DNA of 49,212 bases from Prevotella sp. GTDB taxonomy: Bacteria; Bacteroidota; Bacteroidia; Bacteroidales; Bacteroidaceae. Positions 1-49,212 of the stretch are shown here, one piece after another (positions within the stretch are counted from its first letter, which is position 1; each line of letters begins with the position of its first letter). The stretch is from the NCBI GenBank assembly GCA_017619445.1, contig JAFZSI010000066.1:1-49212 (forward strand). Reading direction: 5' to 3'. The position numbers and the translations under genes were made by a program. The notes under the pieces are model-generated. The model was not told the DNA's origin. It did not search any database and worked only from the letters and a program-made list of their open reading frames with translations.

Positions 1-75
1 CTCAAAGTTCACAACGTCGAAATTGTCTATGAGCACATCGGGAAGGATGGCACGAAGCAGTCGGATATGTTCCAT
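1..75 (-). CDS. Probable transposase gene, N-terminal fragment at window edge (ISAon1-like)
   Basis: Only the first 25 codons are in the window; the gene continues beyond base 1. The translation starts MEHIRLLRAILPDVLIDNFD. I associate this short leucine-rich opening with the small N-terminal-region proteins of ISAon1-family transposases in Bacteroidota, but the fragment is too short to prove it. A Bacteroidota-type promoter ends a few bases before the ATG, so expression appears to start almost at the start codon, as is common in compact insertion sequences. The adjacent AT-rich methyltransferase gene fits a region of recent transfer. It could instead be any short gene with a helical N-terminus. 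Confidence 0.45.
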   Translation of the reverse strand, partial: MEHIRLLRAILPDVLIDNFDVVNFE

Positions 76-79
76 GGTG

Positions 80-110
80 CAAAGGTAACTCTTTACTCTT
101 GATCAGCCAA
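80..110 (-). promoter_or_regulatory. Bacteroidota-type promoter for the edge gene
   Basis: On the minus strand TTGG (110-107) is followed after 19 nt by TAccTTTG (87-80), matching the TTTG/TAnnTTTG pattern of Bacteroidota sigma-70 promoters. The -7 box ends 4 nt before the ATG at 75, so the 5' leader is very short or absent. Confidence 0.6.
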
Positions 111-162
111 GATTCACCAACCAGAAAAATCCGCTGACTCCGAATAAGACTATCAATTAATT

Positions 163-2415
163 ATGGCAGACTCAATAAAAGAGATTCTTTGGAGAAACAT
201 TGATTTCCATGAATTAAAGAACAACCACGAGAAAAAAGAAGATACTGTTCGTGAAGTCATCATCTTACCCTTGCTCAAGTATTTGGGATATCGTGAAGAC
301 AACATCGTTCGTAGCCTTACATTAAAGCATCATTTTTTAAAAACAGGTTCAAACAAGAAGCATCCCATTCATCTTATACCTGACTACGTTTTAAAGATTG
401 AGGATAGGTACGCATGGGTACTTGACGCTAAGGGACCCAGAGAAAATTTGTTGGACGAAGATTATGTAGGGCAAGCTTATAGTTATGCCGTGCATCCTGA
501 AATAAGAAGTATATACTTTGCTTTATGTAATGGAATAGACTTTGCCCTCTATCGAACAGATGGCAATAATGAACCTGTTCTATTCTTTCAACTTGAAGAG
601 ATAGATTACTATTTTAACAAGCTCAAGAATCTTCTTTCATACAATAGTTTCCAATTGGGAAAACAGGTTGTTTATGATTCTCCAAGGGATAACACTTTTG
701 ACTATCTGAACCAAAAATTGCCAGAAGAGGTACATGCTCATAAACAAACAGCAAAACGCCATTTTGGCGTACATGGCTATTTTACGAAACAGTCATGGGA
801 CATTGTTCAAACTTACATTAAGAATTTTACGCTTCCTGGGGACTTAGTTCTTGATCCTTTTGGAGGGAGTGGCGTAACTGCCATTGAGGCGATGATGACA
901 AATCGACGAGGAATTAATGTTGATATAAATCCAATGGCTATATTTATGGTTGACGCATTAACTACAAGCGTAAACCTGAATGAGTTGGTTTTGGCATTTG
1001 GTGAAATCAAAGCGAAGTATCTAAAGAAAGAGCCAACAACGGATGAGGAAATCAAAGAAGCCATGCAAAAATACCCTCAACCTAAACCCATAAAACTTGC
1101 AAAAGGTTCCGATGTTCCTACTGCAGACTTATTGTTTAGTAACAAACAAAAAGCGCAATTAGGTCTATTAAAGCATCTTATTCAGAAACAAAAGAATGAG
1201 GGTATCAAGAAAACCCTAATGCTTATGTTTTCTGGTTTGCTCACAAAGATAAATTTGACCTATCATCAATCATCGGAGAGATCTGAAGGTAGGGGAAATG
1301 CGAGTGCTTTTGCATATTATAGATATCGCATAGCTCCGCATCCCGTTGAGTTGGAAGTAATGAAGTACTTTGAAATTCGTTTGAAGAAAATTATTGAGGC
1401 TAAAAAGGTACTTCGTTATTTTATAAACGAACAGACGGCAGACCGCCTTAAAATTATTAAAGGTTCCGCTACTGACCTACACTTTATTCCAAGGGAGAGC
1501 ATAGATTATATATACACTGACCCACCGTACGGTGCAAAGATTCCATATCTTGACCTTTCTGCGATGTGGAATGCATGGTTGGATTTGGAAGTAACAGAGG
1601 ATGATTATAAAAATGAGGCTATAGAAGGAGGTGGCCATTCGAAAACAAAGAATGAATACAATACGCTCATTGCTAAAAGCATTCAGGAAATGTACCGTGT
1701 CCTGAAGTTTGACCGTTGGATGTCTTTTGTCTTTGCTCATAAAGACCCCGAATTTTGGCACTTGATTATTGACACGGCAGAACGATGCGGATTCGAATAT
1801 GTTGGGGCTGTACCTCAAAAGAACGGCCAGTCAAGTTTCAAGAAAAGACAACATCCATTTACGGTTTTGAGTGGTCAACTGATTATCAACTTCAGAAAGG
1901 TTCGCAACCCGAAAGCTATTATGAAGGCTCATCTTGGAATGGAGATGGCTGAAGTTGTGATTCAAACAATTGAAGGTGTTATAGCAAAGAATAATGGTGC
2001 AACCCTCGAACAAATTAATGATGAATTAATCGTTAAAGGACTTGAGTTGGGATTCTTAGACTTGTTGAAGAAGGAATATACTGACCTGACTCCAATCCTT
2101 ATGAATAACTTTGATTATGATGAACAAACTGAGGCTTTCTACATCCGGAAGAATACTAAATTCGCAACTCATATAGATGTGAGATTACGCATTAAGTATT
2201 ACCTTATTAGTTTCTTGCGACGTATGGAGAGGGAGAATAAACCCGTCACTTTTGATGAAATCATATTAGAAGTTATGCCACTTCTAAAGAATGGGAGCAC
2301 ACCAGAAAACCAAACTGTACTGAAAGTGCTGGAAGACATAGGGCAAAGAACTGGCGACAATTGTTGGACACTTAAAAAGGATGGCGCACAGTTAGATTTG
2401 TTTGGTAATGTATAG
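163..2415 (+). CDS. HsdR-N-like nuclease / DNA methyltransferase fusion (putative single-chain restriction-modification enzyme)
   Basis: 750 residues. The N-terminal part resembles the type I restriction R-subunit N-terminal fold: PD at 73-74, DAK at 88-90 and a following QAYSYA from 104 form a PD-(D/E)xK-Q nuclease signature. A methyltransferase follows, with SAM-binding DPFGGSG at 231-237 and catalytic DPPY at 453-456, the tetrapeptide of N6-adenine or N4-cytosine amino-methyltransferases. The last 200 residues have no recognised motif and may contact DNA. No separate nuclease, specificity or helicase gene adjoins it, so one chain may both cut and methylate, as in type IIG enzymes; the nuclease domain may also be inactive. 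Base composition is clearly more AT-rich than the downstream genes and a transposase-like gene lies divergently at 75, both consistent with transfer. Confidence 0.75.
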   Translation: MADSIKEILWRNIDFHELKNNHEKKEDTVREVIILPLLKYLGYREDNIVRSLTLKHHFLKTGSNKKHPIHLIPDYVLKIEDRYAWVLDAKGPRENLLDEDYVGQAYSYAVHPEIRSIYFALCNGIDFALYRTDGNNEPVLFFQLEEIDYYFNKLKNLLSYNSFQLGKQVVYDSPRDNTFDYLNQKLPEEVHAHKQTAKRHFGVHGYFTKQSWDIVQTYIKNFTLPGDLVLDPFGGSGVTAIEAMMTNRRGINVDINPMAIFMVDALTTSVNLNELVLAFGEIKAKYLKKEPTTDEEIKEAMQKYPQPKPIKLAKGSDVPTADLLFSNKQKAQLGLLKHLIQKQKNEGIKKTLMLMFSGLLTKINLTYHQSSERSEGRGNASAFAYYRYRIAPHPVELEVMKYFEIRLKKIIEAKKVLRYFINEQTADRLKIIKGSATDLHFIPRESIDYIYTDPPYGAKIPYLDLSAMWNAWLDLEVTEDDYKNEAIEGGGHSKTKNEYNTLIAKSIQEMYRVLKFDRWMSFVFAHKDPEFWHLIIDTAERCGFEYVGAVPQKNGQSSFKKRQHPFTVLSGQLIINFRKVRNPKAIMKAHLGMEMAEVVIQTIEGVIAKNNGATLEQINDELIVKGLELGFLDLLKKEYTDLTPILMNNFDYDEQTEAFYIRKNTKFATHIDVRLRIKYYLISFLRRMERENKPVTFDEIILEVMPLLKNGSTPENQTVLKVLEDIGQRTGDNCWTLKKDGAQLDLFGNV

Positions 2416-2561
2416 ATACGATAGACAATTTGTTTGTGTAAGATATAATATAATAATGGATTAAAAATCCAGATACTCTATGCTGTCGGATTGCAATTGC
2501 TTTTCCCTTCGGACATCGACCGTTGGCTCGGACAGAACAGTAAATTATAGCATGTTATTAC

Positions 2562-2728
2562 GGCCTGAAAGGCCAGTACGCAAATAGCCCAGGGCACCGC
2601 CCTGGGTATTGTGTATGTGCAATTATTCGCCCTGTGAGGGCAAAAGCACATTAGTTGCGTTATTGCTTTTGCCCTTTTAGGGCGTTTGTCGTCTGATTTC
2701 ATCTTAAACCCAAGGTGTTGCCGTTGGG
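2562..2728. repeat. Cluster of intergenic mini-hairpins
   Basis: Short perfect or near-perfect hairpins follow one another: GGCC-tgaaa-GGCC (2562-2574), CCCAGGGC/GCCCTGGG (2588-2606), GCCCT/AGGGC (2629-2641), GCCCT/AGGGC (2671-2683) and CCCAA/TTGGG (2709-2728). The segments 2629-2647 and 2665-2683 are inverted copies matching at 16 of 19 positions, with GGGCAAAAGC/GCTTTTGCCC perfect. No convincing coding frame crosses the block. This looks like an interspersed non-coding repeat. Confidence 0.6.
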
Positions 2729-2856
2729 CTGTTGGCTTTTGACCCTCCGGGGCGTTAGATTTGGCTATACTGCGACAGATTTTGGGGGGATTCTCCCGGT
2801 TTGTCGCAATACGGGATGGGTGTCGCACGCAAATGGAGAGAAAAACACAAAAAATC

Positions 2857-2887
2857 ATTGCGGCACAGAATTCTCGTTATATCTTTG
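2857..2887 (+). promoter_or_regulatory. Promoter of the candidate small transcript
   Basis: ATTG (2857-2860), a 19-nt spacer and TAtcTTTG (2880-2887) followed by C match the Bacteroidota pattern. Initiation would be near 2894. No long coding sequence lies downstream on this strand before the terminator at 3029-3071. Confidence 0.5.
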
Positions 2888-2893
2888 CAATGT

Positions 2894-3071
2894 CAAAAGA
2901 CAAGAAATGACAGATGTTAATAGATTTTTGATTCATAGTTTTTTAGGTTAATAATTGATTGGTTAATAGATTTTTAGGTTAGTAGAATTTTAATTCTCAG
3001 GTTTTTAGTTAATAGATTGTTAAGTTATGTGCATCCTGCGTGTATAGCGATACGCGCAGGATGTGCTTTTT
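2894..3071 (+). ncRNA. Candidate small transcript, possibly encoding a 14-residue peptide
   Basis: This interval is bounded by a promoter match (ends 2887) and an intrinsic terminator (ends 3071), giving a transcript of roughly 180 nt. It is AT-rich and contains imperfect direct repeats of the type GTTAATAGATTTTTAGGTTA. One short reading frame, MTDVNRFLIHSFLG, runs from ATG 2907 to TAA 2951. It sits between the methyltransferase fusion and the convergent addB gene. Whether it is a stable RNA, a peptide mRNA or a decayed gene cannot be decided from this sequence. Confidence 0.35.
3029..3071 (+). terminator. Intrinsic terminator
   Basis: A 16-nt arm at 3029-3044 pairs, with a G-U pair and a mismatch, to 3051-3066 across a 6-nt loop; the paired core is CATCCTGCG/CGCAGGATG. 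TTTTT follows at 3067-3071. The hairpin may also stop addB transcripts from the other strand, though no U-tract is present in that direction. Confidence 0.65.
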
Positions 3072-3124
3072 GTGTACTATAGTCAGCGAATGTTGGTTCT
3101 GCCAGGACTGAGGACTGTGTGCGC

Positions 3125-6034
3125 CTACTGTTGGCAGAGTTGGCGGTGAGGACATAGTGCGCAGATGCTGCGGTCGGCGGTGGGTTGGAAGGGCGTCTGC
3201 GGGTCAAAGATGTCGTTGAGTACGCTTTGCAGGTGTTCCACGAACTCAGCACGGAGGTCTTCCACGTTGTCGATGCGCTTTCTGTCGAGCAGGAGGGTGG
3301 GGTTGTAGTCGTCGGCCTGTGACTGCTGGATGAACAGCAGGGCGGGGCTGACGGGCAGGTTGTCGTGAGGTTGGAGGTCGTGGCTGACGACGAGGGAGTA
3401 GAGGATGGCCTGCAGATAGTAGTCGGCGTGCATGCCGCGAATGTTGGCGGGGTTGAAGATGTCGGCAACGGCTGCGGGCTGTTTGGTGGGCGCGTGGCCG
3501 GTCTTGTAGTCAACGACGCGGATAACGGCGTTCTGGGTGTTGCCGTTGATGAGGTCGAGGCGGTCGATTGTACCTACGATTTTGACATTCTGTTCTCCGA
3601 CGCGGATGGTTGTGGAGATGGGTTTCTCGAGTCCGCAGATGGCGAAGGGAGTGAGTTTGCGGTCGATGTGCAGCAGTTGCTTGATGTAACTGATGATGAC
3701 TTCGCGGTTGATGATTTGGAGTCCGTTGAGGGGCGGCAGGGCGGAGGGTGACTTCAGGTGGAAGAAGTGTTCGCGGAAGGCGTTGTCAACGTATTGCTCA
3801 ATGCGGTGGGGCTGCTTCAGCAGGTTGTCGATGTCGGCTGCATCAATGGTTATCCGGGCGCCTTTGTTGACGTCGAGATGAATGCCTTTCTGCGCTCCGA
3901 TGTCCTTGTACATGTTCTCGCAGGCATCGTGGAAGATGTTTCCGAAGGTGCGGTTGTCTATCTCGTCGTCCTCGATGAAGTCGGGCTCGCGAATGCCTGC
4001 CACGTAGTTGTAGTAGAACTGCAGGGGGCAGCGCAGGTAGCGGTTGATGGCCGAGGGCGAGAGTTTGCTGAGGGCGTTGATGCGGCTTACCACGTCGGGG
4101 GTCTTCTCGATGGGCTTGGGGTGGCGCAGCATGGGCGTCTGTCCTGCCTGCAGGGTTTGTCGAACGATGTTGTGGGGACTCTCTACGAGCATCTGGAGCA
4201 TGAAGCGGCTCATCTCGCCGGTGTGGCCGTCCTCGGTGGAGTTGTTGTAGAGGATGGTGATGTCGCCGGCGCGTTGCAGCAGGCTGTGGAAATAGTAGGC
4301 GTAGATGGCGGTCTTGTTGTCGATGGTGGTAAGCCCGAACGCCTTGCGGATGGAGTAGGGGATGAAGGAACTGTCGTTGATGCCGCGTGGAATGTTGCCG
4401 TCGTTGCACGAGAGCAGCAGCACGTGGTCGAAGTCTAAGTTGCGCGTCTCCAGCACGCCCATGATTTGCAGTCCCTCGGCAGGCTCGCCGTGGAATGGAA
4501 TTGTGGCCGACTGGAACAACTGCGTCAGGAGCCGCTGGTAGGTGATGGTGTCGATGATGAGGTCGCCCGAGGCAATGAGTCCGTCGAGGCGGTTGAGCAG
4601 GGTGTAGATGCGGAAGAAGGACTCTTGCATGAGGGTGTCAAGGCCAGCAGCATTTGTTCCCTGTTGGGGAATGGCGGCGGGGGAAGTTTTGGAAACGTTG
4701 ACGGCTATGCTCTTGACAATCTGAAGAAGCCAAGAGGAGAGGCCTTTGATGTCAGCAACGGGTGTGAACACGTGTGCGAGGGCCTGGTCAACGGCCAGTT
4801 CGCTGGTGGTGGGGAAGTAGCGGTGATCCTGGTCGAGGCTGTCGGCCAGTTGTGTTGCCGCGGGACTGATGTACTGGGCATAAGGATGGCGCAGGACGGC
4901 GTTCACGTAGCGCAGGCGCAGTTTGTCGTGGCTCTTGGCAAAGCCGATGTTCTGCAGGTTGATGAGGTGGTTGACGAGCGAGCACAGGGGCGACTGCTGC
5001 ACGGGGTAGCCCGTGGTGATGTTCACCTTCTCAACCTCTGGCGGCAGACAATGGATGATGGTTTGCAGCAGCCCTTCGTTGCCGAGGATGATGGCTGTGC
5101 GCCGTCCGTCGGCGATGCGGTTGTTCTGGCGCAGCCAATGGCTTACGTAGCGCGCCTGGATGTTCTCGGTGGGTGCGCTGATGTAGGCGATGTTCTTGGG
5201 CTTGGCAAAGTTGTTGTAGATGGCGTCGTTGGTCGTGTCGAGTTCGTTGGGGAAACGTTTGAGATATTGCGCGATGTAGTGCCCGGCCTCGTTGCCGTGC
5301 ATGTAATAGGCATCGAAGTCCCAGTAGAACTTGGCCTTGCCTTCCTGCATGAGGCGCAGACAAAGTTGCTGCTCCACTTTCTGCATCATGTTGAAGCCGA
5401 TGAACAGGTAGCGGTCGTAGTTGAAAACGGCTTGGGGATTCTCGGCCACCTTGCGGTAGAGCATGCCCTCGTAGGCAATTCCCTGGCTGCGCAGCCGCTG
5501 GCGGTAGTCGTTGTAGATGTCGTTGAAGCGGCTCCACAGGCGCATGAATTTCTGCTTGAGGCGGCTGTCCTGGTCGGGAGCGAAATTGCTGAAAAAGCGT
5601 TGCAGGATTTCCTTCTGCTCGTCGTCAAGATAGGAAACGTCGTCGAGCTCATGAATGTTTTTCAGGTTGACGAACACTTTCTCGGCCTCGGCCATGTTTT
5701 TGTCAATATCGTCGAAGTCGGCCAGCAACAACTGTCCCCAGCCATAGAAACGGTCGAGCGTCTCGTCGAGCGCGGTGCAGGCGATGAAACTCTTGTGCAG
5801 GTCGCAGACAAGTTTGATGGGGTCGCCTACGCTGAGCGCAGACTGCTGGCGGAACAGGTCGCTGATGGTGATATAGGCAGGGCTCCACAGGGGTTTGCCT
5901 GCGCGACGTGCCAAATGCTCGTTGAGGAACAGCGAGGCGCGCTTGTTGGGGAACACAACTGCCGTGCTTGCGAGGTCTGTGCCGTATTTGCTGACAATGT
6001 CGTCGGCTACATATTCAAGGAATGTCTTTGTCAT
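3125..6034 (-). CDS. addB: AddB-like PD-(D/E)XK nuclease, inactivated-helicase subunit
   Basis: 969 residues from the ATG at 6034, which overlaps the addA stop as ATGA; an upstream in-frame ATG at 6067 lies inside addA and is unlikely. AddB pairs with AddA to process double-strand breaks for RecA. The N-terminus (AVVFPNKRASLFLNEHL) has the helicase-like fold but no Walker A lysine motif, as expected for AddB. The C-terminal nuclease shows IDRLD and VVDYKTG, then a downstream Q and Y. Cysteines that could hold an iron-sulfur cluster are visible: one in YLRCPLQFYYNY and three in the terminal CALCPHRQLC. Bacteroidota annotations usually call it a PD-(D/E)XK nuclease family protein. It is very likely co-transcribed with addA. 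Confidence 0.85.
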   Translation of the reverse strand: MTKTFLEYVADDIVSKYGTDLASTAVVFPNKRASLFLNEHLARRAGKPLWSPAYITISDLFRQQSALSVGDPIKLVCDLHKSFIACTALDETLDRFYGWGQLLLADFDDIDKNMAEAEKVFVNLKNIHELDDVSYLDDEQKEILQRFFSNFAPDQDSRLKQKFMRLWSRFNDIYNDYRQRLRSQGIAYEGMLYRKVAENPQAVFNYDRYLFIGFNMMQKVEQQLCLRLMQEGKAKFYWDFDAYYMHGNEAGHYIAQYLKRFPNELDTTNDAIYNNFAKPKNIAYISAPTENIQARYVSHWLRQNNRIADGRRTAIILGNEGLLQTIIHCLPPEVEKVNITTGYPVQQSPLCSLVNHLINLQNIGFAKSHDKLRLRYVNAVLRHPYAQYISPAATQLADSLDQDHRYFPTTSELAVDQALAHVFTPVADIKGLSSWLLQIVKSIAVNVSKTSPAAIPQQGTNAAGLDTLMQESFFRIYTLLNRLDGLIASGDLIIDTITYQRLLTQLFQSATIPFHGEPAEGLQIMGVLETRNLDFDHVLLLSCNDGNIPRGINDSSFIPYSIRKAFGLTTIDNKTAIYAYYFHSLLQRAGDITILYNNSTEDGHTGEMSRFMLQMLVESPHNIVRQTLQAGQTPMLRHPKPIEKTPDVVSRINALSKLSPSAINRYLRCPLQFYYNYVAGIREPDFIEDDEIDNRTFGNIFHDACENMYKDIGAQKGIHLDVNKGARITIDAADIDNLLKQPHRIEQYVDNAFREHFFHLKSPSALPPLNGLQIINREVIISYIKQLLHIDRKLTPFAICGLEKPISTTIRVGEQNVKIVGTIDRLDLINGNTQNAVIRVVDYKTGHAPTKQPAAVADIFNPANIRGMHADYYLQAILYSLVVSHDLQPHDNLPVSPALLFIQQSQADDYNPTLLLDRKRIDNVEDLRAEFVEHLQSVLNDIFDPQTPFQPTADRSICALCPHRQLCQQ

Positions 6035-9000
6035 ACTCTTTCTATTTTGTTGGTATAAACGTACCACAGATAGCCTTCAACATTCTGATGGCCCATCTGA
6101 CGGAGCAGATGCATGTAGCGTTGCACCTGTGTCTTGTGGTCATCAATGGGTTTTCCGAACTTGAAATCAACCACAATCATCCGGTTGCCGTCGGTCATCA
6201 CACGGTCGGGACGACGCTCGACTACAGCCCCCGAATCCTCGTCAACAGACAGGATGGCACACTCGTTGAACAGCTGCCACTTGTTGCTGAACCACTCGGC
6301 CACCTGCGGGTGAGCGAGGCGCTTGCGCAGCATGTCGTGCATCTGTTGTTTGGGAATGTCGTTGTAGAGAATGCCCTCGGACTCGAATTGCGCGAGCACG
6401 CTGTCAACATCGTCGGTGGTGCAAATGGACGACAGCAGATTGTGCATGACGCAGCCCATCTTGATGTAGGTCTGCTGCTTGTCGGGCTCGTCGGCCTCTG
6501 CGTTCACAAAGTCGCGGCTGGCGTTGCTCTGGCGGAACTCGGCCTTGCTCTCGAAGGTCTCGATGCTGATGCGCTGGGGCGTTACGGGCTTCAGGAAAAC
6601 GTTTTTTTCCTTGTCGTCATTAGCGTTGGTACTTTCGGGGGTTGTGGGGTTGTCGCTGAGCGACAACATACCGTACTCGAACAGCATGGATTTGTCGTCG
6701 TTGGTGGTCAACTCGGCTTCCTTAAGTTTCTCTGCAACCGCAGGGAGAACCGCCTGGATGGTGGCCGAGCGGCTGTTCTTGGCGTTTGCCTTTGCCCACA
6801 CAAACAGATTCTTCTTGGCACGCGTGAAGGCCACGTAGAGCAGGTTGATGTTATCGACGGTGTTCTGCAAATGCTCTTCGCGATAGTCGGCATCATAGAC
6901 GCTGTCCAGCAGCCGCGCACTATAGTCCACGGGCACCTTGGGCAATTGGTTGAACGGACTCTCGTCGGCATCGCACCAAAGGGTGTTGCCCTGAGTCTTT
7001 TCCAACTGCCAGTCGCAGAAGGGGATGAGCACGTTGTCGAACTCCAAACCCTTGCTCTTGTGGATAGAAATGATGCGAATGCCGTTGACCTCGTCGCTCT
7101 GGATGGTTTTCTCGAACAACGTGCTTTCCCACTCGTTGAGAAACGAGCTGATGTCGGCGTTGTTTTCCTGAGAGAACGCGCTGACAACGTCGAAGAAAGT
7201 GCAGGCGTAGGCACTCTCGTCGGTAAGCAACGACAGTTGGAAGATGTCATACAGGCGTTCGCAAAGTTCGTAGAGTGGGAGCGAGGCAAGCTGCTGTGTA
7301 TTGGCCGTGAATGCCTCGGGAAGCAACGCGTCAAGCTGCGTGAGATCTTCAAACAGGCTGTTGTCCTGGGTGTTGTTTTGCCTGATGTGGCGTTGATAGG
7401 CTTTCGCGAGTGTGGCTTTTGCCATCACGTCGTCGGGACGCACCAACACGGTCAGGGCGGTGACAAGGATTCCCACACCCATTGAGGCATCGAGGCGGAA
7501 TGCTTCGTCGGACACTAATTTCACGTTGGGAAGCCGCTCGTTAAAGTAGTCGGCTATGACGGGAATATAGCGCTTCATACGCACGAGAATGGCCATTTTG
7601 TTGTCGTCTATGCCCTGTTGGTGGAGCTCTTCGATGGTTTGTGCCAGCTGTTCGAGCGTCTGGCCGTTGTAGTCGTCATTGGCAAGGAGGCTGATTCTTA
7701 CCAGTCCGTCGGCGGTTCTGTCTTCTGGAACAATCTGCTCAACGTCCTGATAGGCTTTCCCCAGTTTGGCGGCATTATCGCCGCTGATGGTCTGTTCGGC
7801 CTGCAGCTCGTGGGCAACGGCCTCGATGAAAAACAGGTTGTTGAAATTGATGACGTTGCGTTCGGAGCGGTAGTTTACTTTCAACGGCTCGTGCTGTATA
7901 TGAATGGAGGCATCAGCAAACTGATTGTCGATGTCGTTAAGCAGGCCCCAGTCGGCCGAGCGCCAACGGTAGATGCTCTGTTTCACATCTCCAACGATGA
8001 GATTGCGCACGGTGCCTTTCCTTTTCTGTGTTCCACGGCTCATCGTCTCGAGCAGCAGCAAGCGGAAATTCTTCCATTGCACGGTGCTGGTGTCCTGGAA
8101 CTCGTCAATCATAATGTGTTCGAGCTGTGTGCCGATTTTCTCGAAGATAAAGGGCGAATCGCTGTCGCCAATCAGTTCGTGCAACAGTTGCTGTGTGTCG
8201 CTTAACAAGAAGCGGTTTGCTTCAGCGTTGAGCTGTCGAACGCGTTGTTCAATGTTTCCCAAAAGCCGTAGTTGGTTGAGGTGGCGTAGGGTAGCGTCGG
8301 CACTTACATATAGCCGCCATTGCCGTTGCCGTTGCCGTTCAGCGTCGAGCAACAAGGGCAACAGCGAGTCGTTGACAACAGGAATCACCTGTTCCTTGAA
8401 TGCGCTGGTTTTGGTTACCCAATTGTCGGCCGAGTCCATGCTTTTTTGCAGGTTGGAAGTAAGGCATTTCTTGTCGCTCCAGTCGTTGCCCTGTAGTTTG
8501 CGGAAGTAGCTCGCGATGCCTCGTTCCTTGCTGGCAAGCATGTCGATGGTGATGGCATGTTCGTCGAGGGTTTCGAAGAACTTGTCGGCCATCGAGTTCA
8601 TAGTGTGTGCTGCTTTCTGCTTGATTTGCCGCAGTTCCTTGGTGTAGTTTTCAAAGAAATTGGGCTGCTCAAGCCGTTGGTTGAGTTGCTGGCTGATTTC
8701 TTTGTAAAAGTCGCGGAAAATGGTTTTACCGAATACTTTCACCTGGCCGATGACGTTCCAGCTTTTGTCGTCTGAGATGTTCTCTCCGATGTACGACATA
8801 ATCCATTGCAACACCTTGTCTGTGCGCGTGAGCGACTCAATGAGCAGGTCAACGGCCTGTTCTTCCACCTGTATGTCGTTGAGTCCGATGCGTAGGTTTG
8901 CCGTGAGGTCGAGTTCGCGTGCCAGATTGCGCAGGATGCTCTGAAAGAACGAGTCGATGGTTTCCACGCGGAAATAGCTGTAGTTGTGGATAAGAATACC

Positions 9001-9285
9001 AAGAGCCATGCCTGCTTTTTGGCTGGCCTCCTCGCGTGTGATGCCCATCTCTTGGACAATAGTATTGAGGTAAATCTCAGAGTTGCTGAGGTTTTTCCAG
9101 ATACCGTAGAGCTGGCTCAGGATGCGCATCTTCATCTCCTCGGTTGCCTTGTTGGTGAAGGTAACCGCGAGGATGGTGCGGTAGTTCATTGGATTGTCTA
9201 TGAGCAGTTTGATGTACTCAACGGCCAGTCGGAACGTCTTGCCGCTGCCAGCGCTGGCTGTATATACGGTGAGGGGAGAAGACAT
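6031..9285 (-). CDS. addA: AddA-like UvrD-family helicase/nuclease
   Basis: 1084 residues. It is the motor subunit of the break-processing complex: 3'-5' helicase plus nuclease. Walker A is TASAGSGKTF near residue 10, followed by ILAVTFTNKATEEM (motif Ia). IMIDEFQDTS is motif II with the DExQ-like core, GDVKQSIYRWR is motif III, ISIHKSKGLEF motif V and LLYVAFTRAKKNL motif VI. The C-terminal nuclease reads DRVMTDGNRMIVVDFKFGK with a later QVQRYMHLL, fitting D...DxK...Q...Y. It overlaps addB by 4 nt, so translational coupling is likely. Upstream is an AT-rich spacer of ACAATTT repeats. I see no Chi-recognition feature. Confidence 0.88.
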   Translation of the reverse strand: MSSPLTVYTASAGSGKTFRLAVEYIKLLIDNPMNYRTILAVTFTNKATEEMKMRILSQLYGIWKNLSNSEIYLNTIVQEMGITREEASQKAGMALGILIHNYSYFRVETIDSFFQSILRNLARELDLTANLRIGLNDIQVEEQAVDLLIESLTRTDKVLQWIMSYIGENISDDKSWNVIGQVKVFGKTIFRDFYKEISQQLNQRLEQPNFFENYTKELRQIKQKAAHTMNSMADKFFETLDEHAITIDMLASKERGIASYFRKLQGNDWSDKKCLTSNLQKSMDSADNWVTKTSAFKEQVIPVVNDSLLPLLLDAERQRQRQWRLYVSADATLRHLNQLRLLGNIEQRVRQLNAEANRFLLSDTQQLLHELIGDSDSPFIFEKIGTQLEHIMIDEFQDTSTVQWKNFRLLLLETMSRGTQKRKGTVRNLIVGDVKQSIYRWRSADWGLLNDIDNQFADASIHIQHEPLKVNYRSERNVINFNNLFFIEAVAHELQAEQTISGDNAAKLGKAYQDVEQIVPEDRTADGLVRISLLANDDYNGQTLEQLAQTIEELHQQGIDDNKMAILVRMKRYIPVIADYFNERLPNVKLVSDEAFRLDASMGVGILVTALTVLVRPDDVMAKATLAKAYQRHIRQNNTQDNSLFEDLTQLDALLPEAFTANTQQLASLPLYELCERLYDIFQLSLLTDESAYACTFFDVVSAFSQENNADISSFLNEWESTLFEKTIQSDEVNGIRIISIHKSKGLEFDNVLIPFCDWQLEKTQGNTLWCDADESPFNQLPKVPVDYSARLLDSVYDADYREEHLQNTVDNINLLYVAFTRAKKNLFVWAKANAKNSRSATIQAVLPAVAEKLKEAELTTNDDKSMLFEYGMLSLSDNPTTPESTNANDDKEKNVFLKPVTPQRISIETFESKAEFRQSNASRDFVNAEADEPDKQQTYIKMGCVMHNLLSSICTTDDVDSVLAQFESEGILYNDIPKQQMHDMLRKRLAHPQVAEWFSNKWQLFNECAILSVDEDSGAVVERRPDRVMTDGNRMIVVDFKFGKPIDDHKTQVQRYMHLLRQMGHQNVEGYLWYVYTNKIERV

Positions 9286-9296
9286 GTTTATTTTCT

Positions 9297-9345
9297 ATTT
9301 GACAATTTACAATTTACTATTTGACAATTTTCACTTTTACAATTT
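9297..9345. repeat. AT-rich simple tandem repeat (ACAATTT type)
   Basis: The spacer upstream of addA consists of variants of TTTGACAATTTACAATTTACT. Similar strings occur at 21298-21335, 38820-38885 and 48195-48240, always next to a gene start or end. CAAATATA at 9353-9360 could be a minus-strand TATATTTG -7 box for addA, without an obvious -33 box. Confidence 0.6.
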
Positions 9346-9403
9346 CGTGTTACAAATATACGATTTGCGGTTTTTCTGTTGACGGTTTTATACGTATAAT
9401 TAT

Positions 9404-11476
9404 TTACCATCGCCTGAATAGCTCGAAGTCGAATTCGCAGCCTATGCGGTCGAACTTGAAGTTTTTCATTCCCATGAACACGCCAATTGAGAACAAGCGG
9501 TTCGTAAAACCATAGCCATACTCGGTGTAGGGATGCAGTTCTTTGGCAAACAGCGTGCTCACGTAGATTCGCTCCAGTTCAACGTAATGGCCTGCCCACG
9601 GCACGCGCGAGAGGATGAGCAACGGTGTTTCGAACGTGGTGTTGGTACGCACGTAATAGTTAGACATGTTGTAGTAGTTGCGGTTCAAAACCTGGAACTC
9701 GCCCGACCAGTCGTCGTTCCATCCGCCGGGAATCTTCTCGTCGCGGAAATTGTTGAAGTCCAGGAAATAGGAATGCTTGGCTTTTGATGTGTAAACGCCG
9801 TAACCAACGCGGAAAGCCAAAGAGCGCATGCGGTGGAATTGGCGTTGGAGCGATGCGTCGGCCTCCCATTTCTCGTAACCCATGTCTGACTTGAGGAAAC
9901 CTTTAAACGACCGCTCCCAGTTCAGCGTGAGAGCAGGGCCGCGCCATCCTTTGGGCCTGTACTGTACTTGCAACGTGGGTGCAAACGTGTGGTATGAAGG
10001 ACTGCGACCCAGTTTCTTGAATCCGCTTTTGTCGAAAGCATAACGATGGTGATAGACAAAACCGCCTTGAACCGACCAGTTGTCAGAAATGTCGTAGTTG
10101 TTGTTCATGCGCACCTCGGTGTCGTGGAAATAGTCGAGCTTCATATTGTCAAGGTCCAGCGAGTCGTGGCCCTCGCTCTTGATGTCGTCGAGAATGCTTG
10201 AGTTGTAGATGCGCTGACCGCCGCTGATGTCAATCCTGACGTTAGCGTTGCGCCGCTGATTATACATGAACTGTATGGGAATGTTGAAGTAGAACCGCCG
10301 TTGTTTCATGGCATATCCCGACTTGAAGCGGAAATAGAAAAACCTGTTTGGCGTGAAATTATAGCGTGTCTGCACGTCAAATTTATAAACCAGTCCCTTG
10401 CTGTCGCTATAGCTGAAGTAGAGCGGATTGAAGATGGGGCCAATGCGAAATGAGCCTTTGTCCTTGCCGCCATAGTTCACTCTGATGCGGTTCACGATGT
10501 TGTCGCCAATCACATCCCACAAGAAGTCTTTCACAAAGTTGTACTTCCGTTTCTTATCCACCGTGGTCGTGTCGGCCAGCCTCGCGGCTTCTCTTGCAGC
10601 AGCCTTGCTGTCCTCAATACTGTCGTAAATGTGGTAGATGGCCTTTTCTTCCTCGTTAAGGCAGTCGGGGCGTAGCGATTCCATCAAGGCCCTATCATCT
10701 TTTTCGCGAATGCTGTCGGGCAGGAATGTGCCAAGCCCATAAACAGAATGTCTGTTGAAGCGCAGACGGTTGCCCATGAAGATGAACTTGCCTTTCATGT
10801 CGCAGATGTGGGGTAGGAGAGAAGCCACTCCATCAGGGCCCATCTCCACATAGAGCGTGAAGTCCAGCATGTCGTACTCGCCATTGAGCGTAGCCGAGAT
10901 GATTCTTCCCGTGGCGTTTTCAATAAATGCCTCGCCAGTAACCAACTGTGTGTTCTTGATTTTCGACTTGAACGTGACACGGGTGGTGCTGTCTGTCGCA
11001 GCCTCCGACTTATACTTGTAGCATGGCGCGTTCTTAGGATGGAAAGGCGAGAGCAGGTGATCCTGAATCAGCGTCACGTTATACAAGTTCGGCGTCATAT
11101 AGTGAATGAGCGTAGGCATAGTTCTGCGATGACGTGGAACGGTGTTTACGTTCACCTGGCGGAAAGCGTCGTATTTGTCGATGTCGCGAAACACCAAGCG
11201 CGAATAGCTCTCAGAAATATACTGACGGTCGCCGCGGGCAATGACATAAAGCGTGGGAACAGCAAACAGCATCGGATTGCGGCGCTCAACAAACAGCGTG
11301 TAGCGCGAATAAACGTTGGTGGATGTGCCGTGAACCTGGCCGGCAACGCTTTTCTTGTATTCAAAAGTGCGCTGCAACACCAAGGGCAGTTGTCTGCTCT
11401 TTCCGTAAGTGCTCATGGCCGTCAACAGCATGGCAATAAGCATCAAAAGGCAAGTATTTTTCTGGCATTTGTTCAC
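9404..11476 (-). CDS. Outer-membrane beta-barrel protein, DUF5686-like
   Basis: 690 residues. A signal peptide is visible (MNKCQKNTCLLMLIAMLLTA, cleavage near STYGKS). The mature protein has a soluble N-terminal third, then about 340 residues of alternating aromatic/polar strands, such as VYKFDVQTRYNFTPNRFFYF, consistent with an outer-membrane barrel. The layout fits the DUF5686 group of Bacteroidota, but the N-terminal carboxypeptidase-regulatory-like domain often found there is absent. It ends in FELFRRW, an aromatic C-terminus typical of barrels. No substrate can be inferred. It lies between rpoD and addA on the same strand, with a -7-like box 8 nt before its ATG. Confidence 0.65.
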   Translation of the reverse strand: MNKCQKNTCLLMLIAMLLTAMSTYGKSRQLPLVLQRTFEYKKSVAGQVHGTSTNVYSRYTLFVERRNPMLFAVPTLYVIARGDRQYISESYSRLVFRDIDKYDAFRQVNVNTVPRHRRTMPTLIHYMTPNLYNVTLIQDHLLSPFHPKNAPCYKYKSEAATDSTTRVTFKSKIKNTQLVTGEAFIENATGRIISATLNGEYDMLDFTLYVEMGPDGVASLLPHICDMKGKFIFMGNRLRFNRHSVYGLGTFLPDSIREKDDRALMESLRPDCLNEEEKAIYHIYDSIEDSKAAAREAARLADTTTVDKKRKYNFVKDFLWDVIGDNIVNRIRVNYGGKDKGSFRIGPIFNPLYFSYSDSKGLVYKFDVQTRYNFTPNRFFYFRFKSGYAMKQRRFYFNIPIQFMYNQRRNANVRIDISGGQRIYNSSILDDIKSEGHDSLDLDNMKLDYFHDTEVRMNNNYDISDNWSVQGGFVYHHRYAFDKSGFKKLGRSPSYHTFAPTLQVQYRPKGWRGPALTLNWERSFKGFLKSDMGYEKWEADASLQRQFHRMRSLAFRVGYGVYTSKAKHSYFLDFNNFRDEKIPGGWNDDWSGEFQVLNRNYYNMSNYYVRTNTTFETPLLILSRVPWAGHYVELERIYVSTLFAKELHPYTEYGYGFTNRLFSIGVFMGMKNFKFDRIGCEFDFELFRRW

Positions 11477-11483
11477 TGGCTGA

Positions 11484-11491
11484 CAAAATTA
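11484..11491 (-). promoter_or_regulatory. -7 box very close to the start codon of the DUF5686-like gene
   Basis: CAAAATTA on the plus strand reads TAATTTTG on the minus strand. It ends 8 nt before the ATG at 11476, implying a leader of only a few nucleotides. The string CAAAATTACATAAAAA recurs about 85 bp upstream (near 11570), so there may be two tandem boxes. No clear -33 box was found. Confidence 0.4.
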
Positions 11492-11630
11492 CATAAAAAC
11501 GAGGGCAGAACAAAAAGAATTCTTTCTTTTTTTACGCCGAGTGCATGTAATTTAGCGACTTTTGTCGCAAAATTACATAAAAAGAATCTAAAAAACGAGC
11601 AATTGCCGTATTTTTTCATCAAAACACAAA

Positions 11631-11662
11631 AATCCTCCCAAGCCATACGGCCTGAGAGGATT
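11631..11662 (-). terminator. rpoD terminator
   Basis: On the minus strand AATCCTCTCAGGCC and GGCTTGGGAGGATT form a near-perfect stem with a 4-nt loop, followed by TTTTGTG. It lies 33 nt downstream of the rpoD stop. Confidence 0.85.
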
Positions 11663-11694
11663 CACGTTTGAATTAAAGAAACTGATGTAAATAA

Positions 11695-12567
11695 TCATCC
11701 AAGATACTTCATCAGGATGCGGGCATTGCCGCTGTCGCGCAGCTTGGCAATACTCTTCTCGCGAATCTGACGAACACGCTCGCGGGTAAGTCCCAGCTGG
11801 TCGCCAATCTCCTCAAGACCCTTCTCGTGGCATCCTATACCAAAGCATTCACGAATAATTGTTATCTCTCTTTCTTTCAATACTTTATTCAAAACAGAGT
11901 TCAACTCCTGCGCCATGCTCTCATGGTCAACCTGACGGTCGGTACGGCTGTCGTCACCACTGGCCATTACATCAAGCATGCAGTTGTCCTCACCATCCTG
12001 GAACGGTGCGTCTATGCTCACGTGATGACCGTCTGCCATAAGGCTCTGGCCAATCTTCTCCTCGTCGAGTTTTGTTGCCTCAGAGAGCTCAGACACCGAC
12101 GGATGGCGCTGGTTCTCCTGCTCGAAACGGTTGATTTCGTGGTTTATCTTGCTGAGCGAGCCCACCTGATTCAGCGGAAGGCGCACAATGCGGCTTTGTT
12201 CTGCAATGGCTTGCAGAATGCTTTGGCGAATCCACCACACAGCATACGAAATGAATTTGAAACCGCGCGTCTCGTCAAACTTCTGCGCAGCCTTAATAAG
12301 ACCGATGTTGCCCTCGTCGATGAGGTCGGTAAGCGTCAGTCCCTGATGTTGGTATTGTTTGGCAACCGACACCACAAAACGGAGGTTGGCAGTTACCAAT
12401 TTGTCTTTAGCAATTTCACCCTCACGACCGCCCTTCTTAATCTTCTGGGCCAATTCAATCTCTTCGTCAATCGAAATCAGCGGAGCACGCCCAATTTCCA
12501 CGAGATACTTGTCCAGCGCCTCGCTTGAGCGATTCGTAATACTTTTTTGAATCTTTAATTGTCTCAT
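11695..12567 (-). CDS. rpoD: RNA polymerase primary sigma factor RpoD
   Basis: 290 residues, the usual length for the Bacteroidota housekeeping sigma factor, which lacks the long region 1.1 of proteobacterial RpoD. Region 1.2 starts at DKYLVEIGRAPLISIDEEIE; region 2 contains LRFVVSVAKQYQHQGLTLTD and KFISYAVWWIRQSILQAIAE; region 3 follows (INRFEQENQRHPSVSELSE); region 4.2 is the helix-turn-helix LGLTRERVRQIREKSIAKLR. It is monocistronic, with a strong terminator just downstream. This factor class recognises TTTG/TAnnTTTG promoters, which recur through the window. A TAatTTTG box lies upstream at 12642-12649. Confidence 0.95.
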   Translation of the reverse strand: MRQLKIQKSITNRSSEALDKYLVEIGRAPLISIDEEIELAQKIKKGGREGEIAKDKLVTANLRFVVSVAKQYQHQGLTLTDLIDEGNIGLIKAAQKFDETRGFKFISYAVWWIRQSILQAIAEQSRIVRLPLNQVGSLSKINHEINRFEQENQRHPSVSELSEATKLDEEKIGQSLMADGHHVSIDAPFQDGEDNCMLDVMASGDDSRTDRQVDHESMAQELNSVLNKVLKEREITIIRECFGIGCHEKGLEEIGDQLGLTRERVRQIREKSIAKLRDSGNARILMKYLG

Positions 12568-12641
12568 CCTTGATACCTTAATGTAGTCGCAAATGCCTGA
12601 AAACCAAGCGAATATATTATAATACTATTCCTAAAACGCTG

Positions 12642-12649
12642 CAAAATTA
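12642..12649 (-). promoter_or_regulatory. Probable rpoD -7 box
   Basis: CAAAATTA reads TAATTTTG followed by C on the minus strand, 74 nt before the rpoD ATG. No good -33 match exists at the expected distance. Confidence 0.4.
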
Positions 12650-12971
12650 CAAAAAAAACAAATAGGTTGTATCACTCTTTGCATATTTTTTGCAATTAAA
12701 AAACGTTAAATAGGGGAGTGTAACTTACATTTTGTCAACATCTTTCGAAGTTTTAGTTCATCTGAATGCTCATTTACTTACCGTTTTCTGAGTCCGGCTA
12801 TAATACAACGAATTTCGGAGCGTTTTGTTACATCAATTTTCGATTTGAAACGATAAATAATGTGAAAAGTCTGTTGTATTGCCAATTCATCGTGCTTGAC
12901 AAATGAATTACCTTCCAATCTATATTTCCATAAAACATCGCTTTGTAATCTCAGAACTATGAATTTCGACT

Positions 12972-13073
12972 CCAAAGTGCCACTTTACGATTTCAAAGTG
13001 CCTCTTTACGATTCCAAAGTGCCTCTTTACGATTTTAAAGTGCCACGTTATGATGAAATTCTCTAGAAAATTT
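12972..13073. repeat. Four 21-bp units plus TCTAGA-centred core (array A)
   Basis: Four consecutive 21-bp units start at 12972, 12993, 13014 and 13035. Each has AAAGTGCC followed by a CTTTACGA-like half, giving internal dyad symmetry AAAG-N5-CTTT; the AAAG steps fall at 12974, 12995, 13016 and 13037. The fourth unit is diverged. The core AAATTCTCTAGAAAATTT (13056-13073), nearly palindromic around TCTAGA, follows directly. Related arrays occur at 23789, 36069 and 46336. The remainder of the gap 12568-12971 holds no gene I can support. Confidence 0.8.
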
Positions 13074-13081
13074 AATTCTAT

Positions 13082-13112
13082 TTTGCGGAGTCAGTTTTTT
13101 TGTGTATTTTTG
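13082..13112 (+). promoter_or_regulatory. Promoter upstream of uvrA
   Basis: TTTG (13082-13085), 19 nt and TAttTTTG (13105-13112) followed by C form a full match to the Bacteroidota consensus. It starts 8 nt after the core of array A. The start site would be near 13119, giving uvrA a leader of about 190 nt. Confidence 0.65.
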
Positions 13113-13311
13113 CATGTTAATAAATATCGAAGCTGATAACGCCGTTTTAGATGCAAAATTCAGTAGTGAATAGGTCTGGAATGCAAATCTGCGCCTGTAT
13201 AAACACAAATCTGCGCATTTTTAAGATAATCGGCATTATGATAAATAGAGTATATGAAAAGGGAAAATGTATAGTTGGAACTGGAAATAATCAAAAAGTA
13301 ACTTCTGCCCC

Positions 13312-16155
13312 ATGAGTGACTATATAGAGATTAAGGGAACGCGCGTAAATAATCTGAGGAATATTTCGCTCAATATTCCGCGCGACAAATTCATCGTCAT
13401 TGCTGGCGTCAGCGGCTCCGGCAAGTCGTCGTTAGCATTCGACACGCTTTATGCCGAAGGCCAGCGCCGCTATGTGGAGAGCCTTTCCAGCTATGCGCGT
13501 CAGTTTTTGGGGCGTATGAGCAAACCTGAGTGCGACTTCATCAAAGGATTGCCCCCTGCCATCGCCATTGAGCAGAAAGTGGTCAGCCGTAACCCGCGCT
13601 CCACCGTTGGCACATCCACAGAAATCTATGAGTATCTGCGCCTGTTATACGCCCGCATCGGAAAAACATTTTCTCCCATCAGCGGCGAGGAAGTTAAGAA
13701 ACACTCCACCGAGGACATTCTTGCGTGTGTGCAGAGTTTTTCTAAGGGTACGCGCTTCGTCATTATGGCTCCCCTGCACATTCCCGACGACCGCACGTTG
13801 GAACGTCACCTGCAGATGATGATTCAGGAAGGTTATGCTCGTATTTATCATAATAAATCGTTTAAAAGAATCGATGACTTCTTGGAAACTGCTGATTTAG
13901 AGCATGTTAAGAAGGAAGATGTTTATCTGCTCATCGACCGTCTTTCTGTAGATGATGCCAAAGATGTTGTGGCGCGTATTATTGATTCGGCTGAAACCGC
14001 TTTCTACGAGGGCGACGGCCAATGCCGCGTGATGTTCTTGCCGTCGAACATTGTCTATGACTTCTCTACACGCTTCGAAGCCGACGGAATACGCTTTGAA
14101 GAATCCAGCGACAATATGTTCTCGTTCAATTCGCCTGCTGGCGCTTGTCCAGTCTGCGAGGGCTTTGGCAGCGTTATAGGCATCGACGAGCGGCTTGTGG
14201 TGCCCAACACTTCGCTGAGCGTCTATGATGGTTGCGTGCAATGTTGGCACGGTGAGAAAATGGGTATGTGGAAAGATGAGTTCTGCCGACGGGCAGCCGC
14301 CGATGACTTCCCCATTTTCGAACCTTACTACAACCTCACACGCCAACAGAAAGACTGGTTGTGGCACGGGTTACCCTCTGAGCAGCGCAGAAAGCCGGAA
14401 GACAAAGTGTGTATCGACGCTTTCTTCCAGATGGTAAAGGACAATCAGTACAAAATTCAGTACCGCGTCATGTTGAGCCGTTATCGTGGCAAAACCGTTT
14501 GTCCGGAGTGCAATGGCCGACGGCTGAAAAAGGAAGCCTCTTATGTGAAAATTCAGGGCATGAGCATCAGCGACCTGGTTGAAATGCCGGTTTATGAACT
14601 GAAACGCTGGTTTGACCGTCTGGAGCTTGACGAACACGATGCTAGTGTGGCCAAACGCCTTCTTACTGAAATCCGAAACCGACTGCAATTCCTTGTAGAT
14701 GTGGGTGTTGGCTATCTGACGCTCAACCGACAGTCAAACACGTTGAGTGGTGGTGAGAGCCAGCGCATCAACCTTACCACATCGCTTGGAAGTAGTCTTG
14801 TCGGCTCGCTGTATATCCTCGATGAGCCGAGCATAGGACTTCACAGCCGCGACACCGACCGCCTGATTAACGTGTTGCGCCAGCTGCAGTCGCTGGGTAA
14901 TACGGTTATTGTGGTGGAACACGACGAGGAAATCATCCGTGCAGCCGACTATCTCATAGATGTGGGGCCCGATGCAGGCCGTTTGGGAGGAGAAATCGTG
15001 TTTGAGGGCGACGCGAAAACCATTACTGCCGAGTCGGTTGACAAATATCCGCAGTCTTACACAGTTAAATACCTCACGCATAGCGAACAGATTGACGTTC
15101 CTGCCACACGTCGCCAATGGAACATGGCCATCGAGCTGCGCGGTTGCCGCATGAACAACCTGCGGGGCATCGATGTGAAGTTCCCGCTCAATGTACTAAC
15201 CGTTGTGACGGGTGTCAGCGGCAGCGGCAAGTCGTCGTTGGTGAAAGGCATCCTCTACCCTGCCCTCAAGCGCAAGCTGGATGAGGTTGCCGACGTGCCG
15301 GGTGAGCACATCGCACTCGAAGGCGATTGGCAGCATGTGAGTCGTGTGGAGTTTGTTGACCAGAATCCCATAGGTAAGTCAACACGCTCGAATCCAGCCA
15401 CTTATGTTAAGGCTTACGATGCTGTCAGACAATTGTTTGCCGATCAGCCCTTGGCTCAGCAGATGAGTTTCTCTCCGCAGTATTTCTCGTTCAACACCGA
15501 CGGCGGAAGGTGCGAGGAATGCAAAGGCGCGGGAGTTATTACCGTCGAGATGCAGTTCATGGCCGATTTGGTGCTTGAGTGCGACGCTTGTCACGGTCAC
15601 CGTTTCAAGCGCGACATTCTGGATGTGCGCTACGAAGGAAAAAACATCGACGATGTGCTGAATATGACCGTGGCGGAAGCCATTGAGTTTTTCGGCTCAA
15701 CAAAGGAAAAGGCTCCGAAAAACATGCAGAGTTCGTTGAAACAGATTGTTGACAGGCTGAAGCCTCTGAACGACGTGGGACTGGGTTACATCAAACTCGG
15801 ACAAAGCTCCTCAACCCTATCAGGCGGTGAGAATCAGCGTGTTAAGCTGGCCTATTTCATCGGACAGGAGCGTCAGGACCCTACACTCTTTATTTTCGAC
15901 GAGCCCACGACGGGTCTTCACTTCCACGACATCAAACGCCTGCTTGCTGCATTCGACTCGCTCATCAAACGCGGCCACAGCATCATCGTCATTGAGCACA
16001 ACATGGATATTATCAAGTGTGCCGACCACGTGATTGACCTTGGACCCGATGGTGGCGACAAGGGCGGCAACCTGGTGTTTGCAGGCACTCCCGAGGCCTT
16101 GACCCAATGTAAGGAAAGCATTACCGCCCGCTACTTAAAGGAAAAATTATCGTGA
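13312..16155 (+). CDS. uvrA: Excinuclease ABC subunit UvrA
   Basis: 947 residues. UvrA is the damage-sensing ATPase of nucleotide excision repair, loading UvrB. Walker A motifs are GVSGSGKSS near residue 33 and again in [19 protein letters not shown] signatures LSGGESQRI and LSGGENQRV are followed by [10 protein letters not shown] and [10 protein letters not shown]. Zinc-binding cysteines are present at KTVCPECNG and in the C-terminal pair [15 protein letters not shown]. The first zinc module is incomplete: GACPVCEG is present, but the upstream CxxC pair of E. coli UvrA is replaced by FSTRFEADG. That may be a lineage trait. Bacteroidota often carry more than one UvrA, so this may be one of two. 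Confidence 0.95.
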
Positions 16156-16161
16156 AAATAT

Positions 16162-16191
16162 TTTGTATATCCGAAAAATTGATTACCTTTG
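16162..16191 (+). promoter_or_regulatory. Promoter of the tRNA-Thr/tRNA-Gly operon
   Basis: TTTG (16162-16165), 18 nt and TAccTTTG (16184-16191) followed by CAACC; initiation near 16197, about 44 nt before the first tRNA. Confidence 0.7.
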
Positions 16192-16240
16192 CAACCGCAT
16201 TTGCAAAAACAGATGCTTCCTAAAACAACAGCGGATATTA

Positions 16241-16313
<73 letters not shown>

Positions 16314-16382
16314 CGTTTCGGCGCAAAAAATACTCGCGCATCACTAACCAAGCAATCATCTGACAGCACAAATCATCTATTT

Positions 16383-16453
16383 GCGGAATTAGCACATCGG
16401 TAGTGCACGGGCTTCCCAAGCCTGGGAGGCGGGTTCGATTCCCGTATTCCGCT
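16383..16453 (+). tRNA. tRNA-Gly (anticodon CCC)
   Basis: The acceptor arms GCGGAAT and ATTCCGC pair perfectly, with discriminator T. The anticodon stem CGGGC/GCCTG encloses TTCCCAA, giving anticodon CCC (reads GGG). The T arm contains GGCGGGTTCGATTCCCGT. It lies 69 nt after tRNA-Thr and is probably in the same transcript. CCA is not encoded. Confidence 0.95.
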
Positions 16454-16517
16454 CACATCCACCCTACTCCGCTCATTTCCCATGATTACGGTTATCATGG
16501 CTAAGCGGACAAAAGAA

Positions 16518-16548
16518 ATCCCAGACATGCAAGGCGCATATCTGGGAT
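16518..16548. terminator. Bidirectional terminator between tRNA operon and DUF4301 gene
   Basis: ATCCCAGA (16518-16525) and TCTGGGAT (16541-16548) form a perfect 8-bp stem. A-rich sequence precedes it and TTTCATTTCT follows, so it can serve both the tRNA operon and the convergent gene ending at 16573. Confidence 0.75.
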
Positions 16549-16572
16549 TTTCATTTCTAAAGGTTTACTGAA

Positions 16573-18090
16573 TTACTGGTGTTGTTCGCGCAACAGGTCG
16601 TTGACGGTTTTTACGGGATTGAACGTGCCGAGGGGAACCTCTACGAATACGGTGTTCCAGTTGCTCATCGCACCATTCCAAAGACCAGGCAACTCGAGTG
16701 CCTTTAGTTCCTTACCGTTCTTACTCTTACTGCTGATGAAACCGGTGGTTTTATCAACAAAATCAGGCAAATTGTAGGGCTGTCCCTTGTAATCCTTTAC
16801 GGCGCAGACCAAATCAACCGGGTTGAAGTGAGTGCCTTCGGTGAACATGCGCATATACTCTTCGTTGCTCTTGTCTATCTGTGAGCTTTCGAGAATCTGA
16901 AGGCTGATGGTGCCATCCTGATTATAGGTAAGGAACGGTCCTCCACCGGGTTCTCCAACATTCTTCACCACTCCGCAGACACGCATTGGGCGGTTGAGCT
17001 TCTGTTTCAGATAGATTACGAGATCGGCATCCTCAAGTTCCTTGATGTCGGGCTTGCGGCAGCAGAGGTCATGCTGCACGAAACGGATGATTTCCTCGAG
17101 TTTTGCGTGGTTGTACTCGCCTGAGTTGAGCTGGCTCAGATATTCAAAAGCGCGTTTCTGCAAGCTGACCAGCACACCTGCAATGAGTTGCTTGTATTCC
17201 ACAGTCTCGGGTTTCAGACGGTCGGGCACAACGTTGTCAATGTTCTTAATGAAAATGACGTCTGCGTCAATCTCGTTCAGGTTTTCGATGAGCGCGCCGT
17301 GACCACCGGGACGGAACAGCAGCGAGCCGTCTTCGTTGCGGAAAGGTGTGTTGTCGGGATTGGCTGCCACGGTGTCGGTGCTGGGTTTCTGCTCTGAGAA
17401 ACTGATGTTGTATTTCACACCGAACTTCTGTGCGTAGCCGTCTTTCTTGTCAGCAACTTTTTGCTCGAAGAACTGCATGTGCTCATGGCTGACGGTGAAG
17501 TGAACGTTGGCCTCGCCGGCGCTGGCAGCATAGAGCGCACCTTCCACCAGGTGTTCTTCCATCGGGGTGCGCACGCCCTCGGGATAACGGTGGAAGAGCA
17601 GCATACCCTTGGGCAGCTGACCGTAGTTAAGACCCTTTTCCTTCAACATGTTGGCAACAACGGCTTTGTAGTTTCCGTCGGCAATGAGCTGCTTGATGCC
17701 CTTGCCTTCGTTCTTCTGACAAACCTCGTCGAGTGCATCGTAGAATGCGAATTTCTCGATATTGTCGAAATACTGCTGTTCGAATTTCGTGGTGGGAACA
17801 TCGTAATCAGCATCTAAGAAGGCAAACATGTCTTTGAACATGCGGCTGGCAGCACCACTTGCGGGCACGAACTTCACGATTTTCTTTCCTTCGGCCTTGT
17901 ATTCGTTCCAGGCGTCAACGAACTGCTGGCGTTCGTCAGCGTCGGGTGCAACAATTCCCTTGCCTATAGCTGCAGCAGCTTCGAGGCGGAGGAAAGGGAA
18001 ACCAGTCTTGAACTCGTCTAATTGGGTTTTGATTTGCTCTTCAGTAATTCCTTTTTGAGCAAGCTGTTTGAAATCTTGTTGTGTTAGCAT
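16573..18090 (-). CDS. DUF4301 family protein
   Basis: 505 residues from the ATG at 18090 (MLTQQDFKQLAQKGITEEQI); an in-frame ATG 45 nt upstream lies over the putative promoter. The sequence matches my memory of DUF4301, a conserved cytoplasmic family of Bacteroidota of unknown function. Visible features are a helical N-terminus, IVKFVPASGAASRMFKDMF near residue 70, and a phosphosugar-transferase-like glycine segment FRPGGHGALIENLNEID. There is no signal peptide or membrane segment. The P-A-S-G-A-A-S-R-M string could be a nucleotide or sugar-phosphate loop, but this is inference. It is divergent from the RelA/SpoT gene and single. Confidence 0.8.
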   Translation of the reverse strand: MLTQQDFKQLAQKGITEEQIKTQLDEFKTGFPFLRLEAAAAIGKGIVAPDADERQQFVDAWNEYKAEGKKIVKFVPASGAASRMFKDMFAFLDADYDVPTTKFEQQYFDNIEKFAFYDALDEVCQKNEGKGIKQLIADGNYKAVVANMLKEKGLNYGQLPKGMLLFHRYPEGVRTPMEEHLVEGALYAASAGEANVHFTVSHEHMQFFEQKVADKKDGYAQKFGVKYNISFSEQKPSTDTVAANPDNTPFRNEDGSLLFRPGGHGALIENLNEIDADVIFIKNIDNVVPDRLKPETVEYKQLIAGVLVSLQKRAFEYLSQLNSGEYNHAKLEEIIRFVQHDLCCRKPDIKELEDADLVIYLKQKLNRPMRVCGVVKNVGEPGGGPFLTYNQDGTISLQILESSQIDKSNEEYMRMFTEGTHFNPVDLVCAVKDYKGQPYNLPDFVDKTTGFISSKSKNGKELKALELPGLWNGAMSNWNTVFVEVPLGTFNPVKTVNDLLREQHQ

Positions 18091-18132
18091 AATATGATTT
18101 TGATTTATAACGTGTTTTTGGTATTTATTCCA

Positions 18133-18140
18133 CAAATATA
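18133..18140 (-). promoter_or_regulatory. Probable -7 box for the DUF4301 gene
   Basis: CAAATATA reads TATATTTG on the minus strand, about 43 nt before the ATG at 18090. The -33 box is poor. Confidence 0.4.
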
Positions 18141-18182
18141 ATTAGTTTTTCTTAAAACAAGAAATAAATCGGGAAAAAATTG

Positions 18183-18190
18183 TATCTTTG
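18183..18190 (+). promoter_or_regulatory. Probable -7 box for the RelA/SpoT gene
   Basis: TAtcTTTG followed by CATG, 32 nt before the ATG at 18223. No clear TTTG at -33. It is divergent from the DUF4301 box 43 bp away. Confidence 0.5.
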
Positions 18191-18222
18191 CATGTAAAAA
18201 TCCCATAATATAGCAATTGTCT

Positions 18223-20487
18223 ATGGCACAAAGACTATTATTTACCCGAGAAGAACGGCGCGAGACCATTGAGGTTGTGGCACAATTAAGAAAGTTGCTG
18301 CAAGGCTCGTTGCACCCCGACGATGAGGGCAACCTTCGTCAGCATCTGCGCTCAGCATTGGCCAACGACCTGTTGCCCCGCGATGTTTTTGGGCTGAATC
18401 CCGTGTTGCATGGTTTCCAGACGGCACAGATTGCTGTTGAGGAAATCGGTTTACGCCGCGATGGAGTGCTGGCCATTCTTTTATATGGTAGCGTGATACA
18501 AGGTTTTGTAAGCATTGACGAGATAGAACGCTCATACGGCAGCAGTGTGGCACAGATTATCCGCGGCATTGTGCGTATTCAGGAACTGTATAAGAAGAAT
18601 CCTGTAATTGAAAGCGAGAATTTCCGCAATCTCCTTTTGTCGTTTGCCGAGGACATGCGCGTCATCCTCATTATGATTGCCGACCGTGTGAACCTGATGC
18701 GTCAGATTCGTGATACAGACAACGAGGAAGCCAAGCTGCGCGTCTCAGAAGAAGCCAGCTATCTCTATGCCCCATTGGCACACAAACTGGGTCTTTATAA
18801 ACTGAAAAGCGAGCTTGAGGACTTGTCGCTGAAATATCTTGAGCACGACGCTTACTACATGATTAAGGAGAAGCTCAATGCCACCAAGAAAAGTCGCGAC
18901 GCCTACATCGAACGCTTCATTCGTCCTATTGACGAGAAACTGTGTGCCGCCGGTCTGCATTTCCACATGAAAGGACGCACAAAATCCATTCACTCCATCT
19001 GGCAAAAGATGAAGAAGCAGAAGTGTGGCTTCGAAGGCATCTACGATTTGTTTGCCATTCGCATTATCATCGACTCCCCCACCATTGCCCAAGGCGTTAA
19101 CCAGTCGGCGGAGGAATTGAAAAAGTTGCACACGGTAGAACTGATGCAATGCTGGCAAGTGTATTCCATCATTACCGATATGTATCAGCCCAATCCGAAG
19201 CGCCTGCGCGACTGGCTGAGTGTGCCGAAATCGAACGGCTACGAGAGTCTGCATATAACTGTTCTCGGACCTGAGCAGAAATGGGTGGAAGTGCAAATCA
19301 GAACCGAGCGCATGGACGACATTGCCGAGCGTGGACTTGCTGCCCATTGGCGATACAAAGGCGTGAAAGGCTCCGAAGGAGGCATGGACGACTGGCTTAA
19401 CAGCATCCGCTCGGCATTGGAGGCTGGAGACGACCTGCAAGTCATGGACACGTTCAAGATGGACTTGTATGAGGACGAGGTGTTTGTTTTCACGCCCCGC
19501 GGCGACTTGTTGAAATTCCCCAAGGGGGCCACGGTGCTCGATTTTGCCTACCACATTCACTCCAAAGTGGGCAACCAATGTACTGGTGCTCGCATTAACA
19601 ACAAGGTTGTCACCTTCCGCCAGCAGCTTCAAAGCGGCGACCAGGTGGAAATCATGACCTCAAGCACACAGAAGCCCAAGCAAGACTGGCTGAACGTAGT
19701 GAAGACCAGCCGCGCCAAGGCAAAAATACGCCTCGCACTCAAGGAAACGCAAATAAAAGATGGTCTCTATGCCAAGGAAACCTTGCAACGCCGGCTCAAG
19801 AACCGCAAGATTGAGCTCGACGAGTCCATCATGAATCACGTCATCAAGAAATTGGGATTCAAACTCACCTCAGAGTTCTACAAACAACTGGCTGAGGGTG
19901 CTCTCGAAGTGAACGATGTGATAGACAAATACATCGAGTTGCGCGACTACGAGCAAAATCCCTCTGCCCAGCAGCAGCCCGTCCGTAGTGCCGACGAATA
20001 TGAATTTGAAAGCCCCAACGAGGAAATGACTCGTGGCAACGACGACGTATTGGTCATCGACCGCAATCTGAAAGGCGTGGATTATCAGCTGGCCAAATGC
20101 TGCCATCCCATCTATGGCGACGATGTTTTCGGGTTTGTCACCGTCAGTGGCGGCATAAAGATTCACCGTACCGACTGCCCCAACGCGCCTGAGCTGCGCA
20201 AACGTTTTGGTTATCGTGTTGTTCGTGCACGTTGGAGCGGCAAAGGCTCGTCGCAATACTCCATCACCCTGCGTATTATCGGCAACGATGATTTGGGTAT
20301 TGTAAACAACCTGACAAGTGTCATTTCGAAAGAAGAGAAAATCGTGATGCGAAGCATCAATATTGATTCCAACGACGGTCTTTTCAGCGGCCATGTCACC
20401 GTGATGCTCGACGATACTTCGCGTCTTGAGGCTCTTATCAAGAAACTGCGCACCATTAAGGGTATAAAACAAGTAACGAGAGTATAA
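18223..20487 (+). CDS. RelA/SpoT-family (p)ppGpp synthetase with degenerate hydrolase domain
   Basis: 754 residues from ATG 18223; an in-frame TTG two codons upstream is less likely. Domain order is N-terminal HD-like region, synthetase, TGS, conserved Cys/His segment and ACT. The synthetase shows GRTKSIHSIWQKMKKQ, YDLFAIRIIID, NGYESLHITVLGP and EVQIRTERMDDIAERGLAAHW, with an RLRD string resembling the RxKD of bifunctional enzymes. TGS starts at DEVFVFTPRGDLLKFPKGAT. LAKCCHPIYGDDVFGFVTVSGGIKIHRTDC follows the pattern of the family's CC region, and the ACT domain ends the protein. The hydrolase signature HDxxED is missing: the equivalent segment reads LLYGSVIQG. The enzyme is therefore probably synthetase-only, and a second Rsh protein would be needed for (p)ppGpp removal. 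A terminator follows at 20498. Confidence 0.9.
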   Translation: MAQRLLFTREERRETIEVVAQLRKLLQGSLHPDDEGNLRQHLRSALANDLLPRDVFGLNPVLHGFQTAQIAVEEIGLRRDGVLAILLYGSVIQGFVSIDEIERSYGSSVAQIIRGIVRIQELYKKNPVIESENFRNLLLSFAEDMRVILIMIADRVNLMRQIRDTDNEEAKLRVSEEASYLYAPLAHKLGLYKLKSELEDLSLKYLEHDAYYMIKEKLNATKKSRDAYIERFIRPIDEKLCAAGLHFHMKGRTKSIHSIWQKMKKQKCGFEGIYDLFAIRIIIDSPTIAQGVNQSAEELKKLHTVELMQCWQVYSIITDMYQPNPKRLRDWLSVPKSNGYESLHITVLGPEQKWVEVQIRTERMDDIAERGLAAHWRYKGVKGSEGGMDDWLNSIRSALEAGDDLQVMDTFKMDLYEDEVFVFTPRGDLLKFPKGATVLDFAYHIHSKVGNQCTGARINNKVVTFRQQLQSGDQVEIMTSSTQKPKQDWLNVVKTSRAKAKIRLALKETQIKDGLYAKETLQRRLKNRKIELDESIMNHVIKKLGFKLTSEFYKQLAEGALEVNDVIDKYIELRDYEQNPSAQQQPVRSADEYEFESPNEEMTRGNDDVLVIDRNLKGVDYQLAKCCHPIYGDDVFGFVTVSGGIKIHRTDCPNAPELRKRFGYRVVRARWSGKGSSQYSITLRIIGNDDLGIVNNLTSVISKEEKIVMRSINIDSNDGLFSGHVTVMLDDTSRLEALIKKLRTIKGIKQVTRV

Positions 20488-20497
20488 AGAAAGCATC

Positions 20498-20533
20498 AGA
20501 AACGGGAGCCCGCATGAGTAGGCTCCCGTTTCT
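20498..20533 (+). terminator. Terminator between the RelA/SpoT gene and tetR-like gene
   Basis: AGAAACGGGAGCC (20498-20510) and GGCTCCCGTTTCT (20521-20533) form a perfect 13-bp stem with a 10-nt loop. The gene pair is convergent, so it probably serves both. Confidence 0.85.
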
Positions 20534-20551
20534 GTGTTATATCAATTAGGT

Positions 20552-21166
20552 TTATAGCGATTCGTCGAGCATCTTTTTGCCCTTTTCCGTGCAACACCCA
20601 CGGAGAATTACCGAAACGAAATTCCTGAACACTTCCTGCAACGTGTATTGCTGATAAATCTTGGCAGACATGATGTAGTTCATAACAGCTTCACCCAACC
20701 GGGGCACCACCTCATAGTTGAGCTGTGGAAGAAAATACCCCTCACGAACACCGCGCATGAAGAAAGCGCGCCTGTTCTGTAGCTGTTCTTCCTGCTGTGC
20801 ATACAAATAGTCGGCCACACGCTTGTATTTACTGATTTCTGTGAAGAACAGCGGATTGACCGAGCCCAGTTCCTGAAACCTGATGTGATAAAAATGTATG
20901 ATGATTTGCATCACGTCGTCGTGGTTCTTCACAAACTGAAGCATCTCCTCACGCTGGTACTGCCTTTCTACAATCACGCCTTCGTAGAGCAGCTGTTCCT
21001 TGTTGCTGAAAATCTCGTACAATGTTCGCTTGGAGATAGACAACTCGTTGGCTATGTCGTCCATCCTCACAGCCTTGATACCTTTTTGCTTGAAGCAATT
21101 CATGGCTGTCACCAGAATCTTTTGTTTCAGCGTTTTTCTGTATTCAGTTGGCGGGGCGTTTTTCAT
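20552..21166 (-). CDS. TetR/AcrR family transcriptional regulator
   Basis: 204 residues from the ATG at 21166 (MKNAPPTEYRKTLKQKILVTA); an upstream in-frame ATG at 21199 overlaps the -7 box at 21197-21204 and is unlikely. The N-terminal helix-turn-helix is clear: KAVRMDDIANELSISKRTLYEIFSNKEQLLYEG. The C-terminal ligand domain is helical and not diagnostic. It is divergent from the malic enzyme gene, with the two -7 boxes about 45 bp apart, so it could regulate that gene or itself. No operator palindrome stands out. Confidence 0.88.
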   Translation of the reverse strand: MKNAPPTEYRKTLKQKILVTAMNCFKQKGIKAVRMDDIANELSISKRTLYEIFSNKEQLLYEGVIVERQYQREEMLQFVKNHDDVMQIIIHFYHIRFQELGSVNPLFFTEISKYKRVADYLYAQQEEQLQNRRAFFMRGVREGYFLPQLNYEVVPRLGEAVMNYIMSAKIYQQYTLQEVFRNFVSVILRGCCTEKGKKMLDESL

Positions 21167-21196
21167 CTGTAAATAACTATTAATAAATAAACATCG

Positions 21197-21204
21197 CAAA
21201 GATA
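21197..21204 (-). promoter_or_regulatory. -7 box for the TetR-family gene
   Basis: CAAAGATA reads TATCTTTG on the minus strand, 30 nt before the ATG at 21166. Confidence 0.5.
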
Positions 21205-21247
21205 ATAAAAACTTTTAAAAACTCGCACCGTTTTCTTTCATTTTTAT

Positions 21248-21255
21248 TACCTTTG
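21248..21255 (+). promoter_or_regulatory. -7 box for the malic enzyme gene
   Basis: TAccTTTG followed by CACC, 112 nt before the ATG at 21368. The leader contains ATTGTAA-type repeats (21298-21335). The -33 region has no TTTG. Confidence 0.5.
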
Positions 21256-21367
21256 CACCGTTTTTGGGGGAAAAGAGTAATGAGAATAGGAGAAAAGGAG
21301 AAATTGTAAATTGTAAATTGTCAAATTGTAAATTCTATAATCTTCTTATATAATTAGTTTATTTAAT

Positions 21368-23668
21368 ATGGTAAAGATTTCAAAAGAGGCCGCTCTTGCT
21401 TATCATGAGAACGGCCGTCCTGGTAAAATTGAGGTAAAACCCACTAAACCCTACCGCACACAGACCGACCTTAGCCTGGCTTACTCTCCTGGCGTGGCTT
21501 TTCCATGCTTAGAGATTCAGGATAATCCCGACGACGCATACAAATACACAGACAAAGGCAACTTGGTGGCCGTCATCAGCAACGGCACAGCTGTATTGGG
21601 ACTGGGCGACATCGGCGCGCTCAGCGGCAAGCCCGTCATGGAGGGCAAAGGCCTGCTGTTCAAGATTTACGGTGGCATCGACGTGTTCGATATCGAGGTT
21701 GATGAGAAAGACCCCGAGAAATTCTGCGAGGCCGTGGAGAAGATTGCCCCCACCTTCGGAGGCATCAACCTTGAGGACATCAAGGCTCCCGAGTGCTTCT
21801 ACATTGAGGAGCGCCTCAAGCGTACGCTCGACATTCCCGTGATGCACGACGACCAGCACGGAACCGCCATTATTAGTGCCGCAGGACTGAAAAACGCCCT
21901 TGAGGTGAACGGCAAGGACATCAGCCAAGTGCGCATCGTTGTGAATGGTGCTGGTGCAGCCGCCATTTCGTGCACAAAACTCTACATGGCTTTGGGTGCC
22001 CGCAAGGAAAACATTCTGATGCTCGACTCCAAGGGTGTCATTACCAGCGACCGCCCCAACCTGAACGAGCAGAAAGCATTCTTTGCCACCGATCGCCGCG
22101 ACGTCCACACGCTGGCCGAGGCCATCAATGGTGCCGACGTGTTTGTTGGTCTGTCGAAGGGCAATGTGCTCACACAAGAAATGGTGCGCACTATGGCCAA
22201 AGACCCTGTCATCTTCGCATTGGCCAACCCCGTGCCTGAAATTAGTTACGAGGAAGCGATGGCCGCCCGTCCCGATGTGCTCATGTCAACGGGCCGTACC
22301 GACTATCCCAACCAGATTAACAACGTCATAGGCTTCCCATACATCTTCCGCGGAGCCCTCGACGTACATGCCACCGCCATCAACGAAGAGATGAAAATGG
22401 CTGCCGTACACGCCATTGCCGACCTGGCCAAACAGCCTGTCCCCGACGTGGTGAACGATGTCTATAAGGTGAACAACCTGCATTTCGGCCGCGATTACTT
22501 CATTCCGAAACCCGTTGACCCAAGGCTCATCAGCGAGGTGAGTGCTGCCGTGGCCAAGGCTGCCATCGAGAGCGGCGTAGCCCGCAAGCAGATTGCCGAC
22601 TGGCAGGCTTATAAGCAGTCGCTCAGTGTGCTTCTCGGACAGGAAACCAAGCTCACGCAGAAACTCTACGCCACCGCAGCCGCCCATCCCCAGCGCGTTG
22701 TCTTTGCTGAGGCCGTTCACCCCACCATGCTCAAGGCTGCCGTGCAGGCCAACGCCGAGGGAATCTGCCACCCCGTACTGCTTGGCAATGAAGAGACCAT
22801 CGGCAAGCTGGCCGACTCGCTCGACCTCAACCTTGAGGGCATAGAGATTGTAAACCTGCGCCACCCGCGCGAGCAGGAGCGCCGCGAACGCTATGCCCGC
22901 ATACTCACCGAGAAACGCCAGCGCGACGGATACACCTTCCAGGAGGCCAACGACAAGATGTTCGAGCGCAACTACTTCGGCATGATGATGGTGGAGACAG
23001 GCGAGGCCGACGCTTTCATCACCGGACTCTACACCAAGTACTCCAACACCATCAAGGTGGCAAAAGAAGTCATCGGCATACGTGAAGAGTACAAACACTT
23101 TGCCACCATGCACATCATCAACTCACCAAAGGGAACCCTCTATATTGCCGACACGCTGGTCAACGCCAACCCCACCACCGACGTGCTCGTAGATATTGCC
23201 AAACTCTCGGCCACGGCAGTAAGGTTCTTCAACGAGAAACCCAACATTGCAATGGTGAGCCACTCAAACTTCGGAAGCGACGGCAGCGAAGGTTCGCGTA
23301 AGGTGCGCCTTGCCGTAGAGCGTATGCAGACAGAATATCCCGAACTGGTCATCGACGGAGAAATACAGCTCGGATTCGCCCTCGACCGCGAGATGCGCGA
23401 CCAGCTCTACCCCTTCACACGCTTGAAAGGACTCGATGCAAACATGCTCATCTTCCCCAACCTCACCAGTGCGCGCTCCAGCTACAAAATGCTTCAGGCT
23501 CTCGACGCCGACGTGGAAATCATAGGCCCCATACAGATGGGACTCAACAAACCCATCCACTTCACCGACTTCGGCTCAAGTGTGCGCGATGTGGTCAACA
23601 TCACCGCCGTTGCCGTCATCGATGCCTATGTGGATAAAATCAAGACGCGCCTAAATGCAATAAGATAA
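21368..23668 (+). CDS. maeB: NADP-dependent malic enzyme, MaeB type with phosphotransacetylase-like C-terminus
   Basis: 766 residues, the normal length for the two-domain MaeB form. The enzyme oxidatively decarboxylates malate to pyruvate with NADPH production. The N-terminal malic domain has [32 protein letters not shown] and [21 protein letters not shown]; the NAD(P)-binding loop is [12 protein letters not shown]. From about residue 430 onward it resembles phosphate acetyltransferase ([36 protein letters not shown]), a part thought to be regulatory in this family. It is monocistronic with a terminator at 23705, and a TetR-family gene is divergent upstream. Confidence 0.95.
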
Positions 23669-23704
23669 CATGCCCTACCCTATCTGGTTGTGCATCATAC
23701 CACA

Positions 23705-23742
23705 CGCCCATTGCAACCTCTACTGTTGCGATGGGCGTTTTT
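23705..23742 (+). terminator. maeB terminator
   Basis: CGCCCATTGCAAC (23705-23717) pairs with GTTGCGATGGGCG (ending 23737) with one mismatch; TTTTTC follows. Confidence 0.85.
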
Positions 23743-23788
23743 CATTTCTATAGTGATCCTTTACATCAGTAACTCTTAACGTTGTTTT

Positions 23789-23934
23789 CATAAACCTATG
23801 CTTTATGAAAGCAACATGCGACTTTACGAAAAAATTCTCTAGAAAAATCAATCATATCTCCCGACGTTGATTTTTTGGTACCACGAGTTATGAAAACAAC
23901 ATGCTGCTTTACGAATGAATTCTTTAGAAAATTT
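23789..23934. repeat. 21-bp units with two TCTAGA/TTTAGA cores (arrays C1 and C2)
   Basis: Two 21-bp units (23789-23809, 23810-23830) abut the core AAATTCTCTAGAAAAATC (23832-23849). A second set has a 21-bp unit at 23895-23915 preceded by a diverged one, then the core GAATTCTTTAGAAAATTT (23917-23934). The units share the CTTTACGAA/CTTTATGAA half with arrays A and B. Between the sets, AAAATCAA and TTGATTTT could form a small hairpin. Most of the 360-bp gap before the next gene is this repeat; the second core ends 11 bp before a promoter. Confidence 0.75.
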
Positions 23935-23945
23935 ATCCGTAATGC

Positions 23946-23978
23946 TTGCAGTTATGTCAGAAAGAATTTATAATTTTG
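23946..23978 (+). promoter_or_regulatory. Promoter of the MmeI-like restriction-modification gene
   Basis: TTGC (23946-23949), 21 nt and TAatTTTG (23971-23978). A start near 23985 supports the ATG at 24029 over the earlier in-frame ATGs at 23915-23954. Confidence 0.5.
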
Positions 23979-24028
23979 TAGCGAAACCGAATTACCTGCA
24001 TTTAAACCTGACCAGCAACACACATAAC

Positions 24029-27000
24029 ATGCGTTCAGAGAAACAGATGGCAACTGCTGCTGCCGAATTTGCCGAGCGATGGAAAGGCAGAGGCTATGAG
24101 CGGGGCGAGTCGCAGCCCTTCTGGATAGACCTGCTGACGAACGTCTTTGGCATAGAGACACCTTCAGACGGATTCATTTCGTTTGAGGACCATCGCATGG
24201 TGGATGCCTCCAACTTCATTGACGGGCGCATCCCCTCTACGCGCGTGCTTATCGAGCAAAAGTCGCTGGGCAAGGATTTGCGCAAGGGCATTCTTCAGAG
24301 CGACGGCTCACTGCTCAATCCTTTTCAGCAGGCACGCCGCTACGTGGTCAGCCTGCCTGTGTCTGAGCATCCCCGCTGGATAGTCACCTGCAACTTCTCC
24401 GAGTTCCTGGTCTATGACATGGAGCAGCCCAACGGCGAGCCTGAGCAGATAATGCTGGAGAACTTAGGCAAGGAATACTATCGGCTGCAGTTTCTTGTCG
24501 ATGCCAAGAGCGAGCACCTGAGCAAGGAGATGCAGGTGTCGATGCAGGCCGGTGAGATTGTCGGAAAGATATACGACGCGCTGCTAAGACAATACGACGA
24601 CAACAGCCCCGAGGCACTGCGTTGGCTCAATATCCTTTGTGTGCGCATTGTGTTCTGTCTGTATGCTGAGGATGCAGGAGTGTTCACTCACGACCAGTTC
24701 CACGACTTCCTCGTAACCTACGAGGCAAAGGACCTGCGCCGGGCATTGCGCGATTTGTTTGAAGTGCTGAACACGCCTTTGGACAAGCGCAGCAAGTATT
24801 TGCAGGACGACCTGAAGGCGTTCCCCTACACCAACGGCGGATTGTTTGATGAGGAAATAGAAATTCCGCAGTTCACCGATGAGCTTAGGACCGCACTGCT
24901 ACAGAATGCCAGCCTTGACTTTGACTGGAGCGAGATTTCGCCCACCATTTTCGGAGCCGTATTTGAAAGCACACTTAATCCCGAGACGCGCCGCTCGGGC
25001 GGCATGCACTACACCTCGATTGAGAACATTCACAAGGTAATCGACCCGCTGTTCCTTAATGACCTGCGGCGAGAACTGAACGGCATTCTGGAAGAAAAGA
25101 TTGAGAAACAACGACAGAAGAAACTCGATGCCTACCAAGACCGCCTTGCCTCGCTCACTTTCCTTGACCCAGCCTGCGGCTCTGGCAACTTCCTCACAGA
25201 GACCTACCTTTCTTTACGACGCTTGGAGAACGAGGTCATCCGCGAACGCCATCACGGACAGTCGTTCATAGGTTTTGAGGAGGTGAATCCCATCAAGGTG
25301 AGCATACAGCAGTTCTACGGCATAGAAATCAACGACTTTGCCGTCACCGTGGCCACCACCGCCCTGTGGATTTCCGAGGCGCAGATGCTGGCAGAGACCG
25401 AGAAGATTATACGCCGAGATATCGACTTCCTGCCGCTGAAAAGCTATACCAACATCCGTGAGGGCAATGCGCTGAGAATGGATTGGAATTTCATCCCATA
25501 CAAAGACGATCTGCCATCACCGTTGCCAGTAAACTGTTTGCCATCAAGCAGAACCGTCCCCGGCTATATACCCGTAGAAGTCGGAAGAAAAGAAATACGC
25601 CCCAATGTGTATGAAATCCTCTACGAAGAAAAGCCAAAGGAAAAGGGGCTCACCATATTCTATAATTATATCATGGGCAATCCGCCATTCGTGGGAGCAC
25701 GGCAGATGAACAGCGAACAGAAAGCAGATGTCATCAGTATATTTGGCGAGAAGTGGAAGAATGTCGGCAATCTTGACTATGTGTGCTGCTGGTATATGAA
25801 AGCCTTTCAGTCAACACGAATAGGGCATCCTCAAATTGCTTTTGTATCCACCAACAGCATTTGTCAGGGAGAACAAGTAGCAAACCTGTGGCAGCCTCTC
25901 ATGGAAAATGGGCTTCGCATCAACTTTGCCCACCGCACCTTCCGATGGGATAGCGAGGCCAGCATGAAAGCCCACGTACATTGCGTGATAGTAGGTTTCT
26001 CCGCAACCACTCCAAAAGCAGAACATACTTACTCCCCCTCTAAGATTAGAGGGGGTCAGGGGGCGTTGACAGAAACAGAGCATGTGATGAACACTGAAGA
26101 CATGAAATCCCTGCGACGCATGCTCCGTAAAAACGGCACACCTGCCGAGGGTGGACTTTGGAACATTCTCAAAGGGAAGAAGGTTGGCGGCTTACAGTTC
26201 CGGCGTCAGTTCTCCATTGGTCCCCATATTGTCGATTTCTATTGTCCTGCACTAAAGCTTGCTGTCGAGCTTGACGGAGACTACCACTATTATGGCTCTA
26301 TGCCTGAACACGACCAAGCACGTGACGATGAGCTGCTTCATAAATACGGAATCCGTACTTTGCGCTTTGAGAACAAAATGGTGTTCCAACAACCGGAAGC
26401 AATCGTGAACAGCATTCTGCAAATGAAAGAAGAGGTCAACGCCCCCCACCCCCCTCTAATCTTAGAGGGGGAGTTGAATAGTTCTGCTTCTCCCGTAATC
26501 TATGATGGAGAACGTATTATCCCTGCCAGCCACATTAATGCCTATCTGATGGATGCGCCCGATGTGTTTATAAGTAGCCGGCCTTCGCCCATTTGTGATG
26601 TACCTTGGATTGGAATAGGTAATAAGCCCATTGACGGCGGAAATTATCTCTTTACAAAGGAGCAGATGGAAGATTTTATAAAATTGGAACCACTCTCAGC
26701 ACAATACTTTAAACCTTGGTATGGATCCGAGGAATTCATACATCAGAGGCCGCGTTATTGCTTGTGGTTAGGCGATTGCTCACCTGCGGAATTACGCAAA
26801 ATGCCTCATTGCTTGAAACGGATAGAGGCAGTAAGAGAAATACGTTTGGCAAGTACCAGTGCTGGAACTCGCAAACTTGCAGACCGTCCGACACGATTCC
26901 ATGTTGAGAACATGCCGGATACGAACTACATCATCGTGCCCTCAGTTTCTTCTGAAAAGCGCCGTTATGTTCCTATGGGTTTTATGTATCCCGATGTGTT

Positions 27001-27409
27001 GGCCAGTAACCTAGTTTTTCTCATCCCCAATGCCACGCTCTTCCATTTCGGCATACTCGAGAGCAACGTACACATGGCTTGGATGAGGGCTGTCTGCGGA
27101 AGACTGGAAATGCGTTATCGCTATAGCAAAGACGTGGTTTACAACAACTTCCCCTGGCCCAATCCTACTGATGTACAGAAGGCGAAGATTGAACAGACGG
27201 CGCAGGCAATCCTTGATGCCCGTGCCCTTTACCCCGACTCATCGTTGGCCGACCTGTACGACGAGCTGACCATGCCTGTTGAACTGCGCAAGGCTCATCA
27301 GGACAACGACCGCGCCGTGATGCAGGCCTATGGCTTCAACGTGAAGAGCATGACTGAAAGCCAGTGCGTGGCGGCGTTGTTCGAATTGTATAATACTTAT
27401 ACCCGATAG
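24029..27409 (+). CDS. MmeI-like type IIG/IIL restriction-modification protein carrying an in-frame DUF559 insertion
   Basis: 1126 residues from ATG 24029 (MRSEKQMATAAAEFAERWKG); earlier in-frame ATGs lie before or on the promoter. N-terminal nuclease signature: D65 in NFIDG and E76-Q77-K78 in VLIEQKSLG. A helical spacer is followed by the methyltransferase, with DPACGSGNF at 380-388 and NPPF at 551-554 (adenine methylation). The target-recognition part begins around INAYLMDAPDVFI. Such proteins cut and methylate with one chain and one recognition domain. Bases 26016-26489 are an inserted 158-codon DUF559 element between HVHCVIVGFSATTP and PVIYDGERI; without it the protein would be 968 residues with an uninterrupted frame. 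Whether the enzyme still works is unknown. Flanking genes are unrelated housekeeping genes. Confidence 0.82.
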   Translation: MRSEKQMATAAAEFAERWKGRGYERGESQPFWIDLLTNVFGIETPSDGFISFEDHRMVDASNFIDGRIPSTRVLIEQKSLGKDLRKGILQSDGSLLNPFQQARRYVVSLPVSEHPRWIVTCNFSEFLVYDMEQPNGEPEQIMLENLGKEYYRLQFLVDAKSEHLSKEMQVSMQAGEIVGKIYDALLRQYDDNSPEALRWLNILCVRIVFCLYAEDAGVFTHDQFHDFLVTYEAKDLRRALRDLFEVLNTPLDKRSKYLQDDLKAFPYTNGGLFDEEIEIPQFTDELRTALLQNASLDFDWSEISPTIFGAVFESTLNPETRRSGGMHYTSIENIHKVIDPLFLNDLRRELNGILEEKIEKQRQKKLDAYQDRLASLTFLDPACGSGNFLTETYLSLRRLENEVIRERHHGQSFIGFEEVNPIKVSIQQFYGIEINDFAVTVATTALWISEAQMLAETEKIIRRDIDFLPLKSYTNIREGNALRMDWNFIPYKDDLPSPLPVNCLPSSRTVPGYIPVEVGRKEIRPNVYEILYEEKPKEKGLTIFYNYIMGNPPFVGARQMNSEQKADVISIFGEKWKNVGNLDYVCCWYMKAFQSTRIGHPQIAFVSTNSICQGEQVANLWQPLMENGLRINFAHRTFRWDSEASMKAHVHCVIVGFSATTPKAEHTYSPSKIRGGQGALTETEHVMNTEDMKSLRRMLRKNGTPAEGGLWNILKGKKVGGLQFRRQFSIGPHIVDFYCPALKLAVELDGDYHYYGSMPEHDQARDDELLHKYGIRTLRFENKMVFQQPEAIVNSILQMKEEVNAPHPPLILEGELNSSASPVIYDGERIIPASHINAYLMDAPDVFISSRPSPICDVPWIGIGNKPIDGGNYLFTKEQMEDFIKLEPLSAQYFKPWYGSEEFIHQRPRYCLWLGDCSPAELRKMPHCLKRIEAVREIRLASTSAGTRKLADRPTRFHVENMPDTNYIIVPSVSSEKRRYVPMGFMYPDVLASNLVFLIPNATLFHFGILESNVHMAWMRAVCGRLEMRYRYSKDVVYNNFPWPNPTDVQKAKIEQTAQAILDARALYPDSSLADLYDELTMPVELRKAHQDNDRAVMQAYGFNVKSMTESQCVAALFELYNTYTR
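26031..26070 (+). repeat. Left inverted repeat of the DUF559 element
   Basis: 40 bp starting ACTCCCCC and ending GCGTTGAC. It holds a perfect palindrome (26033-26054): CCCCCTCTAA and TTAGAGGGGG around 2 nt. In the host frame it encodes SPSKIRGGQGALT. Confidence 0.9.
26435..26474 (-). repeat. Right inverted repeat of the DUF559 element
   Basis: Inverted copy of the left end, identical at 37 of 40 positions; the three differences are adjacent, between the palindrome and the G-run. It contains the same 22-bp palindrome and encodes NAPHPPLILEGEL in the host frame. Confidence 0.9.
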
Positions 27410-27461
27410 TTTTCGCGGTGGGCGCTATTTGAGTGCTCAAAAGAAAAAAAACGCGCATTTT

Positions 27462-27493
27462 TTTGGCAGAATAAGAAAAAAGGCGTAACTTTG
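27462..27493 (+). promoter_or_regulatory. rho promoter
   Basis: TTTG (27462-27465), 20 nt and TAacTTTG (27486-27493) followed by CAGC. Initiation near 27500 leaves a leader of about 120 nt before the ATG at 27620. Confidence 0.65.
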
Positions 27494-27619
27494 CAGCGTT
27501 TTAAGGAAAACATTCAATCCGTTTCCATTCTCATACCGATATTAACACACGAAAGAGAATGGCAAACATCCTCAGAAAAACAATTAATCATCATCAACAA
27601 ACATCTACATATATATAAT

Positions 27620-29722
27620 ATGTATAGTAAGGACGAATTATTATCGAAGAGTATCTCCGAATTGGGAGATATTGCAAAAGAATTGGGTACAAACATTGAT
27701 TCAAGTGCTTCGCAAGAAGAAGCTGTTTATACAATTCTCGACAAGCAGGCCGAAGTGGAGGGCAACAAGAATCCGCTCGGTGGCAAGCGTCGCAGGCAGC
27801 GCATTGTGAAAAAAGATACCGACCGCGTTTATTCTGTTAACGGCAAGGAGGGCGAGAACTTCGACTTAAAGAAGAACGGTAAGAATGCCCCTCAGGAACC
27901 ACAGTCCATCTTCAAAGACGAACTGCCGAAGAAGAAAAAAGAGGAGCCCGCTCCGAGAATTGAGGAGAAAGTGGTCAGCAAAGAAGAGACCAAGTCGGTT
28001 GCTCCCATTGAGGAGCATCAGGAAGAGGCTGTTAATGAGGCTCCTGTTGTTCAGGTTGACGCAGCCGAGATTCTTGCAAAATTCCCCAAGCATCGTGGAC
28101 GTAAATCGAAGGCAGAATTGGCTGCTATAGCTGCCGCAGAAGCTGCTGCAAAGGCTTCGGCCGAGGCTGCTCTCAACGCGGAACCCGAGAACGTGAAAAC
28201 GCAGGAAACAGAGGTTGCAGAGTCTTCTTCGATTCAGGAGATGAACGACAACAACGGCGACATTGTGCCCGAGGCTCAGTTTGCTACTGGCAACGTTCAG
28301 AGCAGCGAGGCAGAGAAACCCAGCGACGACCTGCTGGCTCAGCTTCAGGCCAAAGTGAATGCACACAATGAGAACGCTGAAGAAAAGCGCGAGGCTATTG
28401 CTGAGGGTGTGTGGCCAGGCGATCCGGGCGACGGAACCGACTTCATCACGTTGGTTGACTTGCCGATTGAGGACCGCTCTGCCCTACCCAACTACGACAT
28501 GTTCGACAATCCAACAACACCTGTCAACGTGGCTCCGCAGGTGGTGGCCTACCGTCAGCCTGCCGCTCCGCAGCAGGAAGCCGCACAGCAGCAATATGAT
28601 TTCTCTGACATCATTACCGCAAACGGCGTGCTTGAAATCATGCCCGACGGCTACGGTTTCCTCCGTTCGAGCGACTACAACTATTTGTCTTCGCCCGACG
28701 ATGTGTATGTGGCCAACAACCAGGTGAAGCGCTACGGTCTGAAGACCGGCGACGTGGTGGAATGCCATGTGCGCCCGCCTCACGACGGCGAGAAGTATTT
28801 CCCGCTGACGAGCATCGACAAAATCAACGGCCGCCAGCCGGCAGAGGTGCGCGACAGGATTCCCTTCGAGCATCTGACGCCGCTGTTCCCCGACGAGAAA
28901 TTCACGCTCTGCGGCGACCGTGCGACTACCAATCTCAGCACGCGCATCGTTGACCTCTTCTCCCCCATCGGCAAGGGTCAGCGTGCTCTCATCGTGGCTC
29001 AGCCAAAGACGGGTAAGACCATCCTGATGAAGGATATTGCCAACGCCATTGCCGCCAACCATCCCGAGGCCTACCTCATGATGCTGCTCATCGACGAGCG
29101 TCCCGAGGAGGTGACCGACATGGCCCGCACGGTGAACGCAGAGGTAATTGCCTCTACGTTCGACGAGCCTGCCGAGCGTCACGTGAAGATTGCCGGCATC
29201 GTGTTGGAGAAAGCCAAGCGCATGGTGGAATGTGGCCATGATGTGGTGATTTTCCTCGATTCTATTACCCGACTGGCCCGTGCCTACAACACGGTGGCTC
29301 CGGCCAGCGGCAAGGTGCTCACGGGTGGTGTTGACGCCAACGCCCTGCAGAAGCCCAAGCGCTTCTTCGGTGCTGCACGCAACATCGAGGGTGGCGGCTC
29401 GCTCACCATCGTGGCTACGGCCCTTATCGACACGGGCAGCAAGATGGACGAGGTGATTTTCGAGGAGTTCAAGGGCACCGGCAATATGGAGTTGCAACTC
29501 GACCGCTCGCTGTCGAACAAGCGCATCTTCCCGGCTGTCAACCTGGTGGCTTCGAGCACACGCCGCGACGACCTGCTGCAAGACAAGACCACTCTCGACC
29601 GCATGTGGATTCTGCGCAAGCACATCTCAGACATGAATGCCATAGAGGCAATGGATGTGGTGCACGACCGCATGGACAGAACGGTTAGCAACGAGGAATT
29701 CCTGCTGAGCATGAACTCTTAA
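27620..29722 (+). CDS. rho: Transcription termination factor Rho with long disordered insert
   Basis: 700 residues from ATG 27620 ([23 protein letters not shown]); the reading frame opens at 27491 inside the promoter, so earlier starts are excluded. Rho is the hexameric RNA-dependent ATPase that ends transcription. After the N-terminal helical domain comes an insert of about 250 residues rich in E, K, A, P and Q, with no hydrophobic core, between the helical domain and the RNA-binding fold ([21 protein letters not shown]). The ATPase core has [20 protein letters not shown] (Walker A), [16 protein letters not shown] and [16 protein letters not shown], then the R-loop region near [15 protein letters not shown]. 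coli Rho is about 419 residues; the extra length is the insert, a feature known from Bacteroidota Rho proteins. Confidence 0.95.
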
Positions 29723-29729
29723 CCTGAAT

Positions 29730-29930
29730 TATTCTTGGAGTTATCTGGAGTTACTGAAGTTATCGCGGTTTTCAACCGCTCAGGGAGTTAACTGACAATA
29801 CTCTGGCTATTAACGCTCGGCCAATTTCAAGCAAGCTTGGTTGGCTCTCGCTTAATCGCGGATTTGTCCGCTAACTTCCGTTAACTCCCGATGAATTCGC
29901 AGACGTGTTGTTGATGAATATGGGTGACAT
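29730..29930. repeat. GTTAACTCC-rich interspersed repeat, copy 1
   Basis: The gap after rho is filled with GGAGTTA/TTAACTCC strings and a block at 29814-29878 whose reverse complement matches 46580-46644 at 59 of 65 positions. The block contains CAAGCTTGCTTG and CGGACAAATCCGCG. A small hairpin (GCGGTTttcAACCGC, 29766-29780) lies upstream. No coding frame is credible. Confidence 0.75.
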
Positions 29931-29993
29931 TCATATAACTCCAGATAACTCCCGTGAATAATATAAGTTAAGGAAACAGGCAAAACAAAAAAT

Positions 29994-30027
29994 GCGGATG
30001 CGTCTATTCTGACACATCCGCTTTTTT
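29994..30027. terminator. Bidirectional terminator between rho and the lspA operon
   Basis: GCGGATGcGTC (29994-30004) pairs with GACaCATCCGC (30011-30021), with A-rich sequence before and TTTTTT after. Both convergent operons end here. Confidence 0.8.
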
Positions 30028-30068
30028 GTGCTGTATGGAGGAATAAAAACGGTAGATGTAACCGTTAA

Positions 30069-30263
30069 CTACTCTGTCAGGAGTTTCCCCTCGTGGAAAG
30101 CCTGTCCATTAATGATTTCGATGGTGCCGCCAAGCCATTCTGTGCGGGGCAATTCTTGTGTGAAGTGATAATAACGTTCGGCCTTATCACCTTCAATCTC
30201 TACGGCTCCCAGATGGATTTGGGTGCTGCCTTCAATTACGTCGTGTGCTGCTACTCTTCTCAT
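30069..30263 (-). CDS. Small conserved-looking protein of unknown function
   Basis: 64 residues, MRRVAAHDVIEGSTQIHLGA to the C-terminal GKLLTE. It is soluble, with alternating strands and a turn-rich WLGGTIEIINGQAF segment; no signal peptide or cysteine. It is the last gene of the run ileS-dksA-lspA-DUF4296, 63 nt after the DUF4296 stop, and ends just before a terminator, so it is probably co-transcribed. The opening MRRVAAH resembles the start of small proteins I associate with this operon in Bacteroidales, but I cannot name a family. Position and composition make a real gene more likely than chance. Confidence 0.65.
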   Translation of the reverse strand: MRRVAAHDVIEGSTQIHLGAVEIEGDKAERYYHFTQELPRTEWLGGTIEIINGQAFHEGKLLTE

Positions 30264-30326
30264 AGATTCTGATTATTAATTTATTGGGTTTGTTTATTCT
30301 ATTAGGCGTAAGTGCATACGTGGCAC

Positions 30327-31292
30327 TTAGTTGTTCATTTGGATTTTTTGTATAGCCTGCTGCTGTTGAAGTGTTTGTTGCTTGTTGGAACTGTCGCCAA
30401 GATTCTCTGCACTTCTTTTATTCAACAGTTGTTTCACGCTGTCCGACGAAGACATGCCTGCTGCTTGTGGGTTGCCTGGCATGTTGCCTTGTGCGTTTGG
30501 TGCTCCGGGCAATTGTCGGGGCTTCTGTTCGTGCATTCTCACGAGCGAGATGTTGTGCACAAACATCAGCTTGAGCGTGGTTGTCGATGCGGAACCGCTG
30601 GAGCTGCCTTCAGAAACATAGAAGAAACCGTTGATTTTCTTGAATCCGCGATGACCTAAATCGTTGAGGGCAATGCTGTAGTGGTTGTCTGAAGAAAGGT
30701 GCACCACGCGACTTGTAATGCTGTCGTTGCCGTAAGTGGCACAAATCATCATGATGCCGTCTTTGATACCTTCCTGCCACAGGAATTTGGTGTCGAAATT
30801 CATAATCACCTTGTCGCCCGCATGGAACGAGGTATCGGCCTTCACATCATAAGAGAACTGGTTCTCGGGTGCTTGCGGCAGGAGCAGCAAGGCATCAGAA
30901 GCCCGCCAGATGTTGGCCGTGTCGCTGGCGTTCTCAATACTCACAAGGCCAGCAGACGAGCCCATTGCGAGAGCCTGTTTGTTGATACGTTCAGCAAGGT
31001 TCTTATAGATTTCGTGCAGATAGGAAGTGTTCTCCATGTAGTAAACCATAGAGCTGTCGAACTCTTCTTGTGTAATTCCGTATTTCTTGAGCACGGCATT
31101 GGAATAGAGGCATTTCTTGTAGTTGGAGTTCTCGTAGTCGGTCATAGCTGCGCCTTGTGCCATGTGATAGTCGTATAGAATCGACTCCATGACATTCGGC
31201 TGTATAATGCCACGTGGAACACCTGGCTTGCAGGCAACCACCAGCATCATAGCCATCACCACTTGAATCCATCGGAAATGCTTCGTGCGCAT
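30327..31292 (-). CDS. DUF4296 family lipoprotein
   Basis: 321 residues from the ATG at 31292 (MRTKHFRWIQVVMAMMLVVAC), 4 nt after the lspA stop; the longer upstream frame lies inside lspA. The N-terminus is a lipoprotein signal with a lipobox ending in VVAC, so the mature protein should be lipidated and then processed by signal peptidase II, encoded immediately upstream. The segment MESILYDYHMAQGAAM through YYMENTSYLHEIYKNLAERI fits the short helical DUF4296 domain of Bacteroidota. The remaining C-terminal part is less conserved-looking and ends in a glutamine-rich tail (SSNKQQTLQQQQAIQKIQMN). Function is unknown. Confidence 0.8.
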   Translation of the reverse strand: MRTKHFRWIQVVMAMMLVVACKPGVPRGIIQPNVMESILYDYHMAQGAAMTDYENSNYKKCLYSNAVLKKYGITQEEFDSSMVYYMENTSYLHEIYKNLAERINKQALAMGSSAGLVSIENASDTANIWRASDALLLLPQAPENQFSYDVKADTSFHAGDKVIMNFDTKFLWQEGIKDGIMMICATYGNDSITSRVVHLSSDNHYSIALNDLGHRGFKKINGFFYVSEGSSSGSASTTTLKLMFVHNISLVRMHEQKPRQLPGAPNAQGNMPGNPQAAGMSSSDSVKQLLNKRSAENLGDSSNKQQTLQQQQAIQKIQMNN

Positions 31293-31296
31293 GAGC

Positions 31297-32025
31297 TTAT
31301 TGTTCGGATTGATTAGGTTGTTCGGGGTTGAGGGTTTGCGAAACGTTGTCCGCATTCTTGTTCTCCTCCTTCTGCACATCATCATTCTCAGCCTTCTGCT
31401 TGGCCTTGCCGGAAAGCGAGATGGCGGACAGTTCCTTGTGGTAGAAAAGCAACAAAAGGAAGAAGCTCACCGTGATTGACGAGTCTGCAAAGTTGAAGAT
31501 GGGACTGAAGAACGTGTATTCAGAGCCGCCACAGAAAGGCATCCAGTCGGGCCATGTAAAGGTGACCAAGGGGAAGTAGAACATGTCCACCACCTTGCCT
31601 TGCAGGAACGACGCGTAGCCTTGTCCGAAGGGCACGAAATAGGAAACATAATCGGGCGACGAGGCGTGGAAAATGAGTCCGTAGAACATGCAGTCGAACA
31701 CGTTGCCCAGCGCACCTGCAAGAAGCATGGAGAGGCATACGATGTAGCCCCATCGTGCCTTTGCCTTCACCTGTTGCCAGATGTAGTAGCCGATGAGCAC
31801 CGATGCAGCCACCCTGAAGATTGTGAGCAGGGGCTTGTAGATGAACGACATCCCGTAAGCCATTCCTTTGTTCTCGATGAACACCAGCTGAAACCAGTCT
31901 GTGATGTAGATGGTTTCGTGGAGTCGCATATTGGTCTTGACCTCGATTTTGATAATCTGGTCAATCAGAATGATGGCAATCACCAAGAGGCAGGCAAGCC
32001 TGCCCCTGCTAAGGATTTGTTTCAT
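31297..32025 (-). CDS. lspA: Lipoprotein signal peptidase II
   Basis: 242 residues. It cleaves prolipoprotein signal peptides in the inner membrane. Four hydrophobic segments are visible. The two catalytic aspartates are D111 in GALGNVFDCMF and D181 in FNFADSSIT, matching GNxxD and FNxAD. Compared with the roughly 165-residue E. coli enzyme it has a longer loop before the last helix and a charged, probably disordered tail of about 45 residues (KAKQKAENDDVQKEE..). It starts 3 nt after the dksA-like stop and is in one operon with ileS. Confidence 0.93.
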   Translation of the reverse strand: MKQILSRGRLACLLVIAIILIDQIIKIEVKTNMRLHETIYITDWFQLVFIENKGMAYGMSFIYKPLLTIFRVAASVLIGYYIWQQVKAKARWGYIVCLSMLLAGALGNVFDCMFYGLIFHASSPDYVSYFVPFGQGYASFLQGKVVDMFYFPLVTFTWPDWMPFCGGSEYTFFSPIFNFADSSITVSFFLLLLFYHKELSAISLSGKAKQKAENDDVQKEENKNADNVSQTLNPEQPNQSEQ

Positions 32026-32028
32026 GAA

Positions 32029-32409
32029 TTAGTGTTTCTTTGCCATTTTCGAGGCAACGCTGAGCGTGGCATGTGGGACGGCGCGCAGACGCTCCTTCGG
32101 AATCAGTTCGCCAGTCATGCGGTCGATGCCGTAGGTTTTGTTCTCGATGCGCACGAGTGCAGCCTCGAGGCCCTGGATGAACTTCTGCTGACGGCTGGCC
32201 AGCTGAATGAGTTCTTCCTTGCTCTGCGTGGCGCTGCCCTCCTCGAGCACTTTGTAGGTGGGCGATGTGTCGTCCACGTCGTTTCCGTCTTTGTTCATCA
32301 GCTGGCGCATCATAGCGTTGTAGTCGCGTTTGGCCAAAGCCAGTTTCTCGTTGATAATAGCGCGGAACTCTTCCAGTTCCTCGTCACTATAGCGTTTTTT
32401 TTCTGCCAT
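32029..32409 (-). CDS. DksA/TraR-like protein without zinc-finger cysteines
   Basis: 126 residues. The layout is that of DksA: a charged coiled-coil first half (SDEELEEFRAIINEKLALAK) and a C-terminal segment TYGIDRMTGELIPKERLRAVPHATLS that aligns to the DksA zinc-finger region. DksA binds the RNA polymerase secondary channel with ppGpp. Here no cysteine exists in the whole protein, so zinc cannot be held in the usual way. An arrangement next to ileS and lspA is typical of Bacteroidota. Regulation of polymerase is inferred from family membership only. Confidence 0.88.
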   Translation of the reverse strand: MAEKKRYSDEELEEFRAIINEKLALAKRDYNAMMRQLMNKDGNDVDDTSPTYKVLEEGSATQSKEELIQLASRQQKFIQGLEAALVRIENKTYGIDRMTGELIPKERLRAVPHATLSVASKMAKKH

Positions 32410-32445
32410 TTTCTGTTCAGGTGTTATTGGTTATTAGTTGTTAGT

Positions 32446-35400
32446 TCAGATTTTGTTTATAAGAATGTTCAGTTTGAAATCGTCGAATTCCGTTTCTGTG
32501 CCTTCGTTGTCGGCCAGGGTGATGCTGTCGGCCAGCACTTGGGTTTTGATGTAATCACCAAAGTCCTTCACCGATGCTTCCACCTGCTCGTTGGGCTGGA
32601 TGGTGACGTTGATGCGGTCGGTTATCTCGAGCCCGTTCTCCTTGCGCAGGTTCTGGATGCGGTTGATGAGCTCGCGGGCCATACCTTCCTTCAGCAGCTC
32701 GTCGGTAAGCTCCACCTCGAGCGCCACAGTCAGGTTGCCGTCGTTGGCCACCAGCCATCCGGGAATGTCCTCGCTGATGATTTCAACGTCGGCTGCTTCT
32801 ACCACAACCTCTTGTCCGTCAACGGTAAGGGCGATGGTGCCGTTCTGCTCGAGCTCTGCAATCTGCTCCTGGGTGAGCGCGCCCATCTGAGCGGCCACGC
32901 CCTTCATCAGCTTGCCGAACTTCTTGCCCATCGTGCGGAAGTTGCACTTCACCTTCTTCACCAGTATGCCCGCGCCTTCAACGAACTTCAGGTCTTTGAC
33001 GTTCACCTCGCTCATGATGAGATTCTTCACGGCCTCGATGTGCTCGCGCTGCTTGTCGTCAACGGCGGGAATCATGATTTGCTGCAGCGGCTGGCGCACC
33101 TTGATGTTCACCTTGCGGCGTAGGGCCAGCGTCATCGACGTAATCTTCTGTGCCATCTGCATACGGGCCTCCAGGTCTTTGTCAATCAGCTGCTCGTCGG
33201 CCTGCGGGTATGTGTCGAGATGCACGCTGTCCATCGGGCCGTTCAGGTCGTTGTAGAGCTGGTCGGCAAAGAACGGAGCGAGCGGGGCCATCAGCTTGCT
33301 GACAGTCATCAGACAGGTGTAGAGCGTCTGGTAGGCCGAGAGTTTGTCGGCGCTCATCTCCTTACCCCAGAAACGTTTGCGGTTCAAGCGCACGTACCAG
33401 TTGCTCAGGTCGTCGTTCACAAAGGCGTCGATGAGTCGGCCTGCGCGTGTGGGGTCGTAGCCGTCGAACTCCTTCGTCACGTTCTTGACAAGCGTGTTCA
33501 GGCACGAGAGAATCCAGCGGTCAATCTCAGGCTTCTCCTCATGACGGAGTGTCACACCGTAATCTGCTGCGGGGTCGAATCCGTCCACGTTGGCGTAGAG
33601 AGCGAAGAAGCTGTAGGTGTTGTAGAGCGTTCCGAAGAACTTGCGGCGCACCTCGTCGACGCCCATCGGGTCGAACTTCAGGTTGTCCCAAGGCTCGGAG
33701 TTGGTCATCATATAGAAGCGCACGGCATCGGCTCCATACTTCTCAATCATCTCAAACGGATTGACCACGTTGCCCACGTGCTTCGACATCTTGTTGCCCT
33801 TTGCGTCGAGCACAAGACCGGTAGAAATGACGTTCTTGAAGGCCACAGAGTCGAACACCATCGTGCCGATAGCGTGGAGCGTGAAGAACCAACCGCGCGT
33901 CTGGTCAACGCCCTCGTTGATGAACTCAGCGGGGAACGCCTTCCGCTCGTCGATGGCCTCGCGGTTCTCAAACGGATAGTGAACCTGGGCGTAGGGCATA
34001 GAGCCAGAGTCGAACCAAACGTCAATCAGGTCGGTCTCGCGCTTCATGGGCTTGCCTGCGGGGCTCACTAGCAAAATGTCGTCAACGTACGGGCGGTGCA
34101 GGTCGATGCGGTCGTAGTTCTCCTGACTCATGTCGCCCGGCACAAATCCTTTTTCTTTCAGCGGATTCACGGCCATAACGCCAGCCTTGACGGCTTTTTC
34201 AATCTCGTTGTACAGCTGCTCAACGCTGCCGATGCAGATTTCGTTGCCGTCCTCGTCGCGCCAGATGGGCAGCGGAGTACCCCAGAAACGCGAGCGCGAG
34301 AGGTTCCAGTCGTTCAGGTTCTCCAGCCAGTTGCCGAAGCGTCCCGTACCCGTCGATTCAGGTTGCCAGTTGATGGTTTTGTTGAGCTCAAACATACGTT
34401 CCTTCTTCGCAGTTGAGCGAATGAACCACGAGTCGAGCGGATAGTAGAGCACGGGCTTGTCGGTACGCCAGCAATGGGGATAGTTGTGCACGTGCTTCTC
34501 AATCTTGAACACTTTGTCCTGAGCCTTCAGGTCCATGCAGATGCTGATGTCGAGCGTCTCGTCCTTGTCGGAGAGATTCTCGTCGTAGGCATTCTTCACG
34601 TAGCGTCCGGCAAACTTGCCCCATTCGGCCACGTTGACATACTGCTTCACAAACTCCTCGTCGAGGTCTTCTATGTTGAAGTATTTGCCCTGCAGGTCAA
34701 CCACAGGACGCTCGTTGCCTTTCTTGTCAATCAGCACGATGGGAGGCACGCCGGCCTTCTTGGCCACAAAGGCGTCGTCGGCACCAAAGTTGGGAGCGAT
34801 GTGCACAATACCGGCACCATCGTCGGTAGTCACATAGTCGCCGGGAATCACGCGGAAGGCGCCGTCGGAGAGCGGCTTGATGGCAGGCATCAGCTGCTCG
34901 TACTGCATTCCCTCGAGGTCGGTACCCTTGTAGCGGGCCACGATGCGGTAGGGCAGCAGCTTGTCGCCCTTCTTGTACTCGGGCATCTCGCCGCCGTCGG
35001 TAATCTGTCCCTCGGGAGTGAAATAGGCTCCCACACGCGCCTCTGCCAGCACTACGGTAATTTTCTCGGCACTATAGGGATTGTAGGTCTCTATGGCCAC
35101 ATAGTCAATCTTCGGGCCTACGCAGAGCGCCGAGTTGGCCGCAAGTGTCCAGGGTGTGGTTGTCCAGGCCATAAAGTAGGCTGTGCCCCACTTCGACATC
35201 TCTGCCTTCGGGTTCTTCATCTTGAACAGCGCCGTACAGGTGGTGTCCTTCACGTCGCGGTAGCATCCCGGCTGGTTGAGTTCGTGACTCGAGAGGCCTG
35301 TGCCTGCTGCGGGCGAATAGGGCTGAATGGTGTAGCCCTTGTAGAGCATATCCTTGTCGTACAACTGGCGCAGCAGCCACCAGAGCGTCTCAATATACTT

Positions 35401-35880
35401 GTTGTCGTAGGTGATGTAGGGGTTGTCGAGGTCCACGAAATAACCCATCCGCTCTGTGAGGTCGCGCCATTCGGCTGTGAACTTCATCACATTCTCGCGG
35501 CACTTGTGGTTATACTCCTCACAACTGATGTATCGTGGCGACTCGTGGTTGTCGATATCAGCCTTCGTGATGCCCAGTTCCTTCTCCACGCCGAGCTCCA
35601 CAGGCAGGCCGTGGGTGTCCCATCCAGCCTTGCGATGAACCTGGAACCCCTTCATGGTCTTGTAGCGGTTGAACGTGTCCTTGATGCTGCGGGCCAGCAC
35701 GTGGTGAATGCCCGGGTGGCCGTTGGCTGAGGGAGGACCCTCATAAAACACGAACTGAGGGCAGCCCTCGCGCTCAGTAATGCTACGATGGAAAATATCG
35801 TCCTTCGCCCACTGGGCGAGAACCTCATTGTTGGTCTCCGTCAGGTTGAGACCCTTGTGTTCGGCAAATCTCTTAGCCAT
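32446..35880 (-). CDS. ileS: Isoleucyl-tRNA synthetase
   Basis: 1144 residues, the longer IleS type. The class I signature HIGH appears as HPGIHH at 55-60, and KMSKS as KMSKHVGNVV. EGPPSANGHPGIHHVL and WDTHGLPVELGVEKELG are typical of IleS. The editing domain lies between (VTTDDGAGIVHIAPNFGADD). The C-terminal anticodon-binding part includes DRINVTIQ. It is the first gene of the ileS-dksA-lspA-DUF4296 operon, with a consensus promoter 105 nt upstream. I see no T-box in the short leader. Confidence 0.96.
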   Translation of the reverse strand: MAKRFAEHKGLNLTETNNEVLAQWAKDDIFHRSITEREGCPQFVFYEGPPSANGHPGIHHVLARSIKDTFNRYKTMKGFQVHRKAGWDTHGLPVELGVEKELGITKADIDNHESPRYISCEEYNHKCRENVMKFTAEWRDLTERMGYFVDLDNPYITYDNKYIETLWWLLRQLYDKDMLYKGYTIQPYSPAAGTGLSSHELNQPGCYRDVKDTTCTALFKMKNPKAEMSKWGTAYFMAWTTTPWTLAANSALCVGPKIDYVAIETYNPYSAEKITVVLAEARVGAYFTPEGQITDGGEMPEYKKGDKLLPYRIVARYKGTDLEGMQYEQLMPAIKPLSDGAFRVIPGDYVTTDDGAGIVHIAPNFGADDAFVAKKAGVPPIVLIDKKGNERPVVDLQGKYFNIEDLDEEFVKQYVNVAEWGKFAGRYVKNAYDENLSDKDETLDISICMDLKAQDKVFKIEKHVHNYPHCWRTDKPVLYYPLDSWFIRSTAKKERMFELNKTINWQPESTGTGRFGNWLENLNDWNLSRSRFWGTPLPIWRDEDGNEICIGSVEQLYNEIEKAVKAGVMAVNPLKEKGFVPGDMSQENYDRIDLHRPYVDDILLVSPAGKPMKRETDLIDVWFDSGSMPYAQVHYPFENREAIDERKAFPAEFINEGVDQTRGWFFTLHAIGTMVFDSVAFKNVISTGLVLDAKGNKMSKHVGNVVNPFEMIEKYGADAVRFYMMTNSEPWDNLKFDPMGVDEVRRKFFGTLYNTYSFFALYANVDGFDPAADYGVTLRHEEKPEIDRWILSCLNTLVKNVTKEFDGYDPTRAGRLIDAFVNDDLSNWYVRLNRKRFWGKEMSADKLSAYQTLYTCLMTVSKLMAPLAPFFADQLYNDLNGPMDSVHLDTYPQADEQLIDKDLEARMQMAQKITSMTLALRRKVNIKVRQPLQQIMIPAVDDKQREHIEAVKNLIMSEVNVKDLKFVEGAGILVKKVKCNFRTMGKKFGKLMKGVAAQMGALTQEQIAELEQNGTIALTVDGQEVVVEAADVEIISEDIPGWLVANDGNLTVALEVELTDELLKEGMARELINRIQNLRKENGLEITDRINVTIQPNEQVEASVKDFGDYIKTQVLADSITLADNEGTETEFDDFKLNILINKI

Positions 35881-35984
35881 TTTCGTTCTTCGTTGCTATA
35901 TAACTAATTTTGTTTATTGTTCCTGTTGATGCTCTCTCCCCTACTCCTTTACTCCTTCTCTCCCCCCTTTCTCATTTTAAGCTG

Positions 35985-36015
35985 CAAAGGTATAAAAAAA
36001 AAATCACCACACCAA
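35985..36015 (-). promoter_or_regulatory. Promoter of the ileS operon
   Basis: On the minus strand TTGG (36015-36012), 19 nt and TAccTTTG (35992-35985) followed by CAGC. The start would be near 35978, a leader of about 98 nt. Confidence 0.65.
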
Positions 36016-36068
36016 GTTTTTTACACATATTATTATAAGTTTGGGGGTGAATGCAAACAATTACCTAC

Positions 36069-36173
36069 AAATTCTCTAGAAAATTTAATCATAAAGCGGC
36101 ACTTTACGAGCGCAAAGTGCCGCTTTATGAGCGTATAGTGTAGGTTTACGAAAACAATGTGTAGGTTTGTGTT
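36069..36173. repeat. Core plus four 21-bp units (array B)
   Basis: The core AAATTCTCTAGAAAATTT (36069-36086) is identical to that of array A, but here it comes first on this strand. Four 21-bp units follow from 36090, with AAAG-like steps at 36093, 36114, 36135 and 36156. The first two units form a perfect 16-bp inverted repeat (36090-36105 and 36114-36129) with an 8-nt loop. The array fills most of the 324-bp gap between ileS and the next gene. Confidence 0.8.
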
Positions 36174-36204
36174 TTTACTCCGCGATTTGCCTGACTAACA
36201 ATAG

Positions 36205-36756
36205 CTATTTTGTGCGTTTCAGCACAACTTTGCTCTTCTCCCCCTTCTTGTTCGTCGTTATATAGTCCATCGACTTGCCGTCCTCGCTAAGTTCAAACGT
36301 CATGGTTTTGTTCTCCTTTTTCTTCTCAGTGGATGTAACGAGTACCTTGCGCCCATTAACGGTATAGGCACTCGTTCCTTTTTTCGATTTCCCCTTGCCC
36401 AACTTCATTTTGGCAAGCTTCCGCAGCATCCACGATGCACCCTCTTGTTTTGCCTTTGCCTCATCAAATTTCATAACCACGCTAACCTCCACCGTCTTAC
36501 TGTCGATGAATTTGAGTGTCATCGTAGAGGAAATCGCCTTCATAAGCGCGTCAACGGCCTTTTTTTCGCTTTCTACCTCCTTTTTCTCTTCCTCGCTCAT
36601 GCCCTTTGTATCTACGTTGGCCACTTCTTTTTTAGTCTCAAGCATCTCTTTTTCTACCAAGTTTGCACAATGATACACGCGCCCGGCAAGGTTCACCTGA
36701 GCGTATGCGCCCATGCTGAACAGGGCGACACACAATGTAAGAATCAATTTTTTCAT
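36205..36756 (-). CDS. Secreted protein of unknown function
   Basis: 183 residues. A signal peptide is clear: MKKLILTLCVALFSMGAYAQ with a cut after AYA. The mature part is lysine- and glutamate-rich, with a helical EKEMLETKKEVANVDTKGMS segment then strands (TLKFIDSKTVEVSVVMKFDE, TMTFELSEDGKSMDYITT) reminiscent of a lipocalin-like or DUF4488-like small barrel; this is a guess. It is 33 nt downstream of the MFS gene and probably in the panB-MFS transcription unit. I do not recognise a family. Confidence 0.72.
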   Translation of the reverse strand: MKKLILTLCVALFSMGAYAQVNLAGRVYHCANLVEKEMLETKKEVANVDTKGMSEEEKKEVESEKKAVDALMKAISSTMTLKFIDSKTVEVSVVMKFDEAKAKQEGASWMLRKLAKMKLGKGKSKKGTSAYTVNGRKVLVTSTEKKKENKTMTFELSEDGKSMDYITTNKKGEKSKVVLKRTK

Positions 36757-36789
36757 ATTAGTTTGTTTTAAATCTTAAAATATTAATGC

Positions 36790-37998
36790 CTACCTGTTCT
36801 TGTGCTTCAGATACCAGTTGTGGGTAATGAAATTGTAGAGCAGGAAGGCTGCGACGATGAGCACCAGACTCAGCTGGAACACTTGTGCGGGCAAGGCGTA
36901 GCCCACAAGCAGGCCAATGCTGATGCCGGTCTCCCAAGCAAGGAAGAAGGTGCTCTGCGAAGTGCCGCGCTGGCAATGATGGCTCAGTTTGATGAAGAAC
37001 AGCAGGAAGCGCGAGCCGATGATGCCCACGCCCAAAGAAAGGCACACAGGCGCAAGATATGGAGCGGCTGGGGTGATAGGCCAGCGCATGAGCAACGAGG
37101 CGGCAAAGAGGAGGATGAGCCCGCAGATGGTCTGGCTTTTCAGGTCGGCATCGGCGAAAACGAATTTCTCGGCCAGCAGGGCCATGAAGAATCCGGTCAT
37201 CATCATGGCGTAGAACATAGGACTGCGCTCAGTGGCGAGCACCATACCCACAACGGCTGTGACGGGCAGCAGGTTTGCAAAGAGCAGCCAGCCGTCGGTA
37301 AGGAAGAAACGGTCGAGTGAGATACGGCTGAAACGGTCGTCGGGAGCACGGAAGGGGAATGGCACGAGCATGATGAGCACGGCAGCCAGCAAGGCCAATA
37401 CCACAGCGGCCAATGAGGGGTCGGCCCAAGTGCTGATGGTTGCGGGAACACGAGTGCTCCAGCGCATGAGCAGCAGGCCTGTCATAGGCCCCAGAGCTAC
37501 TGCAAACCGCCCGAACCAGGCTGCTGAATGGTTGGCCTCGGTGCGCTGAAAGGACTCGCACACGTCGATTATCAAGGTGCTGCACAACACCATCTGCGCC
37601 AATCCGAACGTAGCTCCGAGCAACAGGCGCAGCAGGCCGAACTGCCAGGGCAGAAACGACTGCCAGCCTTCAACCCTGATGGGCGATTGCAGGCGCATGA
37701 GCCAGAAAGCCGCCAACACGAGCATCATTGCGAGGATGGACAGCTGGCAGATGTGGTTGCGACGGTAGCGCTGAACCCACCAGCTGCACAGCGGACCGAG
37801 CAGAAAAAGCCCTACCCCATAGATGCCCATCAGAAAGCCGTTGAGCCAGGGCGAGAGTCCGAGCGAGAACTTTAGCCAGTCGCCCAGCAGGGGTATAAGC
37901 ATATAGACAGACATCGTGAGCAGCATATTGGCGAATGCCAGCAGCCAGAACCCACGATGCCAGAGCCGCAGATGTACGGGAGTGTTCTGAGTGTCCAT
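36790..37998 (-). CDS. MFS transporter
   Basis: 402 residues from ATG 37998, whose first base is the last base of the panB TGA stop (TGATG). About twelve hydrophobic segments are visible; the first is FWLLAFANMLLTMSVYMLIPLLG and the loop after the second (GVGLFLLGPLCSWWVQRYRR) fits the MFS loop 2-3 pattern. The substrate is unknown. The overlap with panB suggests coupled translation, but a pantoate-related transport role is speculation. Confidence 0.85.
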   Translation of the reverse strand: MDTQNTPVHLRLWHRGFWLLAFANMLLTMSVYMLIPLLGDWLKFSLGLSPWLNGFLMGIYGVGLFLLGPLCSWWVQRYRRNHICQLSILAMMLVLAAFWLMRLQSPIRVEGWQSFLPWQFGLLRLLLGATFGLAQMVLCSTLIIDVCESFQRTEANHSAAWFGRFAVALGPMTGLLLMRWSTRVPATISTWADPSLAAVVLALLAAVLIMLVPFPFRAPDDRFSRISLDRFFLTDGWLLFANLLPVTAVVGMVLATERSPMFYAMMMTGFFMALLAEKFVFADADLKSQTICGLILLFAASLLMRWPITPAAPYLAPVCLSLGVGIIGSRFLLFFIKLSHHCQRGTSQSTFFLAWETGISIGLLVGYALPAQVFQLSLVLIVAAFLLYNFITHNWYLKHKNR

Positions 37999-38819
37999 CA
38001 ATAACTTTCGTTCTCGTTGGGGAAGTCTCCGCTTTTCACATCGGTTACATACTGTCCGATGGCGTCGGTCATCACGGTGCCGAGGTCAGCATAACGGCGG
38101 AGGAATTTAGGCGAGAAGCCCTGTGTCTTGCCCAGCATGTCGTCAACCACAAGCACCTGGCCGTCGGTACCGTTGCCTGCTCCGATGCCGATTGTGGGGC
38201 ATTTAACGAGCTTCGACACTTCGGTTGCGAGCTTGGCAGGCACCTTCTCCAGCACGATAGCAAAGCAGCCAGCCTCGTCGAGCAGTTGAGCGTCGCGGAT
38301 GAGTTTCTTGGCTTCAGCCTCTTCTTTAGCGCGAACGGCGTAAGTGCCAAATTTATTGATACTTTGCGGAGTGAGTCCCAAGTGTCCGCAGACGGGTATT
38401 CCCGCGTTGAGAATGCCTTTGACGGTCTCGATGATTTCCTCACCACCCTCAAGTTTCAGGGCGTCGCATCCGCTCTCCTTCATGATGCGAATGGCGTTGG
38501 TCACACCCTCGTGACGACCCACCTGATAGGAGCCGAAAGGCATGTCGCAGATGACGAGCGCACGGCTCACGGCACGCACCACCGAGCGGGCATGATAAAT
38601 CATCTCATCAACGGTGATGGGGAGCGTGGTGGCGTTGCCGGCCATCACATTCGAGGCCGAGTCGCCAATAAGAATTGAATCTACTCCGGCCTTGTCAACA
38701 ATACCTGCTGTTGTAAAGTCGTAAGAGGTGAGCATAGAGATTTTCTCGCCCCGTTGTTTCATTTCAATAAAGCGATGCGTAGTAACCTTGCGCGTGTCGC
38801 TAACCAAATATCCTGCCAT
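37998..38819 (-). CDS. panB: 3-methyl-2-oxobutanoate hydroxymethyltransferase
   Basis: 273 residues, standard length. PanB makes ketopantoate from 2-ketoisovalerate and methylene-THF, the first committed step of pantothenate synthesis. Signatures are [40 protein letters not shown] (metal-binding GDS), [16 protein letters not shown] (metal ligand E) and [15 protein letters not shown] -7-like box TAACTTTG lies at 38898-38891. The stop overlaps the start of the MFS gene. Confidence 0.96.
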
Positions 38820-38885
38820 GTTAATTTACTATTTGACTATTTACAATTTACAATTTACTTACAATTTACAGATTTACAATTTACA
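38820..38885. repeat. AT-rich ACAATTT simple repeat between panB and the HAD gene
   Basis: The spacer consists of TTTACAATTTACAATTTACT-type strings with short irregular periods, like the spacer upstream of addA. It forms the untranslated leader of panB. Confidence 0.65.
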
Positions 38886-38898
38886 GGTTGCAAAGTTA

Positions 38899-39579
38899 CT
38901 ACTTTTTTCTGCAAACCGACAGTTTTTCGCACAATATTTCGTAGTTCAGCCCTTGATAGTCGGCTATCACCACATCGGCCAGGGGTGCTATGCTCTCGGC
39001 CGGGTTGGTGGTGGAGAGGCCTACTACAGCCATTTCTGCAGCCCTGCCTGAGCGGAGACCGTTGAAACTATCCTCGAACACGATGCATTGCCCGCAGGGC
39101 ACGGAGAATCGTGCTGCGGCGCGCAGATAGCAGTCGGGATGGGGCTTGCTGTGGGCGAAGTCCTCCTCGGTGAGAATGGCGTCGAAAAGTCCTTTGAACT
39201 CAGGGTGCTGGCGATAGACGCTACTCATTTTCTCCGTGTTTGAACTGGTCACAACGGCTGTCTTGATGCCCCTTTGCCGAAGTTCGTCGATAAAAGTGAG
39301 CAACCCGGGCAGATAGTCGAAGTGCATTTGCTGCTCAAACTCGTTCAGCCTTGCCGTAATGGCCTTTTGGGCTTCGGGCATGTCGGCAAAATTACCGTCA
39401 TAGATTTGTGTGAGCGTCTGTCCCTTGATGCGGTTCTCCAGCCCCGGCTGTTCGGGATGGTAGAGCCGACATTGACTGCCCCAGAATATTGAATACTGAG
39501 GCTCGGTGTCGAAAACCACTCCGTCCAAGTCGAACAGGGCGGCTTTGAATGCTTGTTTAGTTGTGTTGTTTGTCTGCAT
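38899..39579 (-). CDS. HAD-superfamily hydrolase, beta-phosphoglucomutase-like
   Basis: 226 residues. Motif I is ALFDLDGVVFDTEPQ, with the nucleophile aspartate and the second aspartate of DxD. Motif II is VVTSSNTEK, motif III lysine lies in FAHSKPHPDCYLRAA, and motif IV is VFEDSFNGLRSGRAA. A helical cap follows motif I, as in the phosphatase/phosphoglucomutase subgroup. The substrate is probably a small sugar phosphate or similar metabolite, but cannot be named. It is monocistronic or first in a unit with panB; a -7 box for panB overlaps its 3' end. Confidence 0.88.
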   Translation of the reverse strand: MQTNNTTKQAFKAALFDLDGVVFDTEPQYSIFWGSQCRLYHPEQPGLENRIKGQTLTQIYDGNFADMPEAQKAITARLNEFEQQMHFDYLPGLLTFIDELRQRGIKTAVVTSSNTEKMSSVYRQHPEFKGLFDAILTEEDFAHSKPHPDCYLRAAARFSVPCGQCIVFEDSFNGLRSGRAAEMAVVGLSTTNPAESIAPLADVVIADYQGLNYEILCEKLSVCRKK

Positions 39580-39653
39580 TTTACCTAAACCGTTGGCGTG
39601 CTGCCATCAGCCCATAGGCGAGTCTATCAGCCGCTAAACCACGATTTTGGGTG

Positions 39654-39661
39654 CAAAGTTA
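39654..39661 (-). promoter_or_regulatory. -7 box for the HAD gene
   Basis: CAAAGTTA reads TAACTTTG followed by CACC on the minus strand, 74 nt before the ATG at 39579. No TTTG at -33. Confidence 0.45.
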
Positions 39662-39745
39662 CAAACAATCATCATTAAATCGGCGAGTTTTAGCGGTTTT
39701 AACAATATCTAAGTTAACATTTTTCGCCATTCCGATTTTTTGCAC

Positions 39746-39753
39746 TACCTTTG
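39746..39753 (+). promoter_or_regulatory. -7 box for the DUF3298-like lipoprotein gene
   Basis: TAccTTTG followed by CAAATC, 21 nt before the ATG at 39775. The region at -33 is T-rich without a full TTTG. Confidence 0.5.
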
Positions 39754-39774
39754 CAAATCATTATACATTTTCAG

Positions 39775-40593
39775 ATGAAAAGAGTTTTTTACATGGCCTG
39801 TCTGTTGCTTCCGATGATGATTGGATGCGGCGGAGGCGATTCGGCCAGGACGGCAAAGATTGAAGGGCTGGAGTTTGACAGCATCACAACCGACACCACC
39901 GTCAGGCTGGTGGCAGACGATGCGCAGTCGCCCACCTGCCACATACGTCTCAGCATTCAGTATGCCAAGGGCGGAAAGCAGGCCGACGCCATTAACGACT
40001 CGCTCCTGCACAGCGGTTTGCTGGTGCCCGACTATCTGGCAATAGGCAAAGAGCACATCACCATGCGCCACGCGGTGGATTCGTTCGTGAAACGCTATGT
40101 GGCCGACTATCTGAAAGACATGGCTCCGCTATATCGTCAGGACAAGGACCACGCTACGTCATACAACTGCGAGTATATCGTAAGCACCACCACCCGCAAT
40201 GGCCGCGACAACATGCTCAGTTATGTGGCCGACACGTATAGTTTCGCGGGAGGCGCACACGGCTTCAGCCAGACTTTGGTGCGCAACTTTGATGCGAGCA
40301 CAGGCAAGCGCATCACGCTGACCGACGTCTTTGTGCCCGGTTTTGAGCAGGGGCTTTGCGACAAGATTGTGGAGCGGATGTGTAAGAAATTCGACGCCGA
40401 GGACATTGAAGGCCTTCGCGAGCAGGTGATTTTCGAGGGGATTGACCCCTACCCGACCGACAACTTCATCCTGGACAAGGACGAAATAACTTTCATCTAT
40501 GTGGAGGACGAGATTGCGCCCCATGCGGTCGGCGAGATTAACATCGCCATCCCCTACTCTGACTTGGAAGACTTGTTAAGACATAGTAACTGA
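39775..40593 (+). CDS. DUF4163/DUF3298 (RsiV-like) lipoprotein
   Basis: 272 residues from ATG 39775 (MKRVFYMACLLLPMMIGCGG); the longer frame starts upstream within the promoter. The N-terminus is a lipoprotein signal with lipobox MIGC. The mature part matches the DUF4163-DUF3298 pair: a first half with ISIQYAKGGKQADAINDSLL, then DTYSFAGGAHGFSQTLVRNFDASTGKRITLTDVF, the G-G-A-H-G-F segment typical of DUF3298, and a C-terminal FYVEDEIAPHAVG-like region (read as FIYVEDEIAPHAVGEINIAIPYSDL). The domain pair occurs in anti-sigma factor RsiV, but no sigma gene is nearby. Confidence 0.82.
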   Translation: MKRVFYMACLLLPMMIGCGGGDSARTAKIEGLEFDSITTDTTVRLVADDAQSPTCHIRLSIQYAKGGKQADAINDSLLHSGLLVPDYLAIGKEHITMRHAVDSFVKRYVADYLKDMAPLYRQDKDHATSYNCEYIVSTTTRNGRDNMLSYVADTYSFAGGAHGFSQTLVRNFDASTGKRITLTDVFVPGFEQGLCDKIVERMCKKFDAEDIEGLREQVIFEGIDPYPTDNFILDKDEITFIYVEDEIAPHAVGEINIAIPYSDLEDLLRHSN

Positions 40594-40705
40594 TTTTAGA
40601 CACAGTAACACAGTAACATACTAACATATTAGACATAGTAACTGATTTAAGACATAGTAACATACTAACATACTAAATAGACACAGTAACATACTAACAT
40701 AGGCT
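40594..40705. repeat. ACATAGTAACATACTAAC simple repeat
   Basis: The whole spacer before rsmG is built from units such as AGACATAGTAACATACTAAC and AGACACAGTAACA, in irregular order. There is no coding content. Confidence 0.75.
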
Positions 40706-40713
40706 TTGGGTCG

Positions 40714-41337
40714 ATGGAACTGATAAACAAATACTTCCCCAACATCACAGAAGAGCAGCAACGCCAGTTTGCCGCGCTTTATGAGTTGTATGCCGACTGG
40801 AACCAGAAAATCAACGTGATTTCGCGCAAGGACATCGAAAACCTTTACGAGCACCACGTGCTGCATTCGCTGGGCATAGCCAAGGCTATACGCTTTCGCC
40901 CCGGAACCACCATTCTCGACTTTGGTACAGGTGGCGGCTTCCCAGGCATTCCGCTGGCCATCATGTTTCCTGAGAGCCGCTTCAAACTCATCGACGGAAC
41001 GGGAAAGAAAATCATGGTGGCAACAGAGATAGCCAACGCCATAGGACTGAAGAACTGCGTGGCACAGCATCTGCGTGGCGAGGACGAGAAAGGCAAGTTT
41101 GAGTTCGTGGTAAGCCGTGCCGTAATGCCCCTGCCCGACTTGCTGAAAATCATTCGGAAGAACATCTCTAAAACCCAGCGCAACTCAATGATGAACGGCC
41201 TTTTCTGTTTCAAGGGCGGCAATGTTGAGAGTGAGATACAGACAGTAAAGAAAAAAGCCGAGGTGAGCGAGCTCAGCAGCTGGTTCAGCGAGCCTTGGTT
41301 CAAGGAGAAACATTTAATCTACGTACCATTATGTTGA
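40714..41337 (+). CDS. rsmG: 16S rRNA (guanine-N7)-methyltransferase RsmG
   Basis: 207 residues. It methylates G527 (E. coli numbering) of 16S rRNA. Features are ADWNQKINVISRKDIENLYEHHVLHSL near the N-terminus and SAM-binding ILDFGTGGGFPGIPLAI near residue 70. FVVSRAVMPLPDLL carries the conserved SRA, and CFKGG stands where the family has a KG segment. It is the first gene of a cluster; its last 7 bases overlap the start of the MBL gene (ATGTTGA). Confidence 0.95.
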   Translation: MELINKYFPNITEEQQRQFAALYELYADWNQKINVISRKDIENLYEHHVLHSLGIAKAIRFRPGTTILDFGTGGGFPGIPLAIMFPESRFKLIDGTGKKIMVATEIANAIGLKNCVAQHLRGEDEKGKFEFVVSRAVMPLPDLLKIIRKNISKTQRNSMMNGLFCFKGGNVESEIQTVKKKAEVSELSSWFSEPWFKEKHLIYVPLC

Positions 41338-41978
41338 ATATTGAACGATTTGTATGCAACATGTTCCAGGAGAACACGTTCGTGGTGAGCGACAACACGG
41401 GCGAGTGTGTCATCATCGACTGCGGTGCCCTGCACCCCACAGAGCGGATGGCCATCATCGAGTATATAGACAGCAACGAGCTGAGGCCCGTTCACCTGTT
41501 GCAAACCCACGGACACATAGACCACAATTTTGGCAACTACTTTGTCTATAAAGCCTACGGCCTGAAGCCCGAGGTGTCGGCCAAAGACGAGTATCTGATG
41601 GACGACATGCAGGAGCAGACGCGCCGTTTTGCCAACCTGGAGGAATACGAGGAAGATTTCCCGCCCGTAGGGAAATATCTGGAACCCGACGACGTTATCA
41701 CCTTTGGAACGCACCGCCTCACCATCATTCCCACACCCGGCCACACACCCGGCTCTGTGTTCTTCTATTGCGAGGAAGAAGGGGTGGCATTCTCTGGCGA
41801 CACGCTGTTCCACATGAGCATCGGTCGTACAGACTTCGATGGTGGCAGCTACGAGCAGATGATGCAGTCGCTGAAGGAGATAGCTCAGAAGTTGCCTGCC
41901 GACACGATTATCTACACGGGCCACGGTCCCAAGACCACTATGGCGCGCGAGTTGCAGGTGAACCCCTATTTGAGGTGA
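41331..41978 (+). CDS. MBL-fold metallohydrolase (glyoxalase II-like)
   Basis: 215 residues from ATG 41331, overlapping the rsmG stop. The zinc-binding motif is [11 protein letters not shown] (HxHxDH), and further ligands lie in [17 protein letters not shown] and TGHGPKTT. The family hydrolyses thioesters such as S-lactoylglutathione or related substrates, but Bacteroidota lack classical glutathione metabolism, so the substrate is open. The operon with rsmG, ruvC and the ABC gene gives no clear functional hint. Confidence 0.9.
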
Positions 41979-42004
41979 GCCGCCCGGAAACCAATATTCT
42001 GCAC

Positions 42005-42577
42005 ATGAACAAGACAAAGGGAGAACGCATCATTCTGGGCATCGACCCTGGCACAAACGTCATGGGCTACGGCATCATACGCGCCCTGGGCAACAAAGCG
42101 GAGATGGTGGCTATGGGTGTCATCGACATGCGCAAGATGAGCGACCCCTACCTGCGTCTTGGAAAGATATTCGAGCGCGTGACGGGAGTCATCAACGAGT
42201 TTCTGCCTGACGAGATGGCCATCGAGGCCCCATTCTTCGGCAAAAACGTGCAGTCGATGCTCAAACTCGGACGCGCACAAGGGGTGGCCATAGCAGCCGC
42301 CATTCATCACGACATACCCATTCATGAATATGCGCCGCTAAAGATAAAAATGGCCATCACAGGTAACGGCAACGCCTCTAAAGAACAGGTGGCGGGAATG
42401 CTGAAACGCCTGCTCAACCTCAGCGAGGACGACATGCCCCACTTCATGGACGCCACCGACGCATTAGGAGCCGCCTACTGTCATTTCATGCAGTCAAATA
42501 GGCCCGAGTCGTTGGCCAACTACCGCGGGTGGAAGGACTTCGCTATGCGCAACCAAAAGAAAGTGAGAGGCCTATGA
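42005..42577 (+). CDS. ruvC: Holliday junction resolvase RuvC
   Basis: 190 residues from ATG 42005, 26 nt after the MBL stop. The catalytic acids are visible: D14 in [15 protein letters not shown] in [11 protein letters not shown], and the aspartates of [37 protein letters not shown] matches the conserved RuvC middle segment. It cuts Holliday junctions with RuvAB. The TGA stop overlaps the start of the ABC gene (ATGA). Confidence 0.96.
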
Positions 42578-44070
42578 AACCCGTTATCCGCATACACGAC
42601 GGCATCACCCGCAAGGAAGAATGGCGCATGGCCGAGCCGGTGGACTTCTGTCTGATGAACAACGAGCAGCTGGCCATAGTAGGTCCTAACGGAGGCGGTA
42701 AAACCATGCTGGTGGACATCATTACGGGCCGTCATCCGCTGTTGCCCGACAGGGCTGAATACAACTTCGGACCCGGCGACGAGCATCTGGTGAGCGACAA
42801 CTTCAAGTACATAGCCTTCCGCGACACCTACGGAGGCGACAACGACCGCACCTACTTTCTGCAACAGCGGTGGAACCAGATGGAAATAGACCCCGAAACA
42901 CCCACCGCGGGAGAGTTGCTCGAAGAAGCCTTCCGCCTTGTTGGAAACGACACCCCGCAGCGGCGCGAGTGGCAGCAGCGCATCTACCAGCTGTTCAACA
43001 TGGAGCATCTGCTCGACAAATACATCATTCTGCTGTCCAGCGGCGAACTGAGGAAGTTCAAACTCGCCTCCTCGCTCTTCACACAGCCACGGGTGCTCAT
43101 CCTCGACAATCCGTTCATCGGCCTCGATGCTGAGACTCGCGAACAACTGAAACAGTTGCTCCAGATGCTTGTCAGCGAACAGGCACTGCAAATCGTGCTG
43201 GTGCTCTCAAAAACCGACGACATACCCTCGTTCATCACCCATGTGGTGAAAGTCAGCGGGCTCATCGTGCAGCCCAAACAAACGCGCAGCGAATACCTGC
43301 AAAGCCGCGAGCCGCTGAAGCCAGCCGTCAATCCAAAGGCCATGCGCATACTCAGTCAGGAGAAACGCGACGCCCTGCTCAGCCTGCCCTATAACAATAA
43401 GGAATATCACGCGCGCGAGGTGGTACGCATGAACGATGTGAGCATTCGCTACGGCCAGCGCACCATACTCAGCAACCTCTGCTGGACGGTGAACAACGGC
43501 GAACGCTGGGCACTGAGCGGACAGAATGGCTCGGGCAAGTCAACCCTGCTCAGCCTTGTATGCGCCGACAATCCACAGGCCTACGCCTGCGACATCGTGC
43601 TCTTCGACCAGCAGCGAGGCAGCGGAGAGACTATTTGGGACATCAAGAAACACATCGGCTATGTGTCGCCCGAGATGCACCGCGCCTACCAACGCGACCT
43701 CCCTGCCATCCGCATCGTGGCAAGCGGGCTGAAGGACTCTGTGGGCCTCTATGTGAAGCCCGACGAGGGCGACTACGATGTGTGCCGCTGGTGGATGCGG
43801 CTGTTCGGCATAGAACATCTGGCTGAGCGCACGTTCCTGAAACTCTCCAGCGGAGAACAACGCCTGGTGCTGCTCGCACGCGCATTCGTCAAGGACCCCG
43901 AACTGCTGATACTCGACGAGCCGTTGCACGGACTCGACGACATGAACCGGCAACTGGTCAAAGACATCATCGAGACCTTCGTGGAGCGCAACAACAAAAC
44001 GCTCATCATGGTCACCCACTACCAGGAGGAACTGCCACGATGCATCACGAACAGGAAGGAACTCCCATAA
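42574..44070 (+). CDS. ABC protein with two ATPase domains, ModF-like
   Basis: 498 residues from ATG 42574 ([20 protein letters not shown]), overlapping the ruvC stop. There are two nucleotide-binding domains: Walker [11 protein letters not shown] and [10 protein letters not shown], signatures [11 protein letters not shown] and [11 protein letters not shown], Walker [12 protein letters not shown] and [11 protein letters not shown]. There are no membrane segments and no permease gene nearby. This is the plan of ModF and related twin-ATPase proteins. In domain 1 the catalytic glutamate after Walker B is asparagine, so one of the two sites may be inactive. The role is unknown. Confidence 0.88.
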
Positions 44071-44103
44071 AAATAATAACCATCAAATAAACAACGTAGA
44101 AAA

Positions 44104-44610
44104 ATGAAAAAATTGCTTTTTATGGCAGCCCTGTGCTGCATGACGTTCACAAGTGCTAACGCACAACAAGTGTTCAACCGTATTCTTGACAAAGCCAACG
44201 GCATTGCCAACGACCGCACCATGGACATGGAAAAGCGCAAAGTCGCCACATTCGAGGTCGATGCACTCAACTACATGGCCATGAAAGCCCGCGAGGTGAC
44301 ACCCGACGCAAAGGTGATTGAGCTCGACCGCCAGGCACTCGCCATGTACGAGTATGTCAACATGTTCCTCGACGAGGTAACCAAAGCCAGGAAAAAGAAG
44401 GAGCGCCTCGAGGTGGTGAGAATCTTCAAGGAGACATCGCTCTACTACCCCCGCTTCCACGACACCGACAAGGAACTCGTGATGAGCTACTACGACAACG
44501 CCAAGTTCCTCACCCAATTCTCACTCGATACCGACTGGGAGAAAGCACTTGCCGAGGTCAAGAAAGTGATGACACTCGTCAAGAGCCACAACCACAAGGA
44601 CTATCGTTAA
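44104..44610 (+). CDS. Small secreted protein of unknown function
   Basis: 168 residues. Signal peptide MKKLLFMAALCCMTFTSANA with a cut after ANA. The mature part is mostly helical and charged (DKANGIANDRTMDMEKRKVA, MYEYVNMFLDEVTKARKKKE) with a conserved-looking SLYYPRFHDTDKELVMSYYD. It is 33 nt downstream of the ABC gene, probably co-transcribed, and followed by a strong terminator. I do not recognise a family. Confidence 0.75.
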   Translation: MKKLLFMAALCCMTFTSANAQQVFNRILDKANGIANDRTMDMEKRKVATFEVDALNYMAMKAREVTPDAKVIELDRQALAMYEYVNMFLDEVTKARKKKERLEVVRIFKETSLYYPRFHDTDKELVMSYYDNAKFLTQFSLDTDWEKALAEVKKVMTLVKSHNHKDYR

Positions 44611-44656
44611 GCCAACGGATTTCCGAAAGAAAATCGATGGGGTAAGTCGAATTACT

Positions 44657-44695
44657 AACCGCCCGAACAATTTGTATTTGTTCGGGCGGTTTTTC
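44657..44695 (+). terminator. Terminator after the small secreted protein gene
   Basis: AACCGCCCGAACAA (44657-44670) and TTGTTCGGGCGGTT (44678-44691) form a perfect 14-bp stem with a 7-nt loop, followed by TTTC. It abuts the stop of the truncated methyltransferase gene on the other strand. Confidence 0.9.
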
Positions 44696-44872
44696 TTACG
44701 TCGAACTCACCTTCCATTCTGGGTCGTCGCAAGGCAGGAGCACCGTCTTGCCACGAAAAACATTGGGGACGTAGTCCAGATAGGCGTTAATCTCTTTCTG
44801 AATGTCGGCATACTGCGTATAGAACTCATCGTTCTTCGCAGTCTTCGCATTTGCTAAGTTGGTATTTGCCAT
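44696..44872 (-). pseudogene. Truncated EcoRI-type adenine methyltransferase gene
   Basis: 58 codons: MANTNLANAKTAKNDEFYTQ, then YADIQKEINAYLDYVPNVF, RGKTVLLPCDDPEW, then KVSST and a stop. The first 53 residues match the N-terminus of EcoRI-like adenine-specific DNA methyltransferases (the NDEFYTQ and CDDPEW strings), a family whose members are usually several hundred residues. The SAM-binding and catalytic parts are missing. The frame stops 1 nt from the T-tract of the terminator at 44657-44695, so a deletion probably joined the gene to unrelated sequence. It starts 4 nt after the DUF4268 gene and was presumably its operon partner. Confidence 0.75.
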
Positions 44873-44876
44873 AGTT

Positions 44877-45833
44877 CTATATTTTCTTGATAAGCGGTTT
44901 AAAGAAGGTTATGAACTTCTCTGTGAACTCCCTATACCAAGAAAAGACTTCCTGTTGCACATCTGGGTCGCCCAGATTACATTTCTTATACATATCTATT
45001 GTTGAAGCTTTCTTACCATCGAGTCTTCGCCAAGTCAACGTGGCACCAATTTTATCGTCGGCTTCATCTTTATATTTCACCAACGCATCAAATATCTTTT
45101 TGTCTGCATCATCCCACATGTAAAGCTGTATCGTTGCTTTCTGCTCTCTTTTGTTAAGGAGAAGGGATATGTGAACGCCTCCTATTCCCATTGCAATACT
45201 CATCCAATGATCATACGAGGCGCTACGCGTTCTGAACAACTTCGAGGGATTGTTGTTCATATAATCAACAAAGGCACTCCAGTATTCATAATTGAACACC
45301 TTGCCTTCTGTATGTCCTTCGTTCGATGACTGAGAACTGCGAACATCCTTGCTCCATCCATTAGGCTTGGCTATCACGTTAAACATCGGGGCTGCAGGAC
45401 TATCTCCAATCTTAATCAACTCAATTTCAACCCCAAAGAAATTGAACTCCTTGTCCGTGATGCGATTCAGCCAGTCAATAGCAGCACGATGTTCCTCTGT
45501 GAAGCGTTCTGCTATCCAAATAATGGTGACAGCATCAAGACCAGCTGCATAGGTAAGAATCTGTCCCAAATGGTTGTGGTCGGTCTTTTCCAATTGGTTT
45601 TCAATAAGCACAAACTTGTCGGTGCCTGGGTCAACGCAAAGAATATCAGCACGGAAAGGTCCGACATGCTCTTCTTGAGACTTCACTTCCAACTCATTCA
45701 TGCCAAGTGCATCTGCCAAAAGGGCTATGTTCTCTTCTGAAGCTAACCAAGGTGTAAAGTCACTTGCCTCGTTCTGCCAACACGAACGCAGGTCAACCTT
45801 TGTAATCTTTGAAAGTTTAATTGAAGTTGCCAT
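44877..45833 (-). CDS. DUF4268 protein, nuclease-like (probable restriction-system partner)
   Basis: 318 residues from the ATG at 45833 (MATSIKLSKITKVDLRSCWQ). A PD-(D/E)xK-like core is visible at FRADILCVDPGTDKFVLIENQLEKTDHNHLGQ, where the usual ExK reads ENQ. The C-terminal half (EYWSAFVDYMNNNPSKLF, LTWRRLDGKKASTIDMY) matches the DUF4268 region as I remember it. These proteins often lie beside DNA methyltransferase genes, and here the partner is a truncated methyltransferase gene. Function is not established; restriction or DNA-repair roles are both possible. Base composition is more AT-rich than neighbours. A 295-nt structured leader precedes it. Confidence 0.75.
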   Translation of the reverse strand: MATSIKLSKITKVDLRSCWQNEASDFTPWLASEENIALLADALGMNELEVKSQEEHVGPFRADILCVDPGTDKFVLIENQLEKTDHNHLGQILTYAAGLDAVTIIWIAERFTEEHRAAIDWLNRITDKEFNFFGVEIELIKIGDSPAAPMFNVIAKPNGWSKDVRSSQSSNEGHTEGKVFNYEYWSAFVDYMNNNPSKLFRTRSASYDHWMSIAMGIGGVHISLLLNKREQKATIQLYMWDDADKKIFDALVKYKDEADDKIGATLTWRRLDGKKASTIDMYKKCNLGDPDVQQEVFSWYREFTEKFITFFKPLIKKI

Positions 45834-46128
45834 AACGATTGATAGGTTTAAAGTTATTGCATCTACTATCAATCGCGCTAAAACGCAAAGAGCGTGATGC
45901 ACTTTGCGCATAGCAAGAGGCAAGCCTCGCATTGGTACCCCTTATCCTCCAACAGTTTGCACCACGCCTAAGCGTTGTGCATTGCTATACTTGGAGGATA
46001 CAAATAACCCATACGAGTCTTTGTCACATATTATTCGTGTTTGTTATACCTAAGATAGTTTGCGAGGCTTCTTGGCTGAACGCGAAATAATAGCGAATGC
46101 TTTCTTTGTTCGGATTTCTCCCCGAACT
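45834..46128 (-). promoter_or_regulatory. Long structured 5' leader of the DUF4268 gene (candidate cis-regulatory RNA)
   Basis: From the predicted start near 46128 to the ATG at 45833 the RNA can form several perfect stems: GUUCGG/CCGAAC (46127-46122 with 46113-46108); a long-range AAGCCUCGCA/UGCGAGGCUU pair, 10 bp (46070-46061 on the plus strand with 45931-45922); AUCCUCCAA/UUGGAGGAU, 9 bp (45999-45991 with 45952-45944), enclosing UGCAC/GUGCA and ACGC/GCGU; CGCAAAG/CUUUGCG, 7 bp (45908-45902 with 45890-45884); and GAUUGAUAG/CUAUCAAUC, 9 bp (45874-45866 with 45845-45837), ending 3 nt before the ATG. The last stem sits where it could hide the ribosome start region. I recognise no known RNA family. 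Confidence 0.6.
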
Positions 46129-46133
46129 GAGGG

Positions 46134-46165
46134 CAAAGATAATCAAATTTCAAATAAGAAACAAA
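46134..46165 (-). promoter_or_regulatory. Promoter of the structured leader and DUF4268 operon
   Basis: On the minus strand TTTG (46165-46162), 20 nt and TAtcTTTG (46141-46134) followed by CCC form an exact match to the Bacteroidota consensus. Confidence 0.7.
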
Positions 46166-46335
46166 TGTAGAAGATAGTTTTATTCAAATTTAATTAGAAA
46201 AGTTTGTTTATCTCCCGTATTCTTGCCGTTTTTCCTCCTGTCTGTTTTTTGTGCACAATTTGTGCACAGAATTTTCAATTTTAACATTTGAACCGCAAAC
46301 CCGCGTGTAATGATTGTAAAGATACGCTTTGCAAT

Positions 46336-46445
46336 CATATACCTATACTTTACGGCAGCAAAGTGTAGGTTTACGTTGAAATTTTCTAGAGAATTTGTAA
46401 GTAAAGCATGATGATGTTTCTGCCAAGCAAATTTTGTAGAGAATA
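46336..46445. repeat. 21-bp units with inverted core (array D)
   Basis: Two 21-bp units (46336-46356, 46357-46377) precede AAATTTTCTAGAGAATTT (46379-46396), the exact reverse complement of the core of arrays A and B. A weaker second copy, AAATTTTGTAGAGAAT, lies at 46430-46445. Confidence 0.75.
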
Positions 46446-46472
46446 ACTCATAGCTTGGCGAGCTCCCCCTTG

Positions 46473-46489
46473 CCCCCCGGTGGGGGGCT
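46473..46489. repeat. C/G-run hairpin
   Basis: GCCCCCC (46473-46479) and GGGGGGC (46483-46489) pair perfectly around GGT, in the context CTCCCCCTTGCCCCCC. It recalls the outer palindromes of the DUF559 element at 26016 but carries no nuclease gene. Confidence 0.6.
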
Positions 46490-46529
46490 TTCTCACACAG
46501 AGGAACGGAGGGAACAGACTAGGCACGTT

Positions 46530-46760
46530 TGTTAGGGAGTTATTTGGAGTTAATGGGAGTTAACCCGACTGCGTCGGTTGAAGTTAACGGACAAATCCGC
46601 GTTTAAGCGAGAGCAAATCAAGCTTGCTTGCAATTGACCGAGCGATAGCGGATTATGTAATAGCATTCGTTTTGGTTTGAAAAAGCACATGTCCGCTAAC
46701 TCCAGAGGTCGGAGACCTCTTAACTTCCGGTAACTCCAGTTAACTCCTAAGAGGCAGGAA
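46530..46760. repeat. GTTAACTCC-rich interspersed repeat, copy 2 (inverted relative to copy 1)
   Basis: Bases 46580-46644 match the reverse complement of 29814-29878 at 59 of 65 positions. On both sides are GGAGTTA/TAACTCC strings and the hairpin AGAGGTC-gga-GACCTCT (46704-46720). No credible coding sequence. Confidence 0.75.
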
Positions 46761-46761
46761 A

Positions 46762-46990
46762 GATGCTGGAAGCATCTCCTATCAGTAACCGTAGTGTCCG
46801 AAGGACCTGCGGATAGGGATACCGACAGGCAGTCTCCCGACCCTAACGGGGTCGCCCATCTCATCGCTTGCCCATCTCCGAGTATTGGGGCACTCCGTCA
46901 GAGTGCAGTTACTCCCACTCACGTCTGTTTCCGGGGGTGCTCGCTTCGCTCGTACCCTCGGTTACTGAGAGGCGACGCTTTCAGCGTCAT
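46762..46990. repeat. Second cluster of mini-hairpins
   Basis: Successive hairpins: GATGCT-gga-AGCATC (46762-46776), CGACCC/GGGTCG (46838-46854), GCACTC-cgtca-GAGTGC (46890-46906) and GACGCT-ttc-AGCGTC (46974-46988), plus GCTCG/CGAGC-like pairs near 46940-46951. Open frames across it are not plausible proteins. It shares the style, not the sequence, of the cluster at 2562. Confidence 0.6.
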
Positions 46991-47014
46991 CAATAAAAGA
47001 AATAATGGCAAAAT

Positions 47015-47055
47015 ACAGCGAAGCGGCGGCCAGATGTTGGTCACTGCTTCGCTGT
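47015..47055 (-). terminator. Terminator of the membrane protein gene
   Basis: ACAGCGAAGC and GCTTCGCTGT form a perfect 10-bp stem around a 21-nt loop that can itself pair (GGCCA/TGGTC). On the minus strand ATTTTGCC follows. It is 48 nt past the stop at 47103. Confidence 0.65.
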
Positions 47056-47102
47056 TTATCTATGTTCCTACAGAACAGAATGAATACAAGCCGGAAAAAG
47101 GC

Positions 47103-48194
47103 CTATCGGTAGAAATAGTAATACCAATAGGTGTTGGCATAGGTATCGTGCACGGCATTCTTGCTGCTGCGCTTGTCGTGGTGCTCGCGCTGGAGTTTCA
47201 GCAGGTCGGCAAAGTCGGCTTCCATGACGGCGTTGTGGTAGTCAACCACCCGATGGGAACGCTGGCGGGTGTAGAGGGTCAGGGCCTCGCGGTAGTGCTT
47301 GGGCAGGTGGGCGGAGTCGCTCACCTCGTAGCATTTCACAAGAGTCCTGGCAAACTTATCGATGTCCTTGTCTGCGAGATAGCCGCAGAGGTCATAGTCT
47401 TTCTTGTCCCTGAGATATTGCTTGTAGAGTTCTTGCCAGGGTAGCATGATGGTTGCGGCAACGGATGTGGAGTCGCCGCGTGGCGGTATGAGAGCCTTTG
47501 AACCGCCCACGATGTTGTACTCAAACAGATGCTCGCCCAACTGGTGTTTCTTGGAGAGTGCATAGCCGCGGAGGCGTGTCAGCGACTCATCAGCGGCGAG
47601 GGATTGTTTGCCCACCTGCAAGGCTCCGTCGGTGTCACCACGCAGCAGGCGGCTCTCCACGTTCATGCGGTAGTGGAACGTGTCGTCACGGTTGCTGAAC
47701 AGGGCCACCATCAGGAACATGATGAACATAGTGAGCATGTTGACCCACATGAGGCGCGAGAAGAGGCCCGTGCCGCGTTCTTCGGTCAGGATGTCTTCTA
47801 TCTGGCGCAACACCCACACCAATGCCAGCCAAAAGAGGATGACCAACGGCAATGCCCAGAGCCAGGGGCCTATGGAGGGATGGTTGTGGAAATGGGTTCC
47901 TGCGCTGGTAAGGAATGTCAGCGCCAGCAGCGAGGGGAAATAGGTAAGCGCATGTCCGCGCCATTCGAGCCGTGTGAGGGCATAGACACCGAGTTGCAGC
48001 AGCCACAGCACGAGTGTGATGAGCAGGGCACCCACAAGGCGGTTGTAGTGCGTCTTGCCATGCGAGAGCACATGCTGGGTCATGGCGATGATGTCTGCCT
48101 GGTAGTAGTACAGGTAGAGAAATGTGAAGAGCAGAAAAACAATAGCACACACCGTCTTGACGACAGCGGTGCTATGTTGTTGGGGCTTATTCAT
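47103..48194 (-). CDS. Integral membrane protein of unknown function
   Basis: 363 residues. Five hydrophobic segments occupy the first 180 residues (for example VVKTVCAIVFLLFTFLYLYY, LVGALLITLVLWLLQLGVYA, PWLWALPLVILFWLALVWVL, MFIMFLMVALF). The rest is soluble and helical (SRLLRGDTDGALQVGKQSLA, MLPWQELYKQYLRDKKDYDL, TLYTRQRSHRVVDYHNAVME), with spacing reminiscent of tetratricopeptide repeats. It may belong to the DUF6057 type, but I am unsure. Its ATG is 92 nt from the glgB stop on the same strand, so co-transcription is possible. Confidence 0.75.
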   Translation of the reverse strand: MNKPQQHSTAVVKTVCAIVFLLFTFLYLYYYQADIIAMTQHVLSHGKTHYNRLVGALLITLVLWLLQLGVYALTRLEWRGHALTYFPSLLALTFLTSAGTHFHNHPSIGPWLWALPLVILFWLALVWVLRQIEDILTEERGTGLFSRLMWVNMLTMFIMFLMVALFSNRDDTFHYRMNVESRLLRGDTDGALQVGKQSLAADESLTRLRGYALSKKHQLGEHLFEYNIVGGSKALIPPRGDSTSVAATIMLPWQELYKQYLRDKKDYDLCGYLADKDIDKFARTLVKCYEVSDSAHLPKHYREALTLYTRQRSHRVVDYHNAVMEADFADLLKLQREHHDKRSSKNAVHDTYANTYWYYYFYR

Positions 48195-48286
48195 TATACT
48201 ATTTCACAATTATTCTATTTCACTATTATACAATTTTCAGATGGTCCAATTGTCCAATAGTCGAATCGTCCAATAGTCCAATGTTG
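48195..48286. repeat. Simple repeats between glgB and the membrane protein gene
   Basis: Irregular TTTCACTATTATACAATTT strings are followed by GTCCAATAGTCCAAT-type units with a period near 9. Same kind of low-complexity spacer as at 9297, 38820 and 40594. Confidence 0.65.
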
Positions 48287-49212
48287 TCAGTTCTTCTTCA
48301 ATACTACTGCCGAGCGTGCGGGAATGTAGAGTTTGAGCCATTCCTTGTGGTCGTTCACGTAGAGCGGGTCGTAGTTGGTGAAATGGGTGATGCTGTCGTC
48401 GGCCAGGCCGTTACCGCCAAAGGCTGTGGCGTCGGTGTTAAGCACCACATCGTAGCTGCCCGTAGGCACCAGGAAACCATAGTCGGTGAACGAGCGGCTG
48501 GGCGAAAAGTTGAACACAAACACGAGGTCGCCACGCATGAATGCCAGCACCTGGTCGCCGTCGTTGTGCCAAATCTCCTGCACGGGTGTGCTGTTGAACT
48601 TCTTCTGGCTCTTGATGACCTTGAGCATCTCGCGGTCGAAGTCGCCAAGCCAATGGTAGCACAGTTCCTTGTTGTCAACAAGATTCCACTGTCGGCGTGC
48701 GTACTTGTAACTCCATCCGTTGCCCTCGCGGGGGAAGTCAATCCATTCGGGATGTCCGAACTCGTTGCCCATGAAGTTGAGGTATCCACCGTTGATGGCT
48801 GCTGCTGTGACCAATCGAATCATCTTGTGCAGGGCTATTCCGCGGCGGGCGATTTCGTTCTCGTCGCCTTTCTTGAAGTGCCAGTACATGTCGGCGTCAA
48901 TCAACCGGAAGATGATTGTCTTGTCGCCCACCAATGCCTGGTCGTGGCTCTCGCAGTAGCTGATGGTCTTCTCGTCCGGACGGCGGTTTTTCACCTCCCA
49001 GAATATGGAGCTGGGTTTCCAGTTCTCGTCGCTCACCTCCTTGATGGTCTTAATCCAGTAGTCGGGAATATTCATGGCCATGCGGTAGTCGAATCCGTAG
49101 CCGCCATCCTCGAACTTGGCAGCAAGACCGGGCATTCCGCTCACTTCCTCGGCAATGGTAATGGCATTGGGATTGACCTCGTGGATGAGCTTGTTGGCCA
49201 ATGTCAGATAAC
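48287..49212 (-). CDS. glgB: 1,4-alpha-glucan branching enzyme, C-terminal part (runs off the window)
   Basis: The last 307 complete codons are present; the frame stays open to base 49212. GlgB makes alpha-1,6 branches in glycogen. The GH13 acid catalyst region reads ANKLIHEVNPNAITIAEEVSG, and TISYCESHDQALVGDKTIIF carries the conserved HD of the GH13 active site. GGYLNFMGNEFGHPEWIDFP and WSYKYARRQWNL match the GlgB C-terminal half of the barrel, followed by a beta-sandwich domain (LVFVFNFSPSRSFTDYGF). The nucleophile region lies outside the window. An internal TTG at 49201 is not the real start. Confidence 0.93.
   Translation of the reverse strand, partial: YLTLANKLIHEVNPNAITIAEEVSGMPGLAAKFEDGGYGFDYRMAMNIPDYWIKTIKEVSDENWKPSSIFWEVKNRRPDEKTISYCESHDQALVGDKTIIFRLIDADMYWHFKKGDENEIARRGIALHKMIRLVTAAAINGGYLNFMGNEFGHPEWIDFPREGNGWSYKYARRQWNLVDNKELCYHWLGDFDREMLKVIKSQKKFNSTPVQEIWHNDGDQVLAFMRGDLVFVFNFSPSRSFTDYGFLVPTGSYDVVLNTDATAFGGNGLADDSITHFTNYDPLYVNDHKEWLKLYIPARSAVVLKKN

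Follow-up and report, generated by a model that had tools for sequence, protein, structure and literature searches.

A DUF559 nuclease bracketed by inverted palindromes within an MmeI-type restriction-modification gene of Prevotella

The closest described counterparts of the locus reported here are the REPtron/RAYT systems and their REPINs (GTAG REPs; PMC3733652, PMC3116915). They share with it a nuclease gene between inverted REPs, many short dimers and a palindrome specific to the gene. The locus lies in a stretch of 49,212 nucleotides, hereafter the window, from Prevotella sp. (contig JAFZSI010000066.1, assembly GCA_017619445.1). In contrast to REPtrons, its enzyme is a DUF559 protein and not an HUH tyrosine transposase, and copies of the element lie in frame inside genes. 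Pfam assigns DUF559 alone to the insert, with no HUH tyrosine transposase (Y1), and by eye the GTAG tag is absent from both arms of the window element on both strands.

A further group of REPs carries a CGTC tag. It includes some Rickettsia RPEs and Neisseria dRS3, and Di Nocera and colleagues report no dedicated transposase for it (PMC3733652). CGTC REPs resemble the window element in being palindromic, often dimeric and sometimes in frame in proteins; the tag itself was not seen in the window arms. Rickettsia palindromic elements share the in-frame palindrome, whereas the window insert is 474 bp long and includes a nuclease domain. To our knowledge, the Rickettsia RPEs are short and have no nuclease gene of their own.

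Inteins and homing endonucleases (EDxHD/Vsr-type) also place a nuclease in frame within a host gene. However, the hosts and sites of DUF559 are numerous, and no intein splicing (Hint) domain matched the window host protein in Pfam at E 0.01, so the insert is expected to remain in the mature protein. The domain belongs to the YcjD/VsrA family (DUF559, PRK09767), which has stand-alone members in E. coli (YcjD) and Caulobacter (VsrA). Literature on DUF559, ycjD and COG2852 was covered through titles, the starts of abstracts and some passages, which hold no link to repeats. We think it probable that the insert is a nuclease-carrying member of a REP-like palindromic family, driven by DUF559 and able to survive in frame in host proteins.

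An in-frame insert in an MmeI-type gene

The host gene encodes an MmeI-type (type IIG) restriction-modification enzyme of 1126 residues, insert included (24029..27409, plus strand; PADLOC REase_MTase_IIG). A second in-frame ATG is possible upstream at 23915. Pfam domains follow in the order MmeI_N, MmeI_hel, MmeI_Mtase (ending at residue 665), DUF559, MmeI_TRD (from residue 842) and MmeI_C. Approximately 158 codons between the methyltransferase and target-recognition domains can be assigned to neither, and the target-recognition domain restarts 3' of the insert (residues 842-1045; 26552..27163, plus strand). The initial annotation had proposed an in-frame insertion in an MmeI-like gene, 474 bp long, a multiple of three and free of stop codons. 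This is borne out by a single open frame that runs from 24029 to 27409, remains intact through the insert and has MmeI domains on both sides of DUF559.

We place the insert at 26016..26489 on the plus strand from its inverted arms and from the linkers of homologues, with each end accurate to several bases. The arms are 55 nt each, 84% complementary and separated by 364 nt, in agreement with the inverted-repeat bounds first proposed. Inverted-repeat comparison puts the left arm at 26016..26070 (plus strand), where it consists of the end of a spacer, a palindrome and a tail, and the right arm at 26435..26489 (minus strand). A palindrome scan found the same 22-bp palindrome, CCCCCTCTAANNTTAGAGGGGG, in both arms (26034..26055 and 26450..26471). 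At up to 3 mismatches it has 2 sites in the window and none in 100 window shuffles. The left tail, GGGGGCGTTGAC, points toward the nuclease (26059..26070, plus strand) and recurs in short copies; the right tail lies on the minus strand (26435..26446) and reads GTCAACGCCCCC on the plus strand. The arms end in GTTGAC and GTCAAC.

The tails of the window element thus point inward, and by eye most relatives differ. Tail direction was judged by eye only; a mechanical count (42 outside, 3 inside and 5 undecided of 50) was rejected because its calls were wrong for the window and, on inspection by eye, for L001 and L066. A candidate 4-nt CTCC duplication, seen by eye at 26010-26013 and 26490-26493, is too short to count. 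We saw no target duplication, empty site at strain level or movement of the element. We also discarded the idea that stop-free arms reflect special design. Arms are free of stops in 4.58 of 6 frames, against 4.60 in shuffles of the same letters, which points to composition; pieces drawn at random from these loci give 3.99.

The DUF559 domain (PF04480) occupies residues 692-799 (26102..26425, plus strand), with a Pfam E-value of 2.5e-24 and a score of 85.7 bits against a curated cut-off of 20.6. It also matches the solved 3hrl "Endonuclease-Like Protein" in sequence (E 2.5e-13). The DUF559/Vsr-like assignment and residues D736, E747 and D749 were correct as first annotated, and the conserved set further comprises E707 and H753 (residue numbers assigned by hand on P0001). 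The insert had been described as encoding this domain, which is present but covers just 324 of the 474 bp. A YcjD profile detects Vsr, and YcjD is grouped with Vsr among the PD-(D/E)XK nucleases (PMC1189080).

We then compared host homologues. Of 151 family genomes, 25, including that of the window, have a match to the host protein with an E-value no higher than 1e-50. The matches listed contain 29 loci besides the window's, representing 26 distinct homologues, one of them (L049) a second copy within one genome; the insert is absent from all 26. Named homologues, the best 80 of 581 relatives, include 79 that are readable at the linker (L107 starts there), and DUF559 lies at the linker in none of the 79. 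The prospect that most homologues would carry the same DUF559 segment is therefore contradicted by both sets.

Linker length was measured in 68 homologues, all from other species, the linker motif having missed 12 of the 80. It is 18-45 residues overall and 19-21 in 60 of the 68, compared to 176 in the window, which gives an insert of approximately 155-158 codons. Excision of exactly 26016-26489 had been predicted. An insert is present at this linker, but linker length varies too much among homologues to fix the junction or the exact ends. In the homologue L096 the very same linker contains a degenerate version of the window palindrome (score 15), and scores in the remaining 78 of 79 do not exceed 8. 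This solo palindrome may be what is left of a former insert, or it may have inserted alone and independently.

Matched palindromes at DUF559 genes

DUF559 was detected at E 0.001 in 49 of the 151 family genomes, with a strong match in 40. Of the 107 places listed, 89 were analysed, 18 weak or short ones being left out, and two more were lost at the end of a locus, leaving 87. Inverted flanking arms with a score of at least 18 within 400 nt were present at 50 of these 87 loci and fell below threshold at 37. A Vsr control, drawn from the 30 best Vsr loci minus 10 at a contig end, did not reach even a score of 14 in the same 400-nt flanks (0 of 20 genes). With 250-nt flanks, 18 of 29 DUF559 loci scored at least 18, compared to 1 of 308 random ORFs.

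The two arms of one element resemble each other more than they resemble those of other elements. Across the 50 loci, which were selected for arm agreement, median agreement per base was 0.78 within an element and 0.25 between elements, and only 8 of 1225 between-element pairs reached the within-element median. Arms also occur beyond the family. We read 22 of the 39 records with DUF559 in a plasmid collection. The first 18, from cyanobacteria, Deinococcus and alphaproteobacteria, had arms in 11 and none in 7, and the next four had arms in 0 of 4. In four of the 11 (L277, L289, L291, L292) the arm contains two palindromes. Among the 30 best Bacteroidota DUF559 loci, 8 had arms and 22 did not, and among long frames the count was 1 of 11, indicating that arms are a weaker sign of DUF559 loci beyond the family and where frames are long.

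The window palindrome has 18 copies in its own genome at up to 3 mismatches. Twelve of these form six pairs, 69-146 bp apart, in the order tail, palindrome, spacer, palindrome, tail; none of the six lies inside an open frame extending at least 50 codons past both sides. Nuclease-free short palindromes were seen within long open frames at L018, L220, L237, L242 and L249 of the source genome, and non-coding copies may thus also be tolerated in proteins. On contig C8 (24563-32601; L020 2564-10602), approximately 8 kb lie between two window-palindrome copies whose tails point inward as in the window. By eye, this segment holds two DNA methyltransferase-like genes, a phospholipase-D-like gene and an ImmA/IrrE-like protein; it is possibly a larger cargo.

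The source genome has two DUF559 genes, the window's and one on contig C70. The latter is flanked by another palindrome, which together with its tail has 88 copies at up to 3 mismatches. The repeat of 40 bp first reported belongs to one among many palindrome families. At up to 1 mismatch, the window palindrome occurs among the 151 genomes only in its own (18 copies) and in G030 (2 copies), where no DUF559 was found. The exact palindrome of another element, L190, is present in 5 of the 151 genomes, and DUF559 is present in all five.

We also counted a generic palindrome (CCCTCCC-N2-7-GGGAGGG) across the 151 genomes. Where DUF559 matched strongly, 21 of 40 genomes had at least 5 copies, compared to 10 of the 111 others (Fisher p 5e-8, a value that overstates independence because the genomes are related). 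The other 19 of the 40 carry fewer than 5, and G017 has 141 copies with no DUF559 found.

These data bear on the possibility that the palindromes are passive REP units moved by another enzyme, such as a RAYT, with DUF559 as cargo or a sheltering gene. REPs elsewhere are linked to RAYTs (PMC3733652), and some palindrome-rich genomes have no strong DUF559 match, as this explanation would allow. However, palindrome number tracks the presence of DUF559 (the gene surveyed), the palindrome is common to both ends of an element and differs between elements, and all 20 loci of the control Vsr family were without such arms. We therefore consider passive palindromes unlikely and favor DUF559 as the partner of its own palindrome.

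Nested nuclease domains in other host proteins

In-frame copies of DUF559 occupy approximately 18 host genes or sites besides the window's. At seven of the 87 family loci the open frame continues for at least 90 residues beyond each end of the domain. Their hosts are the window protein, MiaB, an AAA_30/UvrD_C_2 helicase, SpoIID (with one site common to two genera), a DegT-type aminotransferase and an Epimerase/Polysacc_synt_C protein, which we take to be CapF-like. In the same family set, DUF559 is joined ahead of another frame at 10 loci and behind one at 6. Partners include gmk, leuB, ispF, ispG, phosphoglycerate mutase and a GNAT-like protein (some names by eye), and no partner was recognised at L201 and L206. 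The N-terminal fusions possibly use an internal start codon. L218 and L219 appear to have a different, helicase-linked architecture.

Hosts in Bacteroidota include LeuRS (sites A and B), MetH, RecG, HsdR (two sites), HsdM and a UvrD helicase, as well as type ISP and related methyltransferase proteins; the set of 20 regions picked for long frames gives no prevalence figure. The assignments at L324, L326, L330, L338 and L339 were made by eye. Restriction-modification proteins are common among the hosts in this set, which was picked for high scores and long frames. On a cyanobacterial plasmid, DUF559 lies within an Eco57I/MmeI-type protein annotated as a single gene of 1621 residues. The initial annotation had pointed to a nuclease nested inside another DNA-cutting enzyme; this describes the window, but hosts are not restriction enzymes alone.

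Alignments of hosts to solved structures show where the proteins are interrupted. The match of the MiaB host to 7mjv breaks at residue 221 and picks up at 227, that of RecG to 1gm5 breaks at 515 and picks up at 519, and that of LeuRS to 1h3n breaks at 473 and picks up at 493. In the genus of the MiaB host, 25 loci from 26 genomes include DUF559 in 1 (the query) and lack it in 23, with 1 missed by the motif. An inverted repeat of a non-DUF559 type lies in the same MiaB loop at L256, and this loop seems to accept insertions readily. By eye, L163 (Gmk) and L205 (aminotransferase) have a second short, palindrome-like, in-frame stretch besides DUF559; the match of L163 to Gmk 2an9 covers 196 residues against 175.

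We surveyed conserved residues in 144 distinct domains, with L218 and L219 excluded and fragments shorter than 86 residues dropped. The presumed catalytic set (E, D, E, D, H) is intact in all 31 nested domains, the window's counted, and likewise in all 10 N-terminal and all 6 C-terminal fusions. Of the 97 stand-alone proteins, 2 have Asp changed to Glu at one conserved position. In all 12 nested pairs that share host and site, pN (0.08-0.36) was lower than pS (0.59-0.95, often saturated), although members recur between pairs and the pair L323/L326 is only weakly constrained (0.36 versus 0.59). Together with the kept residues, these data suggest that most nested nucleases are not drifting. We infer that a need for folding by itself would not preserve the catalytic residues. 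On a tree of these 144 domains the nested label requires 14 changes, 4 of them forced by well-supported branches; the tree is built on few columns and many of its forks are unresolved. Nested copies at L332, L333, L336 and L337 have no recognisable ends, indicating that the nuclease there is kept for a purpose other than moving with those ends.

Another explanation is that the restriction enzyme acquired DUF559 because an added nuclease or mismatch-repair domain was of use to it, the palindromes being incidental. The low pN relative to pS in nested domains agrees with this, as do the many nested hosts that are restriction-modification proteins (HsdR, HsdM, type ISP, MmeI-type). In Caulobacter, cells without the methylase ScmA depend on the DUF559 protein VsrA for their response to DNA damage (PMC12907096), which means that at least one DUF559 member acts on DNA in cells. 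However, the same kind of insert is present in MiaB, RecG, LeuRS, MetH, SpoIID and sugar enzymes, for which a common benefit is not evident. The window-protein and MiaB homologues that we read are without the insert, the query itself excepted, and arms resemble each other within an element. Domain accretion is thus, in our view, rather unlikely as compared to a mobile element that DUF559 drives.

Homing without REP mobility would have DUF559 cut uninserted alleles and gene conversion copy the insert, with the palindromes as by-products. EDxHD is named as a homing endonuclease family (PMC6083498), members of different genera carry copies at the same site (LeuRS sites A and B, RecG, MetH), and the nuclease persists in some nested copies whose ends are lost. 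Occupation of the other host genes or sites argues against homing, as do the numerous gene-free short copies of the same palindrome, and we judge it improbable. Many of the genomes analysed are drafts. An assembly chimera at the repeated palindrome is conceivable in a draft genome of 81 contigs with 18 palindrome copies, but is very improbable given that the reading frame is unbroken over both junctions and that nested copies also occur in single-contig genomes (G203, G217, G277, G280, G286, G306).

A probable REP-like element built around DUF559

The window insert is best read as a REPtron-like selfish element in which a probable PD-(D/E)XK nuclease replaces the HUH transposase and which stays unspliced in its host. 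The suggestion that it belongs to a distinct class of mobile element gains from the matched inverted palindromes at many DUF559 genes and from the other in-frame hosts and sites. A palindrome and its G/C-rich tail form the REP unit, and two inverted units flank the DUF559 gene, with shorter gene-free pairs (REPIN-like dimers) scattered over the same genome. In the mechanism that we propose, the DUF559 protein, probably of PD-(D/E)XK/Vsr type, would recognise its own palindrome, possibly as a single-stranded DNA hairpin. Its cutting would lead to the bracketed unit being copied, moved or excised, as is thought for RAYT and REPINs. Landings that are in frame and stop-free at tolerant linkers would persist as an extra protein domain, and the nested nuclease would stay selected while the palindromic ends may decay. 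We infer the role of DUF559 as driver of movement, the hairpin substrate and the continued activity of the host enzyme.

A broader proposal, to which we give even chances, is that a large class of REPs, present across phyla, owes its so far missing enzymes to DUF559. These would be autonomous, palindrome-bounded nuclease elements that spread through genomes and become permanent, unspliced, in-frame domains of essential proteins. If true, the elements would stand as a mobile class apart, with a distinct cutting chemistry, and would act as a repeated source of domain insertions in proteins. This would supply a candidate enzyme for the REP families reported without a transposase (PMC3733652), and would explain a widespread domain of unknown function. 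It would also mean that a mobile gene has entered LeuRS, RecG, MetH and MiaB, unspliced and retained.

The ycjD gene should put part of this idea within reach of tests in E. coli K-12. There, ycjD (DUF559) lies between sapF and fabI (L369, L375), and palindromes are present on one side only. A strain-level empty site was rejected as a candidate. Two strains without ycjD have efflux genes at this place, eefRABCD (PMC12817139), and no clean junction was seen. Of 5426 genomes, 5100 match the palindrome-bearing stretch of 246 bp that follows ycjD, with a median of 4 matching places in each.
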